This document shows, piece by piece, positions 1-64,000 of a stretch of DNA of 64,000 nt. Location of the stretch: the NCBI RefSeq assembly GCF_016745395.1, contig NZ_JAERVJ010000004.1, positions 114,369-178,368 of the forward strand. The letters are read 5' to 3'. Each line of letters opens with the position of its first letter. Within the stretch, counting starts at the first letter, position 1. The DNA comes from Methylocystis sp. Sn-Cys. GTDB taxonomy: Bacteria > Pseudomonadota > Alphaproteobacteria > Rhizobiales > Beijerinckiaceae. Made by a program: the position numbers and the translations under genes. The notes beneath the pieces were generated by a model that saw only the letters and a list, made by a program, of their open reading frames with translations, did no database searches and was not told the DNA's origin.

Positions 1-3
1 CCC

Positions 4-438
4 TCATCCCACGAACGGCGTCAGAGCCGCTTTGATCTTCTCAGCCTGCTCCGCAAGCTTGTCGTTGTCGCCCATCGTTCCCGGCGGGCGAAGGGAGACG
101 CCATCCCAGCGCGGCAGCAGATGGAAGTGCAGGTGGTAGATCACCTGTCCGCCAGCGCTCTCGTTGAATTGATGCAGGGTCAGGCCGTCGCATTGGAAGG
201 CGGCCTGCAGCCCCTTGGCGACATGTTGCACGCGCTTGATCAGTTCCGCGAGCGTCGCCGGCGACACATCGACGAGCGTGCGCGCGCCCTCTTTGGGGAT
301 CACCAGCGTATGGCCCTCGGTGCGCGGCATGATGTCCATGAAGGCAAGAGCGACGTCGTCTTCATAGATCTTGTGCGCGGGGATCTCGCCGCGCAGAATC
401 TTGCCGAAGATATTGTTCGGATCATATGCGGCGGCCAT
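4..438 (-). CDS. HIT family (histidine triad) nucleotide-binding protein
   Basis: This 144-residue protein has the usual length of a bacterial HIT (HINT-like) purine-nucleotide phosphoramidase or hydrolase. The N-terminal half carries the typical FGKILRGEIP-type beginning, and the C-terminal half has the triad HLHFHLLPR, whose last histidine would be the nucleophile. No signal peptide is visible, so a cytoplasmic location is expected. The ATG is preceded by a GGGGGAAGAG ribosome site. It lies just downstream of pheA on the same strand with a 15-nt gap and may be the last gene of the kdsB-pheA unit. The exact substrate cannot be read from sequence. Confidence 0.93.
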   Translation of the reverse strand: MAAAYDPNNIFGKILRGEIPAHKIYEDDVALAFMDIMPRTEGHTLVIPKEGARTLVDVSPATLAELIKRVQHVAKGLQAAFQCDGLTLHQFNESAGGQVIYHLHFHLLPRWDGVSLRPPGTMGDNDKLAEQAEKIKAALTPFVG

Positions 439-453
439 GTCTCTTCCCCCTGG

Positions 454-1332
454 TCAGTCCCCATATTCGAAGGCGCGGATATTGGTGACGCGGAACGCCG
501 CCGCCGGATAAACGCCGAGTATCTCCACTTCCTTCGAGAAGAAGCGCAGCTCCTCCAGCGCGCGGGCGAGGGCCGGCTGCTCGGGATGGCCGTCGACATC
601 GGCGAGAAACTGCGTCGCCGCGAATTCGCCGCCGACCATATAGCTCTCCAGCTTGGTCATATTGACGCCATTCGTCGCGAAGCCGCCGAGCGCTTTGTAG
701 AGGGCGGCGGGCACGTTGCGCACGCGAAAGATGAAAGTCGTCATCGTCGCGCCGCCATTGACGGGCGCCCATTGGCTCGTCTTCGACAGCACGACGAAGC
801 GCGTCGTGTTATGCGCCTCGTCCTCGACATTCTCGCCGAGCACGTCGAGACCGTAGATGTCGGCCGCAAGCCGCGGCGCCAGCGCCGCTTTCGTGGGATC
901 GTTCCATTCCGCCACCTCGCGCGCGGCGCCGGCGGTGTCGCCCGCCGTATGGGCGACGAGCCCAAGATCACGAATCACGCGGCGGCATTGACCGAGCGCA
1001 TGGACATGGCTGTAGACGGCGCGCAATCCCTCGCGCGTCGCGCCTTTGGGCGCCATCAGATGAAAATGGATCGGCAGAAAATGCTCGCCGACGATATGCA
1101 GGCCCGAATGCGGCAGGAAATGATGAATGTCCGCGACGCGGCCGGCGATCGAATTTTCGATCGGAATCATCCCGAGCGCGGCGCGGCCTTCGGTCACGGC
1201 CGCGAAGGCGTCTTCGAAGCTCGCGCAGGGGAGGGGGGTGAGGTCGGGATAGGCTTCGCGGCAGACGATGTCGGAGTTCGCGCCGGGCTCTCCCTGATAA
1301 GCGATGAACTGGTTCACTTGCGGAACTTTCAC
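454..1332 (-). CDS. pheA: prephenate dehydratase
   Basis: This 292-residue monofunctional prephenate dehydratase converts prephenate to phenylpyruvate in phenylalanine synthesis. The N-terminal catalytic domain begins with IAYQGEPGANSD, contains PIENSIAGRV, and ends at the NTTRF motif whose Thr and Arg are catalytic in the family. A C-terminal ACT regulatory domain follows (GVNMTKLESY), expected to bind phenylalanine for feedback inhibition. The start is a GTG that overlaps the kdsB stop by four bases (GTGA), so translational coupling is likely. There is no chorismate mutase domain. Confidence 0.95.
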   Translation of the reverse strand: MKVPQVNQFIAYQGEPGANSDIVCREAYPDLTPLPCASFEDAFAAVTEGRAALGMIPIENSIAGRVADIHHFLPHSGLHIVGEHFLPIHFHLMAPKGATREGLRAVYSHVHALGQCRRVIRDLGLVAHTAGDTAGAAREVAEWNDPTKAALAPRLAADIYGLDVLGENVEDEAHNTTRFVVLSKTSQWAPVNGGATMTTFIFRVRNVPAALYKALGGFATNGVNMTKLESYMVGGEFAATQFLADVDGHPEQPALARALEELRFFSKEVEILGVYPAAAFRVTNIRAFEYGD

Positions 1333-2078
1333 GATTCGCTCATCCCTCGGGACGAGGAAACTCGGCGCACGGCTTCGAGGTCGCGCCCGGTATCTACCGA
1401 TGGGCTCGTTTTGTCCAGCACAGTCGCGTCGATCCGCATTCCCGCCTCGAGCGCCCGCAATTGCTCGAGGCGCTCGCTCAGCTCGAGCGGAGACGGCGCA
1501 AGCGACGCGAAGCGCTCCAGCGCGGCGCGGCGGAAAGCGTAAACGCCAATATGCTTGTAATGCGGCCCTTCGCCCCAGGGCGCGCGGGCGCGGGTGAAAT
1601 AGAGCGCGCGCAGGCGGCGCGGCGTGACATGCGTTCCCACGAGCTTGACCGCATTCGGATCGTCGGCCTCTTGCGGCGCGGCGGGCGCGGCGACCGTTCC
1701 GATGTCGACGACCGGGTCATCGAGCAGGGCCAAAGCCCCCGCAAGCGCGTCCTCCGGGAGGAAGGGGTTGTCGCCCTGGAGGTTGACGACAGAGTCGTAT
1801 CGGCCCTCCGGGTCGATTGCGCGCAGCGCCTCGGCGGCGCGGTCGCTGCCGCACAGATGCGCGCCCGTCGTAAGGAGAGTCTCGCCGCCGGCGGCCCGAA
1901 CGACTGTCGCGATTTCCTGCGAATCCGTCGCAACGACGACGGGGCCCAGCGCCGCTTCGATGGCGCGCGCCAAGACGTGAACCACCATCGGCCGCCCGCC
2001 GATGTCGGCGAGCGCCTTTCCCGGCAGCCGGGTCGAGCCCAGCCGCGCGGGGATCACGACAAGCGCACGCGGTTCCAA
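1329..2078 (-). CDS. kdsB: 3-deoxy-manno-octulosonate cytidylyltransferase
   Basis: This 249-residue enzyme activates KDO with CTP for lipopolysaccharide inner-core assembly in the cytoplasm. The N-terminus VVIPARLGSTRLPGKAL is the nucleotide-binding signature of CMP-KDO synthetases, and NLQGDNPFLPEDAL is the conserved metal and substrate segment. Length matches the family. The apparent start is TTG, five bases after the stop of the upstream lipoprotein gene, and its stop overlaps the GTG of pheA. The lipoprotein, kdsB and pheA therefore look co-transcribed. Near its 3' end the reading frame continues in a Ser/Arg-rich tail. Confidence 0.93.
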   Translation of the reverse strand: MEPRALVVIPARLGSTRLPGKALADIGGRPMVVHVLARAIEAALGPVVVATDSQEIATVVRAAGGETLLTTGAHLCGSDRAAEALRAIDPEGRYDSVVNLQGDNPFLPEDALAGALALLDDPVVDIGTVAAPAAPQEADDPNAVKLVGTHVTPRRLRALYFTRARAPWGEGPHYKHIGVYAFRRAALERFASLAPSPLELSERLEQLRALEAGMRIDATVLDKTSPSVDTGRDLEAVRRVSSSRGMSES

Positions 2079-2083
2079 GAGAC

Positions 2084-2488
2084 TCAGTAGACGTTGTTGT
2101 CTTCGGCCATCCAGCCTTTGTCGGTTTTCACGAAATGCAGCGTGCCTTCGCTCGTATGCACTTCGGCTTTTGCAAAGGTGCGATCCTCATCGAGGCCGAG
2201 GAAGGCGCATTTTCCGCGCTCGTGCTCTTCGCGGCACTTGGCCTCGAAGCCTTCGGGGAACTGGATTTCCGCCTCGTACATCAGCTCGAAGGCGTCGACC
2301 TTGTCGTGATTGACCTCACGCGCGTTGACCTTCTTGAAGGAGACGATCTTGGCGCCGACGCCATTCTTCTCGAGAATGTTGCGCAACACTTTCGCGCCGG
2401 TGGCGTCGCCGGGCTGGTGATCGCCGCAACCAGCGAGCGCCAAAGCGGCCACGAGCCCGATGGACAGGCGCAAACCATGAGCAGTCAT
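2084..2488 (-). CDS. small exported lipoprotein of unknown function
   Basis: This is a 134-residue protein with a typical lipoprotein signal peptide: a hydrophobic stretch ending in the lipobox LALAGC at about residues 15-20. The mature part is charged, with two further cysteines (about KCREEHERGKC) that could form a disulfide, and no family I recognise. It begins with an excellent ribosome site (GGAGGAAATAG before the ATG) and heads the run lipoprotein-kdsB-pheA. The envelope location fits the neighbouring LPS gene kdsB, but a functional link is only inference. Confidence 0.75.
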   Translation of the reverse strand: MTAHGLRLSIGLVAALALAGCGDHQPGDATGAKVLRNILEKNGVGAKIVSFKKVNAREVNHDKVDAFELMYEAEIQFPEGFEAKCREEHERGKCAFLGLDEDRTFAKAEVHTSEGTLHFVKTDKGWMAEDNNVY

Positions 2489-2624
2489 CTATTTCCTCCG
2501 AAGCGGGCGCGTCTGGGGCGCGCGTTTTTTGGTCTCTTTAGCGGAAAAGCGCCGGTTCGTCGCGGTCTTTCATTTTTCAAATTGCCCCATTGTGAAAAAC
2601 CATATCAGGCGGTTGCAATTTTGT
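2489..2624. other. intergenic segment upstream of the lipoprotein gene
   Basis: This stretch contains the likely promoter region of the minus-strand lipoprotein-kdsB-pheA unit. It includes an A/T-richer portion around 2570-2610 (ttttcaaattgcccc). No clear promoter hexamers could be assigned and no gene was found. Confidence 0.4.
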
Positions 2625-2872
2625 GCAGCCGGGGTAACTTGATGCCCGCCAACTGGATTACGTGGCCGGGCGGCGGCGCAAGGGCTAGCAATAAAGCCCA
2701 CGCCGTAAGTTAAGCGTTCGATGCGTAACGGCAGAACTCGAATACCCTGCGGAGTGCTCAGGTCCGCCGCATCTCCTGGGTCCGTGGGGTTGGCCGGCTG
2801 ACGATGGTTGGAGTGGCCTCCTTGAAGCCATTGTCAGTCGGCCGCCTTCATTCTGTTGGATGAAGGCGGTCG
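2625..2872 (+). ncRNA. candidate structured RNA between the lipoprotein gene and rpmG
   Basis: No convincing protein gene lies here, but several strong local stems do. An 11-bp helix pairs GGCCGGCTGAC (2792-2802) with GTCAGTCGGCC (2833-2843), encloses TGGC/GCCA, and is continuous only on the plus strand through a G-U pair. GGCG..GGGCT (2675-2686) pairs with AGCCC..CGCC (2695-2704). CCGCCTTCAT (2842-2851) pairs with ATGAAGGCGG (2860-2869). The last hairpin has no T-run after it. A 6S-like or other regulatory RNA is possible; I could not match it to a named family. Confidence 0.35.
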
Positions 2873-3010
2873 CATCAGGCGCTTCTTCTTTCGACAACTC
2901 GTCTCAGCCGATTCGCCTCTTCGCATCCGGAAGGCGATCGTTGGGCGTTGTCGATTCGTGCCTATGGCCAAAAAAATTGGCCCCGCTGTCGGCGAGGCCA
3001 TTTCGCGACG

Positions 3011-3035
3011 TTAAAGAGCGGCGGCGTGGCCGCCG
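3011..3035 (-). terminator. intrinsic terminator of rpmG
   Basis: On the minus strand, six bases after the rpmG stop, CGGCGGC-CAC-GCCGCCG (3019-3035) forms a 7-bp G/C stem followed by CTCTTTAA. This is a modest Rho-independent terminator at the position expected for rpmG. Confidence 0.6.
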
Positions 3036-3040
3036 ACGCT

Positions 3041-3208
3041 TTACTTGATCTTGGTTTCCTTGAACTCGACGTGCTTGCGCACGACGGGGTCGTATTTCTT
3101 GAAAGCGAGCTTTTCGGTCTTGGTGCGCGCATTCTTCTTGGTGACGTAGAAATAGCCCGTATCCGCCGTGGACAGGAGCTTGATCTTGATCATGGCGGAC
3201 TTGGCCAT
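3041..3208 (-). CDS. rpmG: 50S ribosomal protein L33
   Basis: This short gene encodes 55 residues. The protein begins [20 protein letters not shown] and ends VEFKETKIK, the standard L33 pattern with the alphaproteobacterial lysine-rich core [20 protein letters not shown]. It lacks the Cys pairs of zinc-binding L33 paralogues, so it is the zinc-independent type. It is a component of the large ribosomal subunit. It stands alone, with a terminator hairpin directly after the stop and about 250 bp of non-coding DNA upstream that should hold its promoter. Confidence 0.95.
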
Positions 3209-3461
3209 AGCGCTCGTTCCGATTCGAGTGAGAATAGAAAATCGTCCCCGCCGCAGCGAGCGGCGGGCGACGAATTGGCGCGCAACATACGTGCGGCGCG
3301 TGGGATGTCAAGCTATATAGGCGGGGGCCGAAAGGCGCGCGCGTTAGAGACGGGTTCTTCCGTCGCCGCCGCCACCGCCAAAATCTCTCCTGTTTCAACA
3401 CGCCCCTATGGTGGAGCGTGAGCGAAAAGTGTATCCATCGCCGCCCAAGGAGTTACAGGCA

Positions 3462-3944
3462 ATGGCAGGTTTTGCACCCGGCGACATCGCCGCGGCGCCC
3501 GTCCCGGGCGCGCGGATTCTCGTCGTCGCGGCGAGGTTCAACGCCGACATCGTCGGCTTGCTGCGCGAGGGCGCATTGGCGGCGATCGAGCGGCTCGGCG
3601 CCGACGCGACAGTGATCGACGTGCCCGGCGCGTTGGAGATTGCAACGGCGGCCGCGATCGCGCTCGATGCGGCCGAGCGGGCCGGCGCGCCCTATGACGG
3701 TCTTGTCGCGCTCGGCTGCGTCATTCGCGGCGAGACCTATCACTTCGAGATCGTGGCGAATGAAAGCTCGCGCGCCTTGACTGACCTTTCGGTCGCGCGG
3801 CGTCTCCCCTTCGGGAATGGAATTCTGACAGTGGAAAACGACGAACAGGCGATTGTGCGCGCCGATCCGAAACAGGGCGACAAGGGCGCCGATGCGGCGC
3901 TGGCGGCGCTGTCCCTCATCCGCCTGAAGCGGAGCCTTGCATGA
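3462..3944 (+). CDS. ribH: 6,7-dimethyl-8-ribityllumazine synthase
   Basis: This 160-residue enzyme condenses 5-amino-6-ribitylaminouracil with dihydroxybutanone phosphate, the penultimate step of riboflavin synthesis. Family hallmarks are VVAARFNADIV near the N-terminus, VPGALEIATAA, and GCVIRGETYHFEIVANE with the catalytic histidine. The frame is open for 18 codons upstream, but the ATG at 3462 was chosen because AAGGAG precedes it at good spacing. Its stop overlaps the nusB ATG (ATGA), a coupling common in proteobacteria. Confidence 0.95.
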   Translation: MAGFAPGDIAAAPVPGARILVVAARFNADIVGLLREGALAAIERLGADATVIDVPGALEIATAAAIALDAAERAGAPYDGLVALGCVIRGETYHFEIVANESSRALTDLSVARRLPFGNGILTVENDEQAIVRADPKQGDKGADAALAALSLIRLKRSLA

Positions 3945-4393
3945 GCCTCGATCAACGCTCCGCCGCGCGTCTCGCCATCGTGCAGGCGCTTTATCAGATG
4001 GAGGTCGCGGGCAAGGGCCTCAACGAGATTTACGCGGAATTCGAGGCTCATTGGATCGGCCGCGAAATCGAGGGCGTGCAATATAAGCCCGCCGAGCTGA
4101 CGTTCTTCCGCGACGTGCTGCAGGGCGTGCTGACCGATCAGGTGGCGATCGACCGGCAGATCGACCGCGTGCTTTCCGGCGGCTGGCCGCTGGCGCGCAT
4201 CGAGGCCGTGATGCGCGCCGCCTTGCGCGCCGGCGCCTATGAGCTGCGGTCCCGGAAGGATGTGCCGGCCCGCGCCGTGATCAAGGAATATGTCGACGTC
4301 GCCGGCGCCTTTTTCGGGCCGACAGAGTCGGGCATGGTCAACGCCGTGCTCGACAAGGTCGCGCGGGAAGAGCGGGCTGGGGAGATGGGGTAG
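3941..4393 (+). CDS. nusB: transcription antitermination factor NusB
   Basis: This 150-residue all-helical protein acts in rRNA antitermination together with NusE/S10. The N-terminus RSAARLAIVQALYQMEV and the C-terminal ARAVIKEYVDVAGAFFGPTE and MVNAVLDKVA segments are typical of NusB. The gene overlaps ribH by four bases and is probably translated from the same message. Length is normal for alphaproteobacteria. Confidence 0.95.
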   Translation: MSLDQRSAARLAIVQALYQMEVAGKGLNEIYAEFEAHWIGREIEGVQYKPAELTFFRDVLQGVLTDQVAIDRQIDRVLSGGWPLARIEAVMRAALRAGAYELRSRKDVPARAVIKEYVDVAGAFFGPTESGMVNAVLDKVAREERAGEMG

Positions 4394-4462
4394 CCCCCCT
4401 TCTGCCGTCTAAGGCCGCTAGGCGCGGGCCATCTCCCCACGAAGGAGAGGGCGCGCCGGCGG

Positions 4463-4643
4463 TCATTTTCGGAAAAACGCCTCGGCCGCGGACGTCGCCG
4501 CGCGTTTGGCCTGCGCAGCCGCCTCGAGGCGGGCGATCTCTTCTTGCAGCATCAGAATTCGCGACTCGATTTCCGCAATCGACAAAAGTTCGAGGGGCTG
4601 GCCGACGTCATAGGCGGGGGCGGGGCGCGTCGTCTTCCGTCAT
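4463..4643 (-). pseudogene. DUF1192-type small protein gene broken by a one-base frameshift
   Basis: The ATG at 4643 has a good ribosome site (AGAGGAAA), but the frame reads MTEDDAPRPRL and stops after 11 codons. Removing one C from the run in GCGCCCCGCC joins it to the downstream frame, giving MTEDDAPAPAYDVGQPLE and then LLSIAEIESRI..EEIARLEA..AEAFFRK. This restored 59-residue protein has the short coiled-coil layout of DUF1192 proteins. The ATG-to-stop distance is 181 bases, one more than a multiple of three. The extra base is either a real mutation or a homopolymer sequencing error. Confidence 0.65.
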
Positions 4644-5023
4644 GAGCTTTCCTCTCGAGGGTCAATCGACAAAATAGCTCTGATGCGCGCGCATGGAAAT
4701 GTGACGCGCGCCGGGGCGCCTATTATAGCCCAAGCGGATGTATTTCCTGGAGTAATGCGCATGCGCCGCGTTCGGTCGGCTCATTCCCCCGCGCTCGCGC
4801 GCTTTCCGTTCGCGGGGGTCATGCGCGCGATAAGCAATCGCGATAAATAAAAATGCAGGAGGGGCGCCCCAGCGGGCTGGTTGGGGCTCGGGCCGAAAAA
4901 TCAGCCCTCGTCGCGACAATTGTTTAGGCCTATCTGCTATTGTGCGCCCGCGAAGCCGAACGGGGTTCGTCCGGCCGCGGCAAAGACCGGCATTCGACCG
5001 TCATTGGCGGAAAGACGAGAGCG
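4644..5023. other. intergenic region upstream of ppdK
   Basis: No convincing gene was found in these 380 bp. A short minus-strand frame (40 codons from an ATG at 4784) has an ill-spaced ribosome site and no recognisable similarity, so it is not called. The segment should contain the divergent promoters of the DUF1192 gene and ppdK, but no clear hexamer pair stands out. Confidence 0.4.
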
Positions 5024-7702
5024 ATGACGAAGTGGGTTTACAGTTTCGGCGGCGGCGCGTCCGAGGGCTCGGCGGCCATGCGAGACCTTCTGGGCGGCAA
5101 GGGCGCCAATCTCGCCGAAATGGCGGCCCTTGGGCTGCCGGTGCCGCCGGGCTTCACCATCACCACTGAGGTCTGCGCCCATTTTTACGCCAAAGGCCGC
5201 AGCTTCCCGGCCGATCTCGAGGCGCAGGTCGAGGCCGCGCTGGCGGAGATCGGGCGCGTCGCCGGCCACGCTTTCGACGACCCGAATTGGCCGCTGCTCG
5301 TCTCCGTGCGCTCCGGCGCGCGCGCCTCCATGCCCGGCATGATGGATACGGTGCTCAATCTCGGCCTCAACGACGAGACCGTCGAGGCGCTCGCCACTTA
5401 CTCGGGCGATGCGCGCTTTGCCTGGGACTGCTACCGGCGCTTCGTCGAGATGTATTCCTCCGTCGTGCTCGGCGTCGAGCATCATATTTTCGAGGACGCG
5501 CTGGAGGAGCTGAAAGAATCGAAGGGGCTCACGCTCGACACGCAGTTGACGGCCGACGATTGGCGCGCGGCGGTGAAGCAGTTCAAGGCCATTATCGAGG
5601 CCAATGCCGGCGTCGCCTTCCCGCAGGACCCGCGCGCGCAGCTCTGGGGCGCGATCAAGGCGGTCTTCTCCTCCTGGATGAACCACCGCGCCATCGTCTA
5701 TCGGCATTTGCACAATATCCCGGAAAACTGGGGCACGGCCGTCAATGTGCAGGCCATGGTCTTCGGCAATCTCGACGCCAATTCCGCGACCGGCGTCGCC
5801 TTCACCCGCAATCCCTCGACCGGGGTGAAGGAGCTTTACGGCGAATATCTCTTGAACGCCCAGGGCGAGGACGTCGTCGCCGGCCTGCGCACGCCGCAGC
5901 CGCTGACCGAAGTCGCCAGCCGCGCCTCGCCGGGCGAGAAGATTTCGCTCGAAGCGACCATGCCCAAGGTCTTCGCGGAGTTCGTTGAGGTCGCCGGTCG
6001 TCTCGAACGCCATTACCGCGACATGCAGGACATGGAGTTCACCATCGAGCGCGGCAAATTGTGGATGCTGCAAACGCGCGCCGGCAAGCGCACGGCGCGC
6101 GCCGCCTTGAAGCTCGCGGTGGATATGGCGAAAGAGGGCCTCATCACGCGGGAAGAAGCGCTGCTGCGTGTCGAGCCGACATCGCTCGATCAATTATTGC
6201 ATCCGACGATCGACCCCGCCGCGCGGCGCGACATTCTGGCGACCGGCCTGCCGGCCTCGCCCGGCGCGGCTTTCGGCGAGATCGTCTTCAACCCGGAAGA
6301 AGCTGCGGCCTTCGCGGCCTCGGGGCGCAAGGTCATTCTGGTGCGCACCGAGACGAGCCCGGAAGACATCCATGGGATGCACGCCGCCGAGGGCATTCTG
6401 ACGGCGCGCGGCGGCATGACCTCACATGCGGCGGTCGTGGCGCGCGGCATGGGCAAGCCCTGCGTGACGGGCGTTGGCGCCTTGCGCATCGACTATGAGG
6501 AGCAATGCTTCACGATTGCCGGCAAGCGTTTCGTGAAGGGCGACAAGCTGACGATCGACGGCTCCGCCGGCCATGTCATCGCCGGCGAGGTGAAGATGCA
6601 GCGGCCGGAGCTTACCGGTGAATTCGCCGTGCTGATGGGCTGGGCCGATCAGGTGCGCCGCCTCAAGGTGCGCGCCAACGCCGAGACGCCGTCGGACGCG
6701 CGCGCCGCGCGCCGCTTCGGCGCCGAGGGCATTGGCCTGGCGCGCACCGAGCATATGTTCTTCGAGGGCGAGCGCATCGTCGCGGTGCGCGAGATGATCC
6801 TGGCCGATGACGCGGAGGGGCGGCGCGCGGCGCTCGCCAAGCTGCTGCCGATCCAGCGGGAGGACTTCAAGCATCTCTTCGAGATCATGGCCGGGCTGCC
6901 GGTGACGATCCGCCTGCTCGATCCGCCCTTGCACGAGTTTTTGCCGCACACCGACAGCGAACTTGCGCAGGTGGCGCGCGCCATGGGCGCAGACCCCGTT
7001 AAGCTGCGCCGCCGCGCGCTGCAGCTTTCCGAATTCAATCCGATGCTGGGTTTTCGCGGCGTGCGTCTCGCGGTGGTGTTCCCGGAGATCGTCGATATGC
7101 AGGCGCGCGCCATTTTCGAGGCGGCGATCGAGGCGAGCCTCTCGACCGGCGCGCCCGCGCAGATCGAGATCATGGCGCCGCTCGTGTTTTCGCGGGCCGA
7201 GCTCGATCTCGTCAACGCCCGCGTCGACGCCATGGCGAAGCTCGTCGAGGACGAGACCGGCCTTCGCCCGCGCTATCACATCGGCACAATGATCGAGCTG
7301 CCGCGCGCCGCGCTGCGGGCCGGGGAGATCGCGCCATCGGCCGATTTCTTCTCCTTCGGCACCAACGACCTCACACAGACGACGCTCGGCATTTCGCGCG
7401 ACGACTCAGGCTCGTTCCTCGGCGCCTATATCGAGAAGGGCGTGCTGCCGCATGACCCCTTCGTGTCGATCGACCAGGAAGGCGTCGGCGAGCTTGTCGC
7501 GCTCGGCTGCCAGCGGGCGCGCGCCGCGCGCCCCGACATTGCGCTCGGGGTCTGCGGCGAGCATGGCGGCGATCCGGCGTCGGTCGCCTTCTTCGAGAAG
7601 ATCGGGATCGATTACGTGTCGTGCTCGCCCTTCCGCGTGCCGATCGCGCGGCTTGCCGCGGCGCAAGCGGCTCTGGGCAAGACGGCGGAAGGGACGGCGT
7701 AG
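5024..7702 (+). CDS. ppdK: pyruvate, phosphate dikinase
   Basis: This 892-residue enzyme interconverts pyruvate, ATP and phosphate with phosphoenolpyruvate, AMP and pyrophosphate. Domain order is the usual one: N-terminal ATP-grasp domain (LLGGKGANLAEMA, GLPVPPGFTITTE), central phosphohistidine domain with GGMTSHAAVVARGMGKP (catalytic His in TSHAA), and a C-terminal PEP/pyruvate TIM barrel ending near the catalytic cysteine segment LGVCGEHGGDP. The frame extends upstream to 4940, but the ATG at 5024 gives the conserved KWVYSFGGG start and has a GGAAAGACGAG site. It is monocistronic and convergent with the cNMP-binding gene. Confidence 0.96.
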   Translation: MTKWVYSFGGGASEGSAAMRDLLGGKGANLAEMAALGLPVPPGFTITTEVCAHFYAKGRSFPADLEAQVEAALAEIGRVAGHAFDDPNWPLLVSVRSGARASMPGMMDTVLNLGLNDETVEALATYSGDARFAWDCYRRFVEMYSSVVLGVEHHIFEDALEELKESKGLTLDTQLTADDWRAAVKQFKAIIEANAGVAFPQDPRAQLWGAIKAVFSSWMNHRAIVYRHLHNIPENWGTAVNVQAMVFGNLDANSATGVAFTRNPSTGVKELYGEYLLNAQGEDVVAGLRTPQPLTEVASRASPGEKISLEATMPKVFAEFVEVAGRLERHYRDMQDMEFTIERGKLWMLQTRAGKRTARAALKLAVDMAKEGLITREEALLRVEPTSLDQLLHPTIDPAARRDILATGLPASPGAAFGEIVFNPEEAAAFAASGRKVILVRTETSPEDIHGMHAAEGILTARGGMTSHAAVVARGMGKPCVTGVGALRIDYEEQCFTIAGKRFVKGDKLTIDGSAGHVIAGEVKMQRPELTGEFAVLMGWADQVRRLKVRANAETPSDARAARRFGAEGIGLARTEHMFFEGERIVAVREMILADDAEGRRAALAKLLPIQREDFKHLFEIMAGLPVTIRLLDPPLHEFLPHTDSELAQVARAMGADPVKLRRRALQLSEFNPMLGFRGVRLAVVFPEIVDMQARAIFEAAIEASLSTGAPAQIEIMAPLVFSRAELDLVNARVDAMAKLVEDETGLRPRYHIGTMIELPRAALRAGEIAPSADFFSFGTNDLTQTTLGISRDDSGSFLGAYIEKGVLPHDPFVSIDQEGVGELVALGCQRARAARPDIALGVCGEHGGDPASVAFFEKIGIDYVSCSPFRVPIARLAAAQAALGKTAEGTA

Positions 7703-7720
7703 CGCCGGCCCGGCCGTTCG

Positions 7721-8425
7721 TCAGGCCTGCTCGGGGGCGGCGGCGGGTTGGAGAGGGGCTCCCGCTATATCGTCTTCGACGTGGTTTTCCTCGAACCGGC
7801 GCACGATCAGCCGCACGAGGTAAAGCCCGAATTCCGGGTTCTGGAAATAGAGCTGCTCGAACTGCTCATAGGTGATCGCCAGCAGGCGGACGTCCGTCAC
7901 GCATCTTGCGCTCGCCGTGCGCTTGCCGGTCTTGGTGAAAAGCGCCATCTCGCCGAAGAGCGCGCCGGGTCCGACCGTCACGCCGCGCTCGATGATCTCG
8001 ACCTGGCCTTCGACCACGACATAGGCTTCTCCGCCCACGTCGCCCTTCTTGAAGATGAAGTCCGTCGCCGGCAGGCTCTCCGGGTGCATGAAGGGCTTCA
8101 GCCATTCGATGTTGAGATCGTTGGCGTTGGCTTCGCGCACGCTGTCGATCAGACGGCGCATCTCCCGCAGGCGTGAGAAGTTGAGCGGCAGATTGATCGC
8201 ATGCTTGGCGATGGTCGGGAAGGTTCCGGTCAGCAGCCCGTAAGTCAGGCCGAGGCAATTGCAGACCATGGCGGTGATCCGCAACGGAATCATGCGCTTC
8301 ATATAGGCGCTGCCGACGACGGTCGCGGCTTCCGCCCAGGCCAGGGCGGCTAAGGCGATTCCGCCGGCGGCCTTGCCGGTGTCGGAGGTCGCCCAGGTCG
8401 TGACGGCGTCGATCAGGTCGGACAT
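7721..8425 (-). CDS. membrane-anchored cyclic-nucleotide-binding (Crp-type effector domain) protein
   Basis: This 234-residue protein has one or two N-terminal hydrophobic segments (about residues 18-65) and a C-terminal cNMP-binding beta-roll. The roll shows FIFKKGDVGGEAYVVVEGQV and then GPGALFGEMALFTKTGKRTA, close to the phosphate-binding cassette consensus FGExAL...RTA. No HTH follows, so it is not a Crp transcription factor. The frame is open upstream, but the ATG at 8425 has a clear AAGGAG site. The role is unknown; membrane-linked nucleotide sensing is inferred from architecture. Confidence 0.8.
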   Translation of the reverse strand: MSDLIDAVTTWATSDTGKAAGGIALAALAWAEAATVVGSAYMKRMIPLRITAMVCNCLGLTYGLLTGTFPTIAKHAINLPLNFSRLREMRRLIDSVREANANDLNIEWLKPFMHPESLPATDFIFKKGDVGGEAYVVVEGQVEIIERGVTVGPGALFGEMALFTKTGKRTASARCVTDVRLLAITYEQFEQLYFQNPEFGLYLVRLIVRRFEENHVEDDIAGAPLQPAAAPEQA

Positions 8426-8500
8426 TCTCGCTCCTTGCGTTCCGCCCGCGCTTAGCCGTTGCGCGGGCCGCAGACAAGCGCCCATAACGCCGTCGGCTGC

Positions 8501-8540
8501 GGACTTTCCTGCGCGCTGACGCACATCTCCCGTCAGGCGA
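8501..8540 (+). repeat. left copy of a 40-bp direct repeat flanking the restriction-modification gene
   Basis: GGACTTTCCTGCGCGCTGAC plus the following 20 bases matches 11805-11844 at 36 of 40 positions. The right copy contains the start codon of yjbQ; here the corresponding triplet is AGG instead of ATG. It looks like a partial duplication of the yjbQ 5' end. Confidence 0.75.
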
Positions 8541-8561
8541 GATCCGTTTGATCTGTGCGGT

Positions 8562-8658
8562 GTCATTCCCGACGCTCGCAAAGCGAGCGATCGGGAATCC
8601 AGTGCCGAATCAGTGTATTTGCGGCTCTCGATTCCGGGTCGGGCTTTCAGCCGTGACA
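8562..8658 (+). repeat. family A dispersed palindrome, slightly decayed
   Basis: The left arm tcattcccgacgctcgc/gcgagcgatcgggaatcc and the right arm gattccgggtcgggctttcagcc are recognisable, though the terminal ccgggaatgac is degraded to cgtgacac. It lies between the cNMP-binding gene and the restriction-modification gene. Confidence 0.8.
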
Positions 8659-8717
8659 CGCCCCATTCCGAGCTGTTCGAGCGGAAAAAGTATCACGCGG
8701 TAGGCGGCAAGACTCGA

Positions 8718-11700
8718 TCAGCCCTCCGCCGCTCTCTTCAAATTCAGCTCCAGCAGCTTGGCCAGCGCGTCTTCAGTTGAAATATCCTCGGGCCAGCCAT
8801 AGGCGGCGGCCACGGCGCGGTCGAGCTTGTCATGCGCGTTGACGAGCCATTGCGGGCGCTGGTTGTAGAGATTGGTCAGCGTGCGCTCTTTGAGCTTCAC
8901 GGCGGCTTGCGCGTCTTTCGGCAGGATACGGTCGGGATAGCCCGGAACGACCTCGGGGACGATCTCGACGAGGTCCGGCGGATTGAGCCAGTTGCGCCGC
9001 GCCTCATCCAGCGCCCGCGCGGCCTCGGCGATGCGCTGGGCGCGGGGATCGTGGGCGTAATCGGCCGCGGGGATGTTGGGCGTGAGGCCTTCGGGGAAGG
9101 GGAAGGTTTCGAAGGTGGTGGTGGGGGTGTAGCGGGGGTCGTTGCCGACGCCGAGCCATGTGCAAAGGCGCAGCGACCATGCCTCGTGGAAGCGTGAATG
9201 GAGGATGCCGAAGGTGGTGTCGTCATCGCGAGCGATGGCGTCCAGAAGATTCGCAATCAAGCACCGGCTGTCGAGCCAGACGAAGGCGCGGTGCTTCGCG
9301 ACGACAGGCGTTGCGATGAATCTTCTGAGGTTACAGAGTTTGTTTCGGAAGGTAGGCCTGTCCCGTTCAAAAAGCCACCAACGCTCCCTTGTTCTCTTCG
9401 CCCGGTCGTTTATCCGAACCGGGTGCACGTATCCTTTTGCGTGCTTAAAGGGCTCTTGATAGAAAGCAGCTTCTTGCTCGGATAGGCCCGAAAAATCGAC
9501 GACCCACGTATCCGAGTTCGTTCGCATGACATCCAAGGCGTTCAACCACGGCTTCAGCACGTCGCTGTTGGGGCGTCCATTTGCGTTGAGCGGTTCCATC
9601 AACCAAGCCCGTGCGATATTCCCAGGAATATCGAAGGGGCCATACTTCTTGTAGCCTTCAAAACATACGGCTTGGTTTTCAATCTGACTCTTGGCTTCAA
9701 TCAGTTTGAGTCCTGCCGTAAGATCAGCGTTGATCCTTACCGCGACAACGCCATCGAGCCGGCAAGCAACCTCCTCCTGAGGAGCCTGCGAAGCAGGCGT
9801 CTCGAAGGACGAGGTTGCGTGATCCGCCCTCGTGCTTCGAGACGCGCCCTTCAGGCGCTCCTCAGCATGAGGGCTTGGTTGCGAGGCTGCGCCACCCGCC
9901 CTCGTGCTTCGAGATGGGCGCTGCGCGTTCTCCTCCGTATGAGGGCGCGCAAAACACACGATGCTCACCCGCACCGCCGCGCCCTCGACCGTCCACGGCT
10001 CGTCGCTCCACGCCTCGAAGATCGCGCCCGCCTCGGCGATCGGCTCCAGCACGCGGCGATTGGCGCCGCCGCGAATGGAATTCGTCGCGACGAGGCCGGC
10101 GCTTTTCGCGCGGCCAGAACACACCATGGCCCACGCCTTGGCGAACCAGTAACAGACAAGATCGGCCTCGGCGGGCATACGGCCGTCATAGGCGGCGAAA
10201 AGCCGATCGACGTAGCCGTCGCCCAATCCCCTGCGCAGCAGCTTCCCGCCCAAAAACGGCGGGTTCCCAACGATAAAATCTGCCTCCGGCCACGCCGCCT
10301 CTTTCCCGTCCGCCGTCAGCACCGCGTCTCGTTGCTCGATCGAATCGAGCTTTTTCAGGAACGGCTGCGGGCGGGTGAAGATGGCGTTCTTGATCGCCCA
10401 CTGAATGTCGCCGATCCAGATGGTGGTGCGCGCCAGCTCGGCCGCAAAAGGGTTGATTTCGATCCCGTGCAGAATTTCCGGCCCCACGCGCGTCGTGGGG
10501 CGGTCGAGGCCCAGCGTCTCGCAATCGTTGATCGCCGCATATTCGAGATCTTTCACGCCCTGCAGCGCGAGATAGAGAAAGTTGCCCGAGCCGCAGGCGG
10601 GGTCGAGTATGCGCAGCTTCGTCAGCCGCTCGATGAAATCGTCGCGAAGCTTCTCGGCTTTCGCGCGCGCGGCGGCGATCTTCTTTCCCTGATTGCGCGC
10701 GCCCTCGCGGCCCGCGAGACCCGCCTCGCGCGCGGGCGCCATCACCCTCTCGATCTCGCCCCGCACATCGGCCCATTCGCGACGCAAGGGCCGCAGCACG
10801 ACCGGCTCCACGATGAGCATGATCTTTTCGGGATCGGTGTAATGGGCGCCGATCTGCGCGCGCTTGTCAGGATCGAGAAAGCGCTCGAACAGCGTGCCGA
10901 AAATGGTCGGGTCGATGAGGCTCCAATCGAGGCTCGTGGCGTCGATGAGGTTTTGGATGTCGACATGCGCCAGCGGCAAGGCGCGGCTGCCGTCGAAGAG
11001 CCCGCCGTTGAACCAGGCGATCTCGGTCAGGTCCAGCTCGCCGCCCTTCTCCATCTGCTCGAAGAGCTTGTCGAAGTAATCCTTCGATTTGGCCGGTCGC
11101 CGCTCGCAAGTGAGCAGCAGCTTTTTCAGCAGGCCCTCGGGGAGAAGCTTCACGCTGTCGGCGAAGAAGCAGAAGACGAGCTGGTTGACGAAATGCGCGA
11201 CCGCCTCTCGATCCGGGTGGCGGCTCTGCAGCGCGTCGGAGACGGCCTGGAACTTGTCGGCGGCGTCGCTCGTGAGCTTGGCGCGCGTGCGGACGGGCTT
11301 CAGCGCGTCGGGGTCGTGAAAGACCGCCCGCAGCAGCTTGAATTTTTCCGGGTCAGCAAGTTCTTCGAGTTCGAACTCGTATTTTTTGGTTTCGAGATTG
11401 GTCCAGGTTGTCTTGATCTGGAAGCGGATGGTGTCGCAGGCGACGAGCAGCGGCGGGCTTTCGAGCGAGGCGGCGTAGCGCGTGAGCTGCGCCATGGCGT
11501 CGTCGAGATTGCGTTTGCGCTTCTTATATTCCCAGGCGAAGTAGCCCTTCTTCCAGACATCCGCCCAGCCGTCGCCGCCGCCGACGATGGCCGCGCCCTT
11601 TTCGAAGGTGAATTCCTTGCCGGTCGGATCGGCCTCGGCTGGCGTCGGGTGACCGAAAAGATGGCACAGGTCGATGAAATGCTCCTGCGCGGCCGCGCGC

Positions 11701-11750
11701 TCGGTCAGCGCGTGGTCCTTCCATTTGCGAATGAATTCATGCGGCGTCAT
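8718..11750 (-). CDS. MmeI-family (Type IIL) restriction-modification protein
   Basis: A single 1010-residue chain joins nuclease and DNA adenine methyltransferase. Near the N-terminus D64-x9-E74-x-K76 (DVWKKGYFAWEYK) reproduces the PD-ExK catalytic pattern of MmeI. A helical connector follows, then the methyltransferase with SAM motif DPACGSGNF (383-391) and catalytic NPPF (496-499). The C-terminal part should be the target-recognition domain. Residues about 603-662 are encoded by three palindromic repeat units in frame and look inserted. The gene is flanked by 40-bp direct repeats. A methyltransferase-only role is possible, but the intact D-E-K triad favours a defence function. Confidence 0.85.
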   Translation of the reverse strand: MTPHEFIRKWKDHALTERAAAQEHFIDLCHLFGHPTPAEADPTGKEFTFEKGAAIVGGGDGWADVWKKGYFAWEYKKRKRNLDDAMAQLTRYAASLESPPLLVACDTIRFQIKTTWTNLETKKYEFELEELADPEKFKLLRAVFHDPDALKPVRTRAKLTSDAADKFQAVSDALQSRHPDREAVAHFVNQLVFCFFADSVKLLPEGLLKKLLLTCERRPAKSKDYFDKLFEQMEKGGELDLTEIAWFNGGLFDGSRALPLAHVDIQNLIDATSLDWSLIDPTIFGTLFERFLDPDKRAQIGAHYTDPEKIMLIVEPVVLRPLRREWADVRGEIERVMAPAREAGLAGREGARNQGKKIAAARAKAEKLRDDFIERLTKLRILDPACGSGNFLYLALQGVKDLEYAAINDCETLGLDRPTTRVGPEILHGIEINPFAAELARTTIWIGDIQWAIKNAIFTRPQPFLKKLDSIEQRDAVLTADGKEAAWPEADFIVGNPPFLGGKLLRRGLGDGYVDRLFAAYDGRMPAEADLVCYWFAKAWAMVCSGRAKSAGLVATNSIRGGANRRVLEPIAEAGAIFEAWSDEPWTVEGAAVRVSIVCFARPHTEENAQRPSRSTRAGGAASQPSPHAEERLKGASRSTRADHATSSFETPASQAPQEEVACRLDGVVAVRINADLTAGLKLIEAKSQIENQAVCFEGYKKYGPFDIPGNIARAWLMEPLNANGRPNSDVLKPWLNALDVMRTNSDTWVVDFSGLSEQEAAFYQEPFKHAKGYVHPVRINDRAKRTRERWWLFERDRPTFRNKLCNLRRFIATPVVAKHRAFVWLDSRCLIANLLDAIARDDDTTFGILHSRFHEAWSLRLCTWLGVGNDPRYTPTTTFETFPFPEGLTPNIPAADYAHDPRAQRIAEAARALDEARRNWLNPPDLVEIVPEVVPGYPDRILPKDAQAAVKLKERTLTNLYNQRPQWLVNAHDKLDRAVAAAYGWPEDISTEDALAKLLELNLKRAAEG
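9771..9945 (+). repeat. three family C palindromic units inside the restriction-modification gene
   Basis: Units lie at about 9771-9814 (inverted), 9827-9873 and 9899-9945, each with ctcgtgcttcgag and a matching gaggg or cctcc arm. They are read through without stops on the minus strand as a low-complexity Ser/Arg/Ala stretch. The same unit occurs intergenically at 32232, 39180, 54245 and 63275. Confidence 0.85.
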
Positions 11751-11804
11751 GGCCGGTGACTAGCACGATTCCAGCGCAGGCGCCGCTCCCCGGCGAGGCC
11801 CGCT

Positions 11805-11844
11805 GGACTTTCCCGCGCGCTTACGCACATCTCTCGTCATGCGA
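11805..11844 (+). repeat. right copy of the 40-bp direct repeat, spanning the yjbQ start
   Basis: GGACTTTCCCGCGCGCTTAC plus the next 20 bases is the partner of 8501-8540. Similarity ends abruptly on both sides. The copy overlaps the first codons of yjbQ, suggesting it is the ancestral one. Confidence 0.75.
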
Positions 11845-12255
11845 CAGGCGACAAGAATACTCAAAATCGAGACAGGCGGGCGCGGCTTTTATGACGTCAC
11901 GCCGGGGCTCGCGGATTTCGTGCGCAGCGCGCGCATGGGCGAGGGGCTGCTGACGGTCTTCTGCCGGCACACATCGGCGTCGCTTCTCATTCAGGAAAAC
12001 GCCGATCCGAGCGTTTTGCGAGATCTCGAGAACGTCTTCGCGCGGCTCGCGCCCGAGGGCGCGGATTACGCGCATGACACGGAGGGCCCCGACGACATGC
12101 CGGCGCATATTCGCGCGGCGTTGACGCAGACGCAGTTGTCGATCCCGATTATCGGCGGCGCGCTGGCCCTCGGCACGTGGCAGGGCGCCTTCCTCTTCGA
12201 GCACCGGCGGCGGCCGCACCGGCGCGAGATCGCCTTGCATGTGATCGGGGAATAA
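11839..12255 (+). CDS. yjbQ: secondary thiamine-phosphate synthase-type protein (YjbQ/UPF0047)
   Basis: This 138-residue protein has the UPF0047 signature: FCRHTSASLLIQENADPSV followed by the PDDMPAHIRAAL and GTWQGAFLFEHRRRPHRREI motifs, with the conserved histidines expected at a metal site. Members complement thiamine-phosphate synthase weakly, but the physiological role is unclear. Length is standard. The start codon sits inside a 40-bp sequence duplicated on the far side of the neighbouring restriction-modification gene, so its upstream region may have been replaced by an insertion. Confidence 0.88.
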   Translation: MRQATRILKIETGGRGFYDVTPGLADFVRSARMGEGLLTVFCRHTSASLLIQENADPSVLRDLENVFARLAPEGADYAHDTEGPDDMPAHIRAALTQTQLSIPIIGGALALGTWQGAFLFEHRRRPHRREIALHVIGE

Positions 12256-12262
12256 GGGCGGC

Positions 12263-12348
12263 TGTCAGTCCCGGCGCTTCGCGCGATAGGGAATCCAGAA
12301 TAGGAACAATGTTATTACGTTGGCCCTGGATTCCCGCCGGGAATGACA
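12263..12348 (+). repeat. family A palindrome, shortened variant
   Basis: gtcagtcccggcgc..gggaatccaga and ccctggattcccgccgggaatgac form outer arms with a poorly conserved centre. It lies directly after yjbQ. Confidence 0.7.
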
Positions 12349-12373
12349 AGTCTCCGCTCGATTGGTTCGGCGC

Positions 12374-12571
12374 CATCCCCGACGCTCGCGCCGTTTGGAC
12401 ACAGAGGGGATCACCGCCGTCATTGCGAGGAGGCGGAGCCGACGAAGCAATCCAGAGCCGCATCGCCGCCCTGGATTGCTTCGCTTCGCTCGCAATGACG
12501 GGCTCTGGGCAAAATCAGCGCTCTGGCTCTGGATTCCCGATCGCTCGCGTTGCGAGCGTCGGGAATGACAT
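12374..12571 (+). repeat. composite repeat: family B nested in family A
   Basis: The left A remnant (cgacgctcgcgccgtttgga) is followed by a complete B element (tcattgcgaggaggcggagc ... gcttcgctcgcaatgacgg, about 12419-12502), then the right A arm ending gcgtcgggaatgaca. The same arrangement occurs at 18911 and 56417. It fills the yjbQ-hydroxylase gap. Confidence 0.85.
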
Positions 12572-12587
12572 TGCTCCAGGTCGGGGG

Positions 12588-13841
12588 CTAACCCGCGTGC
12601 GCGCGCACGGGGTGGCGCATCATCCGGGGCAGCACGAGATGGGGCAGCACGCCCTCGCGGATCACCGCGCGGCGCAACGGTCCGAGCGCCGCCACGGCGA
12701 TGAAGCTCGCGCCGCGGAAGAGATCGACCGGCAGATAGGGGATGATGAGCGAGCGGTTCAGCACGTCGACGCCATTGGTGCGGAAGCCGATGTCGGCGCG
12801 GCGGTGCCGGTCGTAGCGGATAAGCGCGCGAGAGAGTTCGCGCTCGTTGCGCAGATCGACGCTGGCGAGGCAATCTTCGAGATCGGCGACGTCGCGCAGG
12901 CTGAGATTCAACCCTTGCGCGCCGATCGGCGGGAAGATGTGGCAGGTCTCGCCGACGAGCGCCAGGCGCCCCTTGGCGTGCTCCGACACCTGCATCCCGC
13001 CCATGCGGAACTGGCCGATGTCGCTTTCGATCTTCATCGCGCCGAACTCGGACTTGGCGTAGTCCTCGATCTCATATTCCAGCTCTTCGCGCGGCTTGGC
13101 GAGGCGGCGGCGCGCGTCGTCGACGCTCATCAGCCAGACGAGGCTCGAGCGATGGGGGGCGTCCTCGCGCGCGGGCAGCGGCACCAGCGTGAAAGGGCCC
13201 GAGCGGGTGTGCCACTCCGTCGAGATATTGTCGTGCGGGAACTCGTGCCGCAGCATCATGGTGAGCGCGACCTGCGGATAGGTCCATTCCTTCACGTCGA
13301 TGCCGGCGACGGCGCGCGCGCGGCTGTTGCGGCCATCGGCGGCGACGATGAAATCCGCCTCCAGCCGCCGTCCGTCGGCGAGCAAAGCGGCGGCGGAAGC
13401 GCCATTGACCTCATAATCGGCGATATCGGCGTCGATGAACTGGATCTCCGGAGACGCGCGCACGAGGTCGAGCAGCACGCCGACCAGCTCATCGTTGGAG
13501 ATATTGACGCCCAGCGCCGGCAGGTCGATCTCGCTGGCGCGCAGCGTCAGCTCCGGCACGGGGAAGAGCTGATCCGTGTCGTCGATCATGCGGATGCCCT
13601 CGATCGGGCAGGCGAGCGTCTTCACCCGCTCCAAGGCGCCGAGCGCGTCGAGGAAGCGGACGGAGGCCTCGAAGAGCGCGATGGTGCGGCCGGGCAGGGG
13701 CGGCGGAATGCGGCCGACCAGCGCCGTCTTGAGCCCCGAGCGCGCAAAGGCCAGCGCCGCCGCGAGCCCGGTCGAGCCGGCGCCGGCCACGAGAATATCG
13801 GTCTTCGTCGTCTCGCCGGTCGGCGCGGAAGGCTGGGTCAT
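12588..13841 (-). CDS. UbiH/UbiF/COQ6-family FAD-dependent hydroxylase
   Basis: This 417-residue flavoprotein has an N-terminal dinucleotide fold (DILVAGAGSTGLAAALAFARSG) and the C-terminal FAD segment LVGETCHIFPPIGAQGLNLS, the UbiH/COQ6 signature with GETCH in place of the usual GDAAH. It probably hydroxylates a ubiquinone precursor ring; which position cannot be told. The called ATG lies seven bases inside an out-of-frame ATG that has the better-spaced AAGGAG, so the start is uncertain. It is divergent from the quinone oxidoreductase gene. Confidence 0.85.
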   Translation of the reverse strand: MTQPSAPTGETTKTDILVAGAGSTGLAAALAFARSGLKTALVGRIPPPLPGRTIALFEASVRFLDALGALERVKTLACPIEGIRMIDDTDQLFPVPELTLRASEIDLPALGVNISNDELVGVLLDLVRASPEIQFIDADIADYEVNGASAAALLADGRRLEADFIVAADGRNSRARAVAGIDVKEWTYPQVALTMMLRHEFPHDNISTEWHTRSGPFTLVPLPAREDAPHRSSLVWLMSVDDARRRLAKPREELEYEIEDYAKSEFGAMKIESDIGQFRMGGMQVSEHAKGRLALVGETCHIFPPIGAQGLNLSLRDVADLEDCLASVDLRNERELSRALIRYDRHRRADIGFRTNGVDVLNRSLIIPYLPVDLFRGASFIAVAALGPLRRAVIREGVLPHLVLPRMMRHPVRAHAG

Positions 13842-14022
13842 CGCTCATGATCTCCTTGATCTTCGCGCTCTCTATATAGGGGGAGGCGCGCAAGGGCGAG
13901 GGCGGTTGCGCGCGCCTAAGGTTGCGGCTTTGAGCTTTGCGAGTTTGGGCGGTAAATGGGGCGACAGGCGGGACGGTCTCCCCGGTTTTTCCCGCCGTTT
14001 GCATTGGCGAGTGGAGGTTTCG

Positions 14023-14994
14023 ATGGTCAAGGCGATTCGCGTGCACCACCCGGGCGGCCCCGAGGCGCTGCAGCTCGAAGAGGTGGCCCTGCCGGCCCCG
14101 GGGCCGGGCGAGGTGCAGATTCGCCATCGCGCCATCGGGGTGAACTTTATCGACATCTATCGCCGCACGGGAGCGTATCCGGCGCAATATCCTTTCATTC
14201 CCGGCCATGAAGGGGCGGGGCAGATTGTCGCGGTCGGCGAGGGCGTGACGGATTTCGAGGAAGGCGACCGCGTCGCCTATGTGGGCGCGCTCGGCGGCTA
14301 CAGCGAGGCGCGCAACATCGCCGCCGATTCGGTGATCCATCTGCCGAAGTCGGTGAGCTATGAGCAGGGCGCCGTGGTGATGCTCAAGGGCCTCACCGCG
14401 CAATATCTCCTGCGCCGCACCTTCCGGGTGAAGAAGGGCCATCGCGTGCTGGTGCATGCCGGGGCGGGCGGCGTCGGCCAGCTTTTGTGCCAATGGGCGG
14501 ATGCGCTCGGGGCCAAGGTCATCGCCACCGTGGGCTCGCCCGACAAGGCGGAGATCGCTCTCAAAGCCGGCGCGCGGGACGCCATTCTTTACCGCACCGA
14601 GAAATTCGAGGAGCGCGTGAAGGAGATCACCAAGGGCAAATTATGCGACGTCGTCTATGACGGCGTCGGACGCGCGACCTTCCCGGCTTCGCTCGACTGT
14701 CTCGCACCCTTCGGCTTGTTCGTGAGCTTCGGCTCGGCTTCCGGACCGATCGAGAGCTTCGACATCGGGCTGTTGACGCAGAAAGGCTCGCTCTTTGCGA
14801 CCCGGCCCTCGCTGTTCGACCATATCGCCAAGCGCCGCGACTATGAGGATATGGCCGAGGACATGTTCCACGCCATCAAGCGGGGACATCTGACGATCGA
14901 GCCGCCACAAAGCTTTCCGCTGGCGGAGGCGGCGCAGGTCCATGCGGCGCTCGAATCGCGCCAGACGGCGGGATCGATGGTGCTGATTCCCTGA
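14023..14994 (+). CDS. qor: NADPH:quinone oxidoreductase (zeta-crystallin type)
   Basis: This 323-residue MDR-superfamily enzyme lacks catalytic zinc ligands. Features are GVNFIDIYRRTGAYP and PFIPGHEGAGQIVAVGEGV in the catalytic half and the NADPH-binding VLVHAGAGGVGQLLCQWA in the Rossmann half. It is expected to reduce quinones by one electron using NADPH in the cytoplasm. The frame runs far upstream, but the ATG at 14023 follows GTGGAGG and gives the standard MVKAIRVHHPGGPE start. The divergent neighbour is a ubiquinone-type hydroxylase. A weak hairpin (CGCCATTC/GAATGGCG, 14995-15016) follows the stop. Confidence 0.9.
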   Translation: MVKAIRVHHPGGPEALQLEEVALPAPGPGEVQIRHRAIGVNFIDIYRRTGAYPAQYPFIPGHEGAGQIVAVGEGVTDFEEGDRVAYVGALGGYSEARNIAADSVIHLPKSVSYEQGAVVMLKGLTAQYLLRRTFRVKKGHRVLVHAGAGGVGQLLCQWADALGAKVIATVGSPDKAEIALKAGARDAILYRTEKFEERVKEITKGKLCDVVYDGVGRATFPASLDCLAPFGLFVSFGSASGPIESFDIGLLTQKGSLFATRPSLFDHIAKRRDYEDMAEDMFHAIKRGHLTIEPPQSFPLAEAAQVHAALESRQTAGSMVLIP

Positions 14995-15016
14995 CGCCAT
15001 TCCTGTTTGAATGGCG

Positions 15017-15302
15017 CGCAGCGGGAAATCCGGAGCTGCCGGTCCAATCGAGTGATTCGGGGGTCCCTAGCCCGATTGGATGACTTCCGAATTACAATTC
15101 ATGCTTGTGTTGCCGATTGGCCACGCGCGAAACGGAGTCGGTTGTAAATTGCTCACAACATTTTGAAATCATGCTCATTTCTAGTGGGCATCGGGTTGTT
15201 GGGCGTCGAAAAATCCAGTGGAAAACCGGGGTTTTCCGCGCCCCAGCTCGAGCCTGCGACGAAAAAGGCGCGAGCATTTTCCCCAAAATGGGCTATCTTG
15301 AA
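15017..15302. other. intergenic segment upstream of the sRNA candidate
   Basis: This A/T-richer stretch contains no gene I can support. It should hold the promoter of the downstream RNA; CTATCTT at 15293-15299 resembles an alphaproteobacterial -10 element but lacks an obvious -35 partner. Confidence 0.4.
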
Positions 15303-15385
15303 TATGTTCCGGCTTTGAGGTTCCTCCCACCTCTCGATTAGCCCGAACCGCCTCAAAGACCCGGCCGTCGACGCCGGGTTTTTTT
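15303..15385 (+). ncRNA. probable trans-acting small RNA with anti-Shine-Dalgarno loop
   Basis: A first hairpin pairs CTTTGAGG (15313-15320) with CCTCAAAG (15351-15358) and exposes a loop containing CCTCCCACCTC (15323-15333), complementary to ribosome-binding sites. A classical terminator follows: CCCGGC-CGTCGAC-GCCGGG (15360-15378) and seven T residues. This architecture is that of rhizobial CCUCC-loop sRNAs (suhB/mmgR and related alpha-r families), though membership is my inference. It lies between qor and rsfS on the plus strand. Confidence 0.6.
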
Positions 15386-15477
15386 CGGCTCCCGCCCGGC
15401 AGCCGGGCCGCTTTCATGTTGCAATCCGGGACAAAGAGTCCCATCCTCTAGGCGCGGCCGGAAATTGGCCGTGAAGC

Positions 15478-15903
15478 ATGAGGGTTGCAACGCTGTCGAC
15501 AAGTGTTCATCCGGGAGCGGGCGTCACCGTCTCCCAGCCGAAGATCGGCGCGCGAGCGCCGCTTGGCGGCTCGATCGTGCAAAATGTCCTCAACGCCCTG
15601 GACGAGACAAAGGCCGAGGACATCATCTCCATCGATCTGCGCGGAAAGACCGCTCTCGCCGATGAAATGATCATCGCGACGGGCCGCTCGACCGTGCATG
15701 TCGGCGCCATTGCCGACAAGGCGATCAAGGCCTTCAAGGCGGCGGGCGTTTCGGCGCGCGTCGAGGGCCTGCCCCAGTGCGACTGGGTGCTGATCGACGC
15801 CGGCGACATCATCGTCCACATTTTCCGTCCTGAGGTGCGCCAGTTCTACAACCTCGAGAAAATGTGGGGCGGCGATCGCCCGGTGGAGATGCGGCTGGTC
15901 TGA
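15478..15903 (+). CDS. rsfS: ribosome silencing factor RsfS
   Basis: The 141-residue reading frame contains the RsfS domain, with KAEDIISIDLRGKTALADEM, the STVHVGAIADKAIKAFK helix, and the C-terminal DWVLIDAGDIIVHIFRPEVR. RsfS binds L14 and blocks subunit joining in starvation. About 33 residues precede the conserved core, and no strong ribosome site is visible at the ATG used. A GTG at 15577 would give a family-length protein. rlmH follows after a tandem repeat block. proA and nadD, usually adjacent to this pair in the order, lie about 12 kb away. Confidence 0.92.
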   Translation: MRVATLSTSVHPGAGVTVSQPKIGARAPLGGSIVQNVLNALDETKAEDIISIDLRGKTALADEMIIATGRSTVHVGAIADKAIKAFKAAGVSARVEGLPQCDWVLIDAGDIIVHIFRPEVRQFYNLEKMWGGDRPVEMRLV

Positions 15904-15904
15904 C

Positions 15905-16057
15905 GCATCATCCCCAAAAGTGCGCAGCGGTTTTGGGGCAAAGATGATGCGAAAGAGCGCATCATCCCCAAAAGTGCGCAGCGGTTTTGGGGCAAGATGA
16001 TGCGAACGAGCGCATCATCCCCAAAAGTGCGCAGCGGTTTTGGGGCCAAGATGATGC
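15905..16057 (+). repeat. three tandem copies of a 45-46-bp palindrome
   Basis: Copies at 15905-15950, 15959-16003 and 16012-16057 share gcatcatccccaaaagtgcg and ttttgggg..gatgatgc. Each folds into a hairpin with GCATCAT/ATGATGC and CCCCAAAA/TTTTGGGG stems. Spacers of eight bases resemble each other (gaaagagc, gaacgagc). They sit between rsfS and rlmH and would lie in the shared transcript. Confidence 0.9.
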
Positions 16058-16072
16058 GAGAAAGATAGCCGC

Positions 16073-16552
16073 GTGCGATTGGGCATCATATGCGTGGGCC
16101 GGTTGAAGGCCGGCCCCGAGCGCGAGATCTACGCGCGCTACGCCGAGCGCATCGCTGCGCTGCGGCGCATTGGTCTCGACGGCCTCGATCTCAAGGAAAT
16201 CGACGAAAGCAAAGCCAAGAGCCCGGCCGAGCGCATGGCGCGCGAGGGCGAGGAGATGCGCGCGCTGCTGCCGGAGGATTCGGCGCTCATCGTCTTCGAC
16301 GAGCGCGGCAAGGCGGCGGATAGCGCGGCTTTCGCCGCCTTCATCGGGCGCGAGCGCGACGCGGGGCGCAAGGCCATGTGGTTCGCGATCGGCGGCTCGG
16401 AGGGGCTCGATGCTCGCGTACGGGCGCGGGCGACGGCGGTGTTTTCCTTTGGCGCGATGACGCTGCCGCATCAGATTGTTCGCATACTGGCGGCTGAGCA
16501 GATTTACCGGGCGATGACGATTTTATCGGGCCATCCATACCATCGGGCGTGA
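16073..16552 (+). CDS. rlmH: 23S rRNA (pseudouridine-1915-N3)-methyltransferase RlmH
   Basis: This 159-residue SPOUT methyltransferase modifies pseudouridine 1915 in helix 69 of 23S rRNA using SAM. It shows the trefoil-knot signature FAIGGSEGLD and the C-terminal FGAMTLPHQIVRILAAEQIYRA and GHPYHRA. The start is a GTG at 16073 giving MRLGIICVGRLKAGPE. Translation may be coupled to rsfS only across the 170-bp tandem palindrome block. Length matches the family. Confidence 0.95.
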   Translation: MRLGIICVGRLKAGPEREIYARYAERIAALRRIGLDGLDLKEIDESKAKSPAERMAREGEEMRALLPEDSALIVFDERGKAADSAAFAAFIGRERDAGRKAMWFAIGGSEGLDARVRARATAVFSFGAMTLPHQIVRILAAEQIYRAMTILSGHPYHRA

Positions 16553-16588
16553 GGCGGGCTTGCCGTTCGTCATGCAAGCGAGAGGCGC

Positions 16589-16807
16589 TTAATTAGCCAA
16601 CGCGCGCAGTGTGTTGCGATAGCGCCGCATAATCTCGTCCGCCTTCTCGATCTTCTTTGGGTCGTAGGGCGTCAGTAGATAGCCGCCGTCCGCAGCCTCG
16701 ATGGCGTAAAGTGTATCGCCCTTTCCGGCGTTCATCCGCGTAAGCATCTCCTTAGGCAGGACGACGCCGGTAGACGTTCCGATTGGGATGAGTTTCAGCT
16801 TCGTCAT
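16589..16807 (-). CDS. AbrB/MazE-type antitoxin, apparently without a toxin partner
   Basis: This 72-residue protein has the swapped-hairpin AbrB DNA-binding fold pattern KLIPIGTSTGVVLPKEMLTR and a C-terminal helix ending MRRYRNTLRAL. Such proteins normally precede a Doc/Fic or PIN toxin that they neutralise and co-repress. Neither side holds one: a DUF2892 gene lies upstream beyond a repeat and rlmH is convergent. It may be a relic of a module or a solitary regulator. The frame is open upstream into a repeat; the ATG at 16807 begins the conserved domain. Confidence 0.75.
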   Translation of the reverse strand: MTKLKLIPIGTSTGVVLPKEMLTRMNAGKGDTLYAIEAADGGYLLTPYDPKKIEKADEIMRRYRNTLRALAN

Positions 16808-16849
16808 CGCCCTCTCAACAATAAGAATGTTTTGTAATACCGGGTGGCC

Positions 16850-16930
16850 GTCATTGCGAGGAGCAAAGCGACGAAGCAATCCAGAGCCACATTGCTGCCC
16901 TGGATTGCTTCGCTTCGCTCGCAATGACGG
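16850..16930 (+). repeat. family B palindrome
   Basis: Arms tcattgcgaggagcaaagcg and gcttcgctcgcaatgacgg enclose agcaatccagagcc/ccctggattgct. It separates the AbrB-type gene from the DUF2892 gene. Confidence 0.85.
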
Positions 16931-16940
16931 ATGTAGCCCC

Positions 16941-17390
16941 CTACACCCGCTGCTCATGCATCGTCTTCTGCAGCCGGCCCATGGCCTGCTCGACTTTCTG
17001 GAAATCGCCGCGCAAAGCTTTCAGCGCATAGCGTTCCTGGTCGATCTCATGCTGGGTGCGGAAGCCAAGCCGGCGCAGCAGCGGCAGCGGCGGGCACCAG
17101 CCCTGGACGGCGTGCTGGAACAAGAACCCGGCGACGAAGACCGGCAGGGCGAGCCAGCGGCGGTCGGCGACGATCCCCGCCGCGAGACCCGCGAGGGCCA
17201 GCGTCGACGCATTGGCTTCGAGCGCGCGCTCGACGTCCCATTCGCGATCGAGTTCGTCGATGCGCTCGTCGATCTTGCCGGGATGCAGCGCGAAATAGAC
17301 GAGCCGCTCCGTCATCGCTTCGTGGATCATGCGGTTGACGGCTTCGCTCGTGTGGTTCTGGACGCGATCGACGGCTGCGGCTGTGGCCAT
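16941..17390 (-). CDS. DUF2892 (YgaP-like transmembrane) domain protein
   Basis: This 149-residue protein has a charged N-terminal helix region, a hydrophobic hairpin of two membrane segments (about residues 62-90) and a C-terminal amphipathic tail. The pair of segments ending in HAVQGWCPPLPLLRRLGFRT matches the DUF2892 membrane domain, in which xxGxCP precedes the helix end. No rhodanese domain is attached. The biochemical role is unknown. AGAGG precedes the ATG. It is divergent from purA, with about 190 bp between them. Confidence 0.75.
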   Translation of the reverse strand: MATAAAVDRVQNHTSEAVNRMIHEAMTERLVYFALHPGKIDERIDELDREWDVERALEANASTLALAGLAAGIVADRRWLALPVFVAGFLFQHAVQGWCPPLPLLRRLGFRTQHEIDQERYALKALRGDFQKVEQAMGRLQKTMHEQRV

Positions 17391-17577
17391 GGCGGGGACC
17401 TCTCCTGACCAAGCGCCAACCGGCGAGCCGCCGCGAAGTTCCCTCGGGCGGACCGTCGGCGGCGCGGGGATTACGGTCTTTACCGCCCCGCCGTCCTGCG
17501 CTAAACCTCACCCGTAACGAGCCCTTCGCGTTACCGCGTGGGGCTTTTGCCGTTTTAAGAAGCGTGAAGACAAGATC

Positions 17578-18873
17578 ATGGCGAATGTGGCGGTGGTCGG
17601 CGCCCAATGGGGCGACGAGGGCAAGGGCAAGATCGTCGACTGGCTGTCGCTGGAGGCGGATGTCGTCGTGCGCTTCCAGGGCGGCCACAACGCCGGCCAT
17701 ACGCTCGTCATCGACAGCACGACCTATAAGCTCGCGCTGCTGCCCTCCGGCATCGTCCGGCCGGGCAAGCTCTCCGTCATCGGCAATGGCGTCGTGGTCG
17801 ACCCCCACTTTCTGGTTGGCGAGATCGAGCGGCTGCGGGCGCAGGGCGTCGAGATCGCGCCGGAGAATTTCAAGGTCGCCGAGAACGCGCCGCTCATCCT
17901 GTCGCTGCATCGCGAGCTCGACGCTCACCGCGAGGAGGCTTCGGGCGGCGGCGCCAAGATCGGCACGACCAAGCGCGGCATCGGCCCCGCCTATGAGGAC
18001 AAGGTCGGCCGCCGCGCCATCCGCCTGATGGACCTCGCCGAGCCGGATACGCTCGACGACAAGATCGAGCGTGTTCTCGCCCATCACAATCCGCTGCGCC
18101 GGGGCCTCGGCCTACCGGAAGTCGCGCCGCAGACGCTGCGCGAGGAGCTGCTCTCGGTCGCGCCGAAAATCCTGCCCTTCATGGACGCGGTGTGGGACCT
18201 GCTCGACGAGCAGCGCCGCGCCGGCAAACGCATCCTCTTCGAGGGCGCGCAGGGCGTGCTGCTCGACGTCGACCACGGCACCTATCCTTACGTCACCTCG
18301 TCCAACACCGTCGCGGCTTCGGCGGCGAGCGGCTCGGGCCTGGGACCGGGGGCGATCGGCTATGTGCTCGGCATCGCCAAGGCTTACACGACGCGCGTCG
18401 GCGGCGGGCCGTTCCCGACCGAGCTGACCGACAGCATTGGCGAGCTGATCGGCGACCGCGGCCATGAATTCGGCACCAATACGGGCCGGCGGCGGCGCTG
18501 CGGCTGGTTCGACGCGGTGCTGACGCGCCAGGCGGTGAAGACCTCCGGCATCAACGGCATCGCGCTCACCAAGCTGGATATTCTCGACGGCTTCGACGAG
18601 ATCAAGATCTGCACGCATTACATGCTCGACGGCAAGCGCATCGACCGCCTGCCGGCCTCGCAGTCGGCACAGGCGCGGGTGACGCCCGTCTATGAAAGCT
18701 TCCCCGGCTGGAAGGAGACGACGAGCGGCGCGCGTAGCTGGGCGGAGCTTCCGGCGCAGGCGATCAAATATGTCCGCCGCATCGAGGAGCTGATCGGCGC
18801 GCCCGTGGCGCTGCTCTCGACGAGCCCCGAGCGCGACGACACCATCCTCGTGCATAATCCTTTCCAGGATTGA
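17578..18873 (+). CDS. purA: adenylosuccinate synthetase
   Basis: This 431-residue enzyme joins IMP and aspartate using GTP, the first committed step to AMP. The N-terminal [17 protein letters not shown] is the GTP-binding P-loop signature, followed by GGHNAGHT with the catalytic His. [15 protein letters not shown] and the C-terminal [12 protein letters not shown] are also conserved. Length is typical. The ATG follows GAAGACAAGATC. It stands alone with repeats downstream. Confidence 0.97.
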
Positions 18874-18910
18874 CGACTTCGGCTTGAACGGCTCGCATTG
18901 GCGAGTATCC

Positions 18911-19103
18911 GGCCGACGCTCGCGCCGTTTGGACAGGCAAGAAATCACTGCCGTCATTGCGAGGAGCGCAGCGACGAAGCAATCCAGAGCCGCATCGCCG
19001 CCCTGGATTGCTTCGCTTCGCTCGCAAGGACGGGCTCTGGGCAAAACCGCGCTCTTGCGCCCTGGATTCCCGATCGCTCGCTTCGCGAGCGTCGGGCATG
19101 ACA
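18911..19103 (+). repeat. composite repeat: family B nested in family A
   Basis: An A remnant (cgacgctcgcgccgtttgga) precedes a complete B element (about 18954-19030) and the right A arm ccctggattcccgatcgctc ending gtcgggcatgac. The arrangement parallels 12374-12571. Confidence 0.85.
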
Positions 19104-19122
19104 TGTGCGAGCGGGAGGCGCG

Positions 19123-21831
19123 TTAGGCCCGGCGACGGTGGCGCCCGCCGGGCTTTTCACCGGCCGGGCCGGTGCGCGGCAGGAGCTGGGTCAGCGGGGC
19201 AGGGGCGCCATGTTGCGTGAGCAGCGCTTCCATGCCCGCGGCGTCGAGCGGGCGGCTGAACAGAAAGCCCTGCGCTTCCTCGCAGCCTAAACCCTTCAAA
19301 AACTCGGCTTGAGCCGCAGTTTCGATTCCCTCCGCCAGGACTTTCAGATGCAGGCTGTGGCCCAGCGCGACGATCGCGCGGGTAATCGCCGCTTCATTCT
19401 CGCCGCTGGGAAGATCGGAGACGAAGGAGCGGTCGATCTTCAGCTTATTGACGGGCAGGCGTTTCAGATAGGCCAGGGAGGATTGCCCCGTTCCGAAATC
19501 GTCGATCGCCAGCGATACGCCGCAAGAGCGAAGCCCGTCGAGAACTTTCACGTTCTTCTGGGCTTGCCGCATGACATAGGTCTCGGTGATCTCGAGCTCG
19601 AGAAATTTGGACGGCAATCCCGTCTCGGCCAGGACATCCGCCACGAGGCCGACGAGATCCGAGCGCTCGATCTGCACGCCGGAAATATTCACGGCGATGC
19701 GATGCAGCCCCAATCCCTTGCGCATCCATTCCATTGCCTGGCGGCAGGCGGCGCGCAGCGCCCATTCGCCGAGCTGCGTTATCAGGCTCGTCTCTTCGGC
19801 GATGGGAATGAATTTATCGGGCGGAATGATCCCGCGCTCGGGGTGGCGCCAGCGCAAGAGCGCCTCGGAGCCGACGAGTCTTCCGTCGGCCAGATCGACT
19901 TGCGGCTGATAGTTCAGGAACAGCTCGCCCTGTTCCAGCGCCTTGCGCAGCTCGCCTTCCAGGAACTGCCGCTCCTGCGCCTGATCGGTCAGATGCGATC
20001 TGTAGAACAGATATTTGCCGCGCCCTTCCTCCTTGGCTTGATACATCGCGAGATCGGCGTTCTTGATCAGCGTCGCCGAGTCTTCGCCGTCGCCAGGATA
20101 GCAGCTCAGGCCGATCGACGCGCCGACCTCCAGTCGATGGCCTTGCACGATGAAGGGGCTGGATAAAACTGCGATGATCTTGTGGGCGACCTCCTGGCCG
20201 TCCTCCGGACCTTGGGTGTTTTGCAGCAGCACGACGAATTCGTCGCCGCCCAAACGGGCGATCATGGCGCCCTGTCGCAGGTTCTGCATCAACCGCCGCG
20301 CGACGGCGCGCAGAAGCTCGTCGCCGATGGGGTGGCCCAGGCTGTCATTGATATATTTGAACCGATCGAGGTCGAGAAAGAGCAGACACATTTTTCTCCC
20401 GGTCCGATGGGCCAATTTCATGGCCTGCTCGCAGCGTTCGTTGAAGAGCTGGCGGTTGGGAAGATCGGTGAGGGAGTCGTAATAGGCCAAATGGTGGATA
20501 TGCGCCGCCGAACGCTTCTGCTCGGTCAGATCGTAGAAGACGCTGATGTAGTTCTTCACGCTGCCGTCGCCGTCGCGCACCGCCGAAATATTCTGCCAAA
20601 GCGGGATGCTGTCGCCGTCCTTGCGGCGATCCCAGATTTCGCCGTGCCATTCGCCCTCGCTCTTCAGCTTGGCCCAAAGCTGCTTGAAGAAGGCGGCGTT
20701 GTGCCGTTTCGATCTGAAGATATTCGTTCTCTTGCCGATGACGTCGTCGGGGGCGTAACCGAGAATACGGCTGAACGCGGGATTGACCTTGATGATCCGC
20801 GCCTCTGCGTCGGTGATCACCACGCCGTTCAGGCTGGTTTCGAAAACGCTGGCCGCCAGGTTCAACTGCTCGTCGGTCTGCCGCTGGGCGGTGACGTCCT
20901 GCAGGGTTCCGTTCGCCCGTACTGGTCTTCCGTTTTCGTCGCAGAGCGTCACGCCCCGGAGCTGCGCCCATTTGATCCTGCCGCCCGCGAGACGGAGGCG
21001 GCAGCTTGCGTTGAAAAGGCGACGGTCGCGGATCGACGCCTGGAAGGCTTCGTCCACCGCCTGGCGGTCCTCCGGATGGATGATTGCGAGACAATCGTCG
21101 TATCGTCGTGGCAGCGCGCTCGTCTTGCAGATATGGGCCATTTCCTCGGAACGATAGATCACCTCATTCGTGGTCAGATCGACTTCCCAGCGGCCGATTT
21201 GGGCGATGCGCTGCGCTTCCCTTAGCTCCCGCTCGCTGTCGAGCAGCGCGTCATGTTGCTTCTTGATTGCGGTGATGTCGGTGGCGCAGACGACAGCCCC
21301 TTCCTCCTTGCCCTTGGGGTCGTGCTGGAGGGTCGCTTCCAGCCAGTAGAAGCGATACTGGCCGTCTTTCGCGAGGAGCCGATGTTCGGCCGCATAGGAG
21401 CCTGCGCCGCGCACGCGCTCGAACAATGGCGAATGCGCCGGCCAGGGCAGGCGGGGGAGCGATTGCTCGAGCCGGCGCCTTTCCTCCGGCGGCAGCCATT
21501 CGTCGAGGACACGCTCCGCGATCTCTCCCTCCGGCGCGCATAGATCGACGGAGAAGCGACGATTGACCTGGCCGATCCGTCCCTCGGGTCCGAGAACGAT
21601 CAAGAGGGCGCTGGACGTGTCCATCACGCGCTGGGTGAAGTTCGCCAGATTGGCCTGCCGCTGATTGGCCTCCTGCAGGGCCTCCGCCTGCAGCTCCATC
21701 GTGCGCAGCATCTCGTCCGTCTGCGCGGCGTCGAGGCTCATCTGCTCCTGAATGGCGGCGTTGGCGAGGCGGAGCGACTCGACCTCGGCGCGCAGGCGTT
21801 CCACTTCTTGTGTGAGCGCGTCTTCACTCAT
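19123..21831 (-). CDS. PAS-GGDEF-EAL cyclic-di-GMP signalling protein, coupled to hydrogenase genes
   Basis: This 902-residue protein has an N-terminal coiled coil (1-60), three PAS-type domains (about 65-190, 205-320, 325-437), a GGDEF domain with intact RLGGDEF (528-532), and an EAL domain with SEALLRW (656-658 EAL), ITETYV and IDDFGTGQSS. Both diguanylate cyclase and phosphodiesterase motifs are complete. The inhibitory I-site is degenerate (RQGA instead of RxxD). No membrane segments are visible. The ATG overlaps the hydrogenase protease gene by eight bases, so it belongs to the hydrogenase operon. HydDB group 2c hydrogenases are described as diguanylate-cyclase-linked, which fits. Confidence 0.9.
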   Translation of the reverse strand: MSEDALTQEVERLRAEVESLRLANAAIQEQMSLDAAQTDEMLRTMELQAEALQEANQRQANLANFTQRVMDTSSALLIVLGPEGRIGQVNRRFSVDLCAPEGEIAERVLDEWLPPEERRRLEQSLPRLPWPAHSPLFERVRGAGSYAAEHRLLAKDGQYRFYWLEATLQHDPKGKEEGAVVCATDITAIKKQHDALLDSERELREAQRIAQIGRWEVDLTTNEVIYRSEEMAHICKTSALPRRYDDCLAIIHPEDRQAVDEAFQASIRDRRLFNASCRLRLAGGRIKWAQLRGVTLCDENGRPVRANGTLQDVTAQRQTDEQLNLAASVFETSLNGVVITDAEARIIKVNPAFSRILGYAPDDVIGKRTNIFRSKRHNAAFFKQLWAKLKSEGEWHGEIWDRRKDGDSIPLWQNISAVRDGDGSVKNYISVFYDLTEQKRSAAHIHHLAYYDSLTDLPNRQLFNERCEQAMKLAHRTGRKMCLLFLDLDRFKYINDSLGHPIGDELLRAVARRLMQNLRQGAMIARLGGDEFVVLLQNTQGPEDGQEVAHKIIAVLSSPFIVQGHRLEVGASIGLSCYPGDGEDSATLIKNADLAMYQAKEEGRGKYLFYRSHLTDQAQERQFLEGELRKALEQGELFLNYQPQVDLADGRLVGSEALLRWRHPERGIIPPDKFIPIAEETSLITQLGEWALRAACRQAMEWMRKGLGLHRIAVNISGVQIERSDLVGLVADVLAETGLPSKFLELEITETYVMRQAQKNVKVLDGLRSCGVSLAIDDFGTGQSSLAYLKRLPVNKLKIDRSFVSDLPSGENEAAITRAIVALGHSLHLKVLAEGIETAAQAEFLKGLGCEEAQGFLFSRPLDAAGMEALLTQHGAPAPLTQLLPRTGPAGEKPGGRHRRRA

Positions 21832-22303
21832 GGCGGTCATTCTCGAAATAGGCGCCGAGCAGCATGGCGACCTCGTCCACGGCGCGCGCGACCGGCTCTG
21901 AAAGCCCAATGTGAAATGGCGTAATAGTCTCGACTTCCGCCCCGATGATCTTAATGGCCGGGGAGGTTTCGGGAAATGCGGCGAGCGCGCGCAGGACATA
22001 GCCGAGGCCGAGCCCGTGGGCTGCGGGCGTCGTTTCTTCCATGATCATGGCGAGGGAGGGCCGATGCACGCGGCCGGGCTTTCCTGCGGGCGCCAGGGCG
22101 TCGACGATGACGACTTCGTCGCAGTCCTCGAAGAGCGCCAGCGCCGCCGGGCCGGGCGCGCCAGCTTCCGTCAGGCGTAGATCGGCCGGGCGCTCGCGCG
22201 CCGCCAGCCGTTCATAGACCGCCGGGCCGAAGCCGTCGTCGCCATGCAGCGGATTGCCGAAGCAGACGATATGGCGCCGGATGATGGAAGGACTCTGGTT
22301 CAT
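21824..22303 (-). CDS. [NiFe]-hydrogenase maturation endopeptidase (HupD/HyaD family)
   Basis: This 159-residue protein starts at the ATG overlapping the large-subunit stop (ATGA). The segment CFGNPLHGDDGFG matches the GNxxxxDDGxG nickel-recognition motif of hydrogenase proteases, and VVIVDALAP plus the C-terminal helical part fit the fold. It should remove the C-terminal peptide of the large subunit after nickel insertion. Its presence agrees with the 12-residue extension beyond the last nickel-site motif there. It overlaps the downstream PAS-GGDEF-EAL gene by eight bases. Confidence 0.88.
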   Translation of the reverse strand: MNQSPSIIRRHIVCFGNPLHGDDGFGPAVYERLAARERPADLRLTEAGAPGPAALALFEDCDEVVIVDALAPAGKPGRVHRPSLAMIMEETTPAAHGLGLGYVLRALAAFPETSPAIKIIGAEVETITPFHIGLSEPVARAVDEVAMLLGAYFENDRHE

Positions 22304-23817
22304 GCGTTGAAATGAACCTTCCTCCCGGTGTCCAGCATATGGACCGTGCAAACAAGGCAGGGATCGTGGGAGCGGATGATGTGGCCGATCTCGACCGGAT
22401 CGTCCGGGTCGCGCACCTCGACGCCGACCAGGCTCTGCTCCCAATGGCCGGGCTGGCCGGCGCTGTCGCGCGGCGAGGCGTTCCAGGCGGTGGGCGTGAC
22501 GATCTGATATTTTTCGATGACGCCGTCTTTGATCTTGATCCAGTGACCGAGCGCGCCGCGCGCCGCCATGATCAGGCCGTAGCCGTCGCCATCGGATTCA
22601 TTGGCGGGCGGGATGAAATGCTCTCCCGCGAGATCGGCGGCGAGTTGATCGAGCATGCGCCGTGCATGCAGGAATTCATGGGCGATGCGCCGCGCCCGCG
22701 CGAATTGCCGCAGCCAGGCGCCGCCGCCCTCCAATGCGTTGAGCGAGGCGATCAAAGGATCGCCGCCGATCAGCAATTCCGCGAGCGGGCCGGTCTGGAC
22801 GACCTTTTCGCCATAGCGCGGCGCCTTGGACCATGTGTAGCGATCGCCGCCCGGCTCGTAATTGGGGATGGTTTCGCCGTTCCACGGGTGGCGGCCGCCC
22901 TCATAGTGGCGGAACCAGGAATGGCGCACATGCTCATTGATCTGCGTCTGATCGAGCGGCGCGATCGTCCCCGTTTCGCCGTCGTAAAAGCCCGACGCCA
23001 GCAGAGTCGCATCGGCGTCGGTCGTCGAAGGATCGCGCCACGCGCCGTAGCTCAGCATATGTTTGGCGCCCGCCGCGGAGCGATGAAGCCCCAGAGCGCG
23101 CACGCAACGGCTGAGCATGCCAAGCGCGCTCGCCGCATGGGCGGGCGCGTCGAGCCAGGCGAAATAGTCTTCCGCTTTGTCGAGCGCCAGCCAACGCTCG
23201 AGCGGCGCGCCGACGATGCGCTGCTCATACCAGCGTTGCGCGTCGTCCAGCACGGCGCGGCAGGCGGAAATCCGGCGCAGATCGGCAGGAAGCGTCACGC
23301 CGCCGGGGGCCATATAGGAGGAGTGCGGCCACTGTCCGCCAAAATGCGCCACGATCTGCACGACCTTCCGCGTCACCGCGAGGGTTTCGAGATAGATCGT
23401 TCCGCGAAACGGCTCGAAGGCGGCCATGATCTCGTCGAACCAGGGTTCGGCGGCGTAGCGCGGATTGCAGAAATCCGGCGTGAAGAACAGGAAGGTCTGG
23501 CGCAGATCGTTCTGAATGCCTTCCGCCATCAGGCAGAGATTGCGGATGCGCGTGGCGTTGGGCGGCGGGACCGCGCCCCAGGCGCGTTCCAAAGCGAGCG
23601 CCGACGAATAAAGATGCGCGGTTCCGCAAATGCCGCAGACGCGCGGCGTGATCACAAGGGCGTCGCGCGGCGCCCGGCCGATGAGAATCTGCTCGAAACC
23701 GCGATACATCGTGCCGATGGTGCGGGCTTCCGCCACCACGCCGTCGTCCAGCGTCACGGCGAGCTCGAGATCGCCCTCGACGCGGTTGAGGCTGACATTG
23801 AGCTCGACGCGCGCCAT
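22300..23817 (-). CDS. [NiFe]-hydrogenase large subunit
   Basis: The 505-residue catalytic subunit carries both nickel-ligand motifs: RVCGICGTAH near residue 58 and DPCLVCTVH at the C-terminus. The protein starts with VELNVSLNRVEGDLEL, the typical RVEG entry. After the last His twelve residues remain (MLDTGRKVHFNA), a probable cleavable peptide; H2-sensor large subunits such as HupV/HoxC usually end at this His. The gene follows the small subunit by one base and overlaps the protease gene. Group assignment to the cytosolic, uptake-like group 2 is inference from the small subunit. Confidence 0.92.
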   Translation of the reverse strand: MARVELNVSLNRVEGDLELAVTLDDGVVAEARTIGTMYRGFEQILIGRAPRDALVITPRVCGICGTAHLYSSALALERAWGAVPPPNATRIRNLCLMAEGIQNDLRQTFLFFTPDFCNPRYAAEPWFDEIMAAFEPFRGTIYLETLAVTRKVVQIVAHFGGQWPHSSYMAPGGVTLPADLRRISACRAVLDDAQRWYEQRIVGAPLERWLALDKAEDYFAWLDAPAHAASALGMLSRCVRALGLHRSAAGAKHMLSYGAWRDPSTTDADATLLASGFYDGETGTIAPLDQTQINEHVRHSWFRHYEGGRHPWNGETIPNYEPGGDRYTWSKAPRYGEKVVQTGPLAELLIGGDPLIASLNALEGGGAWLRQFARARRIAHEFLHARRMLDQLAADLAGEHFIPPANESDGDGYGLIMAARGALGHWIKIKDGVIEKYQIVTPTAWNASPRDSAGQPGHWEQSLVGVEVRDPDDPVEIGHIIRSHDPCLVCTVHMLDTGRKVHFNA

Positions 23818-23818
23818 G

Positions 23819-24760
23819 TCAAACGTCCATCTTCTTGTTTCGGACGCGCGCGGGCGCGGCGGCGCGGGCGAGATTCTTATAGGCCATGTAGCGGGCGCGC
23901 TCGACGCCGACCGGCAGGCGCAGCGGAATGTCGCCGATCTTCGCCGTTGCGAAGAGGTCCGTTTCGCGCGGGAAATTGGGCGCCGTGCAGCCGAAGCAGG
24001 GGACGCCCGCGCGCGTCTTACTGTTGACGCCGTTCCAAAGATCGCTGTTGCAGACCGCCTGGGTCAGCGGGCCCTGGCAGCCCAGATTATAGAACAGGCA
24101 GGCGCGACCCCCGAGCTCCAAATCCTCGACGTCATATTCGTGGTATTCGTTCCGCGTGCAGCCTTGGTGCGCCAAAGTGCTGAAGAAAGCGGCAGGCCGG
24201 TTCAGCGGATCGAGGGCGAGCGGCAGGTCCTGGGCGATCGCCTCCAGCGTCTGGGTCATGGCGTGGGGATGGGCCGGGCAGCCGGCGATATTGATGACCG
24301 GCAGGCCCGAACCGGCGCGCCAGTCCGCCGGCAAAAGGCCGCCCGGCGTCTCCCGGTCGAATTGCAGGCCGATGCAATCGGCGGGGTTGGGGCTCGCCGC
24401 GTGAACGCCGCCGAAACTGGCGCACGTGCCCATGGCGACGACGATATTTGCGCGCCGGGCGAGCGCGCGCGTGATCTCCATACGCGCCCGGCCCCGGTAG
24501 CTGTCGTAAAGGCCGGTGCCGCGCGGCGCGGTGACGACGCTGCCCTCGACGCAGAGGATGTCGAGCTTTTGGGCGCCCGACGCGATGTTTTCGATCAGCG
24601 CGTCAAAACGCTTCATCGGCGCATGCGAGAGGGAGGGGTGCCAGAGCAGCTCGATCCCGCAGGAGGCGAATAATTGCTCGAAGCTCGGCGCTTCAGCGCT
24701 CAGAATTGCAAGCGAGTCGCCGCCGCAGGCCCCAGTCTGCAACCAGAACAAGGTTTTCAC
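23819..24760 (-). CDS. [NiFe]-hydrogenase small subunit without Tat signal
   Basis: The 313-residue iron-sulfur subunit starts directly at LFWLQTGACGGDS with no twin-arginine leader or C-terminal anchor, so the enzyme should be cytosolic. Conserved cluster segments include GTCASFGG, NIAGCPAHP, GCTRNEYHEY and VPCFGC. The first CxxC is CGGD: the second proximal-cluster cysteine is an aspartate (residue 15). Asp ligation of the proximal cluster is known from actinobacterial-type hydrogenase. The start is GTG with GGAGAG eight bases upstream. It is the first gene of the four-gene operon, and no hyp genes are nearby. Confidence 0.9.
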   Translation of the reverse strand: MKTLFWLQTGACGGDSLAILSAEAPSFEQLFASCGIELLWHPSLSHAPMKRFDALIENIASGAQKLDILCVEGSVVTAPRGTGLYDSYRGRARMEITRALARRANIVVAMGTCASFGGVHAASPNPADCIGLQFDRETPGGLLPADWRAGSGLPVINIAGCPAHPHAMTQTLEAIAQDLPLALDPLNRPAAFFSTLAHQGCTRNEYHEYDVEDLELGGRACLFYNLGCQGPLTQAVCNSDLWNGVNSKTRAGVPCFGCTAPNFPRETDLFATAKIGDIPLRLPVGVERARYMAYKNLARAAAPARVRNKKMDV

Positions 24761-24881
24761 GAGCGCTTCTCTCCATCACGCGCACGCCGCGATTAGGCGC
24801 TCAAAAGCTTGAGACTTCTTGAATGGTTTAGCTAGCCCTAAAATTCGCGGCTTGGTTGAGTAAGGCCGTTCGGTTGCTGTC

Positions 24882-24906
24882 CGGCGCCAGCGAACGCCGT
24901 TTTTTT
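24882..24906 (+). terminator. plus-strand intrinsic terminator between two minus-strand genes
   Basis: CGGCG-CCAGCGAA-CGCCG (24882-24899) is followed by seven T residues on the plus strand. No plus-strand gene is upstream, so it would end an unannotated short transcript or an antisense RNA reading out of the hydrogenase promoter region. Confidence 0.5.
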
Positions 24907-24909
24907 AAA

Positions 24910-25638
24910 TCACGCGATCCCGTCAAAAAGCGCGGCGGCCTCGCCGAGATCGAATTCGGCGATGAGCGCGGGAGACAAAGGGTCTTCGCCGCCGAGCCAG
25001 GACTCGATCGCCGCGGGAGCCCGCAAGGCGATCTCCAGCGCTTTGGTGATCTCGTATAGTCCCCAGGCGAGGCCCGACTGGCGCATGGCGTTCATCATGG
25101 CGTTTTGCACGAGACTGCGAACGACCAGATGCGGCGTCGATACGGTCGCCTCGTCTCCCTCGCCCTCGGCCGCCGAAATGCAGGCGAGCTTATCCAACGC
25201 CGCATGACCTCGGCACGCAAGCGGGCGGAGCCGATAGGCGAGGCAGAGGTCTTTCTCGATCAGCGGGCAATAGTGCTTGGCCGCCAAGCGCGACGCTTCA
25301 TCCAGGCTTCCAACCGTATTCGCCGCCTCGGCGATGCGGCGCGGAAGGTCGATCCCCCGCGCCTCGAACGCCGGGGCGTTGACGTCCACGAAACGGGCCA
25401 GCAGGAAAACCTCGGGCGCCGTCGCCACGACGCGAAGACGGCAGCACGCCGCGCATTCGCCATGACAGGCGATCGCCGGCGCGCCTTCGGCCTGGATGAC
25501 GACATTTTTCTCGAAAAGGTCGAAAGCCTGCGCGCAAAGGGCGCCGACGAGATCAGCCTGGTTGCGTCGCGCGGCGACCGTATCGCCGAACGCCCGGCTT
25601 GTCGCCCGGAAGAAGGAAGCGGGCCCGTCCTTGCGCAT
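24910..25638 (-). CDS. YkgJ-family cysteine-cluster protein
   Basis: This 242-residue protein contains the YkgJ-type cysteine pattern: CHGECAACCRL in the first third, HYCPLIEKDLCLAY in the middle, and RLRPLACRGH after it. These Cys residues are proposed to hold a metal or Fe-S cluster in the family, whose function is not established. It lies about 150 bp upstream of the hydrogenase small subunit on the same strand. A role in redox or metal handling for that operon is conceivable but unproved. No signal peptide or membrane segment is visible. Confidence 0.75.
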   Translation of the reverse strand: MRKDGPASFFRATSRAFGDTVAARRNQADLVGALCAQAFDLFEKNVVIQAEGAPAIACHGECAACCRLRVVATAPEVFLLARFVDVNAPAFEARGIDLPRRIAEAANTVGSLDEASRLAAKHYCPLIEKDLCLAYRLRPLACRGHAALDKLACISAAEGEGDEATVSTPHLVVRSLVQNAMMNAMRQSGLAWGLYEITKALEIALRAPAAIESWLGGEDPLSPALIAEFDLGEAAALFDGIA

Positions 25639-25659
25639 GTTTTCGAGTCCCTGTCGTTA

Positions 25660-25706
25660 GAGCGCATTCCGCAAAACTCGATAGACTTTTGCGAAATGCG
25701 ATCCAG
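25660..25706 (+). repeat. family G palindrome (gagcgcatt..aatgcg type)
   Basis: gagcgcattccgcaaaa and ttttgcgaaatgcgatcc form imperfect inverted arms. A related copy is at 48863-48910. The rest of this 249-bp gap holds no supported gene. Confidence 0.65.
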
Positions 25707-25887
25707 CTTTCTCGTCCATCCGCAAAACCTATATCCCAGTTTGGCGACGACAGTGCGCGCCGCGCCAGGGGAGTGGATTCCGGTGCTGGACGCTTGCTGA
25801 TAATAGCTGGCGCCGAGCCGTGCAACGCTCGACGGCGGTCAAGGGCAAGACTCTAGGCGCGGCGACGCCGTCGCGAGCGGCGCGGCG

Positions 25888-26310
25888 TCAATGCGCTTTG
25901 TCGTGCGCGTTGTCGGGATCGTTACGCATCCAATCGGCGAGCTTGGCGAGCGCCTGCGCGATCGATCCTCGCGCCGCCGGATCGGTTATGCACGCGTCCA
26001 GCGCCGCGTCCATGCAGATGAGCCAGGCGTCGCGCTCCGCGGGGCCGATGTGGAAACGCGCGTGACGCATTCTGAGCCGCGGATGGCCGCGTTTCGCCGA
26101 ATAATTCGCGGGGCCGCCCAGCCATTCGGTCAGATAGAGCTTCAGGATCGCCTTGGTCGGACCGAGGTCTGTCGTATGCATGGCGCGTATCCCCCGCGCC
26201 GCCTCCATTGTGTCCATGTTGCGGTAGAACGCTTCCACCAATTGGTCGACAGTGGAGGCGCCGCCGATATGGTCGTACAAAGTCGCATTCCGAGCGTTAT
26301 TCGTCGTCAT
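25888..26310 (-). CDS. group II truncated haemoglobin
   Basis: This 140-residue protein has the 2-over-2 globin pattern: LYDHIGGASTVDQLVEAFY at the start, the E-helix region LYLTEWLGGPANYSAKRGHPRLRMRH (split here by reading, with Tyr and Gly-Gly-Pro), and the proximal RHARFHIGPAERDAWL histidine. Group II proteins bind O2 or NO and are linked to oxidative or nitrosative stress. The frame is open upstream, but the ATG at 26310 gives the natural start. It is on the same strand as the YkgJ-type and hydrogenase genes. Confidence 0.88.
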   Translation of the reverse strand: MTTNNARNATLYDHIGGASTVDQLVEAFYRNMDTMEAARGIRAMHTTDLGPTKAILKLYLTEWLGGPANYSAKRGHPRLRMRHARFHIGPAERDAWLICMDAALDACITDPAARGSIAQALAKLADWMRNDPDNAHDKAH

Positions 26311-26384
26311 CTCAGACTTCCAGCAACATGGGCGCCAGGGCGAGGCCCTCATAGCATCTGCGGTTGAAGAGCGCGCATCGGGTT

Positions 26385-26504
26385 GTCATTCCCGACAAGC
26401 CGAAGGCCCGACCAGAGCCCGTCATCGCGAGCGACGCGAAGCAATCCAGGGCGGCGATGCGGCCCTGGATTGCGTCGTCGGCTTCGCCTCCTCGCAATGA
26501 CGGC
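26385..26504 (+). repeat. composite repeat: family B beside a family A remnant
   Basis: cattcccgacaagccgaagg is an A left arm. From about 26420 a B element (tcatcgcgagcgacgcgaag ... ctcctcgcaatgacgg) follows. It fills much of the gap between the truncated haemoglobin and the His-rich gene. Confidence 0.8.
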
Positions 26505-26600
26505 GGCAATCCAATCGAGCGGAGCGCATATTATTCGTTGGCCCTCCCGACGATCATGCGGCGGCGCAAGGCGATGGAGACGAGGGCAATTTGCTTTCCT

Positions 26601-26636
26601 AAAAACAAAACGGATCGAGAGCGTCGTCTCGATCCG
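26601..26636 (-). terminator. strong intrinsic terminator of the His/Gly-rich gene
   Basis: On the minus strand a perfect 10-bp stem CGGATCGAGA/TCTCGATCCG (26611-26636) is followed by TTTTGTTTTT. A second perfect 11-bp inverted repeat (CGCGCGCATGA, 26655-26678) lies between it and the stop codon. Confidence 0.85.
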
Positions 26637-26692
26637 TGTCTCTTGTGCGCTTTCCGCGCGCATGAGGTCATGCGCGCGAGTGCGGCGTTCGA

Positions 26693-27031
26693 TTACCAAT
26701 GGCCGTGATGACCGCCGCCGTGATGGCCGCCGTGATGACCCCATCCGCCGTGATGTCCCCACCCGCCATGATGACCCCAGCCGCCGTGGTGGCCCCAGCC
26801 GTAACCGCCGCCCCAGCCATAGCCGCCGTGGTAATGGCCGGAATGGCTCCACCAGCAGCGGCCGTAGCGGCAGACCCAGACTGCATGAGCCTGCTGCAGC
26901 CCCGCAGAGTCGTTCGACTGCGCGAGCGCGTCCTTCGAGGCCGCGGGCATGGCCGAGGCGGTGAGCGGATTGGCGGCGAGCGCCGCGATCGCGACAAGCG
27001 ACGCAGCCGTCGTTTTGGCGTAAGCGTTCAT
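26693..27031 (-). CDS. exported His/Gly/Trp-rich repeat protein
   Basis: This 112-residue protein has a Sec signal peptide (about residues 1-27, cleavage after PLTASA) and a short acidic/neutral region. A segment WVCRYGRCWWSHSGHYH with two cysteines follows. It ends in a low-complexity tail of GGWGHH units (at least four), then GGHHGGGHHGHW. Some 20 histidines suggest metal binding, but this is inference. The DNA of the tail is itself a tandem repeat prone to slippage. The ATG at 27031 follows GAGAGGATTTAC. A strong terminator follows. Confidence 0.75.
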   Translation of the reverse strand: MNAYAKTTAASLVAIAALAANPLTASAMPAASKDALAQSNDSAGLQQAHAVWVCRYGRCWWSHSGHYHGGYGWGGGYGWGHHGGWGHHGGWGHHGGWGHHGGHHGGGHHGHW

Positions 27032-27122
27032 GTAAATCCTCTCGGTTACGGGGTTGAAAAAAGCAGAGTCGCCGCCGCGCTTTCTCATCGCGCGCATGAT
27101 TTTCATGCGAGCGGAAAGCGCG

Positions 27123-27413
27123 CTAGTTGCAGCCATTGCGGCTTTCCCACATCTGGATTTCATTCACCCTGCGACGCTCCCATCCGCGCAGGTCGCCATA
27201 GGGCGGGAAACAGCCGGGGCCGAATTCGGCGCGGGCCCGCGCTGTCTTGAAGCAATATCCGTTGCGCGCATAAATCTTGTTGCGCTCGTACCAGAGCTGG
27301 CCGCAAGACATTTCAGACGGATGCTGCGCTTTCGCCGGCGCTGCGACGAGCGCCGTCCCGGCGACAACGGCCGCAAAGCTCACGCGCGCGCAAGAGAACC
27401 AAAATTGTTTCAT
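27123..27413 (-). CDS. exported YARHG-domain protein
   Basis: This 96-residue protein has a signal peptide (to about residue 29, AAPAKA). The mature part matches the YARHG domain pattern: CGQLWYERNKIYARNGYCF, with a second cysteine pair near CFPP and a C-terminal WERRRVNEIQ. The domain occurs in secreted bacterial proteins and its function is unknown. It lies 91 bp upstream of the His-rich gene on the same strand; both are small exported proteins and may be co-regulated. Confidence 0.82.
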   Translation of the reverse strand: MKQFWFSCARVSFAAVVAGTALVAAPAKAQHPSEMSCGQLWYERNKIYARNGYCFKTARARAEFGPGCFPPYGDLRGWERRRVNEIQMWESRNGCN

Positions 27414-27506
27414 TCTTGCTCCTTCATGCGCCCCCGAAGAGAAGCTAAAGGATCTGCTTAACCTTATATTTTCAAAGCATTTTATTCGCCGCAGCCCTGT
27501 GGGGGC

Positions 27507-27638
27507 ATGACTGGGCGGCGCAACAGTATATTACGCGAGCCTAACGAATGGTTGGAAAATCTCGCCCGTTTTGAGCATTGCCCACAGGAGATCGCGGCCC
27601 TGCGCGAAGCCGGGCGCGCACGCGGCGCGGAGATGTAG
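27507..27638 (+). CDS. possible 43-residue protein, unassigned
   Basis: The ATG at 27507 follows GGGGGC and opens a 43-codon frame with a helix-like acidic/basic composition (about EWLENLARFEHCPQEIAALR). It resembles no family I know. The only support is the start context and plausible composition, next to the tRNA gene. It may be spurious. Confidence 0.25.
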   Translation: MTGRRNSILREPNEWLENLARFEHCPQEIAALREAGRARGAEM

Positions 27639-27646
27639 AAGGTAAT

Positions 27647-27722
27647 TGGCGCTCCCTAGGGGACTCGAACCCCTGTTTTCGCCGTGAGAGGGCGACGTCC
27701 TAGACCGCTAGACGAAGGGAGC
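27647..27722 (-). tRNA. tRNA-Glu (anticodon CTC)
   Basis: On the minus strand GCTCCCT...AGGGAGC forms the acceptor stem. The D-arm is TCTAGCGGTCTAGGA, the anticodon loop is CTCTCAC with anticodon CTC within the TCGCC/GGCGA stem, and the T-arm is CAGGGGTTCGAGTCCCCTA. Discriminator G and CCA are encoded (27647-27650). The sequence parallels bacterial tRNA-Glu throughout. Confidence 0.96.
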
Positions 27723-27831
27723 GGGGAGCCGCTCTATAGACCGGCCGGAGCGGCTCGGCAAGGGCCTCGCCGAGACTTTCGCGCTTTCTTTTGCCGTGAT
27801 AGCCATCGGGCCTGATTTTGGGACGATGACG

Positions 27832-29127
27832 ATGACGCAGATCCTGACCAAAGAAACGCCCGAGGCGCAAAGCCTCGAGGCCGCGCTTGCCGCCCTTGGG
27901 CGCGCCGCCCGCAAGGCGGCGCGGGCCGTGGCGCTCGCGCCAGCGCAGGTCAAGGATCAGGCGTTGCGCGTCGCGGCCTCCGAAATCCGCCGCCAGAGCG
28001 GCGCGATTCTCACCGCCAACGCCCTCGACGTTGCCGACGCGAAGGCCCGCGGCACGGCGGGCTCCTTCATCGACCGGCTGACGCTCGACCCTGGCCGGGT
28101 CGAGGCCATCGCCCGGGGTGTCGAGGAGATCGCGGATTTACCCGACCCGGTCGGCCGGCTGCTCGCGCGATTCGAGCGGCCGAACGGCCTTGTCATCGAG
28201 CGCGTCGCCACGCCGCTCGGCGTCATCGGCGTGATCTATGAGAGCCGCCCGAATGTCACCGCCGACGCCGGCGCTCTATGCCTCAAGGCCGGCAACGCCG
28301 CGATTCTGCGCGGCGGTTCGGAGAGCCTGCGCTCGTCGCGGGCGATTCACGACTGCCTCGTCGCCGGGCTGAAAGCGGCCGGGCTGCCGGAGGCGTCGAT
28401 CTCGCTCATCGAGACCAGCGACCGCGCTGCCGTCGGCGCCATGCTCGCGGGGCTCGACGGCAATATCGACGTGATTGTGCCGCGCGGCGGCAAGAGCCTC
28501 GTCGCGCGCGTCCAGCATGAGGCGCGCGTGCCGGTCTTCGCGCATCTCGAAGGCATTGTGCATGTCTTCGTCCATAAGGACGCCGATCTCGACATGGCCA
28601 AGCGCGTGCTACTGAACGCCAAGATGCGCCGCACCGGCGTTTGCGGCGCGGCCGAGACGCTTCTCGTCGACAAGGCTTGCGCGGGGACGCATCTCGCGCC
28701 GCTTATTGCCATGTTGATCGACGCCGGCTGCGACGTGCGCGGCGACGCGGCGGCGCAGGCTGCCGACACGCGTGTGAAGCCTGCGACGGAGGACGACTGG
28801 CGCGCCGAATATCTCGACGCGATCATCGCCGCCAAAGTCGTCGACGGCGTCGAGGCGGCGATCGAGCATATCGAGACCTATGGCTCGCATCACACCGACT
28901 GCATCATCACACGCGACGACGCTGTCGCGCGGCGTTTCATGCAGGAAGTCGATTCCGCCATCGTGCTGCACAACGCCTCGACGCAATTTGCGGATGGCGG
29001 CGAATTCGGCTTCGGGGCGGAAATCGGCATTGCGACCGGCCGCATGCATGCGCGCGGGCCGGTGGGCGTCGAGCAACTGACGTCGTTCAAATATCGCGTG
29101 CATGGCGCGGGGCAGGTGCGGGGGTAG
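27832..29127 (+). CDS. proA: gamma-glutamyl phosphate reductase
   Basis: This 431-residue enzyme reduces gamma-glutamyl phosphate with NADPH, the second step of proline synthesis. It has the aldehyde-dehydrogenase fold with [20 protein letters not shown], the PRGGKSL segment, and the catalytic cysteine in [12 protein letters not shown]. Upstream in-frame GTG (27796) and ATG (27826) exist; the ATG at 27832 was chosen because GGGA lies eight bases before it. nadD follows about 700 bp downstream, separated by repeats and a GIY-YIG gene. proB is not in the window. Confidence 0.95.
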
Positions 29128-29158
29128 GGCAGGCGATTTCGCGGGTGCGTCGCTGTCG

Positions 29159-29265
29159 CTCTGGATTCCCGCTTTCGCGGGAATGACAGTTCTGTAGTCG
29201 CGGGACAAGCCATGCGAGCGACTGTCATTCCCGGCGGGCCGAAGGCCTGACCGGGAATCCAGGGC
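29159..29265 (+). repeat. family A-related palindrome, left flank of the GIY-YIG gene
   Basis: ctctggattcccgctttcgc/gggaatgaca and tcattcccggcgggcc..gaccgggaatccagg are two hairpin units in head-to-head order. The same pair occurs after the GIY-YIG gene. Confidence 0.85.
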
Positions 29266-29322
29266 CGCGGCGGCCGTCTTGGAGGTTGATCTGGTCTGAA
29301 CGTCGGGCGCGTGAGCAGCGCG

Positions 29323-29616
29323 ATGGAACGAAACTACTTTGTCTATATGCTTGCCAGTCAGCGAAACGGGACGCTCTATATTGGCGTGACAAATGATCTT
29401 GCGCGAAGGGTTCGCCAACACAAGACGAAGCAGCTTCCCGGTTTTACGTCCAGGTATAACGTGCAGATGCTTGTCTGGTACGAGACCTACGCCGATGTCA
29501 CTGAAGCGATCACCCGAGAGAAGCAGTTGAAGAAATGGGAGCGTCGCTGGAAGTTGGAGCTGATCGAGAGCGTGAATCCGATGTGGCGGGATCTTTATCT
29601 GGATCTCAATTGCTGA
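29323..29616 (+). CDS. GIY-YIG single-domain nuclease family protein
   Basis: This 97-residue protein (ATG at 29323; a GTG four codons upstream is possible) consists of one GIY-YIG domain. VYMLASQRNGTLYIGVTNDL gives the two motif strands, ARRVRQHK the catalytic Arg region, and TREKQLKKWERRWKLELI the Glu-bearing helix. Small proteins of this kind are common near repeats; their substrate is unknown. Here almost identical family A palindromes flank it on both sides, which suggests an association with repeat mobility. Confidence 0.88.
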   Translation: MERNYFVYMLASQRNGTLYIGVTNDLARRVRQHKTKQLPGFTSRYNVQMLVWYETYADVTEAITREKQLKKWERRWKLELIESVNPMWRDLYLDLNC

Positions 29617-29631
29617 GCGTGGCGTTGCTGC

Positions 29632-29742
29632 TCTGGATTCCCGCTTTCGCGGGAATGACAGTGGGCGTCTTTCGCGGTCCACGACCTGGGGGTGGTTGTC
29701 ATTCCCGGCGGGCCGGAGGCCCGACCGGGAATCCAGGGCCAC
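29632..29742 (+). repeat. family A-related palindrome, right flank of the GIY-YIG gene
   Basis: ctctggattcccgctttcgc/gggaatgaca and tcattcccggcgggcc..gaccgggaatccagg repeat the order and orientation seen at 29159-29265, with about 35 bases between hairpins. Confidence 0.85.
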
Positions 29743-29801
29743 CACGACGATCTCAGAGATTGCTCTGGAGTCCCCGGGCGTCAGGCGCGGGGCTGTAAAC
29801 T

Positions 29802-30407
29802 TTGAGCCCGCCGCCTCGCCTCCCGCCCCACGCGCCCGGCATGCGCATCGGCCTCTTCGGCGGCTCCTTCGATCCGCCGCACGAAGGCCACGCGCTCGTT
29901 TCGCGCCTCGCTTTGACGCGGCTGCGGCTCGATCGGCTGTGGTGGCTCGTTACGCCCGGCAATCCGCTGAAAGACACGCACGGCCTCGCGTCGCTCGAGG
30001 CGCGCATCGCCGCGGCGCGCAAGACCGCGCGCGATCCGCGCATCGTGGTCACGGGGCTCGAGGCGGAGATTGGCGCGCGCTATACCGCCGACACGCTGCG
30101 CTTTCTGCACAGGCGCTGCCCCGGCGTGCGGTTTGTCTGGATCATGGGGGCGGATAATCTCCTGCAGTTCCATCGCTGGCGGCGCTGGGAGGAGATCATG
30201 CGCACGACGCCGATCGCCGTGATCGACCGGCCGGGCGCGACGCTGAAGGCCGCCAGCGCGAGAGCCGCGCTGCGCTTTCCCGGCGCCCGCAGAAAAGAGC
30301 GGGAGGCGCCGCTACTGGCGACGGCGACGCCGCCGGCGCTTGTCTATCTGCACGGGCCGCGCAGCCCGTCCTCCTCAACGGCGCTGCGGCGGAAGGCTGG
30401 GCGCTGA
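29802..30407 (+). CDS. nadD: nicotinate-nucleotide adenylyltransferase
   Basis: This enzyme transfers AMP from ATP to nicotinate mononucleotide in NAD synthesis. MRIGLFGGSFDPPHEGH is the nucleotidyltransferase signature with the (T/H)xGH motif, WWLVTPGNPLKD follows, and the C-terminal SPSSSTALR carries the SSTxxR motif. A TTG at 29802 gives 201 residues and includes LPPHAPG, which is common before the core in Hyphomicrobiales. An ATG at 29841 gives 188. The gene is convergent, without any gap, with a small membrane protein gene. Confidence 0.93.
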   Translation: MSPPPRLPPHAPGMRIGLFGGSFDPPHEGHALVSRLALTRLRLDRLWWLVTPGNPLKDTHGLASLEARIAAARKTARDPRIVVTGLEAEIGARYTADTLRFLHRRCPGVRFVWIMGADNLLQFHRWRRWEEIMRTTPIAVIDRPGATLKAASARAALRFPGARRKEREAPLLATATPPALVYLHGPRSPSSSTALRRKAGR

Positions 30408-30707
30408 TTACTTCTTCTCGAAGAGCGGCAGAATCCAGTGCTTATAGGCCCAGAAGCTCGCTGGAATGCCGATGAAGATGGCGACCCACATCATGGCCGA
30501 GTTGTCGATGCCGTTCTCGTAGAAGCTGCTGCCTTCCTGGACAGCTTGCGAGTAGGGATTCCGGACGAAGAGCGTCAGCACGAAGGAGCCGATGATGATC
30601 GCGCCGGTGACATAGAAGAAGCTCTTCGGAATGAGGAGCGTCGGCGGCGGATTTCGTCCGGGCTTCTGGTTCTGCTGCGGGCGGCTGTCCTTGGGGTCTT
30701 CCGACAT
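30408..30707 (-). CDS. small two-helix membrane protein of unknown function
   Basis: This 99-residue protein has a polar, Pro/Gln-rich N-terminus (about 1-25). A first membrane segment lies near SFFYVTGAIIIGSFVLTLFV and a second near MMWVAIFIGIPASFWAY, with a lysine-rich tail. I recognise no family. The upstream GGGAGCTTAGAGAAA is a plausible ribosome site. It ends exactly where nadD ends on the other strand and stands alone. Confidence 0.65.
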   Translation of the reverse strand: MSEDPKDSRPQQNQKPGRNPPPTLLIPKSFFYVTGAIIIGSFVLTLFVRNPYSQAVQEGSSFYENGIDNSAMMWVAIFIGIPASFWAYKHWILPLFEKK

Positions 30708-30788
30708 TTTCTCTAAGCTCCCTGAGCGTTTTCTTCGCCCCCTAATATGGGCCAGGGCGCAGGCTTACGCCATAGGCCCGCCCGTGGC

Positions 30789-32135
30789 TCAACCGGCCGC
30801 GCCGTAGACGTCGTAGGCGTCGGCGCGATCCACCTTGATCGTCACGAGGTCGCCGGGACGCAGCGGGCGGCGTGAGGCGACGAAAGCGGTTCCGTCGATC
30901 TCCGGCGCGTCGGCCTTGGTGCGGCCCTTGGCGAGCGCGCCCGTAGGGCCGCCTCCCGCCTCGTCGATGATGACCTGCAGGCGCTTGCCGACCTTGCGCT
31001 TCATCAGCCGGGCGGAGACCGCCTGCTGCTTCTCCATGAAGCGCTTCCAGCGGCTTTCCTTCACCTCGTCCGGCACGGGCGCGAGGCCGAGGTCATTGGC
31101 CGGGGCGCCGGCGACGGGCTCATATTTGAAGGCGCCGGCGCGGTCGATCTCCGCCTCGTCGAGCCACTGAAGCAAGGTTTCGAAGTCTTGCTCCGTCTCG
31201 CCGGGGAAGCCGACGATGAAGGTCGAGCGCAAAGCGAGATCGGGGCAGGCGGCGCGCCAGCTCTTGATGCGGGCGAGCGTCTTCTCTTCATTCGCCGGGC
31301 GCTTCATGGCCTTCAGCACATTGGGCGCGGCGTGCTGTAAGGGGATGTCGAGATAGGGAAGGATCTTTCCTTCCGTCATGAGGCCGATGACATCGTCGAC
31401 GTGAGGGTAAGGGTAGATGTAGTGCAGCCGCACCCACATCCCGAACTCGCCGAGTTCTTTGGCAAGGTCAAGGAAACGCGCGCGCACGGCGCGGTCGCCG
31501 AATTGGCTCTCCGCATAGCGCAGGTCGCGGCCATAGGCGCTGGTGTCCTGCGAGATCACCAGCAATTCCTTGACGCCGGCGCGCGCCAGCTTCTCGGCCT
31601 CGCGCAGCACATCCGCCGCCGGGCGCGAGACGAGCGGTCCGCGCAGATGCGGGATGATGCAGAAGGAGCAGCTATTGTCGCAGCCCTCGGAGATTTTCAG
31701 ATAGGCGTAATGGCGCGGCGTGAGCTTGACGCCCTGCTCGGGCACGAGATCGACGAAAGGATCATGCGCGGGCGCGGCGGCGCGGTGCACGGCCTCGACG
31801 ACGCTCTCATATTGCTGCGGGCCGGTGACGGCGAGAACGCCGGGAAAGCGCCCGGTGATGGCCTCGGGCTCGGCGCCCATGCAGCCCGTGACGATGACCT
31901 TGCCATTCTCGGCGAGCGCCGCGCCGATGGCTTCGAGCGACTCCGCCTTGGCGCTGTCGAGAAAGCCGCAGGTGTTGACGACGACGACATCCGCGCCGGC
32001 GTGATGGCGCGCGAGCTCATAGCCTTCGGCGCGCAATCTCGTGACGATGCGCTCGCTGTCGACGAGCGCCTTGGGGCAGCCCAGCGACACGAAGGAAACG
32101 CGCGGGGCGGCGGCCGATTTTGGATTTTCCTGCAT
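30789..32135 (-). CDS. rimO: ribosomal protein S12 methylthiotransferase RimO
   Basis: This 448-residue radical-SAM enzyme methylthiolates the conserved Asp of ribosomal protein S12. The N-terminal UPF0004 domain begins [15 protein letters not shown] with its cluster cysteines. The radical-SAM CxxxCxxC is CDNSCSFC followed by IIPHLRGP. GSxVGFPGE-type [10 protein letters not shown] and a C-terminal TRAM domain complete it. Length is normal. The ATG at 32135 has no close partner gene, and repeats fill the upstream gap. Confidence 0.95.
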
Positions 32136-32231
32136 CGCGCCCGATTGCCATGGCGCGCGGCGAATAGCAATGGACCGCGAGCCTTTGGGCTCGCTCGAAA
32201 AATGCGATTGCCGGGAGAACCGCTCGACGCC

Positions 32232-32376
32232 CCTCGTGCTTCGAGACGCCTGCTGCGCAGGCTCCTCAGCATGAGGGGCTTATGCAATTTCCTTCAAACA
32301 CTTAGGCCTCATCCCGAGGAGCGAGCGACGCTCGCGTCTCGAAGGAGGAGGCCGCCTCGGAGACTATCCAAAAAAT
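32232..32376 (+). repeat. family C composite: two palindromes in fixed order
   Basis: The first unit cccctcgtgcttcgagacgc ... cagcatgagggg (32232-32280) and the second unit tcatcccgaggagcgagcg ... tcgaaggaggagg (from about 32309) are joined by a linker ending cacttaggcc. The same composite occurs at 54245-54359. Confidence 0.85.
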
Positions 32377-32408
32377 GATGCGAGCCTGAAGGCTCGCGGT
32401 CCGAGGGG

Positions 32409-32474
32409 TCAGACTGTCAGGGCGCCGACGAGGGCGTAGATGGCGACGAGCGCTAGAACGAGGGCGTGAATCAT
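32409..32474 (-). CDS. possible 21-residue hydrophobic membrane peptide
   Basis: The ATG at 32474 with GGAG about ten bases upstream opens a 21-codon frame reading MIHALVLALVAIYALVGALT plus Val. This is a single membrane-spanning helix without charged residues after the start. The remaining part of the 700-bp rimO-fabH gap (32475-32835) is A/T-richer and holds no gene I can support. Confidence 0.35.
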   Translation of the reverse strand: MIHALVLALVAIYALVGALTV

Positions 32475-32835
32475 GGACGCAAACTCCAACTGGCGCGCGG
32501 AATGAAGCGCGGCAAGGCGATCGAAATTTTCTATTATTGGAACCGGACGGCGGCCCGCCGCTCTGGTATCTTGTTAATAGTTTCGAGAGCTTAAGAAAAA
32601 GTTTCGACCGCGCGGAATTCGCAGGTCGAGAGTTTGGACGTCCGCTCCCGCCATGCCGCGGCAGAAGCTTTTTTATGGGTTTGAAACAATGGCTTAATAA
32701 ACAGACGGCAAAAATCCTTTGCGCTTCCTGCGCGCGCCACTATGAATAGCCGCGCCGGAGCCTTCCGGGCGCGAGGGGCGCCTTGGCTCGTTAACGCTTG
32801 GCGCGCCGCCTGAGCCTTTCAGAAAGACCCTGACC
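32475..32835. other. A/T-rich intergenic segment upstream of fabH
   Basis: This segment has lower G+C than its neighbours, with runs such as attttctattattgg and ggcttaataaac. A 70-codon plus-strand frame exists, but it lacks a ribosome site and any recognisable pattern. It likely contains the fabH promoter; no hexamer pair could be chosen with confidence. Confidence 0.4.
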
Positions 32836-33819
32836 TTGCCGAATTCCATTGTTCTCGGGACCGGTTCCTATGCGCCCGAGCGCGTCCTCTCCAACGCCGA
32901 TCTGGAGAAGATGGTCGCCACCAACAGCGAGTGGATCGTCAGCCGCACGGGCATAAAGGAGCGGCATATCGCCGCCGATCACGAGGCGACCTCCGACCTC
33001 GCCGCGGCGGCCGCACGCAAGGCGCTGGATTTTGCGGGCGTGAGCGCGGCGGAAGTCGATATGATCGTCGTCGGCACGGTGACCGGCGACACGCCGACGC
33101 CCTCTTGCGCCGCTTATGTTCAGGAGCTGCTCGGCGCGCGCAACGCTTTCTGTTTCGACGTCGCCGCCGCCTGCGCGGGCTCGCTCTACGGCCTCACCAT
33201 CGCCGATCAGTTCATCCGCACCGGCATGGTCAAGCGGGCGCTCGTCATCGGCGCCGAGACCTTGAGCCGCTACGTGGACTGGACCAACCGCGAGACCTGC
33301 GTGCTCTTTGGCGACGCGGCGGGCGCGATCCTGCTCGGCGCGACGGAGGAGGAGGGGCACGGCCTGTTGGCGGCGACGCTCCGCACGGACGGTTCTTTGA
33401 CGAAAATCCTCGGCATCCCTGGCGGCGGCAGCCGTTTGCCGCTGTCGGAAGAGATGCTGACGACCAAAGACAGCAAGATCAAAATGCGCGGCCGCGAGGT
33501 CTATCGGGTCGCGACAAGGCTGCTGCCCGAGGTGGTGGCGGAGACCCTGGCCAAGGCGGGACTTTCGGCCGATGACGTGACCCACGTCATCGCGCATCAG
33601 GCCAATCAGCGCATCATCGAGTCCGCGCTCGACAATCTCGGCGTGCCCCGCGACAAATGCTGGATCAATATTGACCGCTTCGGCAATACGTCGAGCGCCT
33701 CCATGCCGATCACGCTGGACGAGGCCAATCGCGCCGGCAAGCTGAAGAAGGGCGACATCATCGCCATGATGGCCATCGGCGCCGGCATGACCTGGGGCGG
33801 CGCCGTTCTGCGGTGGTGA
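32836..33819 (+). CDS. fabH: 3-oxoacyl-[acyl-carrier-protein] synthase III
   Basis: This 327-residue thiolase-fold enzyme condenses acetyl-CoA with malonyl-ACP to start fatty acid synthesis. The catalytic Cys lies in DVAAACAGSLYGL, the His in VIAHQANQRII, and the Asn in RFGNTSSASMPI, all intact. The start is TTG (MPNSIVLGTGSYAPERVL) after AGAAAGACC. plsX and ihfA, the usual partners in the order, are absent, so this could be a second KASIII copy or a relocated gene. Confidence 0.93.
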   Translation: MPNSIVLGTGSYAPERVLSNADLEKMVATNSEWIVSRTGIKERHIAADHEATSDLAAAAARKALDFAGVSAAEVDMIVVGTVTGDTPTPSCAAYVQELLGARNAFCFDVAAACAGSLYGLTIADQFIRTGMVKRALVIGAETLSRYVDWTNRETCVLFGDAAGAILLGATEEEGHGLLAATLRTDGSLTKILGIPGGGSRLPLSEEMLTTKDSKIKMRGREVYRVATRLLPEVVAETLAKAGLSADDVTHVIAHQANQRIIESALDNLGVPRDKCWINIDRFGNTSSASMPITLDEANRAGKLKKGDIIAMMAIGAGMTWGGAVLRW

Positions 33820-33844
33820 TACGAAATCCGCTTGATTGGTTCGC

Positions 33845-33950
33845 TGTCATTCCCGACGCTCGCAAAGCGAGCGATCGGGAATCCAGAGCAAAACCGGCGC
33901 TTTTGTGGCTCTGGATTCCCGGTCGGGCTTTCAGCCCGCCGGGAATGACA
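33845..33950 (+). repeat. family A palindrome, complete
   Basis: Left hairpin tcattcccgacgctcgc/gcgagcgatcgggaatcc, centre agagcaaaacc..ttgtggctct, right hairpin ggattcccggtcgggctttc/agcccgccgggaatgaca. This is the clearest A copy. Confidence 0.9.
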
Positions 33951-33982
33951 CATCCCATGCGAGCGGAAGTGGTATGAGAAGG

Positions 33983-34084
33983 CTCAGGCAGGCGGACTTT
34001 GCGTCCGCCCGCCCTCGAAGGGCCATACGGCGATACGCCGCCGCAACGCGGCCCCCGTAACATCTAGGCGCGCGCCTGCCTGAG
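33983..34084 (+). repeat. 102-bp long palindrome upstream of ftsY (family E)
   Basis: Outer arms CTCAGGCAGGCG and CGCCTGCCTGAG are perfect 12-bp inverted repeats. Inside are ggcggactttgcgtccgcc and ggccatacggcgatacgccg-type hairpins. It begins 33 bp after a family A copy. No second full copy is seen in the window. Confidence 0.75.
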
Positions 34085-34201
34085 AAAAGCGTGGCGCGAC
34101 AATAATTTGATAGCGAAGTTTTGCGTAACGGCGCATTCCGTGCGCGTCCTGCTGGCCCTTTATGCCCGACTGGTGTAGGCATTTCGTCAATCGAGGGACG
34201 C

Positions 34202-35278
34202 ATGAGCACGGACGCAGACGGGTCTAAAAAGCGTGGCATGTTCGCCCGCCTCTTCGGCAGGGGCGGCGCGGAGCCGGCGGCGGAGGCGCCCGAGGCGCCG
34301 GTCGAGGAGACGCCGGAGGAACCGCCAAAGCGCTCCTGGTGGCAGCGGCTCACCGGCGGCCTTTCGCGAACCTCGCAGGCGATCAGCCAGGGCGTCACGG
34401 ACATCTTCACCAAGCGCAAGCTCGACGCGCTCAAGCTCGAAGAGCTGGAGGATGTGCTGCTGCGCGCCGACCTTGGCGTCGGCGCCACCTCGCGCATCAT
34501 CGACGCCGTCGGCAAGGCGCGCTACGAGAAGGACATCGCCCCCGAAGAGGTGCGCGCCATTCTCGCGCGCGAGGTGGAGGCGGTTCTCACGCCCGTCGCC
34601 CAGCCCCTGGAGATCGACGAGACCAAGAAGCCTTTCGTTTTCCTGGTCGTGGGCGTCAATGGCTCGGGCAAGACGACGACCATCGCCAAGCTCGCCGCGA
34701 AATGGCGGGGCGAGGGCAAGAAGGTGGTGCTCGCGGCGGGCGATACGTTCCGCGCCGCCGCCGTCGACCAGCTCAAGATTTGGGGCGACCGGCTCGGGGC
34801 CGAGGTTGTCGCGGGCAAGGAGGGGGCGGACGCGGCCGGCCTCGCCTTCGACGCCATCAAGCGCGCCCGCGAGATAGACGCCGACATTCTCCTGATGGAC
34901 ACCGCGGGACGCCTGCAAAATCGTGCCGAGCTGATGGCCGAGCTTGAAAAAATTGTCCGGGTCATGAAAAAAGCCGACCCGGAGACCCCACATTCGGTAT
35001 TGCTGGTGCTCGACGCCACCGTGGGTCAGAACGCGCTCCAGCAGGTCGAGATTTTCGGCCGTGTGGCGGGCGTCACCGGCCTCGTGATGACCAAGCTCGA
35101 CGGCACGGCGCGCGGCGGCATATTGGTGGCGATCGCCGAGGCTCATGGTCTGCCGATCCACTTCATCGGCGTCGGCGAAGGCCAGGACGACCTCGAGCCC
35201 TTCACCGCCCGCGATTTCGCCCGCGCGATCGCCGGCCTGAATGAGGAAGACGCGCCGGAGGCGGCGCCGGAAAGCTGA
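34202..35278 (+). CDS. ftsY: signal recognition particle receptor FtsY
   Basis: This 358-residue SRP GTPase receptor delivers ribosome-nascent-chain complexes to the membrane. A short acidic, Pro/Glu-rich A region (about 20-45) precedes the N domain and the G domain with VGVNGSGKTTTIAKLA (P-loop), DTFRAAAVDQL, DTAGRLQNRAELMAEL and TKLDGTARGG. The frame is open upstream, but the ATG at 34202 follows GAGGGACGC. yciB follows after five bases, a common pairing in the order. Confidence 0.95.
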   Translation: MSTDADGSKKRGMFARLFGRGGAEPAAEAPEAPVEETPEEPPKRSWWQRLTGGLSRTSQAISQGVTDIFTKRKLDALKLEELEDVLLRADLGVGATSRIIDAVGKARYEKDIAPEEVRAILAREVEAVLTPVAQPLEIDETKKPFVFLVVGVNGSGKTTTIAKLAAKWRGEGKKVVLAAGDTFRAAAVDQLKIWGDRLGAEVVAGKEGADAAGLAFDAIKRAREIDADILLMDTAGRLQNRAELMAELEKIVRVMKKADPETPHSVLLVLDATVGQNALQQVEIFGRVAGVTGLVMTKLDGTARGGILVAIAEAHGLPIHFIGVGEGQDDLEPFTARDFARAIAGLNEEDAPEAAPES

Positions 35279-35283
35279 TAGGG

Positions 35284-35916
35284 ATGACGCAGGAAACGAC
35301 GACCGCGCCCGGCCTCGAACGGCCGGCGGCTCCAAAGAAGAAGCTCGACCCGAGATTGAAAGTCGCCCTCGAGCTTGGGCCTCTCATCATCTTCTTCATC
35401 GTCAACAGCAAGTTCGGCATCTTCTACGCCACCGGCGTGCTGATGGTCGGCGTGCTGGTGACGCTCGCCGTCTCCTGGTCGGTGACGCGCCATCTACCGG
35501 CCATGCCGGTCGTGACGGCGCTATTGGTTTTGGTCTTCGGCGGGCTGACGGTCTTTCTGCAGAACGAAACCTTCATCAAGCTGAAGGTGACGATCCTTTA
35601 TTCGATGTTCGGCGCGACGCTGATCGGCGCCCTTTACTTCGGCAAGCTCTTGCTGCCGATCGTTTTCGACATGGCGATCCATATCGACGACGCAGGATGG
35701 CGCAAGCTCACCTGGCGCTGGGGCTTCTTCTTCTTCTTCCTGGCCGGCCTCAACGAGGTGGTGCGGCGCGTGGTCACCACGGACGAGTGGGTGAACTTCA
35801 AGGTCTTCGGCATTCTCCCGCTGACGATCCTCTTCGCGATCTCCCAGGCGCCGTTGATCATGAAGCACCAGATACCGGAGGAAGAGGATAATCCGGAATC
35901 TGAATCGCATTTCTAG
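35284..35916 (+). CDS. yciB: septation/intracellular membrane protein YciB (IspZ)
   Basis: This 210-residue polytopic membrane protein has about five hydrophobic segments from ELGPLIIFFIVNSKFGIFYA onward. The motifs WRKLTWRWGFFFFFLAGLNE and WVNFKVFGILPLTILFA are typical of the IspZ/YciB family, which affects cell-envelope integrity and division. The N-terminal tail is Pro/Lys rich. It begins five bases after ftsY and is surely in the same transcript. Confidence 0.93.
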   Translation: MTQETTTAPGLERPAAPKKKLDPRLKVALELGPLIIFFIVNSKFGIFYATGVLMVGVLVTLAVSWSVTRHLPAMPVVTALLVLVFGGLTVFLQNETFIKLKVTILYSMFGATLIGALYFGKLLLPIVFDMAIHIDDAGWRKLTWRWGFFFFFLAGLNEVVRRVVTTDEWVNFKVFGILPLTILFAISQAPLIMKHQIPEEEDNPESESHF

Positions 35917-35949
35917 ACCCGCACTGGCCTTCTTTCCGCTCGAACGGCT

Positions 35950-36050
35950 CGGATCTGGCGGGCTGAAAGCCCGACCGGGAATCTAGAGTCACAAAACGCT
36001 GGTTTTGCTCTGGATTCCCGATCGCTCGCTGCGCGAGCGTCGGGAATGAC
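35950..36050 (+). repeat. family A palindrome, reversed orientation
   Basis: tggcgggctgaaagcccgac/cgggaatctagag and gctctggattcccgatcgct/gcgagcgtcgggaatgaca are the two arms. It lies downstream of yciB. Confidence 0.85.
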
Positions 36051-36255
36051 AGCTCACCCAGCCAAGCGGGCTCCGCCTAAACCCATTTTTCATCATTAAT
36101 ATTCACCTGCACCTAACCAAGTAATGGTTGACGTTTTCTCATTGATAACCACGAGAACTGGTTAGTATTTACCGTAAAATTTGACGCTATATCATCATGA
36201 CCATCGCCAATCGCGTCATTCGAAAAGCAATGGCGCGCTCGCAATGGTTTTTGTC
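36051..36255. other. A/T-rich promoter region of the L,D-transpeptidase gene
   Basis: The stretch 36090-36190 is markedly A/T rich. CTAACCA (36113-36119) and TGGTTAG (36159-36165) form inverted arms around TTGACG (about 36128) and a smaller AACCA/TGGTT repeat. Operator function is a guess. Confidence 0.35.
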
Positions 36256-36978
36256 ATGCGTAAACGCACCGTCTTTCTTAGCTGCGCGGCTTCGGTCGCG
36301 TCTGCCGCGCTTCTCGTCATCCCGGCTCGGGCCAATCCGGTTGTCACGGCCGCGCCGCCCGTTCCCGGTTATTATTACCAGGAGCAGAGCCCGCTCGGCG
36401 GTGGGCTCATCGAGGCGCTGGTCGGCGACGAGCCGAGGCCAGCGCGCTACGCCGCGCCGCCGGCGGCCTACCCCAATCCTCGCACGCAAACGGCCGCCTA
36501 CGCGCCGCAGTCCGTCGAAATGGAGCGCGCCGCCGACCCGAGATATATGCGGGCAGACGTCGAATATGCGGGCGGCGAGGCGCCCGGCACCATCGTCGTC
36601 GATACGTCGAACAAGTTTCTCTATCTCGTTCACGGCCGCGGCCACGCCACGCGCTATGGCATCGGCGTGGGCCGGCCGGGCTTCGAATGGTCGGGCGTGA
36701 AGACCATCAGCCGCAAGGCCGAATGGCCCGATTGGACGCCGCCGGCCGAGATGCTCGCCCGCCGCCCCGATCTGCCGCGGCATATGGCGGGCGGTCCGGC
36801 CAATCCGCTCGGCGCCCGCGCGCTCTACCTTGGCTCGTCGCTCTACCGCATTCACGGCACCAATGAGCCGCATACGATCGGTCAGAATGTCTCGTCCGGC
36901 TGCATCCGCATGATGAACGACGATGTGGTCGATCTTTATAATCGCGTGGGCGTGGGCGCGCGGGTGGTCGTCCGCTGA
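36256..36978 (+). CDS. L,D-transpeptidase (ErfK/YbiS/YcfS family), exported
   Basis: This 240-residue periplasmic enzyme has a signal peptide ending near VIPARA. A Pro/Ala-rich linker follows, then the YkuD domain: IVVDTSNKFLYLVHGRG at its start and the catalytic IHGTNEPHTIGQNVSSGCIR (HGT..SSGCIRM with the active Cys). It would form 3-3 peptidoglycan crosslinks or attach proteins to peptidoglycan. In-frame ATGs upstream (36244 and others) are possible; the one at 36256 gives the cleanest signal peptide. Confidence 0.88.
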   Translation: MRKRTVFLSCAASVASAALLVIPARANPVVTAAPPVPGYYYQEQSPLGGGLIEALVGDEPRPARYAAPPAAYPNPRTQTAAYAPQSVEMERAADPRYMRADVEYAGGEAPGTIVVDTSNKFLYLVHGRGHATRYGIGVGRPGFEWSGVKTISRKAEWPDWTPPAEMLARRPDLPRHMAGGPANPLGARALYLGSSLYRIHGTNEPHTIGQNVSSGCIRMMNDDVVDLYNRVGVGARVVVR

Positions 36979-37047
36979 GCGCTCACGGTTGCAATCGCAG
37001 GCGCTTCGGGCGATAGCTCGGAGCGTCATTGACCAAGAGTCGCCGCC

Positions 37048-37191
37048 TTGCCGAGCCTCATCCGCTTTCTCGTGATCGTCGCCGCCCTCGTCGCGCTGGT
37101 CTATGGCGCGATGGTCGCGGTCGTTTCCTTTGTCACGCCGCAGCCGCGCGAGATGAGCTATACGATCCCGGCGCAGCGCCTGAACAAATAG
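37048..37191 (+). CDS. small single-helix membrane protein upstream of xerD
   Basis: A TTG at 37048 opens a 47-codon frame: PSLIRFLVIVAALVALVYGA gives one N-terminal membrane helix, and a periplasmic tail rich in Pro (TPQPREMSYTIPAQRLNK) follows. This layout, ending in a short basic C-terminus just before a xerD-type recombinase, recurs in Hyphomicrobiales in my recollection. Function is unknown. It ends 10 bases before xerD and is probably co-transcribed. Confidence 0.6.
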   Translation: MPSLIRFLVIVAALVALVYGAMVAVVSFVTPQPREMSYTIPAQRLNK

Positions 37192-37201
37192 GCTTGCGCC
37201 C

Positions 37202-38161
37202 ATGAGCGCTCCCGCCGCCGCGCTTTTGCTCGACGCCTTTCTCGATATGCAGGCGGCCGAACGCGGCGCGGCGCACAACACGCTGGACGCCTATCGGCGC
37301 GATTTGACCGACTATATCGATTTTCTGCGCGCCCAGGGCCGGGGTCCGGTCGGCGCCACCATCGAGGATCTGCGGGCCTATCTTGTTGAACTCGACACGC
37401 GCGGCATGGCGCGCGCCACAGTGGCGCGGCGGCGCTCGGCGGTGCGGCAGTTTCACAAATTCCTCTACGTCGACCGCCATCGTAGCGACGATCCGGCCGC
37501 CGCACTGGAAGGCCCCCGGCTGGTGCGCAGCGCGCCGGGGGTGATGTCGGTCGATGAGGTCGACCGCCTGCTCGCCACGGCGCGCGAGGGGTTGGACGAT
37601 GAAAAGCGTCCCCTGCGCGAGCGATTGCGCGCCGCGCGGCTCTACGCGCTTCTGGAGACGCTTTACGCCACGGGGCTGCGCGTCTCGGAGCTGGTGTCGC
37701 TGCCTAAAAGCGCGGCGCGGGCGCGCGATCCCTTCGTCACGATCAAGGGCAAGGGCGGGCGCGAACGGCTGGCGCCCTTGACGGAACGCGCCAAGCGCGC
37801 GCTCGTCGATTACCGCAAGCTCATCGAGGCGGTTTCGCCGGAGCTTGCGCAGGGGCCTTTCCTCTTTCCCGCCGACAGCGACAGCGGTCATCTCACCCGG
37901 CAGGCTTTCGCGCGCGAGCTGAAGACGCTCGGCGTCGCGGCCGGATTATCCGCGGCGCAGGTCCATCCGCATGCGCTACGCCATGCCTTCGCCAGCCATC
38001 TATTACAGAACGGCGCGGATCTGCGCGTGGTGCAGGAGCTGCTCGGCCACGCTGATATTGCGACGACGCAAATTTATACGCATGTGCTCGACGAAAGAAT
38101 GCGGGCCATGGTTCGCGACCTGCATCCGCTCACGGATGAGTCTCGTTCGGAGCAAGGGTAG
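37202..38161 (+). CDS. xerD: tyrosine recombinase XerD
   Basis: This 319-residue site-specific recombinase resolves chromosome dimers at dif with XerC. The N-terminal SAM-like domain starts AFLDMQAAERGAAHNTLDAY. Catalytic residues are visible: Arg in TGLRVSELVSL, Lys in KGKGGRERLAPL, HxxR in HPHALRHAFASHLL, His in LLGHADIATTQ, and the nucleophile Tyr in IYTHV. Length is that of chromosomal XerC/D rather than phage integrases. It follows the 47-residue membrane protein. Confidence 0.9.
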   Translation: MSAPAAALLLDAFLDMQAAERGAAHNTLDAYRRDLTDYIDFLRAQGRGPVGATIEDLRAYLVELDTRGMARATVARRRSAVRQFHKFLYVDRHRSDDPAAALEGPRLVRSAPGVMSVDEVDRLLATAREGLDDEKRPLRERLRAARLYALLETLYATGLRVSELVSLPKSAARARDPFVTIKGKGGRERLAPLTERAKRALVDYRKLIEAVSPELAQGPFLFPADSDSGHLTRQAFARELKTLGVAAGLSAAQVHPHALRHAFASHLLQNGADLRVVQELLGHADIATTQIYTHVLDERMRAMVRDLHPLTDESRSEQG

Positions 38162-38324
38162 ATTCGTCAGCTTTGTTGGTAAGACGAATGGCCGAGAAGC
38201 ATAGTCACGCTTGGCGCCGCTTCTCGGTCCAATTGTCGTCAGCCCATTTTTTATTGTGGTAAGGCTTCTGTTAACGTAAGGTCGCCGCAAGCTAATATTA
38301 TGGCTCAGCTTCAGAGGGACGGAA

Positions 38325-38915
38325 ATGGCTGCCAACGCGATCGCCGGTTTCAGGCCGGAGCAGGAGAACGTCGTCTATATCGGCGCTGGCGTGACGGTGA
38401 AGGGCGCGTTCTCCGTTCCTGATCTGCTCGTCGTCGACGGCGTGGTCGAGGGCGACGTCACGGCGCGCGGCGTCGTCGTCGGACGATCGGGCGTGATCCG
38501 CGGCCATCTCGTGGCCGAAGAGGCCGACGTCAGCGGCTCGATCAGCGACCACGTGGAAATCTCCGAGCTTCTCACCGTCCGTTCGACCGGCCGCGTCGAG
38601 GGGCGGGTGATCTATCGGGAGATGGAGCTGGAGAAGGGCGCCGTCGTCACCGGCGATCTTTCCGCCACCAGCGAGGAGCGCGCCGGCGCAAGGCCCGCGC
38701 CCGCCGCCAAGATCGTTCCACAGCTTCGCGAAGAGCGCGCCGAGCCGGCGCCGGTTGCGCCCAAGATCGGGAGGACGAGCGCTTCCCTCGATCGGCTGAG
38801 CGAGGCCGCGCGCGCCGCCCGAAAGAGCGCCGCGAAAACCGTCGCGAGCGAGATCATCGCGGAGCGCCGCAATGTGCTGCGCACGCCGATGTCGAGCCGC
38901 AAAGGCCGGGCGTGA
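38325..38915 (+). CDS. bactofilin (polymer-forming cytoskeletal protein)
   Basis: This 196-residue protein has a central beta-helical bactofilin domain (about 15-115) with the repeating hydrophobic pattern VYIGAGVTVKGAF, LLVVDGVVEGDV, GVIRGHLVAEEADVSGSI and VTGDLSA. A positively charged, disordered C-terminal tail follows. Bactofilins assemble into filaments that localise envelope enzymes; L,D-transpeptidases encoded nearby could be clients, but that is inference. The ATG follows GGGACGGAA. Confidence 0.92.
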   Translation: MAANAIAGFRPEQENVVYIGAGVTVKGAFSVPDLLVVDGVVEGDVTARGVVVGRSGVIRGHLVAEEADVSGSISDHVEISELLTVRSTGRVEGRVIYREMELEKGAVVTGDLSATSEERAGARPAPAAKIVPQLREERAEPAPVAPKIGRTSASLDRLSEAARAARKSAAKTVASEIIAERRNVLRTPMSSRKGRA

Positions 38916-38978
38916 TTTTCGCTCGCTCGCCAGGATGAGGCCTAATACCATTTCCGTTTGAACGGCTCGTATCGGGGC

Positions 38979-39130
38979 ATGTCATTCCCCGGGCTGAAAG
39001 CCGACCGGGAATCCAGAGCCACAACGGCGCTGGTCTTGCTCAGAGTCCGTCATTGCGAGCGAAGCGAAGCAATCCAGGGCAGTGATGCGGCCCTGGATTG
39101 CTTCGTCGGCTCCGCCTCCTCGCAATGACG
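38979..39130 (+). repeat. composite repeat: family A left half joined to family B
   Basis: tcattccccgggctgaaagc/gaccgggaatccagagcc is an A arm. From about 39049 a B element (tcattgcgagcgaagcgaag ... ctcctcgcaatgacgg) follows. Confidence 0.85.
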
Positions 39131-39179
39131 GCGAGCCAACCAAGCGGATCTCGTATAAGCGATTGTTGTAAAATTCCTT

Positions 39180-39225
39180 CATGCTGAGGAGCCTGCGCAG
39201 CAGGCGTCTCGAAGCACGAGGGGCG
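39180..39225 (+). repeat. family C palindrome, single inverted unit
   Basis: tcatgctgaggagcctgcgc and gcaggcgtctcgaagcacga form the arms. It precedes the ku gene; the region between (39226-39359) should contain the ku-ligD promoter. Confidence 0.85.
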
Positions 39226-39359
39226 TCAACGCCACTTTGTCACTGATATGCGCTCGCTCCAGTGCGGGCGTTTTCATTTGGCGTCCGCGAAGCCTCTGCG
39301 CATTGCGCCGCGGCGCCTTATCTAATGGCCATCCCAAACTGCGCGTGCAGGAGCGAGTG

Positions 39360-40283
39360 ATGGCCGAGTCGGCGCGCACATTCTGGAAGGGCTATCTGCG
39401 TCTGGCCCTTGTTTCCATTCCCGTCCGGCTGGTGGCGGCGGAAAAGGCCGAGTCGGAAATCCGCTTCCATCAGGTCGACCGCAACTCCAAGCAACGCATC
39501 CGCTACCTGAAGGTCGCGCCCGGCAAAGGCGAGGTCAAGAAGGAGGACATCGTCCTCGGTTACGAGGTCGAGCCGGGAAATTACGTCTTCATGGAAGACG
39601 AGGAGCTCGACTCGCTCAAGCTCTCCACCCGCCATACGATCGACCTCCTGCAATTCGTCGACGCGGAGGAGATCGAGCCGCTCTATTTCAACCGGCCTTA
39701 CTATGTTCTGCCGGACGGCGAAGTCGCAGAAGAGGGTTATCGCGTACTGCGCGACGCGCTGTGGGCCAAGCATAAGGTCGGCATCGGCCAGCTCACCTTG
39801 CGCGGACGGGAGCATCTCGTCGCTTTGTTCCCGATGGGCGAAGGGCAGGGGCTCGTGCTCGATACGCTGCGCTACGACAGCGAGCTGAAAAACGCGGACG
39901 ACATCTTCTCCACGATCGGCCGCGAGAAGCCGCGCGAAGATATGGTGCAGATGGCCGAGGATTTGATCGAACGGCGCAGCGAGCCTTTCGATCCGGCGAA
40001 ATTCCGCAACCACTATGCCGAAGCCTTGCGCGAGCTGGTGAAGGCAAAGCTCGGGCGCGGCGAGACCGTGCCGGTCGAGGAGCAGGTCGAGCCCGGCGCC
40101 AAGGTGCTCGATTTCATGGAGGCGCTGAAACGCTCGGTCGCCGCAAGCGGGGGCGGCGGTGGCGAGGCGCCGCCGGAGCCGCCGAAGAAGGGCAAGCGGC
40201 CGTCCGCCCCACCCGCGAAGAAAGCCCCGGCCGCGAAATCCTCCAAGGCTGCGAAGGCGCCGGCGCGGCGCCGGGCCGGATAA
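39360..40283 (+). CDS. ku: Ku protein, non-homologous end joining
   Basis: This 307-residue homodimeric DNA-end-binding protein begins ARTFWKGYLRLALVSIPVRL and has the bacterial Ku core beta-barrel through about residue 260. It ends in a long Lys/Ala/Pro-rich basic tail (PPKKGKRPSAPPAKKAPA) like the DNA-binding extensions of some rhizobial Ku proteins. The frame is open upstream, but the ATG at 39360 follows AGGAG. The stop TAA directly abuts the ligD ATG, so the two repair genes form one operon. Confidence 0.95.
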   Translation: MAESARTFWKGYLRLALVSIPVRLVAAEKAESEIRFHQVDRNSKQRIRYLKVAPGKGEVKKEDIVLGYEVEPGNYVFMEDEELDSLKLSTRHTIDLLQFVDAEEIEPLYFNRPYYVLPDGEVAEEGYRVLRDALWAKHKVGIGQLTLRGREHLVALFPMGEGQGLVLDTLRYDSELKNADDIFSTIGREKPREDMVQMAEDLIERRSEPFDPAKFRNHYAEALRELVKAKLGRGETVPVEEQVEPGAKVLDFMEALKRSVAASGGGGGEAPPEPPKKGKRPSAPPAKKAPAAKSSKAAKAPARRRAG

Positions 40284-42887
40284 ATGCCGACGCGCGCCAG
40301 GAAAGACGATAGCGCGCTCGGCGCCTATCGCGCCAAGCGCGATTTCAAGGTTACGCCGGAGCCGCAGGGAGGGGTTTCGCATGGCGGCGCGCCCCGTCTC
40401 GTGGTGCAACGGCATTTCGCGCGGCGCGAGCATTTCGACCTTCGGCTCGAAATGGATGGCGTGTTGAAGAGCTGGGCCGTCGCGCGCGGCCCGTCGTCTG
40501 ACCCGGCCGACAAGCGTCTGGCTGTCCGCACCGAGGATCATCCGCTCGATTACGGCGATTTCGAAGGGCTGATCCCCAAAGGCGAATATGGCGGCGGGAC
40601 GGTGATGCTCTGGGAGGACGCGACCTTTACGCCGCAGAACGGCGATCCGCTCGCCGCGCTGGAGAAGGGGGAGATCAAGTTCCTGGCCCAGGGCGCGCGC
40701 ATGAAGGGCGGCTGGGTTCTGGTGCGCATGAAGACGCGCGACAAAGGGGAGAACTGGCTTCTGATAAAGGAGCGGGACGAATACGCCGATAAGGACGAGG
40801 ACCTCGCTGGGCGATATGTGACGAGCGTCACGACCGGCCGCACGCGCGAGGAGATCGAGCGAGGCGCGAAAGCGAAAGCTGCGTCGTTAGCCACCCATAC
40901 CTCCCCTTTACGGGGAGGTCGGCGGCTGAAGGCCGCCGGGTGGGGCCCGCGCAGCCACGACGATGTTGGGGCCGGACCCCACCCGACCCCGCTTCGCGGG
41001 GCCACCCTCCCCGTAAAGGGGAGGGATAAGAGCCCCGAGATTGCTCGATCACGGGCGAAGTCTGCCTATTGGTCGGATAAGCCCATCGCCACCGCGCCGA
41101 CGCCGAAATTCATCGCGCCGCAACTCTGTGAGACGGCCGAACAGCCCCCCTCCGTAGGCGACTGGATTTTCGAGTTGAAATATGACGGCTACCGCCTGGA
41201 GATTGCGACCGGCGTCGACGGCGCGCGCGTCTATACGCGCAGCGGGCTCGACTGGACCGAGCGCTTTTCCGGCCTGGCGCGCGCGGTTTTCGCGCTGCCC
41301 TGCCGCAACGCGCTTCTCGACGGCGAGGCGGTTGTCTTCGACGAGAAGGGGCTTTCCGATTTCGCCATGCTGGTTTCGGCGCTGGAGGCGGGGCGCAGCG
41401 AGCGCGTCGAGTTCGTCGCTTTCGATCTGTTGATGCTGGATGAGAAGGACTTGCGGCGCGAGCCGCTGCGCAAACGCAAGGAGCGCCTCAAACAGCTTCT
41501 TGCGAAAAGCGACGGCGCTATTCGCTATGGCGATTATATCGAAGGCGACGGGCAATCTGTCTTTGCGCAGGCCACGCGCGCCGGCGCGGAAGGGATCATC
41601 GCCAAGCGCGCCGACGCGCCCTATCGCAGCGGCCGTTTTTCCGATTGGCTGAAGATCAAGGGCGACTTTCGCGAGGATGTGCTGATCGTCGGCTACCGCC
41701 CTTCCGAGAAGGGCGAGTCATTTGCGTCGCTCGTCGCCGCGAAAGAAACGCCGGAGGGCCTGCGTTATGTGGGACGCATCGGGACGGGCTATGACGCCGC
41801 GACCAGACGCACGCTCGCGCCTTTATTGGCAAAGCGCGCGAAAAAGGGGAGCGGCCCAAAGCTCCTCGCGGCGGACAAGATTCCAAAGGGCGTCGTCCTC
41901 ATCGAAACGCCCTTTCCGGCGGAAGTGCGCTTCGGCGGCTGGACCATGGACGGGCAATTGCGGCAGGCGCGCTTTCTCGGCGTGCGCGAAGACATGACGC
42001 CGAAAGCGCCCGCGCAACAGGAGCCGCCAAAGCTCTCGCGCATCACCCACGCGAGCCGCGTCGTCTTTCCCGCCGATGGGATCACCAAGGGCGAGATCGC
42101 CGCCTATTACGACGCCGTTGCGCCGCGCATGGCGCCCCATCTCGCCGATCGGCCGATCAGCCTGTTGCGCGCGCCGGAGACGGTCGAGGAGCTGTTCTTC
42201 CAGCGTCATCCGTTGAAAGGGATGAGCAAGGGCATTCTGACCGTCGAGAATGAAGACGAGCCCTATATTGCGCTGGACGGCGCGCTCGGCCTGCATACGG
42301 CCGCGCAATTCGGCGCGATCGAAATTCACGGCTGGATGTCGCTTGCAAGCGATCTCGACCGGCCGGATCGGATGGTTTTCGATCTCGATCCGGACGAGGA
42401 TTTGCCGTTCCGTGACACCTGCAAGGCCGCCGCGGATATTCGCGATTATCTGAAGGCGATCGGCCTCTCATCCTGGCCGCTGCTGACAGGCGGCAAGGGG
42501 ATTCATATCGTGCTGCCGCTCGACCGTTCGCTCACTTACGCGGATACGGAAGTGTTCGCGGCGGGCTTTGCGCGCGGGCTGGCGCGACAGGAGCCGCAAC
42601 GCTTCGTCGCGACGATGAGCAAGCGGCGCCGGGCCGGGCGCATCTTCATCGATTGGCTGCGCAACAAAAAATCCGCGACGGCGATCCTGCCGTGGTCATT
42701 GCGCGCCCGCCCCGGCGCGACGGTGGCGGCGCCTCTGTCATGGAAGACGCTCGCCGCCGCTGATAGCGCCAGCGATTATGACATCAAAAGCGCGCTCGGC
42801 TTGAAGGATGAGTGGCGCGGGTTTTTCGAGACGCGCCAGACCATCGCGCCTGGGGCGCTGAGTTTTATGAAGACAAATGGCGCATGA
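40284..42887 (+). CDS. ligD: multifunctional ATP-dependent DNA ligase D
   Basis: The 867-residue end-joining enzyme has domain order phosphoesterase-ligase-polymerase. The N-terminal 3'-phosphoesterase has HFDLRLEMDGVLKSWAV. The ligase has the adenylation motif ELKYDGYRLEI with Lys, then IIAKRADAPYRSGR. The C-terminal primase-like polymerase has DLDPDEDLPF and GGKGIHIVLPL. Residues about 206-247, in the linker between phosphoesterase and ligase, are encoded by a 127-bp palindromic repeat read in frame. ku lies directly upstream. Confidence 0.95.
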   Translation: MPTRARKDDSALGAYRAKRDFKVTPEPQGGVSHGGAPRLVVQRHFARREHFDLRLEMDGVLKSWAVARGPSSDPADKRLAVRTEDHPLDYGDFEGLIPKGEYGGGTVMLWEDATFTPQNGDPLAALEKGEIKFLAQGARMKGGWVLVRMKTRDKGENWLLIKERDEYADKDEDLAGRYVTSVTTGRTREEIERGAKAKAASLATHTSPLRGGRRLKAAGWGPRSHDDVGAGPHPTPLRGATLPVKGRDKSPEIARSRAKSAYWSDKPIATAPTPKFIAPQLCETAEQPPSVGDWIFELKYDGYRLEIATGVDGARVYTRSGLDWTERFSGLARAVFALPCRNALLDGEAVVFDEKGLSDFAMLVSALEAGRSERVEFVAFDLLMLDEKDLRREPLRKRKERLKQLLAKSDGAIRYGDYIEGDGQSVFAQATRAGAEGIIAKRADAPYRSGRFSDWLKIKGDFREDVLIVGYRPSEKGESFASLVAAKETPEGLRYVGRIGTGYDAATRRTLAPLLAKRAKKGSGPKLLAADKIPKGVVLIETPFPAEVRFGGWTMDGQLRQARFLGVREDMTPKAPAQQEPPKLSRITHASRVVFPADGITKGEIAAYYDAVAPRMAPHLADRPISLLRAPETVEELFFQRHPLKGMSKGILTVENEDEPYIALDGALGLHTAAQFGAIEIHGWMSLASDLDRPDRMVFDLDPDEDLPFRDTCKAAADIRDYLKAIGLSSWPLLTGGKGIHIVLPLDRSLTYADTEVFAAGFARGLARQEPQRFVATMSKRRRAGRIFIDWLRNKKSATAILPWSLRARPGATVAAPLSWKTLAAADSASDYDIKSALGLKDEWRGFFETRQTIAPGALSFMKTNGA
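40899..41025 (+). repeat. 127-bp palindromic element (family D) translated in ligD
   Basis: acctccccttta/cggggaggt (40899-40919) and ccctccccgtaaaggggagg (41005-41025) are mirrored terminal hairpins. Between them lie ggcggctgaaggccgcc and gaccccgcttcgcggggcc hairpins. A decayed half-like segment (atctccccacgaaggagagg) occurs at about 4430-4450. Confidence 0.88.
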
Positions 42888-42920
42888 CGCCATTTCAGCT
42901 TGAACCGCTCGCTTGGGGGT

Positions 42921-43026
42921 TGTCATTCCCGGCGGGCTGAAAGCCCGACCGGGAATCCAGAGCCATAATAGCGCTAATGTCGCTCTGGATTCCCGATCGC
43001 TCGCTGCGCGAGCGTCGGGAATGACA
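42921..43026 (+). repeat. family A palindrome, complete
   Basis: tcattcccggcgggctgaaa/gcccgaccgggaatcc and ggattcccgatcgctcgctg/cgagcgtcgggaatgaca. It lies downstream of ligD. Confidence 0.9.
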
Positions 43027-43035
43027 ACGAACCCA

Positions 43036-43314
43036 CTAATCATCACACGTCGGCTGGCACCGGTTCCAATCCGAACAGCATCCGCTGCATGTGCAATCGG
43101 CGTTGCTGTCGCAGGCGATTGGCAACTGAACGCAGGCCACCTTGTTCTTTTGCAGTCGGATCGAGCTGCTCGATTTCGCGCAGCACTTTACGCATTCGCC
43201 CGTGCCGCCGATGTCATGCCGGCAGCACCATTGGTCGGAGCCGCATGTGATGGCGTAAGCGGCGTTGGCCGCGCCCATGAATGCAAGCGCCATCAATAAA
43301 CGCATCCATCTCAT
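43036..43314 (-). CDS. exported Cys-rich mini-protein (14 cysteines)
   Basis: This 92-residue protein has a signal peptide (RWMRLLMALAFMGAANAAYA). The mature part of about 70 residues contains 14 cysteines in pairs: CGSDQWCC, CVKCC, CTCSGCC and RCQPTC. I know no matching family; the density suggests a disulfide-stabilised or metal-binding secreted domain. The ATG at 43314 follows GGGAGCAATTTC. Two more small Cys-rich exported genes follow on the opposite strand. Confidence 0.7.
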   Translation of the reverse strand: MRWMRLLMALAFMGAANAAYAITCGSDQWCCRHDIGGTGECVKCCAKSSSSIRLQKNKVACVQLPIACDSNADCTCSGCCSDWNRCQPTCDD

Positions 43315-43542
43315 GAAATTGCTCCCTCGCGATCCCACGCCTTGTCAACGCAAAGATCTCGGCGGGAGTTCCAGTTCGCGCTCGCTTTTGGCAATCGCTA
43401 TTCTTGAACATTTTAATAGAAGACTTGAACGATGCGACGAGATGCCGCGAGTTTCCTGCTGGTCCGCTTGCCGGCAAGGAACCTAAATTAACGCCAAGCG
43501 CTCATGCATTGCGGCGCACGCCTGACCAGAAGGAAGGGCAAA

Positions 43543-43848
43543 ATGAAAGCCAACAGCGTCGACATTGAACGGTTGTTGAACGCGCGTTCTGCAGAGGCCG
43601 TTATGGCGATAATTGCCGCCGCAATGTTCTTGGGCGGGGGCAAGGCGGATGCATCCCAGGCTTGTTTCATGCGCTGCGAGGCAATCCGCGCAGAAACATG
43701 CTCGGGGCTCGACGAAGTTTCCGTCAATTTTTGTCGTATGAGCAAAGAGCCAAGATACGCCGATTGCCGGGCGCGTTGCCAGATTGAAGAAGGAAGCCGA
43801 AAGACCGAGCGTCTTCGCCGGTCAGATCGACGCGGCGGCAGCCGATAG
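43543..43848 (+). CDS. exported Cys-containing small protein
   Basis: This 101-residue protein has a hydrophobic segment (about VMAIIAAAMFLGGGKADA) preceded by an unusually long charged N-terminus. Six cysteines follow in the pattern CFMRCEAIRAETC, FCR, DCRARC, and the C-terminus is basic. AGGAAGGGC precedes the ATG. CxxxC spacing resembles the next gene downstream (CYDNC, CDAGC, CEARC), suggesting a shared origin. No family recognised. Confidence 0.6.
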   Translation: MKANSVDIERLLNARSAEAVMAIIAAAMFLGGGKADASQACFMRCEAIRAETCSGLDEVSVNFCRMSKEPRYADCRARCQIEEGSRKTERLRRSDRRGGSR

Positions 43849-43896
43849 TTGGTTTCTGCTTCCTATGGCTCGGTTTCGTTTGTCTAGGAGGGTCTG

Positions 43897-44181
43897 ATGC
43901 TTTCTATGAAAACGATCAGCGAAATCTCGCTGTGTTTCGCCATGGCGACACTCGCAACAGGCGCCGCTGCGGCGCTCCCTTCGGCAGGCCCGCTAAACGC
44001 CGCAAACGCGCAATTCCAGAGAACAGATTATTGGACGTGTTACGATAACTGCAACAATCAGCGCCTTCGGTGCGACGCCGGTTGCCCCTATGACGATCCA
44101 AACACCACGTGGGACGAAAACCAGATTTGCGTGGATAGATGCGAGTCGGGTGGCGAGGCCTGCGAGGCGCGGTGCCAATAG
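43897..44181 (+). CDS. exported Cys-rich small protein with CxxxC pairs
   Basis: This 94-residue protein has a signal peptide (about residues 1-26, ending TGAAAA). The mature part carries eight cysteines as CYDNC, CDAGC, CVDRC (with ESGGEAC) and CEARC, evenly spaced, mainly CxxxC. The pattern fits a helical disulfide hairpin (CHCH-like spacing) but no named family is claimed. A strong AGGAGGG site precedes the ATG. It lies 48 bases after the previous Cys-rich gene, probably in one operon. Confidence 0.7.
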   Translation: MLSMKTISEISLCFAMATLATGAAAALPSAGPLNAANAQFQRTDYWTCYDNCNNQRLRCDAGCPYDDPNTTWDENQICVDRCESGGEACEARCQ

Positions 44182-44193
44182 CAGCTTGTTCGG

Positions 44194-44300
44194 TGTCATT
44201 CCCGACGCTCGCTTGAGCGAGCGATCGGGAATCCAGAGCAGAACCAGCGTTCTTGTGGCTCTGGATTCCCGGTCGGGCTTTCAGCCCGCCGGGAATGACA
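44194..44300 (+). repeat. family A palindrome, complete
   Basis: tcattcccgacgctcgcttg/agcgagcgatcgggaatcc and ggattcccggtcgggctttc/agcccgccgggaatgaca. It begins 13 bases after the Cys-rich gene. Confidence 0.9.
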
Positions 44301-44361
44301 AATCCCAATGCGAGCTGTTCAAATGGAAACGGCCGTCCAGCAAGAAGCGCGAGAGTGACGT

Positions 44362-45528
44362 TTACGCCGCCAAATCCGCCACTACTGCGTCGAGCACCGG
44401 AAAGCCTTCCGAGCTCACGCGGAGCCTGTTCTCGCGCGTGACCTCGACGAGGCCGTCGCCGATCAGCTCGGAAATACGCGACTGCGAGAGCTTCTTTCCC
44501 GTCAGCAGGAAATAGCGTTGCGGATCGATGCCTTCGCGCAGGCGCAGACCCATCAGCAGGAACTCGTCGCCCTCCTGCTCCGGATTGAGTAATTCGTCCT
44601 CGACGAGGCCGTGGCCTTCGGTCTCCACGCAAGTGAGCCACATCTCCGGGTGGCGCTCGCAGGCCTGGGCGCGGCGGCCGCGCGTCGTGACGAGGCGGCC
44701 ATGCGCGCCGGGGCCGACGCCGATATATTCGCCGTAGCGCCAATAGACGAGATTATGCCGGCATTCCGCGCCGGCCCGCGCGTGGTTGGAGACCTCATAG
44801 GCCGGCAGGCCGTGGCGCGCGGTGACTTCCTGCGTCACGTCCCATAGCGCGCGCTGCGTGTCGGGGTCCGGGAGCGTCATCTTGCCCGTGTTCACCAGGC
44901 GCTCGAACATGGTCTCAGGCTCGATGGTGAGCTGATAGAGCGAAATGTGCTCGGGCGCACGGGCCAAGGCGAGGTCCAGCTCCTTGCGCCAGGCGGCGGG
45001 CGTCTGCCCGGTGCGGCCGTAGATGAGATCGAAAGAGGCGCGCTCGAAAGTGGCGGTCGCGACGTCGAGCGCCATCAGCGCCTCGGCCACCGAATGCTGG
45101 CGGCCGAGCGCCTTGAGGTCGATGTCGTTCAATGCCTGCAGGCCGAGCGAGACGCGGTTGACCCCCGCCGCCTTGAAACCCTTGAAGCGCGACGCCTCGA
45201 CGCTCGTCGGATTGGCCTCGAGCGTGATCTCGACGTCCTTGGCCATGGTCCAATGCTTGGCGATCTCGCCGAGGATCGCGCCCGCCGTCGAGGGCGACAT
45301 CAGCGAGGGCGTGCCGCCGCCGAAGAAAACCGAACGGACCTCGCGGCCCGGGACAAGCTTCGCGCGATGCTTGAGCTCCACCGCGAAGGCCGCGACAAAG
45401 CGATCCTCGTCCACGTCGCCGCGGCGGACGTGGCTGTTGAAGTCGCAATAGGGGCATTTCGACAGGCAGAACGGCCAATGGATGTAAACGCCGAAGCCGG
45501 GGTCGAATGCGTTTCGAATCGTCGCCAT
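44362..45528 (-). CDS. hemW: radical-SAM haem chaperone HemW (HemN-like)
   Basis: This 388-residue radical-SAM protein begins with YIHWPFCLSKCPYCDFNSH, giving the CxxxCxxC cluster motif. SVFFGGGTPSLMSP and the C-terminal HemN-type domain (LRLREGIDPQRY) follow. The short N-terminus and length fit HemW, which inserts haem into respiratory enzymes, rather than the oxygen-independent coproporphyrinogen oxidase HemN, though annotation pipelines often confuse the two. It is divergent from the epimerase-DoxX fusion gene. Confidence 0.9.
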   Translation of the reverse strand: MATIRNAFDPGFGVYIHWPFCLSKCPYCDFNSHVRRGDVDEDRFVAAFAVELKHRAKLVPGREVRSVFFGGGTPSLMSPSTAGAILGEIAKHWTMAKDVEITLEANPTSVEASRFKGFKAAGVNRVSLGLQALNDIDLKALGRQHSVAEALMALDVATATFERASFDLIYGRTGQTPAAWRKELDLALARAPEHISLYQLTIEPETMFERLVNTGKMTLPDPDTQRALWDVTQEVTARHGLPAYEVSNHARAGAECRHNLVYWRYGEYIGVGPGAHGRLVTTRGRRAQACERHPEMWLTCVETEGHGLVEDELLNPEQEGDEFLLMGLRLREGIDPQRYFLLTGKKLSQSRISELIGDGLVEVTRENRLRVSSEGFPVLDAVVADLAA

Positions 45529-45633
45529 ACCCCCCTTATCGCATGAATTGGCTCAAAACGCAGGGCGTGCCCCCGCTACGTTCCTATATGCTTGGCGTCG
45601 GATTGCTTGTTTGTTCGAAAAAAGGGGGCGCAT

Positions 45634-46887
45634 TTGGCCCGTGTTTTGGTGATCGGCGGGACCGGCTTCATTGGCCGGCACATCGTCGGGCGGCTCATCG
45701 CTGAAGCGCATGCGGTGTCGGCCGCTGGCCGCGCCGAGGTGGACATCGCCCGCGACGACGTCGAGAAGCTGGAGATCAAGCTGGCGGGCTTCGAGGTCGT
45801 CGTCAATTGCGCCGGCCTCGTCCGCAACCAAGGCGCCAACACCATGGACGCCGTGCACGCCGAAGGCCCCGTCCGGCTTTTCACGGCCTGCGCCGCCGCG
45901 GGGGTAAAGCGCTTCATCCATATCTCGGCGCTGGGCGCCGCGCCGCAGGGCGAGACCGACTATCAGCGCAGCAAAGGGACGGCGGAGGCCTTCTTTGCCG
46001 ACGCCGATCCTTACGGGCGGCGGCTCGACTGGCGCGTGCTGCGTCCCTCGGTGGTGGTCGGCCGGGGAGGGGCGAGCACGACCTGGCTGCTGGCCTCGGC
46101 GACGCTGCCCATATTGCCGCGTATCGGCGCCGATGATTGGCGGTTTCAGCCGATCCATGTCGACGATCTCGCCGAGCTTATGGCGCGGCTTGTCGAGGGC
46201 GTCGAGTCGCCGCGCATGATCGACGTTGTGGGTCCAGAGCCGATGACGGCCTATGAGCTAACCCGCATCCTGCGAAGCTGGCTCGGCCTGCAGCCGACGG
46301 GCGCCATCCGCATCCCCGACCGCCTGTTGGCGCTCGCGACGCAGATCGGCGGACGGTTCACCAGCGGGCCGCTCAATCCGGATGTGATGAAGATGCTCGC
46401 GCGCGGCAATGTCTCCGATCCCGGCCCGCTGACCATGGCGCTCGGCCGCCCGCCGCGCGATCTGCGCAGCGCGCTGGCGCGCGAGCCGGGGTCGTATGCA
46501 GACCGTGTGGCGGCGCGGCTCTTCTTCGTGCGGCCGATGCTGCGCTGGAGCCTCGCGCTGCTGTGGATCGCCACCGGCCTCCTGTCCTTCGGGCTTTACC
46601 CGATCGACAAAAGCTATGAGATGCTCGCCGCCATCGGCCTTTACGGGCCGCTCGCCGCCGCCGCGCTCTATGGCGGCGCGGCCATCGATCTTGCGCTCGG
46701 CGCGGCGCTTCTGCGCGGCTTTCGGCCCGTCGTCGTCGGTTGGCTGCAGCTCGCGAGCATGGCGGCCTTCACGCTGCTCGCGCTCGGCCTTCCCACCGAG
46801 TACTGGCTACATCCCTTTGCGCCAATCCTGAAGAATTTGCCGATCGCCGCCGCCATTCTCGTGATGATCGCCTTGGAGGCCGGATGA
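45634..46887 (+). CDS. NAD-dependent epimerase (NDUFA9-like) fused to a DoxX-like membrane domain
   Basis: This 417-residue protein has an N-terminal extended SDR fold (RVLVIGGTGFIGRHIVGRL; VVNCAGLVRNQG; YQRSKGTAEAFF with the Tyr-Lys pair partly kept as YQRSK). The C-terminal third (about 300-417) has four hydrophobic helices of DoxX type (RPMLRWSLALLWIATGLLSF onward). The start is a TTG preceded by GGGGGC. The following gene, a DUF2269 membrane protein, overlaps none but begins at the next base. Substrate is unknown. Confidence 0.85.
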   Translation: MARVLVIGGTGFIGRHIVGRLIAEAHAVSAAGRAEVDIARDDVEKLEIKLAGFEVVVNCAGLVRNQGANTMDAVHAEGPVRLFTACAAAGVKRFIHISALGAAPQGETDYQRSKGTAEAFFADADPYGRRLDWRVLRPSVVVGRGGASTTWLLASATLPILPRIGADDWRFQPIHVDDLAELMARLVEGVESPRMIDVVGPEPMTAYELTRILRSWLGLQPTGAIRIPDRLLALATQIGGRFTSGPLNPDVMKMLARGNVSDPGPLTMALGRPPRDLRSALAREPGSYADRVAARLFFVRPMLRWSLALLWIATGLLSFGLYPIDKSYEMLAAIGLYGPLAAAALYGGAAIDLALGAALLRGFRPVVVGWLQLASMAAFTLLALGLPTEYWLHPFAPILKNLPIAAAILVMIALEAG

Positions 46888-47361
46888 ATGTTCGACACGA
46901 TTACTTTTCTGAAATGGCTCCATATCATCAGCTCGACCGTTTTATTCGGCACAGGGCTCGGCACGGCGTTTCACGGCCTTGCGAGCAATATGCGCGGCGA
47001 TCTGCGCGCCATTGTCGCCGGCAATAAAAACGTCGTCCTCGCCGATTGGATCTTCACGGCCCCGGCGGTGATCATTCAGCCGGCGACGGGCGTCGCGCTC
47101 ATGCTCGAAGAGGGTTGGCCGTTCGACACGCATTGGATATTGGCGTCGGTCGCGCTTTACATTTTCGTCGGCGCCTGCTGGCTTCCGGTCGTGTGGCTGC
47201 AGATGCAAATGGCGCGCATCGCCGAAGACTGCCTTACGACCGGCGCGCTGCTGCCGTCGCAATATAAGCGCTATTTCTGGTGGTGGTTCGCGCTCGGCTG
47301 GCCGGCTTTTATCGCCATGCTCGTGATCTTCTGGCTGATGGTGGCGAAGCCGGATTTCTGA
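46888..47361 (+). CDS. DUF2269 integral membrane protein
   Basis: This 157-residue protein has four hydrophobic helices, beginning FLKWLHIISSTVLFGTGLGT, a DUF2269 hallmark with the WLH histidine. TGVALMLEEGWPF and the C-terminal YFWWWFALGWPAFIAMLVIF complete the pattern. It begins immediately after the epimerase-DoxX fusion (TGA then ATG), so the pair is translationally linked and probably works together in the inner membrane. Family function is not known. Confidence 0.85.
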   Translation: MFDTITFLKWLHIISSTVLFGTGLGTAFHGLASNMRGDLRAIVAGNKNVVLADWIFTAPAVIIQPATGVALMLEEGWPFDTHWILASVALYIFVGACWLPVVWLQMQMARIAEDCLTTGALLPSQYKRYFWWWFALGWPAFIAMLVIFWLMVAKPDF

Positions 47362-47392
47362 AGCTTCTCTCCTGAACAGCTCTTCATGGGGA

Positions 47393-47496
47393 TGTCATTC
47401 CCGGCGGGCTGAAAGCCCGACCGGGAATCCAGAGCCATAGTAGCTAGTGTGGCTCTGGATTCCCGATCGCTCGCTGCGCGAGCGTCGGGAATGACA
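47393..47496 (+). repeat. family A palindrome, complete
   Basis: tcattcccggcgggctgaaa/gcccgaccgggaatcc and ggattcccgatcgctcgctg/cgagcgtcgggaatgaca. It lies between the DUF2269 gene and the convergent transpeptidase gene. Confidence 0.9.
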
Positions 47497-47521
47497 GCGA
47501 ACCACTCAAGCCGATCTCCTA

Positions 47522-48817
47522 TCACCTGCGGCGCGCCGGCGTTCGTGCGCCCTTGTCGAGGTTATAGATGTCGTGGCGGAAAAAGGCGGGACCGTCATCC
47601 TCCGCCCAGCCTGTCATATAGACCCAAGCGACGGGGACGCTCTGGCTCAGCCTGATCTTTTCGCTGCGGCCACTGTCGATGGCGTCGCGGAGAGCGTCGG
47701 GAGTCCAATCACGCGAGGTCTCATCGAGAAGCCAGGAGGCGAGATCATAGACGCCTTCGACGCGCACGCAGCCATGCGACAGGAAGCGATAATCGCGGTC
47801 GAAAAGCTTCTTGTTCGGCGTGTCGTGCATATAGACGTCGTGGCTATTCGGCATGGAGATGCGCAGGGAACCCAATGCGTTTTTAGGTCCCGGCTCCTGA
47901 CGAAACGTGAAGCGCGCCGCGCGCTTATTCGAGACGCGCCGCAGTTTCAGCGGATCGACCTCGCGGCCTCGCGCGTCGAGAATGCGGATGTTTTCGCGCT
48001 CGAAATAATGCGGGTTGCGTCTGAGCTTCGGCGCAAGCTCCTTCTTGATGATCGAGGCCGGCACTGTCCATGTCGGATTGATGTCGATCGCGACGATCCT
48101 CGCGACCACTTGTGGCGAGGGGTGGCGGCGTCCCCCGACGACGGCCGTGAAGCGCTCGACCGCATTGCCGTCTTCCACGGCTTCGACAGAGGCCGCCGGA
48201 ATATTGACGTCGACATAGCGATCGCTGAAGCGAAAATGCATCTTCGCCAGACGCGCCGCCGTCATCTCCAGTTCACGCGCGCGGGTTGCTGCAGGGATGT
48301 TCAACTCGCGCAATGTCTCGCGTGAGACATCGCCTGTTTGCTCGAGGCCCATATGCGCCTGGAAACGGCGCAAGGCGTCGCTCAGCGCGTCATCCCATGC
48401 GTTGTCGCCGCTGTCCTGCGCATTGGGGAGATAGCCTTCGATGGCGAGCCTGCGGCGCAGCAGCGCGACCGGCTTGCCGCTGGCGTCGGGGCCGAGCGGC
48501 TTGGCGATGCGCGGCCAGCCGCCGGACGCCGCGATCGTCGCATAACGCCGCGCGGCGTGGGCGGTGGCGTTGGCTGTTTCGGGACCATAAGCGGGTGAGG
48601 CGCGCCGGGGCTGTTCGGCCCGTGGGCGCGCTTCTCGGGGCTGTTCGTCTAGAGGCTGCTCGTCTCGGCGCGGCGGCGCGACGGGCGCGTTATCCGGTTG
48701 CTCATATCCCGGCCGCGGCGCGTCTGGTTCTTGCTGCGCGCCCGCCGGCGCGAGGGTGAAGAAAATGGCGGCGGACGCCAGCAGCTTGAGGGCGCCGGCG
48801 CAAGGCACTTTGAGCAT
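47522..48817 (-). CDS. murein L,D-transpeptidase of the YcbB/LdtD type
   Basis: This 431-residue exported enzyme has a signal peptide (to about GAQ, residue 27), a Pro/Glu/Arg-rich linker and a peptidoglycan-binding domain (LRRRLAIEGYLPNAQ...ALRRFQAHMGLEQTG). The YkuD catalytic domain has MHDTPNKKLFDRDYRFLSHG followed by CVRVE with the nucleophile Cys. Such enzymes form 3-3 crosslinks. It is the second L,D-transpeptidase in the window and considerably larger than the one at 36256. Confidence 0.92.
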   Translation of the reverse strand: MLKVPCAGALKLLASAAIFFTLAPAGAQQEPDAPRPGYEQPDNAPVAPPRRDEQPLDEQPREARPRAEQPRRASPAYGPETANATAHAARRYATIAASGGWPRIAKPLGPDASGKPVALLRRRLAIEGYLPNAQDSGDNAWDDALSDALRRFQAHMGLEQTGDVSRETLRELNIPAATRARELEMTAARLAKMHFRFSDRYVDVNIPAASVEAVEDGNAVERFTAVVGGRRHPSPQVVARIVAIDINPTWTVPASIIKKELAPKLRRNPHYFERENIRILDARGREVDPLKLRRVSNKRAARFTFRQEPGPKNALGSLRISMPNSHDVYMHDTPNKKLFDRDYRFLSHGCVRVEGVYDLASWLLDETSRDWTPDALRDAIDSGRSEKIRLSQSVPVAWVYMTGWAEDDGPAFFRHDIYNLDKGARTPARRR

Positions 48818-48862
48818 CGGAATGGCTCGCTGCGCCGGGATAACGGCGCGCCCCTGTAACTA

Positions 48863-48910
48863 GAGCGCATTTCGCAAAAGTTGATAGACCTTCGCGATAA
48901 GAATGCGCTC
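48863..48910 (+). repeat. family G palindrome
   Basis: gagcgcatttcgcaaaagtt and cgcgataagaatgcgctc pair at their outer nine bases (GAGCGCATT/AATGCGCTC). The related copy is at 25660-25706. Confidence 0.75.
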
Positions 48911-48953
48911 CAGCTTTTTGAATTAGGCGCGCGCAGACGGCGGGGATTGGCTG

Positions 48954-49229
48954 CTAACGCAGCGCCGCCGAAATCTCGCGGATCAGCTCATCCACATCCG
49001 GGTCGGAGAAGGCGTCGCCCGAAGGCTCCAGCCGCACGACGGGATCGCGCGTGCAAAGCCGCAGGCACTGGCGCGTCGAGATTTTGAGGCGGCCGCCGGC
49101 GAGTTCGTCGGGAAAGGCGGCGGAAAGCGCCGCCTGAACCTCGGCCAGCAAGGCGCGCCCGCGGCCATGAGCATCGCAGTTCGGGCCGACGCAGACGATG
49201 AGGCGGGCGGGCGGGGGAGATTCACTCAT
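48954..49229 (-). CDS. thioredoxin-like 2Fe-2S ferredoxin domain protein
   Basis: This 91-residue protein has the thioredoxin-like ferredoxin pattern LIVCVGPNCDAHGRG (CxxxxC) and CLRLCTRDP (CxxxC), giving four Cys for a 2Fe-2S cluster, as in NuoE-type and cobalt-pathway ferredoxins. Its ATG overlaps the parE stop by four bases, an unusual coupling to a toxin-antitoxin module. Electron partner unknown. Confidence 0.82.
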   Translation of the reverse strand: MSESPPPARLIVCVGPNCDAHGRGRALLAEVQAALSAAFPDELAGGRLKISTRQCLRLCTRDPVVRLEPSGDAFSDPDVDELIREISAALR

Positions 49230-49525
49230 TCGGTTGGGAAAAGGATCGGCTCGTAATCTCGCGCGCCGTGCAGGATATGCAGGACGTCAACGGTCTCGGT
49301 AGACACGCGATAAAAGACCAGGAAGTTGCCATGAACCATCCGGCGGACGCCCGACGTTTCGTGTTGCGGCACAAGCGGAAAGCGCTTCGGCAGGTCGGAT
49401 AGTTTTTCGCAGTGAGCCCGTAAGCCTTGCACGAAGGCGAGCGCCTGGGATGGACTTTCCGTTGCTAAGTAGTCGCCGATACTCTCCAGATCGGCCTCGG
49501 CCTCGCTTGTGAAGACGACTTTCAC
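49226..49525 (-). CDS. parE: ParE/RelE-superfamily toxin
   Basis: This 99-residue protein has the ParE fold pattern: VVFTSEAEADLESIGDYLA at the start, LSDLPKRFPLVPQ in the middle, and RMVHGNFLVFYRV with the final strand VDVLHILHGARDY. ParE toxins poison DNA gyrase; gyrB is encoded only about 1.4 kb away, but that proximity is probably coincidental. The start overlaps the stop of the antitoxin gene by four bases. Confidence 0.88.
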   Translation of the reverse strand: MKVVFTSEAEADLESIGDYLATESPSQALAFVQGLRAHCEKLSDLPKRFPLVPQHETSGVRRMVHGNFLVFYRVSTETVDVLHILHGARDYEPILFPTE

Positions 49526-49773
49526 TTGGAGGCCAGTGACTGATATTTTCTCTCGAGGCGATCGAAGACATCGTCGGCAGGCGTAACACGTCCAGCTTCA
49601 GCGTCGGCTATGCCCCGAGAGAGGGCGGCGTCGAGTTTTTCGAGTTTGCGTTCGCGTTCTTCGAGCAGGCGAACGCCTTCCCGAATGACTTCGTCCTTGG
49701 ACGAAAACCGCCCAGTGGCTACCAGCCGCTCGATGGCATGTTCTACCGTGGAGGACGTGGTAAGGTTTCGCAT
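49522..49773 (-). CDS. parD: ParD-type antitoxin
   Basis: This 83-residue protein has an N-terminal ribbon-helix-helix pattern (AIERLVATGRFSSKDEVIRE, GVRLLEERERKLEKL) typical of ParD/CopG antitoxins. The C-terminal tail, rich in charged residues, should wrap the toxin. It is the first gene of the unit parD-parE-ferredoxin, which is overlapped at both junctions and so probably autoregulated from one promoter upstream of 49773. Confidence 0.88.
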   Translation of the reverse strand: MRNLTTSSTVEHAIERLVATGRFSSKDEVIREGVRLLEERERKLEKLDAALSRGIADAEAGRVTPADDVFDRLERKYQSLASK

Positions 49774-49930
49774 TTCGTATCCGGAAGACGTTTTGAACCC
49801 TTACAGTATTGGATTTTTTCTCCGGCGCAAGATCAAGGCGGCGTCTGGCGCGCGAATCGTCCGGTCGATAAAAGCATTAAGTTCAACTCGCGCGCGCTGG
49901 ATTCAGGTTTTCACCCATCCTTCCGGTTGG

Positions 49931-50785
49931 TCAAACGGTGAAGAATGACATTCGATCATCGCTCGGAGTGTCCGCCACGCGACGTTCGGCATATATTGCA
50001 CCAGATCTCGCGGCAGCGCGCCAGGGACGCGCCTTATTAATCGCAATATCGAATTGCGAGTTCTTTTTATTGATCTCTCCATGAACCAAGAGTTCCGCGC
50101 CCTTCGTTCCGGCTCGGGCGAGCCAATAGCCGTCAGGTCCGATGAAACCCGCGGACAGGCGATTGCCCGGTAACGCGGGAATCGAGAGGCTTACCCAAAA
50201 GTTGTTGGCTGCAGCGTGAGCCCGCGACAAGAGCTCGTGAATGGGATCGTCGGAATAGGCGGAGAACAGCATGCATTCCACGCCTCGTCTCCCATAGTCG
50301 ATAAACAATTCAGGAAAATGCACTTCGATACAAAGCGCGGCCCCAAAGCGTACCCCGTCAACATCGAATACGAAGGCTTCGGCGCCCGGCGTGTACCAAT
50401 CGTTCAGTTCGGCATTCGAACACATACGCTTGTCGTAGCGTCCGGCCAATTTCCCCTCATTCGATATGACGTACAGGCTGTTGTACGGACGATTGGGCGG
50501 CTGGAGTCGGTGATTGCAGCCGATCACCGTCCATAGGCCGAGCCGAGCGGCATGTTCCGAGACCGCATCCAATTCCTCGCGCAGCGCTCTCCAGTCCACG
50601 GCAGTCCAATCGTGGATCTGCGATTTCAGGTATCCTGAGAGAGCGCCCTCCGGAAAATGGACAAGCCGACAGCCCATTGATTTGGCCGCCGACATCATAT
50701 CGCGGACTCGTCGCCCGTTCTCGCGGACATCTGGAGTGATGCCGCTCTGTGCGGTCGCAATGCGGAAAGGAGTTTCCATGGGCAT
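49931..50785 (-). CDS. carbon-nitrogen hydrolase (nitrilase superfamily)
   Basis: This 284-residue amidase/nitrilase-fold enzyme shows the catalytic triad segments Glu in FPEGALSGYL, Lys in GRYDKRMCSN and Cys in GAALCIEVHFPEL. It belongs to the C-N hydrolase superfamily without a recognisable subfamily, so the substrate (an amide or nitrile) is not known. It lies upstream of parDE and downstream of gyrB on the same strand; a 150-bp gap separates it from parD. A+T content is a little higher than in its neighbours, compatible with transfer. Confidence 0.85.
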   Translation of the reverse strand: MPMETPFRIATAQSGITPDVRENGRRVRDMMSAAKSMGCRLVHFPEGALSGYLKSQIHDWTAVDWRALREELDAVSEHAARLGLWTVIGCNHRLQPPNRPYNSLYVISNEGKLAGRYDKRMCSNAELNDWYTPGAEAFVFDVDGVRFGAALCIEVHFPELFIDYGRRGVECMLFSAYSDDPIHELLSRAHAAANNFWVSLSIPALPGNRLSAGFIGPDGYWLARAGTKGAELLVHGEINKKNSQFDIAINKARPWRAAARSGAIYAERRVADTPSDDRMSFFTV

Positions 50786-50890
50786 GCGCGACCTCGACGC
50801 TTATGTCATAAGTAAATCCGGCGTCCACGCAGACAAAATCAGAGTACCTCCTCGAAGAGTCTGACTCTGCATTTTTTGTCACAAAAATCC

Positions 50891-53497
<2,607 letters not shown>

Positions 53498-53506
53498 TTA
53501 GCGCCC

Positions 53507-54112
53507 TCAGCGGTAGCCCTCCTCGGCGAGCACCTGGCGCACGGCGGGTCGGGTCTTCATGCGGGCGTAATGGGCGGCGCAATTGGCGGGCAGATCCATG
53601 CCGATCTTGTCGGCCCAGAACTCCACATAGAACAGCGCCGCGTCGGCGATGGAGAAGGCCCCGGCGGCATAATCCCGGCCGGCGATCTCGCGATCGATCG
53701 CCTCGAAGGCCGAGGCGGCGATGGCGCGCCCTTCGGCGATGGTGGTTTCCCGGTCCGGGCCGTAGCGCTCGGGGGTGAAGACGCGGCGGAAGCCTTCGCC
53801 ATGGATATGGCGCGTGCAGAAATCCAGCATCGCGCGCGCTTCATCGGCCAATACGGGGTCGTCGGGCAGAAGCCTGCGGCGCGGATATTTTTGCGCCAGC
53901 CATGTCGCGATGCTGACGAAGTCCGTCAAAGCGGTCCCGTCGTCGCGCAGCAGGGTCGGGATCGTGCCATTGGGGTTGATCGCCAGATATTCCGGCTTCA
54001 AATGATCGCCGCGCGGCAGATTGAGCACATAGGCCTCGAAAACGAGGCCGATTTCCTCGAGCAAAATATGGATGCCGGTCGAGCAGGAGCCCGGCGTCAT
54101 GTAAAATTTCAT
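53507..54112 (-). CDS. glutathione S-transferase family protein
   Basis: This 201-residue protein has the N-terminal thioredoxin-like fold (YMTPGSCSTGIHILLEEIGL; NPNGTIPTLLRDDGTALTDF with the cis-Pro motif) and an all-helical C-terminal domain (SIADAALFYVEFW). It fits the beta-type bacterial GST family, which conjugates or reduces with glutathione. Substrate is unknown. The ATG at 54112 gives the family start; the frame is open upstream into repeats. Confidence 0.85.
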   Translation of the reverse strand: MKFYMTPGSCSTGIHILLEEIGLVFEAYVLNLPRGDHLKPEYLAINPNGTIPTLLRDDGTALTDFVSIATWLAQKYPRRRLLPDDPVLADEARAMLDFCTRHIHGEGFRRVFTPERYGPDRETTIAEGRAIAASAFEAIDREIAGRDYAAGAFSIADAALFYVEFWADKIGMDLPANCAAHYARMKTRPAVRQVLAEEGYR

Positions 54113-54172
54113 CTGGGCGCGCCTTTCGGTTGAGGCCGTTTTGCAACCAGGGCGCCAGATGGGACGCTGAGC

Positions 54173-54432
54173 CGTCATTGCGAGGAGGCGCAGCCGACGA
54201 AGCAACCCAGAGCGCCATGGGGCCTGCTGACAAAGTGGCTGACGCCCCTCGTGCTTCGAGACGCCTGCTGCGCAGCCTCCTCAGCATGAGGGGCTTCTGC
54301 AACAATCACTTAGGCCTCATCCTGAGGAGCGAGCGAAGCTCGCGTCTCGAAGGACGAGGCCGCCTCGGAGATTTGTCAACAAACTGGGCCGATGGGCTGC
54401 CCTGGATTGCTTCGCTTCGCTCGCAATGACGG
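54173..54432 (+). repeat. nested repeat: family C composite inserted inside family B
   Basis: The B left half (54173-54221, tcattgcgaggaggcgcagc) and B right half (54393-54432, gcttcgctcgcaatgacgg) are separated by the two-unit C composite (54245-54293 and 54315-54359), like that at 32232. This gives a relative age: B first, then C. Confidence 0.88.
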
Positions 54433-54444
54433 GCTCGGCGCAGT

Positions 54445-56244
54445 TTACCGCAAAGCCTCCTCCAGCGCCTCCAAGAAGGCGTCGCCATAGCGCGCGACTT
54501 TTCTTTCGCCGACGCCATGCACCGTCAGCATTTCATCGAGCGTCGCAGGCCGCTTTTCGGCCATGTCGATCAGCGTGCGGTCGGCGAAGATCACGTAAGC
54601 GGGCACGCCTTCCTCCTGCGCGAGCTCGCGCCGCTTGCGTTTTAAGGCGGAGAGGATGCGGTCCGTCGCCTCGTCGAGATTGGCGGCTGCTTTCTCGCGC
54701 CGCTCGCGGCGCCGCAAGGGATCGCTGCGCAGCAGGATGGTTTCGCGGCCGAAGAGAATATCCTCGCCTTTGGGCGTCATTGCGAAGCCGCCATGTTCCG
54801 CGCTCGCCGTCCGCAAGGCGCCGGCGGCGAAGAGCTGGCGCAGGATCGAGGCCCATTCGGTCTTGGAGTGTTCCTTGCCGACGCCGAAGGTCTTGATCGC
54901 GTCATGGCCATGGCGGCGCACGGTCTCGGTGGCCTCGCCCGTCAGCACATCAGCGATATGGGTGGCGCCGAAGCGCTGGCCGGTGCGATAGACGGCCGAA
55001 AGCGCTTTTTGCGCGGGGATGACGCCATCGAAGACGGCGACCTTGCCCTGACAGACGTCGCAGCTCCCGCAGGGGCCCGCTTCCTCGGCGAAATAGGCGA
55101 GCAGCGTCTGACGGCGGCAGCGCGGCGTCTCGCAGAGCATGGCGAGCGCCGAGAAGCGATCATGCTCGATGCGGCGGCGCTCCTCGTCGATGTCCTTCGC
55201 GTCGATCTGCCGACGACGGAAGGCCATGTCGTCGAGGCCGTAGAGCGTCAGCGTGTCGGCCGGCAGGCCGTCGCGCCCGGCGCGGCCGATCTCCTGATAG
55301 TAACTTTCGACCGACGACGGGATGTCGGCATGCGCCACGAAGCGCACGTCCGGCTTGTTGACGCCCATGCCGAAGGCGATGGTCGCGACGGCGATGACGC
55401 CGTCCTCGCGCAGGAAGCGGTCGCCATTGCGATTACGCGTCTCCTGGGCGAGCCCCGCGTGATAGGGCAGCGCATCATAGCCTTGCCCGGCGAAATAGGC
55501 CGCGAGGTCCTCTGTGCGCTGGCGCGACGAGCAATAAACGATGCCGCTTTCGCCCTTGTGGCGTTCGAGAAAACGCGACAACTGCCGGCGCGGCTGATCC
55601 TTCAACGCGAAATTGAGCGCGATGTTCGGCCGGTCGAAACTATGCAGGAAGAGGCGCGGCGGCGCGGGGAAGAGGCGGCGCGCAATGTCGTCGCGGGTCG
55701 CGGCGTCGGCGGTGGCGGTGAGGCCCACGACCTGGATATTGCCCAGCGCTTCCGCGGCGCGGCCGATCTCGCGATATTCGGGGCGGAAATCGTGCCCCCA
55801 TTCCGAGACGCAATGGGCTTCGTCTATGGCGAGGCGGCGGGGCTTGGCCCGCTTCAGCTCTGCGAGGAGGCCGTCCATCATCAGCCGCTCGGGCGAGACG
55901 AAGAGAAGCCGCAGCCCGCCCTCGCGCATGGCGCGGCGGGCCTCCTCGTTTTCCTCCGGGCCGTTCATGGAATTGAGCGTCGCGACCCCCACGCCGAGCG
56001 CGCGCATCTGGCGCACCTGATCCCGCATCAGCGCGATGAGCGGCGAGACGACGACGGTGAGCGCCTCCTCCATGATCGCCGGGAGCTGATAGCACATGGA
56101 CTTCCCGCTGCCGGTCGGCATGACCGCGAGCACCGGAGCGCCGTCGAGCACAGCCGCAATGATCTCCGCCTGACCGGGACGGAAATCGTCATAGCCAAAG
56201 ACGGATTTGAGCAGCGCGCGGGCTTGCGGGGGGAGGGAAGGCAT
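54445..56244 (-). CDS. recQ: ATP-dependent DNA helicase RecQ
   Basis: This 599-residue 3'-5' helicase of the RecF pathway has the Walker [35 protein letters not shown], and motif [13 protein letters not shown] zinc site ([11 protein letters not shown] and CGSCDVC), the winged-helix RQC domain, and a C-terminal HRDC domain ([20 protein letters not shown]) follow. Length and order are canonical. The ATG at 56244 follows GGGAGGGA. Confidence 0.96.
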
Positions 56245-56416
56245 GCCGAGGGCATAGCATGGGCGAGGCGGCCGGGGCTAATGGGGCGGGTTCGACAGCA
56301 TTGTCGACCGCGATTTCGAAGCGGGAGGTTTCGATGACGCAGCGGCGCCGCCGGACGCGATCTCCAGCGTTTACTCCCGATCAAGCTATCATACGAGATC
56401 CGCTTGATTGGGTCGG

Positions 56417-56616
56417 CGTCATTCCCGACGCTCGCGCCGTTTGGACACAGAGGGACTCACCGCGTCATTGCGAGGAGGCGGAGCCGACGAAGCAATCCAG
56501 GGCCGCATCGCCGCGCTGGATTGCTTCGCTTCGCTCGCAATGACCGGCACTGAGCAGAACCAGCGCTTTTGTGGCTCTGGACTCCCGGTCGGGCTTTCAG
56601 CCCGCCGGGAATGACA
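56417..56616 (+). repeat. composite repeat: family B nested in family A
   Basis: The A left arm (cattcccgacgctcgcgccg) is followed by a complete B element (about 56466-56543) and the A right arm (ggactcccggtcgggctttc ... gccgggaatgac). With 12374 and 18911 this gives three copies of the A[B] arrangement. Nothing else was found between recQ and 56669. Confidence 0.88.
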
Positions 56617-56668
56617 AGGCCCAACGCGAGCTGTTCAAACCGAAATGTAATCAAACGGCTGAGCAAAA

Positions 56669-56779
56669 TCAGCGCATCATGTGCCGTAGCGCTTCATAGA
56701 AAGCGACGTCCGCGGCAACCAGCATGAGACCGATCACCGCCGCCTGTGCGATATATTTGAAGTCGCGCCCGATCCGCAT
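56669..56779 (-). CDS. possible 36-residue membrane protein
   Basis: The ATG at 56779 follows GGGAGCGCGAT. The 36-codon frame starts MRIGRDFKYIAQ and has one membrane helix (AAVIGLMLVAADVAFYEALR) and a basic end. It lies upstream of nothing in particular, 85 bp downstream of the CDGSH gene on the same strand. No family recognised; start context and hydrophobicity are the only evidence. Confidence 0.45.
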   Translation of the reverse strand: MRIGRDFKYIAQAAVIGLMLVAADVAFYEALRHMMR

Positions 56780-56863
56780 ATCGCGCTCCCGCCGGTTGCG
56801 GCCGGAGGTAGCGGACGAATGGATGACGGCAAGCCGGTTTGGGCTCGCGTGCGCGATTTATGC

Positions 56864-57103
56864 TTACAACTCTTTATGTGTTCCGTCGCAAAGCGGTTCT
56901 TTCTTCGTGGCCTTGCAGCCGCAGAAGAAAGCCTTGCCGGTCGCTTCGGCCTTGTAGGCGAGGGGTTCGATCCCCGTGCCCTTATGAGCGCCGTCGCAGA
57001 ACGGCTGCTTGGCGCTCCGTCCGCAGGCGCACCAATAATAGGTCTTGCCGGCCTCGACCTCGACCGGCATGGCTTTCTTCTGGAAGACGACGCGTTCGGT
57101 CAT
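56864..57103 (-). CDS. tandem CDGSH iron-sulfur domain protein
   Basis: This 79-residue protein has two CDGSH-type modules, each with C-x-C and a PFCDGAH-like motif: WCACGRSAKQPFCDGAHKGT and FFCGCKATKKEPLCDGTHKE. Each should coordinate a 2Fe-2S cluster by three Cys and one His, as in bacterial mitoNEET relatives. The role is redox or cluster transfer. It ends the run trxB-CDGSH on the minus strand, 16 bases after the trxB stop, so the two redox genes are probably co-transcribed. Confidence 0.9.
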   Translation of the reverse strand: MTERVVFQKKAMPVEVEAGKTYYWCACGRSAKQPFCDGAHKGTGIEPLAYKAEATGKAFFCGCKATKKEPLCDGTHKEL

Positions 57104-57119
57104 GTCTCTCTCTTGATCT

Positions 57120-58085
57120 CTACACGGCTTCGGTCGTGAGCGCGGGAGCGTCGAGCAGGAATTTCTCCGTCTCCAGCGCCGCCATGCAGCCGAGCCCCGC
57201 GGCGGTCACCGCCTGCCGATAGACTTCATCGGCCACGTCGCCAGCCGCGAAGACCCCGGGGATATTCGTGCGGGTGGAGCCCGGCTCGACGGCGATATAG
57301 CCGGACGACTTCAATTCGAGCTGGCCCTTGAAGAGCTCCGAGGCGGGCGCATGGCCGATGGCGATGAAGACGCCGTCGGCGTCGATTAGCTGCGTCTCGC
57401 CGGTTTTGGAGTGTTTCACGCGCGCGCCGGTGACGGAAAGCGGGCCTTCCGTGCCGACCACCTCGTCGATCACATGATCGAAGAGCACGGTGACATTCGC
57501 CTGCCTGTGGAGCCGCTCCTGCAGCACGCGCTCGGAGCGCAGCGTGTCGCGCCGATGCACGAGGGTCACATGCGAGGCGAGGTTGGAGAGGTAAAGCGCC
57601 TCTTCGACGGCCGTATTGCCGCCGCCGACGACGATCACCTTCTTGCCGCGGAAGAAAAAGCCATCGCAGGTCGCGCAGGCCGAGACGCCGAAGCCCTTGA
57701 ATTTCTCTTCGCTGGGGATGCCCAGCCATTTCGCCTTGGCGCCCGTCGAAATGATCAGCGCGTCGCAGGTGTAGGTCGCGCCGCTGTCGCCGACGAGCGT
57801 GAAGGGCCGCTTGTCGAGGCGGGCTTCGACGATATGGTCGGAGACGAGCTTCGTTCCGACATGCTCGGCCTGCAGGCGCATCTGCTCCATCAGCCAGGGG
57901 CCCTGGATGGGCTCGGCGAAGCCGGGGTAGTTCTCGACCTCCGTCGTGATCATGAGCTGGCCGCCCTGCTCGAAACCGGCGATGAGCATGGGCTCCAACA
58001 TGGCGCGCGCCGTGTAGATCGCCGCCGTATAGCCGGCCGGCCCTGAGCCGATGATGATGACGCGCGCATGGTTGGGGGCGGACAT
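57120..58085 (-). CDS. trxB: thioredoxin-disulfide reductase
   Basis: This 321-residue FAD enzyme reduces thioredoxin with NADPH. It has the FAD motif ARVIIIGSGPAGYTAAIYTA, the redox-active CATCDGFFF, and the NADPH-binding VIVVGGGNTAVEEALYLSNL followed by HRRD. The C-terminal GVFAAGDVADE is also conserved. The ATG at 58085 gives the standard MSAPNHARV start. A CDGSH protein gene follows immediately. Confidence 0.96.
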   Translation of the reverse strand: MSAPNHARVIIIGSGPAGYTAAIYTARAMLEPMLIAGFEQGGQLMITTEVENYPGFAEPIQGPWLMEQMRLQAEHVGTKLVSDHIVEARLDKRPFTLVGDSGATYTCDALIISTGAKAKWLGIPSEEKFKGFGVSACATCDGFFFRGKKVIVVGGGNTAVEEALYLSNLASHVTLVHRRDTLRSERVLQERLHRQANVTVLFDHVIDEVVGTEGPLSVTGARVKHSKTGETQLIDADGVFIAIGHAPASELFKGQLELKSSGYIAVEPGSTRTNIPGVFAAGDVADEVYRQAVTAAGLGCMAALETEKFLLDAPALTTEAV

Positions 58086-58150
58086 GGGGGACTCTCGGGT
58101 TGCGATGCAATTCACTCTTTCCGCCAGCGGAAAGAGGGGAGGGCGGCAAT

Positions 58151-59188
58151 CTAGCGATTATGCGACGCGCCGCAACTGCGCTGCTTCGCGAGGAAAGCGG
58201 CGTAGTCTTTCTCGATCCGCCGCGCGACCATCGGCGTCGAATTGATTGGCTTATATGTCCAATCCTCGAAAGGCCCCCGCCAGATACGGATGGCGCCAGC
58301 GCCTTCGAGCGCGGCGAGATAGGCCTTGATTTTTCGCCGGATCACGAAGGGTTCGAGGACATGGACCGGAACGCCTGTCGCCGCCGCCTCTCCAACCATA
58401 TTGACGCTGTCGCCCGTCACGACGATCCGGTCGGCGTTCGCCAGCATGGAAAAATAGGGATTGGCGCCTTCGCGGTCCCAGAACCAGCCCCCCGGCGCGG
58501 AGAGAGCCTGGCGTAGCGCGGCGGCGATTTCTGGCGGCGTGCGCCGGGAAGCGGTCGCCATCACGCCGTAACCGGCGTCGAGAAGCGTGCTTGCGATGAA
58601 ATCGAGATCGTAAAGAAGCCCCTCGGCGCTGCCGACGAGCATGGCGACGCGCGGGCGGGGCAAAGCGGCGATACGCGGGTCGGGCGCCGCGCGCGCCGCG
58701 GCGAGCCGCTCGGGGGTGATACGGTTCGGCGGCGTGATCGGCGCAATGACTTTCGGACCTGTGAGCCTATCGTGGCGCGGGGCGACGATGAGGTCCGCGG
58801 TCTTCAGGCCAGTGGCCGGGGCATTGAGATAGACGGTGAAGGTCCGCCCGCCCGAGCAGCGCTTGAGGCGCCGCAGAGCGGGAATGGTCCGCCGGCCGGC
58901 GGCGATGGCGATGTCGGGGTAGGGCGGCGCGAAGGCTTGCGCGTCCAAAGGATCGGGCGGCCCAAAAGGCGCAACAAGCTCATAGAGCCGGCGGAGAGCG
59001 ACGCGGCGGATGTCGGGCGTCAGGCCGAGCGCTTCGGCGACGCCGAGCGTCTGCGCTTCATGACCGGCGCGGCCGTCCGAGAGGATGCGGAGCGTCGGCT
59101 GCGCCGACGCTGCTTCGAGTTTTCCGATTGCGGCGAGAGGGTGTGGGCGAGAGCCGGAGCCGGCCACGAATTCTCCTGGTCCCGCCAC
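58151..59188 (-). CDS. ELM1/GtrOC1-family protein (DUF1022)
   Basis: This 345-residue protein has the ELM1 pattern: ILSDGRAGHEAQTLGVAEAL near the start, PDIAIAAGRRTIPALRRLKR, LNAPATGLKTADLIVAPRHD and RIVVTGDSVNMVGEAAATGV toward the end. Family members are glycosyltransferase-like in fold and are related to the plant mitochondrial fission factor; the bacterial role is unknown, possibly in nucleotide-sugar or LPS chemistry. It lies eight bases after greA on the same strand. Confidence 0.85.
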   Translation of the reverse strand: MAGPGEFVAGSGSRPHPLAAIGKLEAASAQPTLRILSDGRAGHEAQTLGVAEALGLTPDIRRVALRRLYELVAPFGPPDPLDAQAFAPPYPDIAIAAGRRTIPALRRLKRCSGGRTFTVYLNAPATGLKTADLIVAPRHDRLTGPKVIAPITPPNRITPERLAAARAAPDPRIAALPRPRVAMLVGSAEGLLYDLDFIASTLLDAGYGVMATASRRTPPEIAAALRQALSAPGGWFWDREGANPYFSMLANADRIVVTGDSVNMVGEAAATGVPVHVLEPFVIRRKIKAYLAALEGAGAIRIWRGPFEDWTYKPINSTPMVARRIEKDYAAFLAKQRSCGASHNR

Positions 59189-59196
59189 TATGCCCT

Positions 59197-59676
59197 TTAC
59201 GAAACGAAAGCGACCTTCAAAATCTCATAGCTCTTGCCGCCGCCGGGGGTCTTCACTTCCACGGTGTCGCCGACGGTCTTGCCGATCAGCGCGCGGGCGA
59301 TCGGGCTCGAGATGGAGACGCGGCCGCTCTTCACGTCGGCTTCGGTTTCGCCGACGATCTGATAGGCTTTCTCCTCTTCGGTGTCCTCGTCGACCACCGT
59401 GACGGTCGCGCCGAATTTGATCGTCGTGGAGCCCGTGAGCTTGGAGATGTCGATGACCTCGGCGCGGGAAAGCTTATCCTCGAGCTCCGCGATGCGGCCT
59501 TCGTTCAGCGACTGCGACTCTTTGGCCGCATGATATTCCGCGTTCTCCGACAAATCACCGTGGGCGCGGGCCTCGGCGATCTGCTGGATGATGCGCGGGC
59601 GGTCTTCCTGCTGACGACGGCGCAATTCCTCTCCGAGCGCCGCATAGCCAGCGGCTGTCATGGGCACCTTCTCCAT
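59197..59676 (-). CDS. greA: transcription elongation factor GreA
   Basis: This 159-residue factor reactivates arrested RNA polymerase by stimulating transcript cleavage. The N-terminal coiled coil carries [17 protein letters not shown] and the acidic tip segment ([20 protein letters not shown]). The C-terminal domain ends [13 protein letters not shown]. Length and motifs are canonical. It is the usual neighbour of carB in alphaproteobacteria. A gap of about 220 bp separates it from carB and holds no gene. Confidence 0.96.
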
Positions 59677-59893
59677 TGGTCTCGCTCTTCGCCTTTCCGA
59701 TCAATTGTCGGGGAATGTCGTCCTCGCCCCCGCGGGCCAAATGCGCCGGCGCGGGAAACCCCGAATCATATGTCCGATAGTCTTGCCGCGAAAGCGGCGC
59801 AGCGCCATGCCTTCCGAGCGCTTTTGGCGCGATATTCCGCCGCGCCAACGCCCGAAGGCGGCTTGGGAAGCGCGCCTTCTCTCTTCCTTATCT

Positions 59894-63229
<3,336 letters not shown>

Positions 63230-63274
63230 GTCGCTTCTTTGTTTCGCGCGGATAACGCGCTCGAGCCCCGCCCT

Positions 63275-63322
63275 CATCTCCGAGGAGCCTGCGACGCAGG
63301 CGTCTCGAAGCATGTGGACGGG
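63275..63322 (+). repeat. family C palindrome, upstream of carB
   Basis: cctcatctccgaggagcctg/cgacgcaggcgtctcgaagc with a modified outer arm (tgtggacgggg). The carB frame remains open through it, but translation is not expected there. Confidence 0.75.
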
Positions 63323-63430
63323 GAGGGAATCGTCCTTGCGGCTTCCTCCGCTTCGGGACGGCCCCTGAAGGGGCCTCCTTGAGGCTGAGGGAGCCTTCGC
63401 CCGTCGGCGCGCCATGAGATGGGCGCGCAT

Positions 63431-63523
63431 AAAAAAAGGCCGCGTTCCCGGCCTTTTGGACCAGCACGCGTCCCGAATGCCTGTCTTGCAGGCGGCGAGC
63501 GGGCGCGCCCGGCTCGAAAGTCG
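63431..63523 (-). ncRNA. candidate small RNA or leader RNA upstream of carB with strong terminator
   Basis: On the minus strand AAAAGGCCG-GGAACG-CGGCCTTTT (63434-63457) is a 9-bp stem running into seven T residues (63431-63437). A promoter-like pair CTTCAC (63553-63558) and CTAGAC (63530-63535) with a 17-bp spacer would start a transcript near 63523. It may be an independent sRNA or an attenuator in the carB leader; no leader peptide was recognised. Confidence 0.45.
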
Positions 63524-63529
63524 AGGTCT

Positions 63530-63558
63530 GTCTAGACGAGAATGACGCCAGTGTGAAG
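63530..63558 (-). promoter_or_regulatory. candidate sigma-70 promoter for the RNA upstream of carB
   Basis: CTTCAC, 17 bp, CTAGAC on the minus strand match the alphaproteobacterial CTTGAC/CTATAT consensus at five and four of six positions. Confidence 0.35.
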
Positions 63559-63590
63559 GGGCAGGCAAGGCACGGCGCCGGGAGGGCGGC

Positions 63591-63671
63591 CGTCATTGCG
63601 GGCGAAGCGACGCAACCCAGAGCGTCATCTCGGCTCTGGATTGCTTCGTCGCTTCGCTCCTCGCAATGACG
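63591..63671 (+). repeat. family B palindrome
   Basis: tcattgcgggcgaagcgacg and cgcttcgctcctcgcaatga arms around caacccagagcg/ggctctggattg. It lies between the RNA candidate and the cytochrome gene. Confidence 0.85.
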
Positions 63672-63808
63672 GGTCTTTCAGCGTGAAGCCTGTGGAAAAG
63701 CCCCTGGTCCTCTGGCTCAAGTCCACCAGACGCCGCGACTCTGCCGGTCTTGCGCGGGCGCGCGCCTCCGGCTCATAAGCGGCGCAGAGCCCTTCGGAGA
63801 AAATTTTC

Positions 63809-64000
63809 ATGAGGTCCATCGCCGCCTGCGCCGCGCTTCTCTGTCTTCTCGCCGCTCCTGCGCGCGCCGAGCCGAAATACGACCTCGCCAAGGTCGTCGC
63901 CGAATGCGCCGCCTGCCATGGGCCGGACGGCATCGGCAATGACGTGGAGATCCCCAATCTCGCAGGGCAGCACGACCGCTATCTTTACCTGCAGCTTCAG
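63809..64000 (+). CDS. class I cytochrome c, 5' end only
   Basis: The gene runs off the window after 64 codons. A signal peptide (MRSIAACAALLCLLAAPARA) is followed by a haem-binding motif ECAACHGPDGIGND (CxxCH) and the segment EIPNLAGQHDRYLYLQL typical of cytochrome c4/c553-like proteins. It is expected to be periplasmic. The ATG follows GGAGAAAATTTTC. The full length and number of haems cannot be seen. Confidence 0.88.
   Translation, partial: MRSIAACAALLCLLAAPARAEPKYDLAKVVAECAACHGPDGIGNDVEIPNLAGQHDRYLYLQLQ

Follow-up and report, generated by a model that had tools for sequence, protein, structure and literature searches.

The association of group 2c hydrogenases with cyclic-di-GMP (c-di-GMP) has already been described. 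In the excerpts compared here, HydDB labels the group 'diguanylate cyclase-linked (putative)' and lists its function as undetermined (PMC5037454), and a second account, describing it with an L2 motif SFDxCLVCTVH, names phosphodiesterases as neighbours too (PMC4853749). The link is not new, then: both sources print it as putative, and the initial annotation of the present locus, which named a diguanylate cyclase-linked group of unproved role, agrees with them. The survey of Greening et al. is said to be a further source for the group. The RH of group 2b is established as a sensor of H2 and is bound tightly to its kinase, and a glutamine in L1 is typical of RH sensors (PMC5665086, excerpt); HoxC is described without a C-terminal extension (PMC10073562, excerpt). 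Huc, of group 2a, requires a Rieske-motif protein, HucE, given as CxH...CxxC (PMC6883350, excerpt). In group 1h, an aspartate coordinates the proximal cluster (PMC7174314, excerpt).

The locus considered here belongs to Methylocystis sp. Sn-Cys and lies within a stretch of 64,000 nucleotides, the window. With the 2c group of HydDB it shares clade, cytosolic type, a near-identical L2 and an adjoining c-di-GMP enzyme. Its family departs from the published description in that 17 of 54 relatives have a histidine kinase instead; an Asp or Glu at the proximal position, Rieske fusions and a common input module go unmentioned in those portions of the 2c accounts that were compared. HupUV/HoxBC is likewise cytosolic, has two subunits and is paired with a transducer of its own, HupT/HoxJ, the N-terminal module of which is probably distant kin of the 2c one. 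However, 2c forms a separate clade, with Asp or Glu for the second proximal cysteine, an extension, a protease and mostly histidine in L1, and the window has a GGDEF-EAL output, without a dedicated HupT/HoxJ-type kinase. Isoleucine and phenylalanine at two large-subunit positions are alike in 2c and 2b, and we take them to be the gas-channel residues of RH. The nearest solved structure for both subunits is that of Huc (7utd, 7uus, 7uur), an H2-oxidising enzyme; group 2a has asparagine at the proximal position, and the excerpted descriptions of Huc mention no signalling partner. Actinobacterial-type enzymes of group 1h also place a carboxylate at the proximal cluster, but they belong to another group, with another function and lower similarity (5aa5).

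The operon and its hydrogenase

Four contiguous minus-strand genes (19123-24760; open reading frame and Pfam analysis) make up the operon. The small subunit (23819..24760; GTG start, 313 aa, cytosolic form; Oxidored_q6 and NiFe_hyd_SSU_C) is followed, one base past its stop, by the large subunit (22300..23817; 505 aa; NiFeSe_Hases, 1.3e-86). A maturation protease of the HycI family (21824..22303; 159 aa; 5e-14) overlaps the latter by four bases, and the transducer gene (19123..21831; 902 aa; EAL 3.9e-75, GGDEF 3e-50, PAS) overlaps the protease gene by eight. The initial annotation had read four overlapping or adjacent genes on this strand, with a 902-residue PAS-GGDEF-EAL protein beginning eight bases inside the protease gene; coordinates (21831 against 21824), overlaps and Pfam bear out both points. 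The mechanical reading frame of the transducer extends to 21999, making 958 aa; we prefer the 902-aa start because the relatives L034 and L036 agree with it, with the identical eight-base overlap. The window, these two and L039 are among the loci where neighbouring genes overlap by four or eight bases.

Upstream of the operon, on the same strand, lie a YkgJ-like gene (24910-25638) and a truncated haemoglobin gene (25888-26352). As candidate parts of the system they were rejected: among 12,705 open reading frames of 137 loci, window included, they occur in the window only, which places them outside the system within the flanks fetched (under 1 to 10 kb upstream). A search for sigma-54 promoters upstream of the small subunit at 24 loci gave no site clearly above shuffled sequences, and scans for sigma-70 promoters and terminators returned chance-level numbers.

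The large-subunit tree separates 2c (44 rows, support 99/94), 2a (7 rows, 100/100) and 2b (15 rows, 100/100), and nests the window within the first. The label 2c stands for this position together with kinship to the Methylobacter enzymes so called in excerpts of PMC4853749 and PMC12810054. Judged by its sequence, the window hydrogenase belongs to group 2c, a clade that has support and excludes 2a and 2b; the tree contradicts a placement outside group 2, which would have spoken against the initial annotation. That it is of the cytosolic type, as proposed there, is supported by a small subunit that begins immediately ahead of its first cluster motif.

The large-subunit motifs agree with this placement in detail. 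L1 reads RVCGICGTAH and L2 SHDPCLVCTVH, the latter differing once from SFDxCLVCTVH, with His for Phe; the Thiomargarita enzyme, accepted as 2c, has the same substitution (PMC4853749, excerpt). The L1 residue is histidine in 38/52 2c rows, the window among them, and glutamine in 14/52. The window subunit ends in an extension of 12 residues; extensions of 11-16 residues occur in 51/51 2c rows with a visible end and in 0/18 2b rows. As 2b loci have glutamine in L1 and no extension (55/55 and 14/14), these 2b-type features are absent from the window. Its small-subunit proximal-cluster motif is CGGD (Cys12, Asp15): Asp or Glu occupies this position in all 52 2c small subunits examined, where 2b has Cys (a count that excludes L090 and L026, whose rows held a group 1-like subunit) and 2a has Asn (7/7 rows). 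The window genome yielded no 2b hydrogenase match at E<=1e-60 and, with the module search at E<=1e-5 added, no HupUV-type sensor. Eight of 20 2c genomes yielded, at E<=1e-20, nothing that matches PF00374 besides the 2c enzyme, so that it serves no further hydrogenase of this kind there.

The transducer, its input module and its outputs

The initial annotation had seen three PAS-like domains in the transducer, and an AlphaFold2 model (mean pLDDT 82, pTM 0.44) indeed folds three, at about residues 75-186, 212-313 and 335-435, after a helix (3-72) and ahead of GGDEF and EAL. The long helix and PAS1 make up the input module (residues 1-190; 21262..21831, minus strand). On the same strand follow the GGDEF domain (about residues 445-608; 20008..20499), with RLGGDEF intact, and the EAL domain (about 620-870; 19222..19974), also with intact catalytic motifs. 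A motif check and an alignment of partners uphold the earlier reading of both motifs: in 15 aligned partners of the 35 that are GGDEF-EAL, the GGDEF residues are invariant, as are E656, N715, E747, D777, D778, K798, E834 and Q854 of EAL, all of which we take to be catalytic. The protein is a predicted diguanylate cyclase/phosphodiesterase. At the feedback site the window has RQGA, a broken RxxD motif, where close relatives, L113, L034, L036, L155 and L156 among them, have it complete; among 33 partners, GGDEF is replaced by GGEEF in two and by SGDEF in L159.

The output half, PAS3-GGDEF-EAL, has the domain order of the phosphodiesterases DibA and DosP. DibA is its best curated match (721 bits, under a cut-off of 980) and the DosP model also matches under its cut-off, but the N-terminal input differs from theirs. 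We consider net phosphodiesterase action somewhat likelier than net cyclase action. A fold search with PAS1 returned generic PAS matches, cofactor-binding DosP and NifL included, and identified no cofactor-binding residue, PAS-fold likeness being unspecific.

The linkage of hydrogenase and transducer is not due to chance, since at 54 of the 55 assessable 2c loci, window counted, the hydrogenase genes are followed by one for a transducer; L052, with no partner gene, is the sole exception. Many of these loci come from closely related organisms, Methylomonadaceae contributing 26 of the 58 collected. By output, 35 transducers are GGDEF-EAL, 17 are histidine kinases and two have GGDEF only, and a neighbour of the c-di-GMP type, diguanylate cyclase or phosphodiesterase, is present at 37/55 assessable loci, that of the window included. 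The earlier statement that no histidine kinase partner as in HupUV/HoxBC is present holds at the window locus, but not across the family. The N-terminal module, found with GGDEF-EAL or kinase output, is clear in 44 of the 54 partners, weak in 6 and undetectable in 4. Its tree broadly follows that of the hydrogenase, with kinase partners nested among GGDEF-EAL ones; either tree asks for at least three output changes within 2c; once the 2b kinases are counted too, the hydrogenase tree asks for four and the module tree for three. The SAR324 locus L040 is placed differently by the two trees, with support on both sides. Broadly, the helix-PAS module appears to be the element that stayed constant while outputs changed. 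A literature search by titles and excerpts returned no account of the input module, of Rieske fusion or of output exchange; within that literature, the constancy of the module and the exchange of outputs across 2c are new. In itself the window operon is an unexceptional representative of a putative family; what is new and open to test are features of that family.

In the window genome, the only match to the input module at E<=1e-5 is the partner itself (21 of 33 candidates scored). Across 149 family genomes, 2c partners take the first three places, with 255-272 bits, and the 14 matches after them fall in exactly the 14 genomes with a 2b hydrogenase; the 12 of these that were retrieved are all histidine kinases. 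The 2c module is probably distant kin of the HupT-type kinase module of group 2b. This kinship runs through intermediates, the window module itself scoring 11 bits with the HupT profile, inside the background, and with the module profile Vibrionaceae PAS-GGDEF proteins score up to 44.5 bits, which lies within the 40-60 bits of HupT. Profile comparison gave 101 for module against HupT and 88 against a generic PAS of the same proteins, a small margin, and for this reason we do not rest the kinship on it alone.

Rieske domains, fused to the partner or encoded ahead of it, occur at the Methylobacter, Neptuniibacter, L148 and SAR324 loci, which suggests that in some 2c lineages electrons may flow to the partner; a Rieske partner is a trait that these loci have in common with Huc. 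Motif searches found no Rieske motif in the window partner or, with a single pattern, in the rest of the window. In the 2a flanks (about 1.5 kb), CxH...CxxH was met only in one unrelated opposite-strand frame, which carries little weight as the flanks are short and HucE is described with CxH...CxxC.

Readings of the hydrogenase-transducer pair

We regard it as probable that the operon encodes a group 2c H2 sensor, the state of which sets c-di-GMP turnover through the co-encoded transducer. The cytosolic hydrogenase would bind H2 or slowly oxidise it; its redox or conformational state would be relayed by the small subunit to the helix and PAS1 at the N-terminus of the 902-aa protein, held in complex with the hydrogenase, and this input would set the balance of GGDEF and EAL, and with it the level of c-di-GMP. 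Gene order, overlaps, 2c membership, intact motifs, family linkage and a constant module with changing outputs can be read in the sequences; we infer that the proteins form a complex, that H2 governs the output, that electrons are transferred, which way the output turns and what it acts on in the cell, attachment or motility being the targets proposed in the initial annotation. In favour of a sensor we count the linkage, the constant module, the fall of its next matches in the 2b genomes, the analogy with RH, the Rieske domains, the eight genomes with no second PF00374 hydrogenase and the DibA match. Against it stand the extension, the protease, the histidine in L1 of the window and Huc as nearest solved relative, together with the 11 bits against HupT, the Vibrionaceae overlap, the conflict at L040, the window without Rieske motif, the partners with weak or undetectable module and the partnerless L052.

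Several of these points would fit a working uptake hydrogenase like Huc, the GGDEF-EAL protein using its electron flow or merely sharing the operon to tune expression or attachment under H2, with no dedicated sensor. Huc is the best solved relative of both subunits, proteolytic maturation is kept, as the extensions show, and L1 mostly has histidine. Yet the window operon has no further gene for an electron acceptor or cytochrome, nor a Rieske motif; what stays beside the hydrogenase is a signalling protein, with a mostly constant input and a varied output, and in 14/52 rows histidine gives way to the glutamine typical of RH (PMC5665086, excerpt). We find this reading unlikely. Still less do we favour PAS domains that sense O2, redox state or NO, the hydrogenase being a reductase that resets a PAS or Rieske cofactor: an H2-fed reductase would report H2 anyway, and no cofactor-binding residue supplements an unspecific PAS1 likeness to DosP, NifL and many others, even if Rieske domains in some lineages and the DosP and DibA matches below cut-offs would suit it. 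An accidental or strain-specific neighbourhood, which varying neighbours and the YkgJ-like and haemoglobin genes confined to this locus within the fetched flanks might evoke, is hardly credible, being already contradicted by a transducer directly downstream at 54/55 loci.

The sensor reading, to which we return, is argued for by an input module that was mostly kept while outputs were exchanged, and it narrows to a small fragment, partner residues 1-190, and a single residue, Asp15 of the small subunit. A long-suspected hydrogen-sensing route becomes directly testable through this retained input and exchanged output. If this reading holds, c-di-GMP would let H2 influence how bacteria live, methane oxidisers as well as phototrophs, and the helix-PAS module could be the H2 input of other signalling enzymes. 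More tentatively, 2c may be a plug-in H2 input, in which a carboxylate-ligated cluster would pass electrons, sometimes via a fused Rieske domain, to a helix-PAS module with a repeatedly exchanged output (histidine kinase, GGDEF or GGDEF-EAL); a metalloenzyme would then be wired by electron transfer directly into a second-messenger enzyme.

The operon and its hydrogenase group

The window operon is real and well conserved. Its four minus-strand genes, each an open reading frame with concordant Pfam and NCBIfam matches, encode the hydrogenase small subunit (24760-23819), the large subunit (23817-22300), the hydrogenase protease (22303-21824) and a 902-residue partner protein (21831-19123). The two subunit genes lie 1 base apart, and the later junctions are overlaps of 4 bases and 8 bases; two related loci (L034 and L036) share the 8-base overlap at the corresponding junction. 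The initial annotation had described all four genes correctly.

The large subunit closest to that of the window, with 87% identity, comes from a Methylocystis MAG (L033), and the closest solved structures for both subunits are the two subunits of Huc, a group 2a enzyme. A tree of 66 large subunits separates group 2b (15 rows) and group 2a (7 rows), each a supported clade, from another supported clade of 44 rows (support 99/94), which holds the window enzyme, those of Methylobacter and, on a very long branch, that of L055. Two papers assign Methylobacter enzymes to 2c (PMC4853749; PMC12810054). The link between hydrogenase and cyclic-di-GMP proposed in the initial annotation is a published suggestion, since the HydDB table describes 2c as putatively diguanylate cyclase-linked, its role undetermined, possibly sensing H2 via cyclic-di-GMP (PMC5037454). 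The operon belongs to a published group, one that the literature searched, as far as we have seen, leaves uncharacterised.

In the 2c search, 26 of the 151 Methylomonadaceae genomes came up, and nine of these 26 hold enzymes 72-75% identical to the alphaproteobacterial one of the window. Four of the nine were placed on the tree, where they group with the clade of the window, apart from Methylobacter; this placement suggests transfer of 2c between classes of methanotrophs. Upstream of the window operon, on the same strand, lie genes for a YkgJ-like CxxCxxCC protein (24910-25638, minus strand) and a truncated haemoglobin (25888-26352, minus strand), both absent from other 2c loci within the flanks fetched. 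The string LRAKRSNPG recurs in translated frames of the window, for example at 16589-16957 and 18764-19099, suggestive of a dispersed DNA repeat.

Signature residues of group 2c

In standard hydrogenases the second residue of the small-subunit CxxC motif is a ligand of the proximal cluster. Among the 52 small subunits that entered the alignment, from 58 non-duplicate 2c loci (many closely related), it is aspartate in 43 and glutamate in nine. The same position is cysteine in 16/16 usable 2b rows (two more, left out because they resemble a group 1 subunit, also have cysteine) and in L059, a locus outside 2a, 2b and 2c; it is asparagine in all seven 2a rows, Huc among them. Aspartate has been reported at the proximal cluster of group 1h (PMC7174314).

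The large subunit carries a C-terminal extension of 11-16 residues in every 2c row with a visible end (51/51) and in none of the 18 2b rows. Its L1 motif ends in histidine in 38 of 52 2c rows and in glutamine in 14, namely the Methylobacter group (L160 excepted) and L052; glutamine is also the residue of the regulatory hydrogenase (RH) sensors and of 18/18 2b rows. A wider check found glutamine and no extension in all 55 loci treated as 2b, and in 14/14 from genomes of the window's family. At two further positions, which we take to be RH gas-channel residues, the window has isoleucine and phenylalanine, as does 2b.

Input module and outputs of the partners

Three of the 58 contigs stop short of the partner gene. 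In the remaining 55 loci the partner is a GGDEF-EAL protein (35), a histidine kinase (17) or GGDEF alone (2), and L052 has none; the protease is found in all except L154. L190 is counted as GGDEF-EAL, though its Methylobacter-type partner is split over two frames, Rieske-PAS and GGDEF-EAL (6581-9195 in hydrogenase orientation). One genome (G483) holds two 2c operons, with a GGDEF output (L149) in one and a histidine kinase (L154) in the other. Frames of hydrogenase subunit genes are broken in three Vibrionaceae loci (L056/L181, L182 and L235), either by decay or by sequencing error; the kinase partners of L182 and L235 keep open frames. Shortly downstream of the Enterovibrio operon, a Pfam match identifies a RuBisCO large-subunit gene (L044:16793-18250, minus strand), with a gene of the same cluster at L042:16805-18223 (minus strand); RuBisCO is, in our impression, unexpected in Vibrionaceae.

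In its AlphaFold2 model the window partner comprises a helix of 70 residues followed by three PAS folds, GGDEF and EAL. Residues 1-200 form one homologous module common to GGDEF-EAL and kinase partners. Of 54 partners, 44 have it clearly and six (L149-L154) weakly; in four (L055, L167, L179, L180) it was not found. The module tree broadly tracks the hydrogenase tree, and on it the kinases of Vibrionaceae and SAR324 are nested among GGDEF-EAL partners. The trees conflict over SAR324 locus L040: the hydrogenase tree puts it with Vibrionaceae (98/96), the module tree with GGDEF-EAL modules (96/85). On either, outputs changed at least three times within 2c. Most simply, the module would be the part that reads the hydrogenase, the remainder of the partner being exchangeable.

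Through intermediates, the module is likely akin to HupT, the kinase of 2b hydrogenases, to judge from profile searches. Its profile matches a kinase at 48 of 55 2b loci (33-49 bits), where PAS proteins other than hydrogenase partners reach at most 22 bits. Across 149 genomes from the window's family, for which part of the candidates were scored (21/33 in the window's own genome, for example), the three 2c partners come first (255-272 bits), followed at 40-60 bits by 14 matches in exactly the 14 genomes holding a 2b hydrogenase; 12 of these matches lie no more than 21 kb from that hydrogenase, on its contig. All others stay at or below 37.5 bits. The 12 of these 14 that were retrieved are all histidine kinases, with kinase cores that match the core of the Grimontia celer 2c partner (L045) at 193-208 bits. 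Conversely, a HupT profile puts 60 matches at 2b loci first and continues directly with 2c partners, which fill places 61 to 79. Against this kinship we count the 11 bits of the window's own module with the HupT profile and the background in a search of 197 Vibrionaceae genomes with the module profile, where PAS proteins outside 2c loci score up to 44.5 bits; the three of these that were retrieved are GGDEF or GGDEF-EAL proteins, and no hydrogenase matched within 10 kb of them. All matches of at least 90 bits there lie at 2c loci, including G1036, L235, which is extra to the collected loci and has broken hydrogenase frames.

Possible electron route and direction of the signal

An N-terminal Rieske domain is present in Methylobacter-type partners, in Neptuniibacter and in L148; in SAR324 (L040) the Rieske protein has its own gene, located between those for the protease and the kinase. 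The ligands CxH...CxxH are kept in 21/21 aligned rows, one a duplicate. For Huc, deletion of HucE, a Rieske-motif protein, is reported to have the same effect as deletion of the hydrogenase (PMC6883350). We infer that 2c hydrogenases are able to transfer electrons to their partners. As the partner in the window has no Rieske motif, the signal in its branch would have to pass without one. Within the literature searched, these Rieske fusions are new, as are the carboxylate signature of the small subunit, the exchangeable outputs on a shared input module and its probable kinship with HupT.

In the window partner the residues of both EAL and GGDEF are intact, the cyclase feedback motif is lost, and the closest curated model for its output half is a phosphodiesterase; as predicted from sequence, its net action leans, weakly, towards hydrolysis of cyclic-di-GMP. 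We think it fairly probable that the operon is an H2 sensor setting cyclic-di-GMP turnover via the partner, a confidence slightly lowered by the supported disagreement between trees and the count of output changes.

Eight of 20 2c genomes – some of the 20 being MAGs – including all seven Vibrionaceae of the set, have no other PF00374 match at E<=1e-20, a threshold that may miss group 4 enzymes; in these genomes the role of the 2c enzyme cannot be limited to regulating a further hydrogenase of this kind. In the Vibrio locus L050, genes for HypC, HypD, a HypE-like protein, HupE/UreJ and HypF adjoin the 2c operon.
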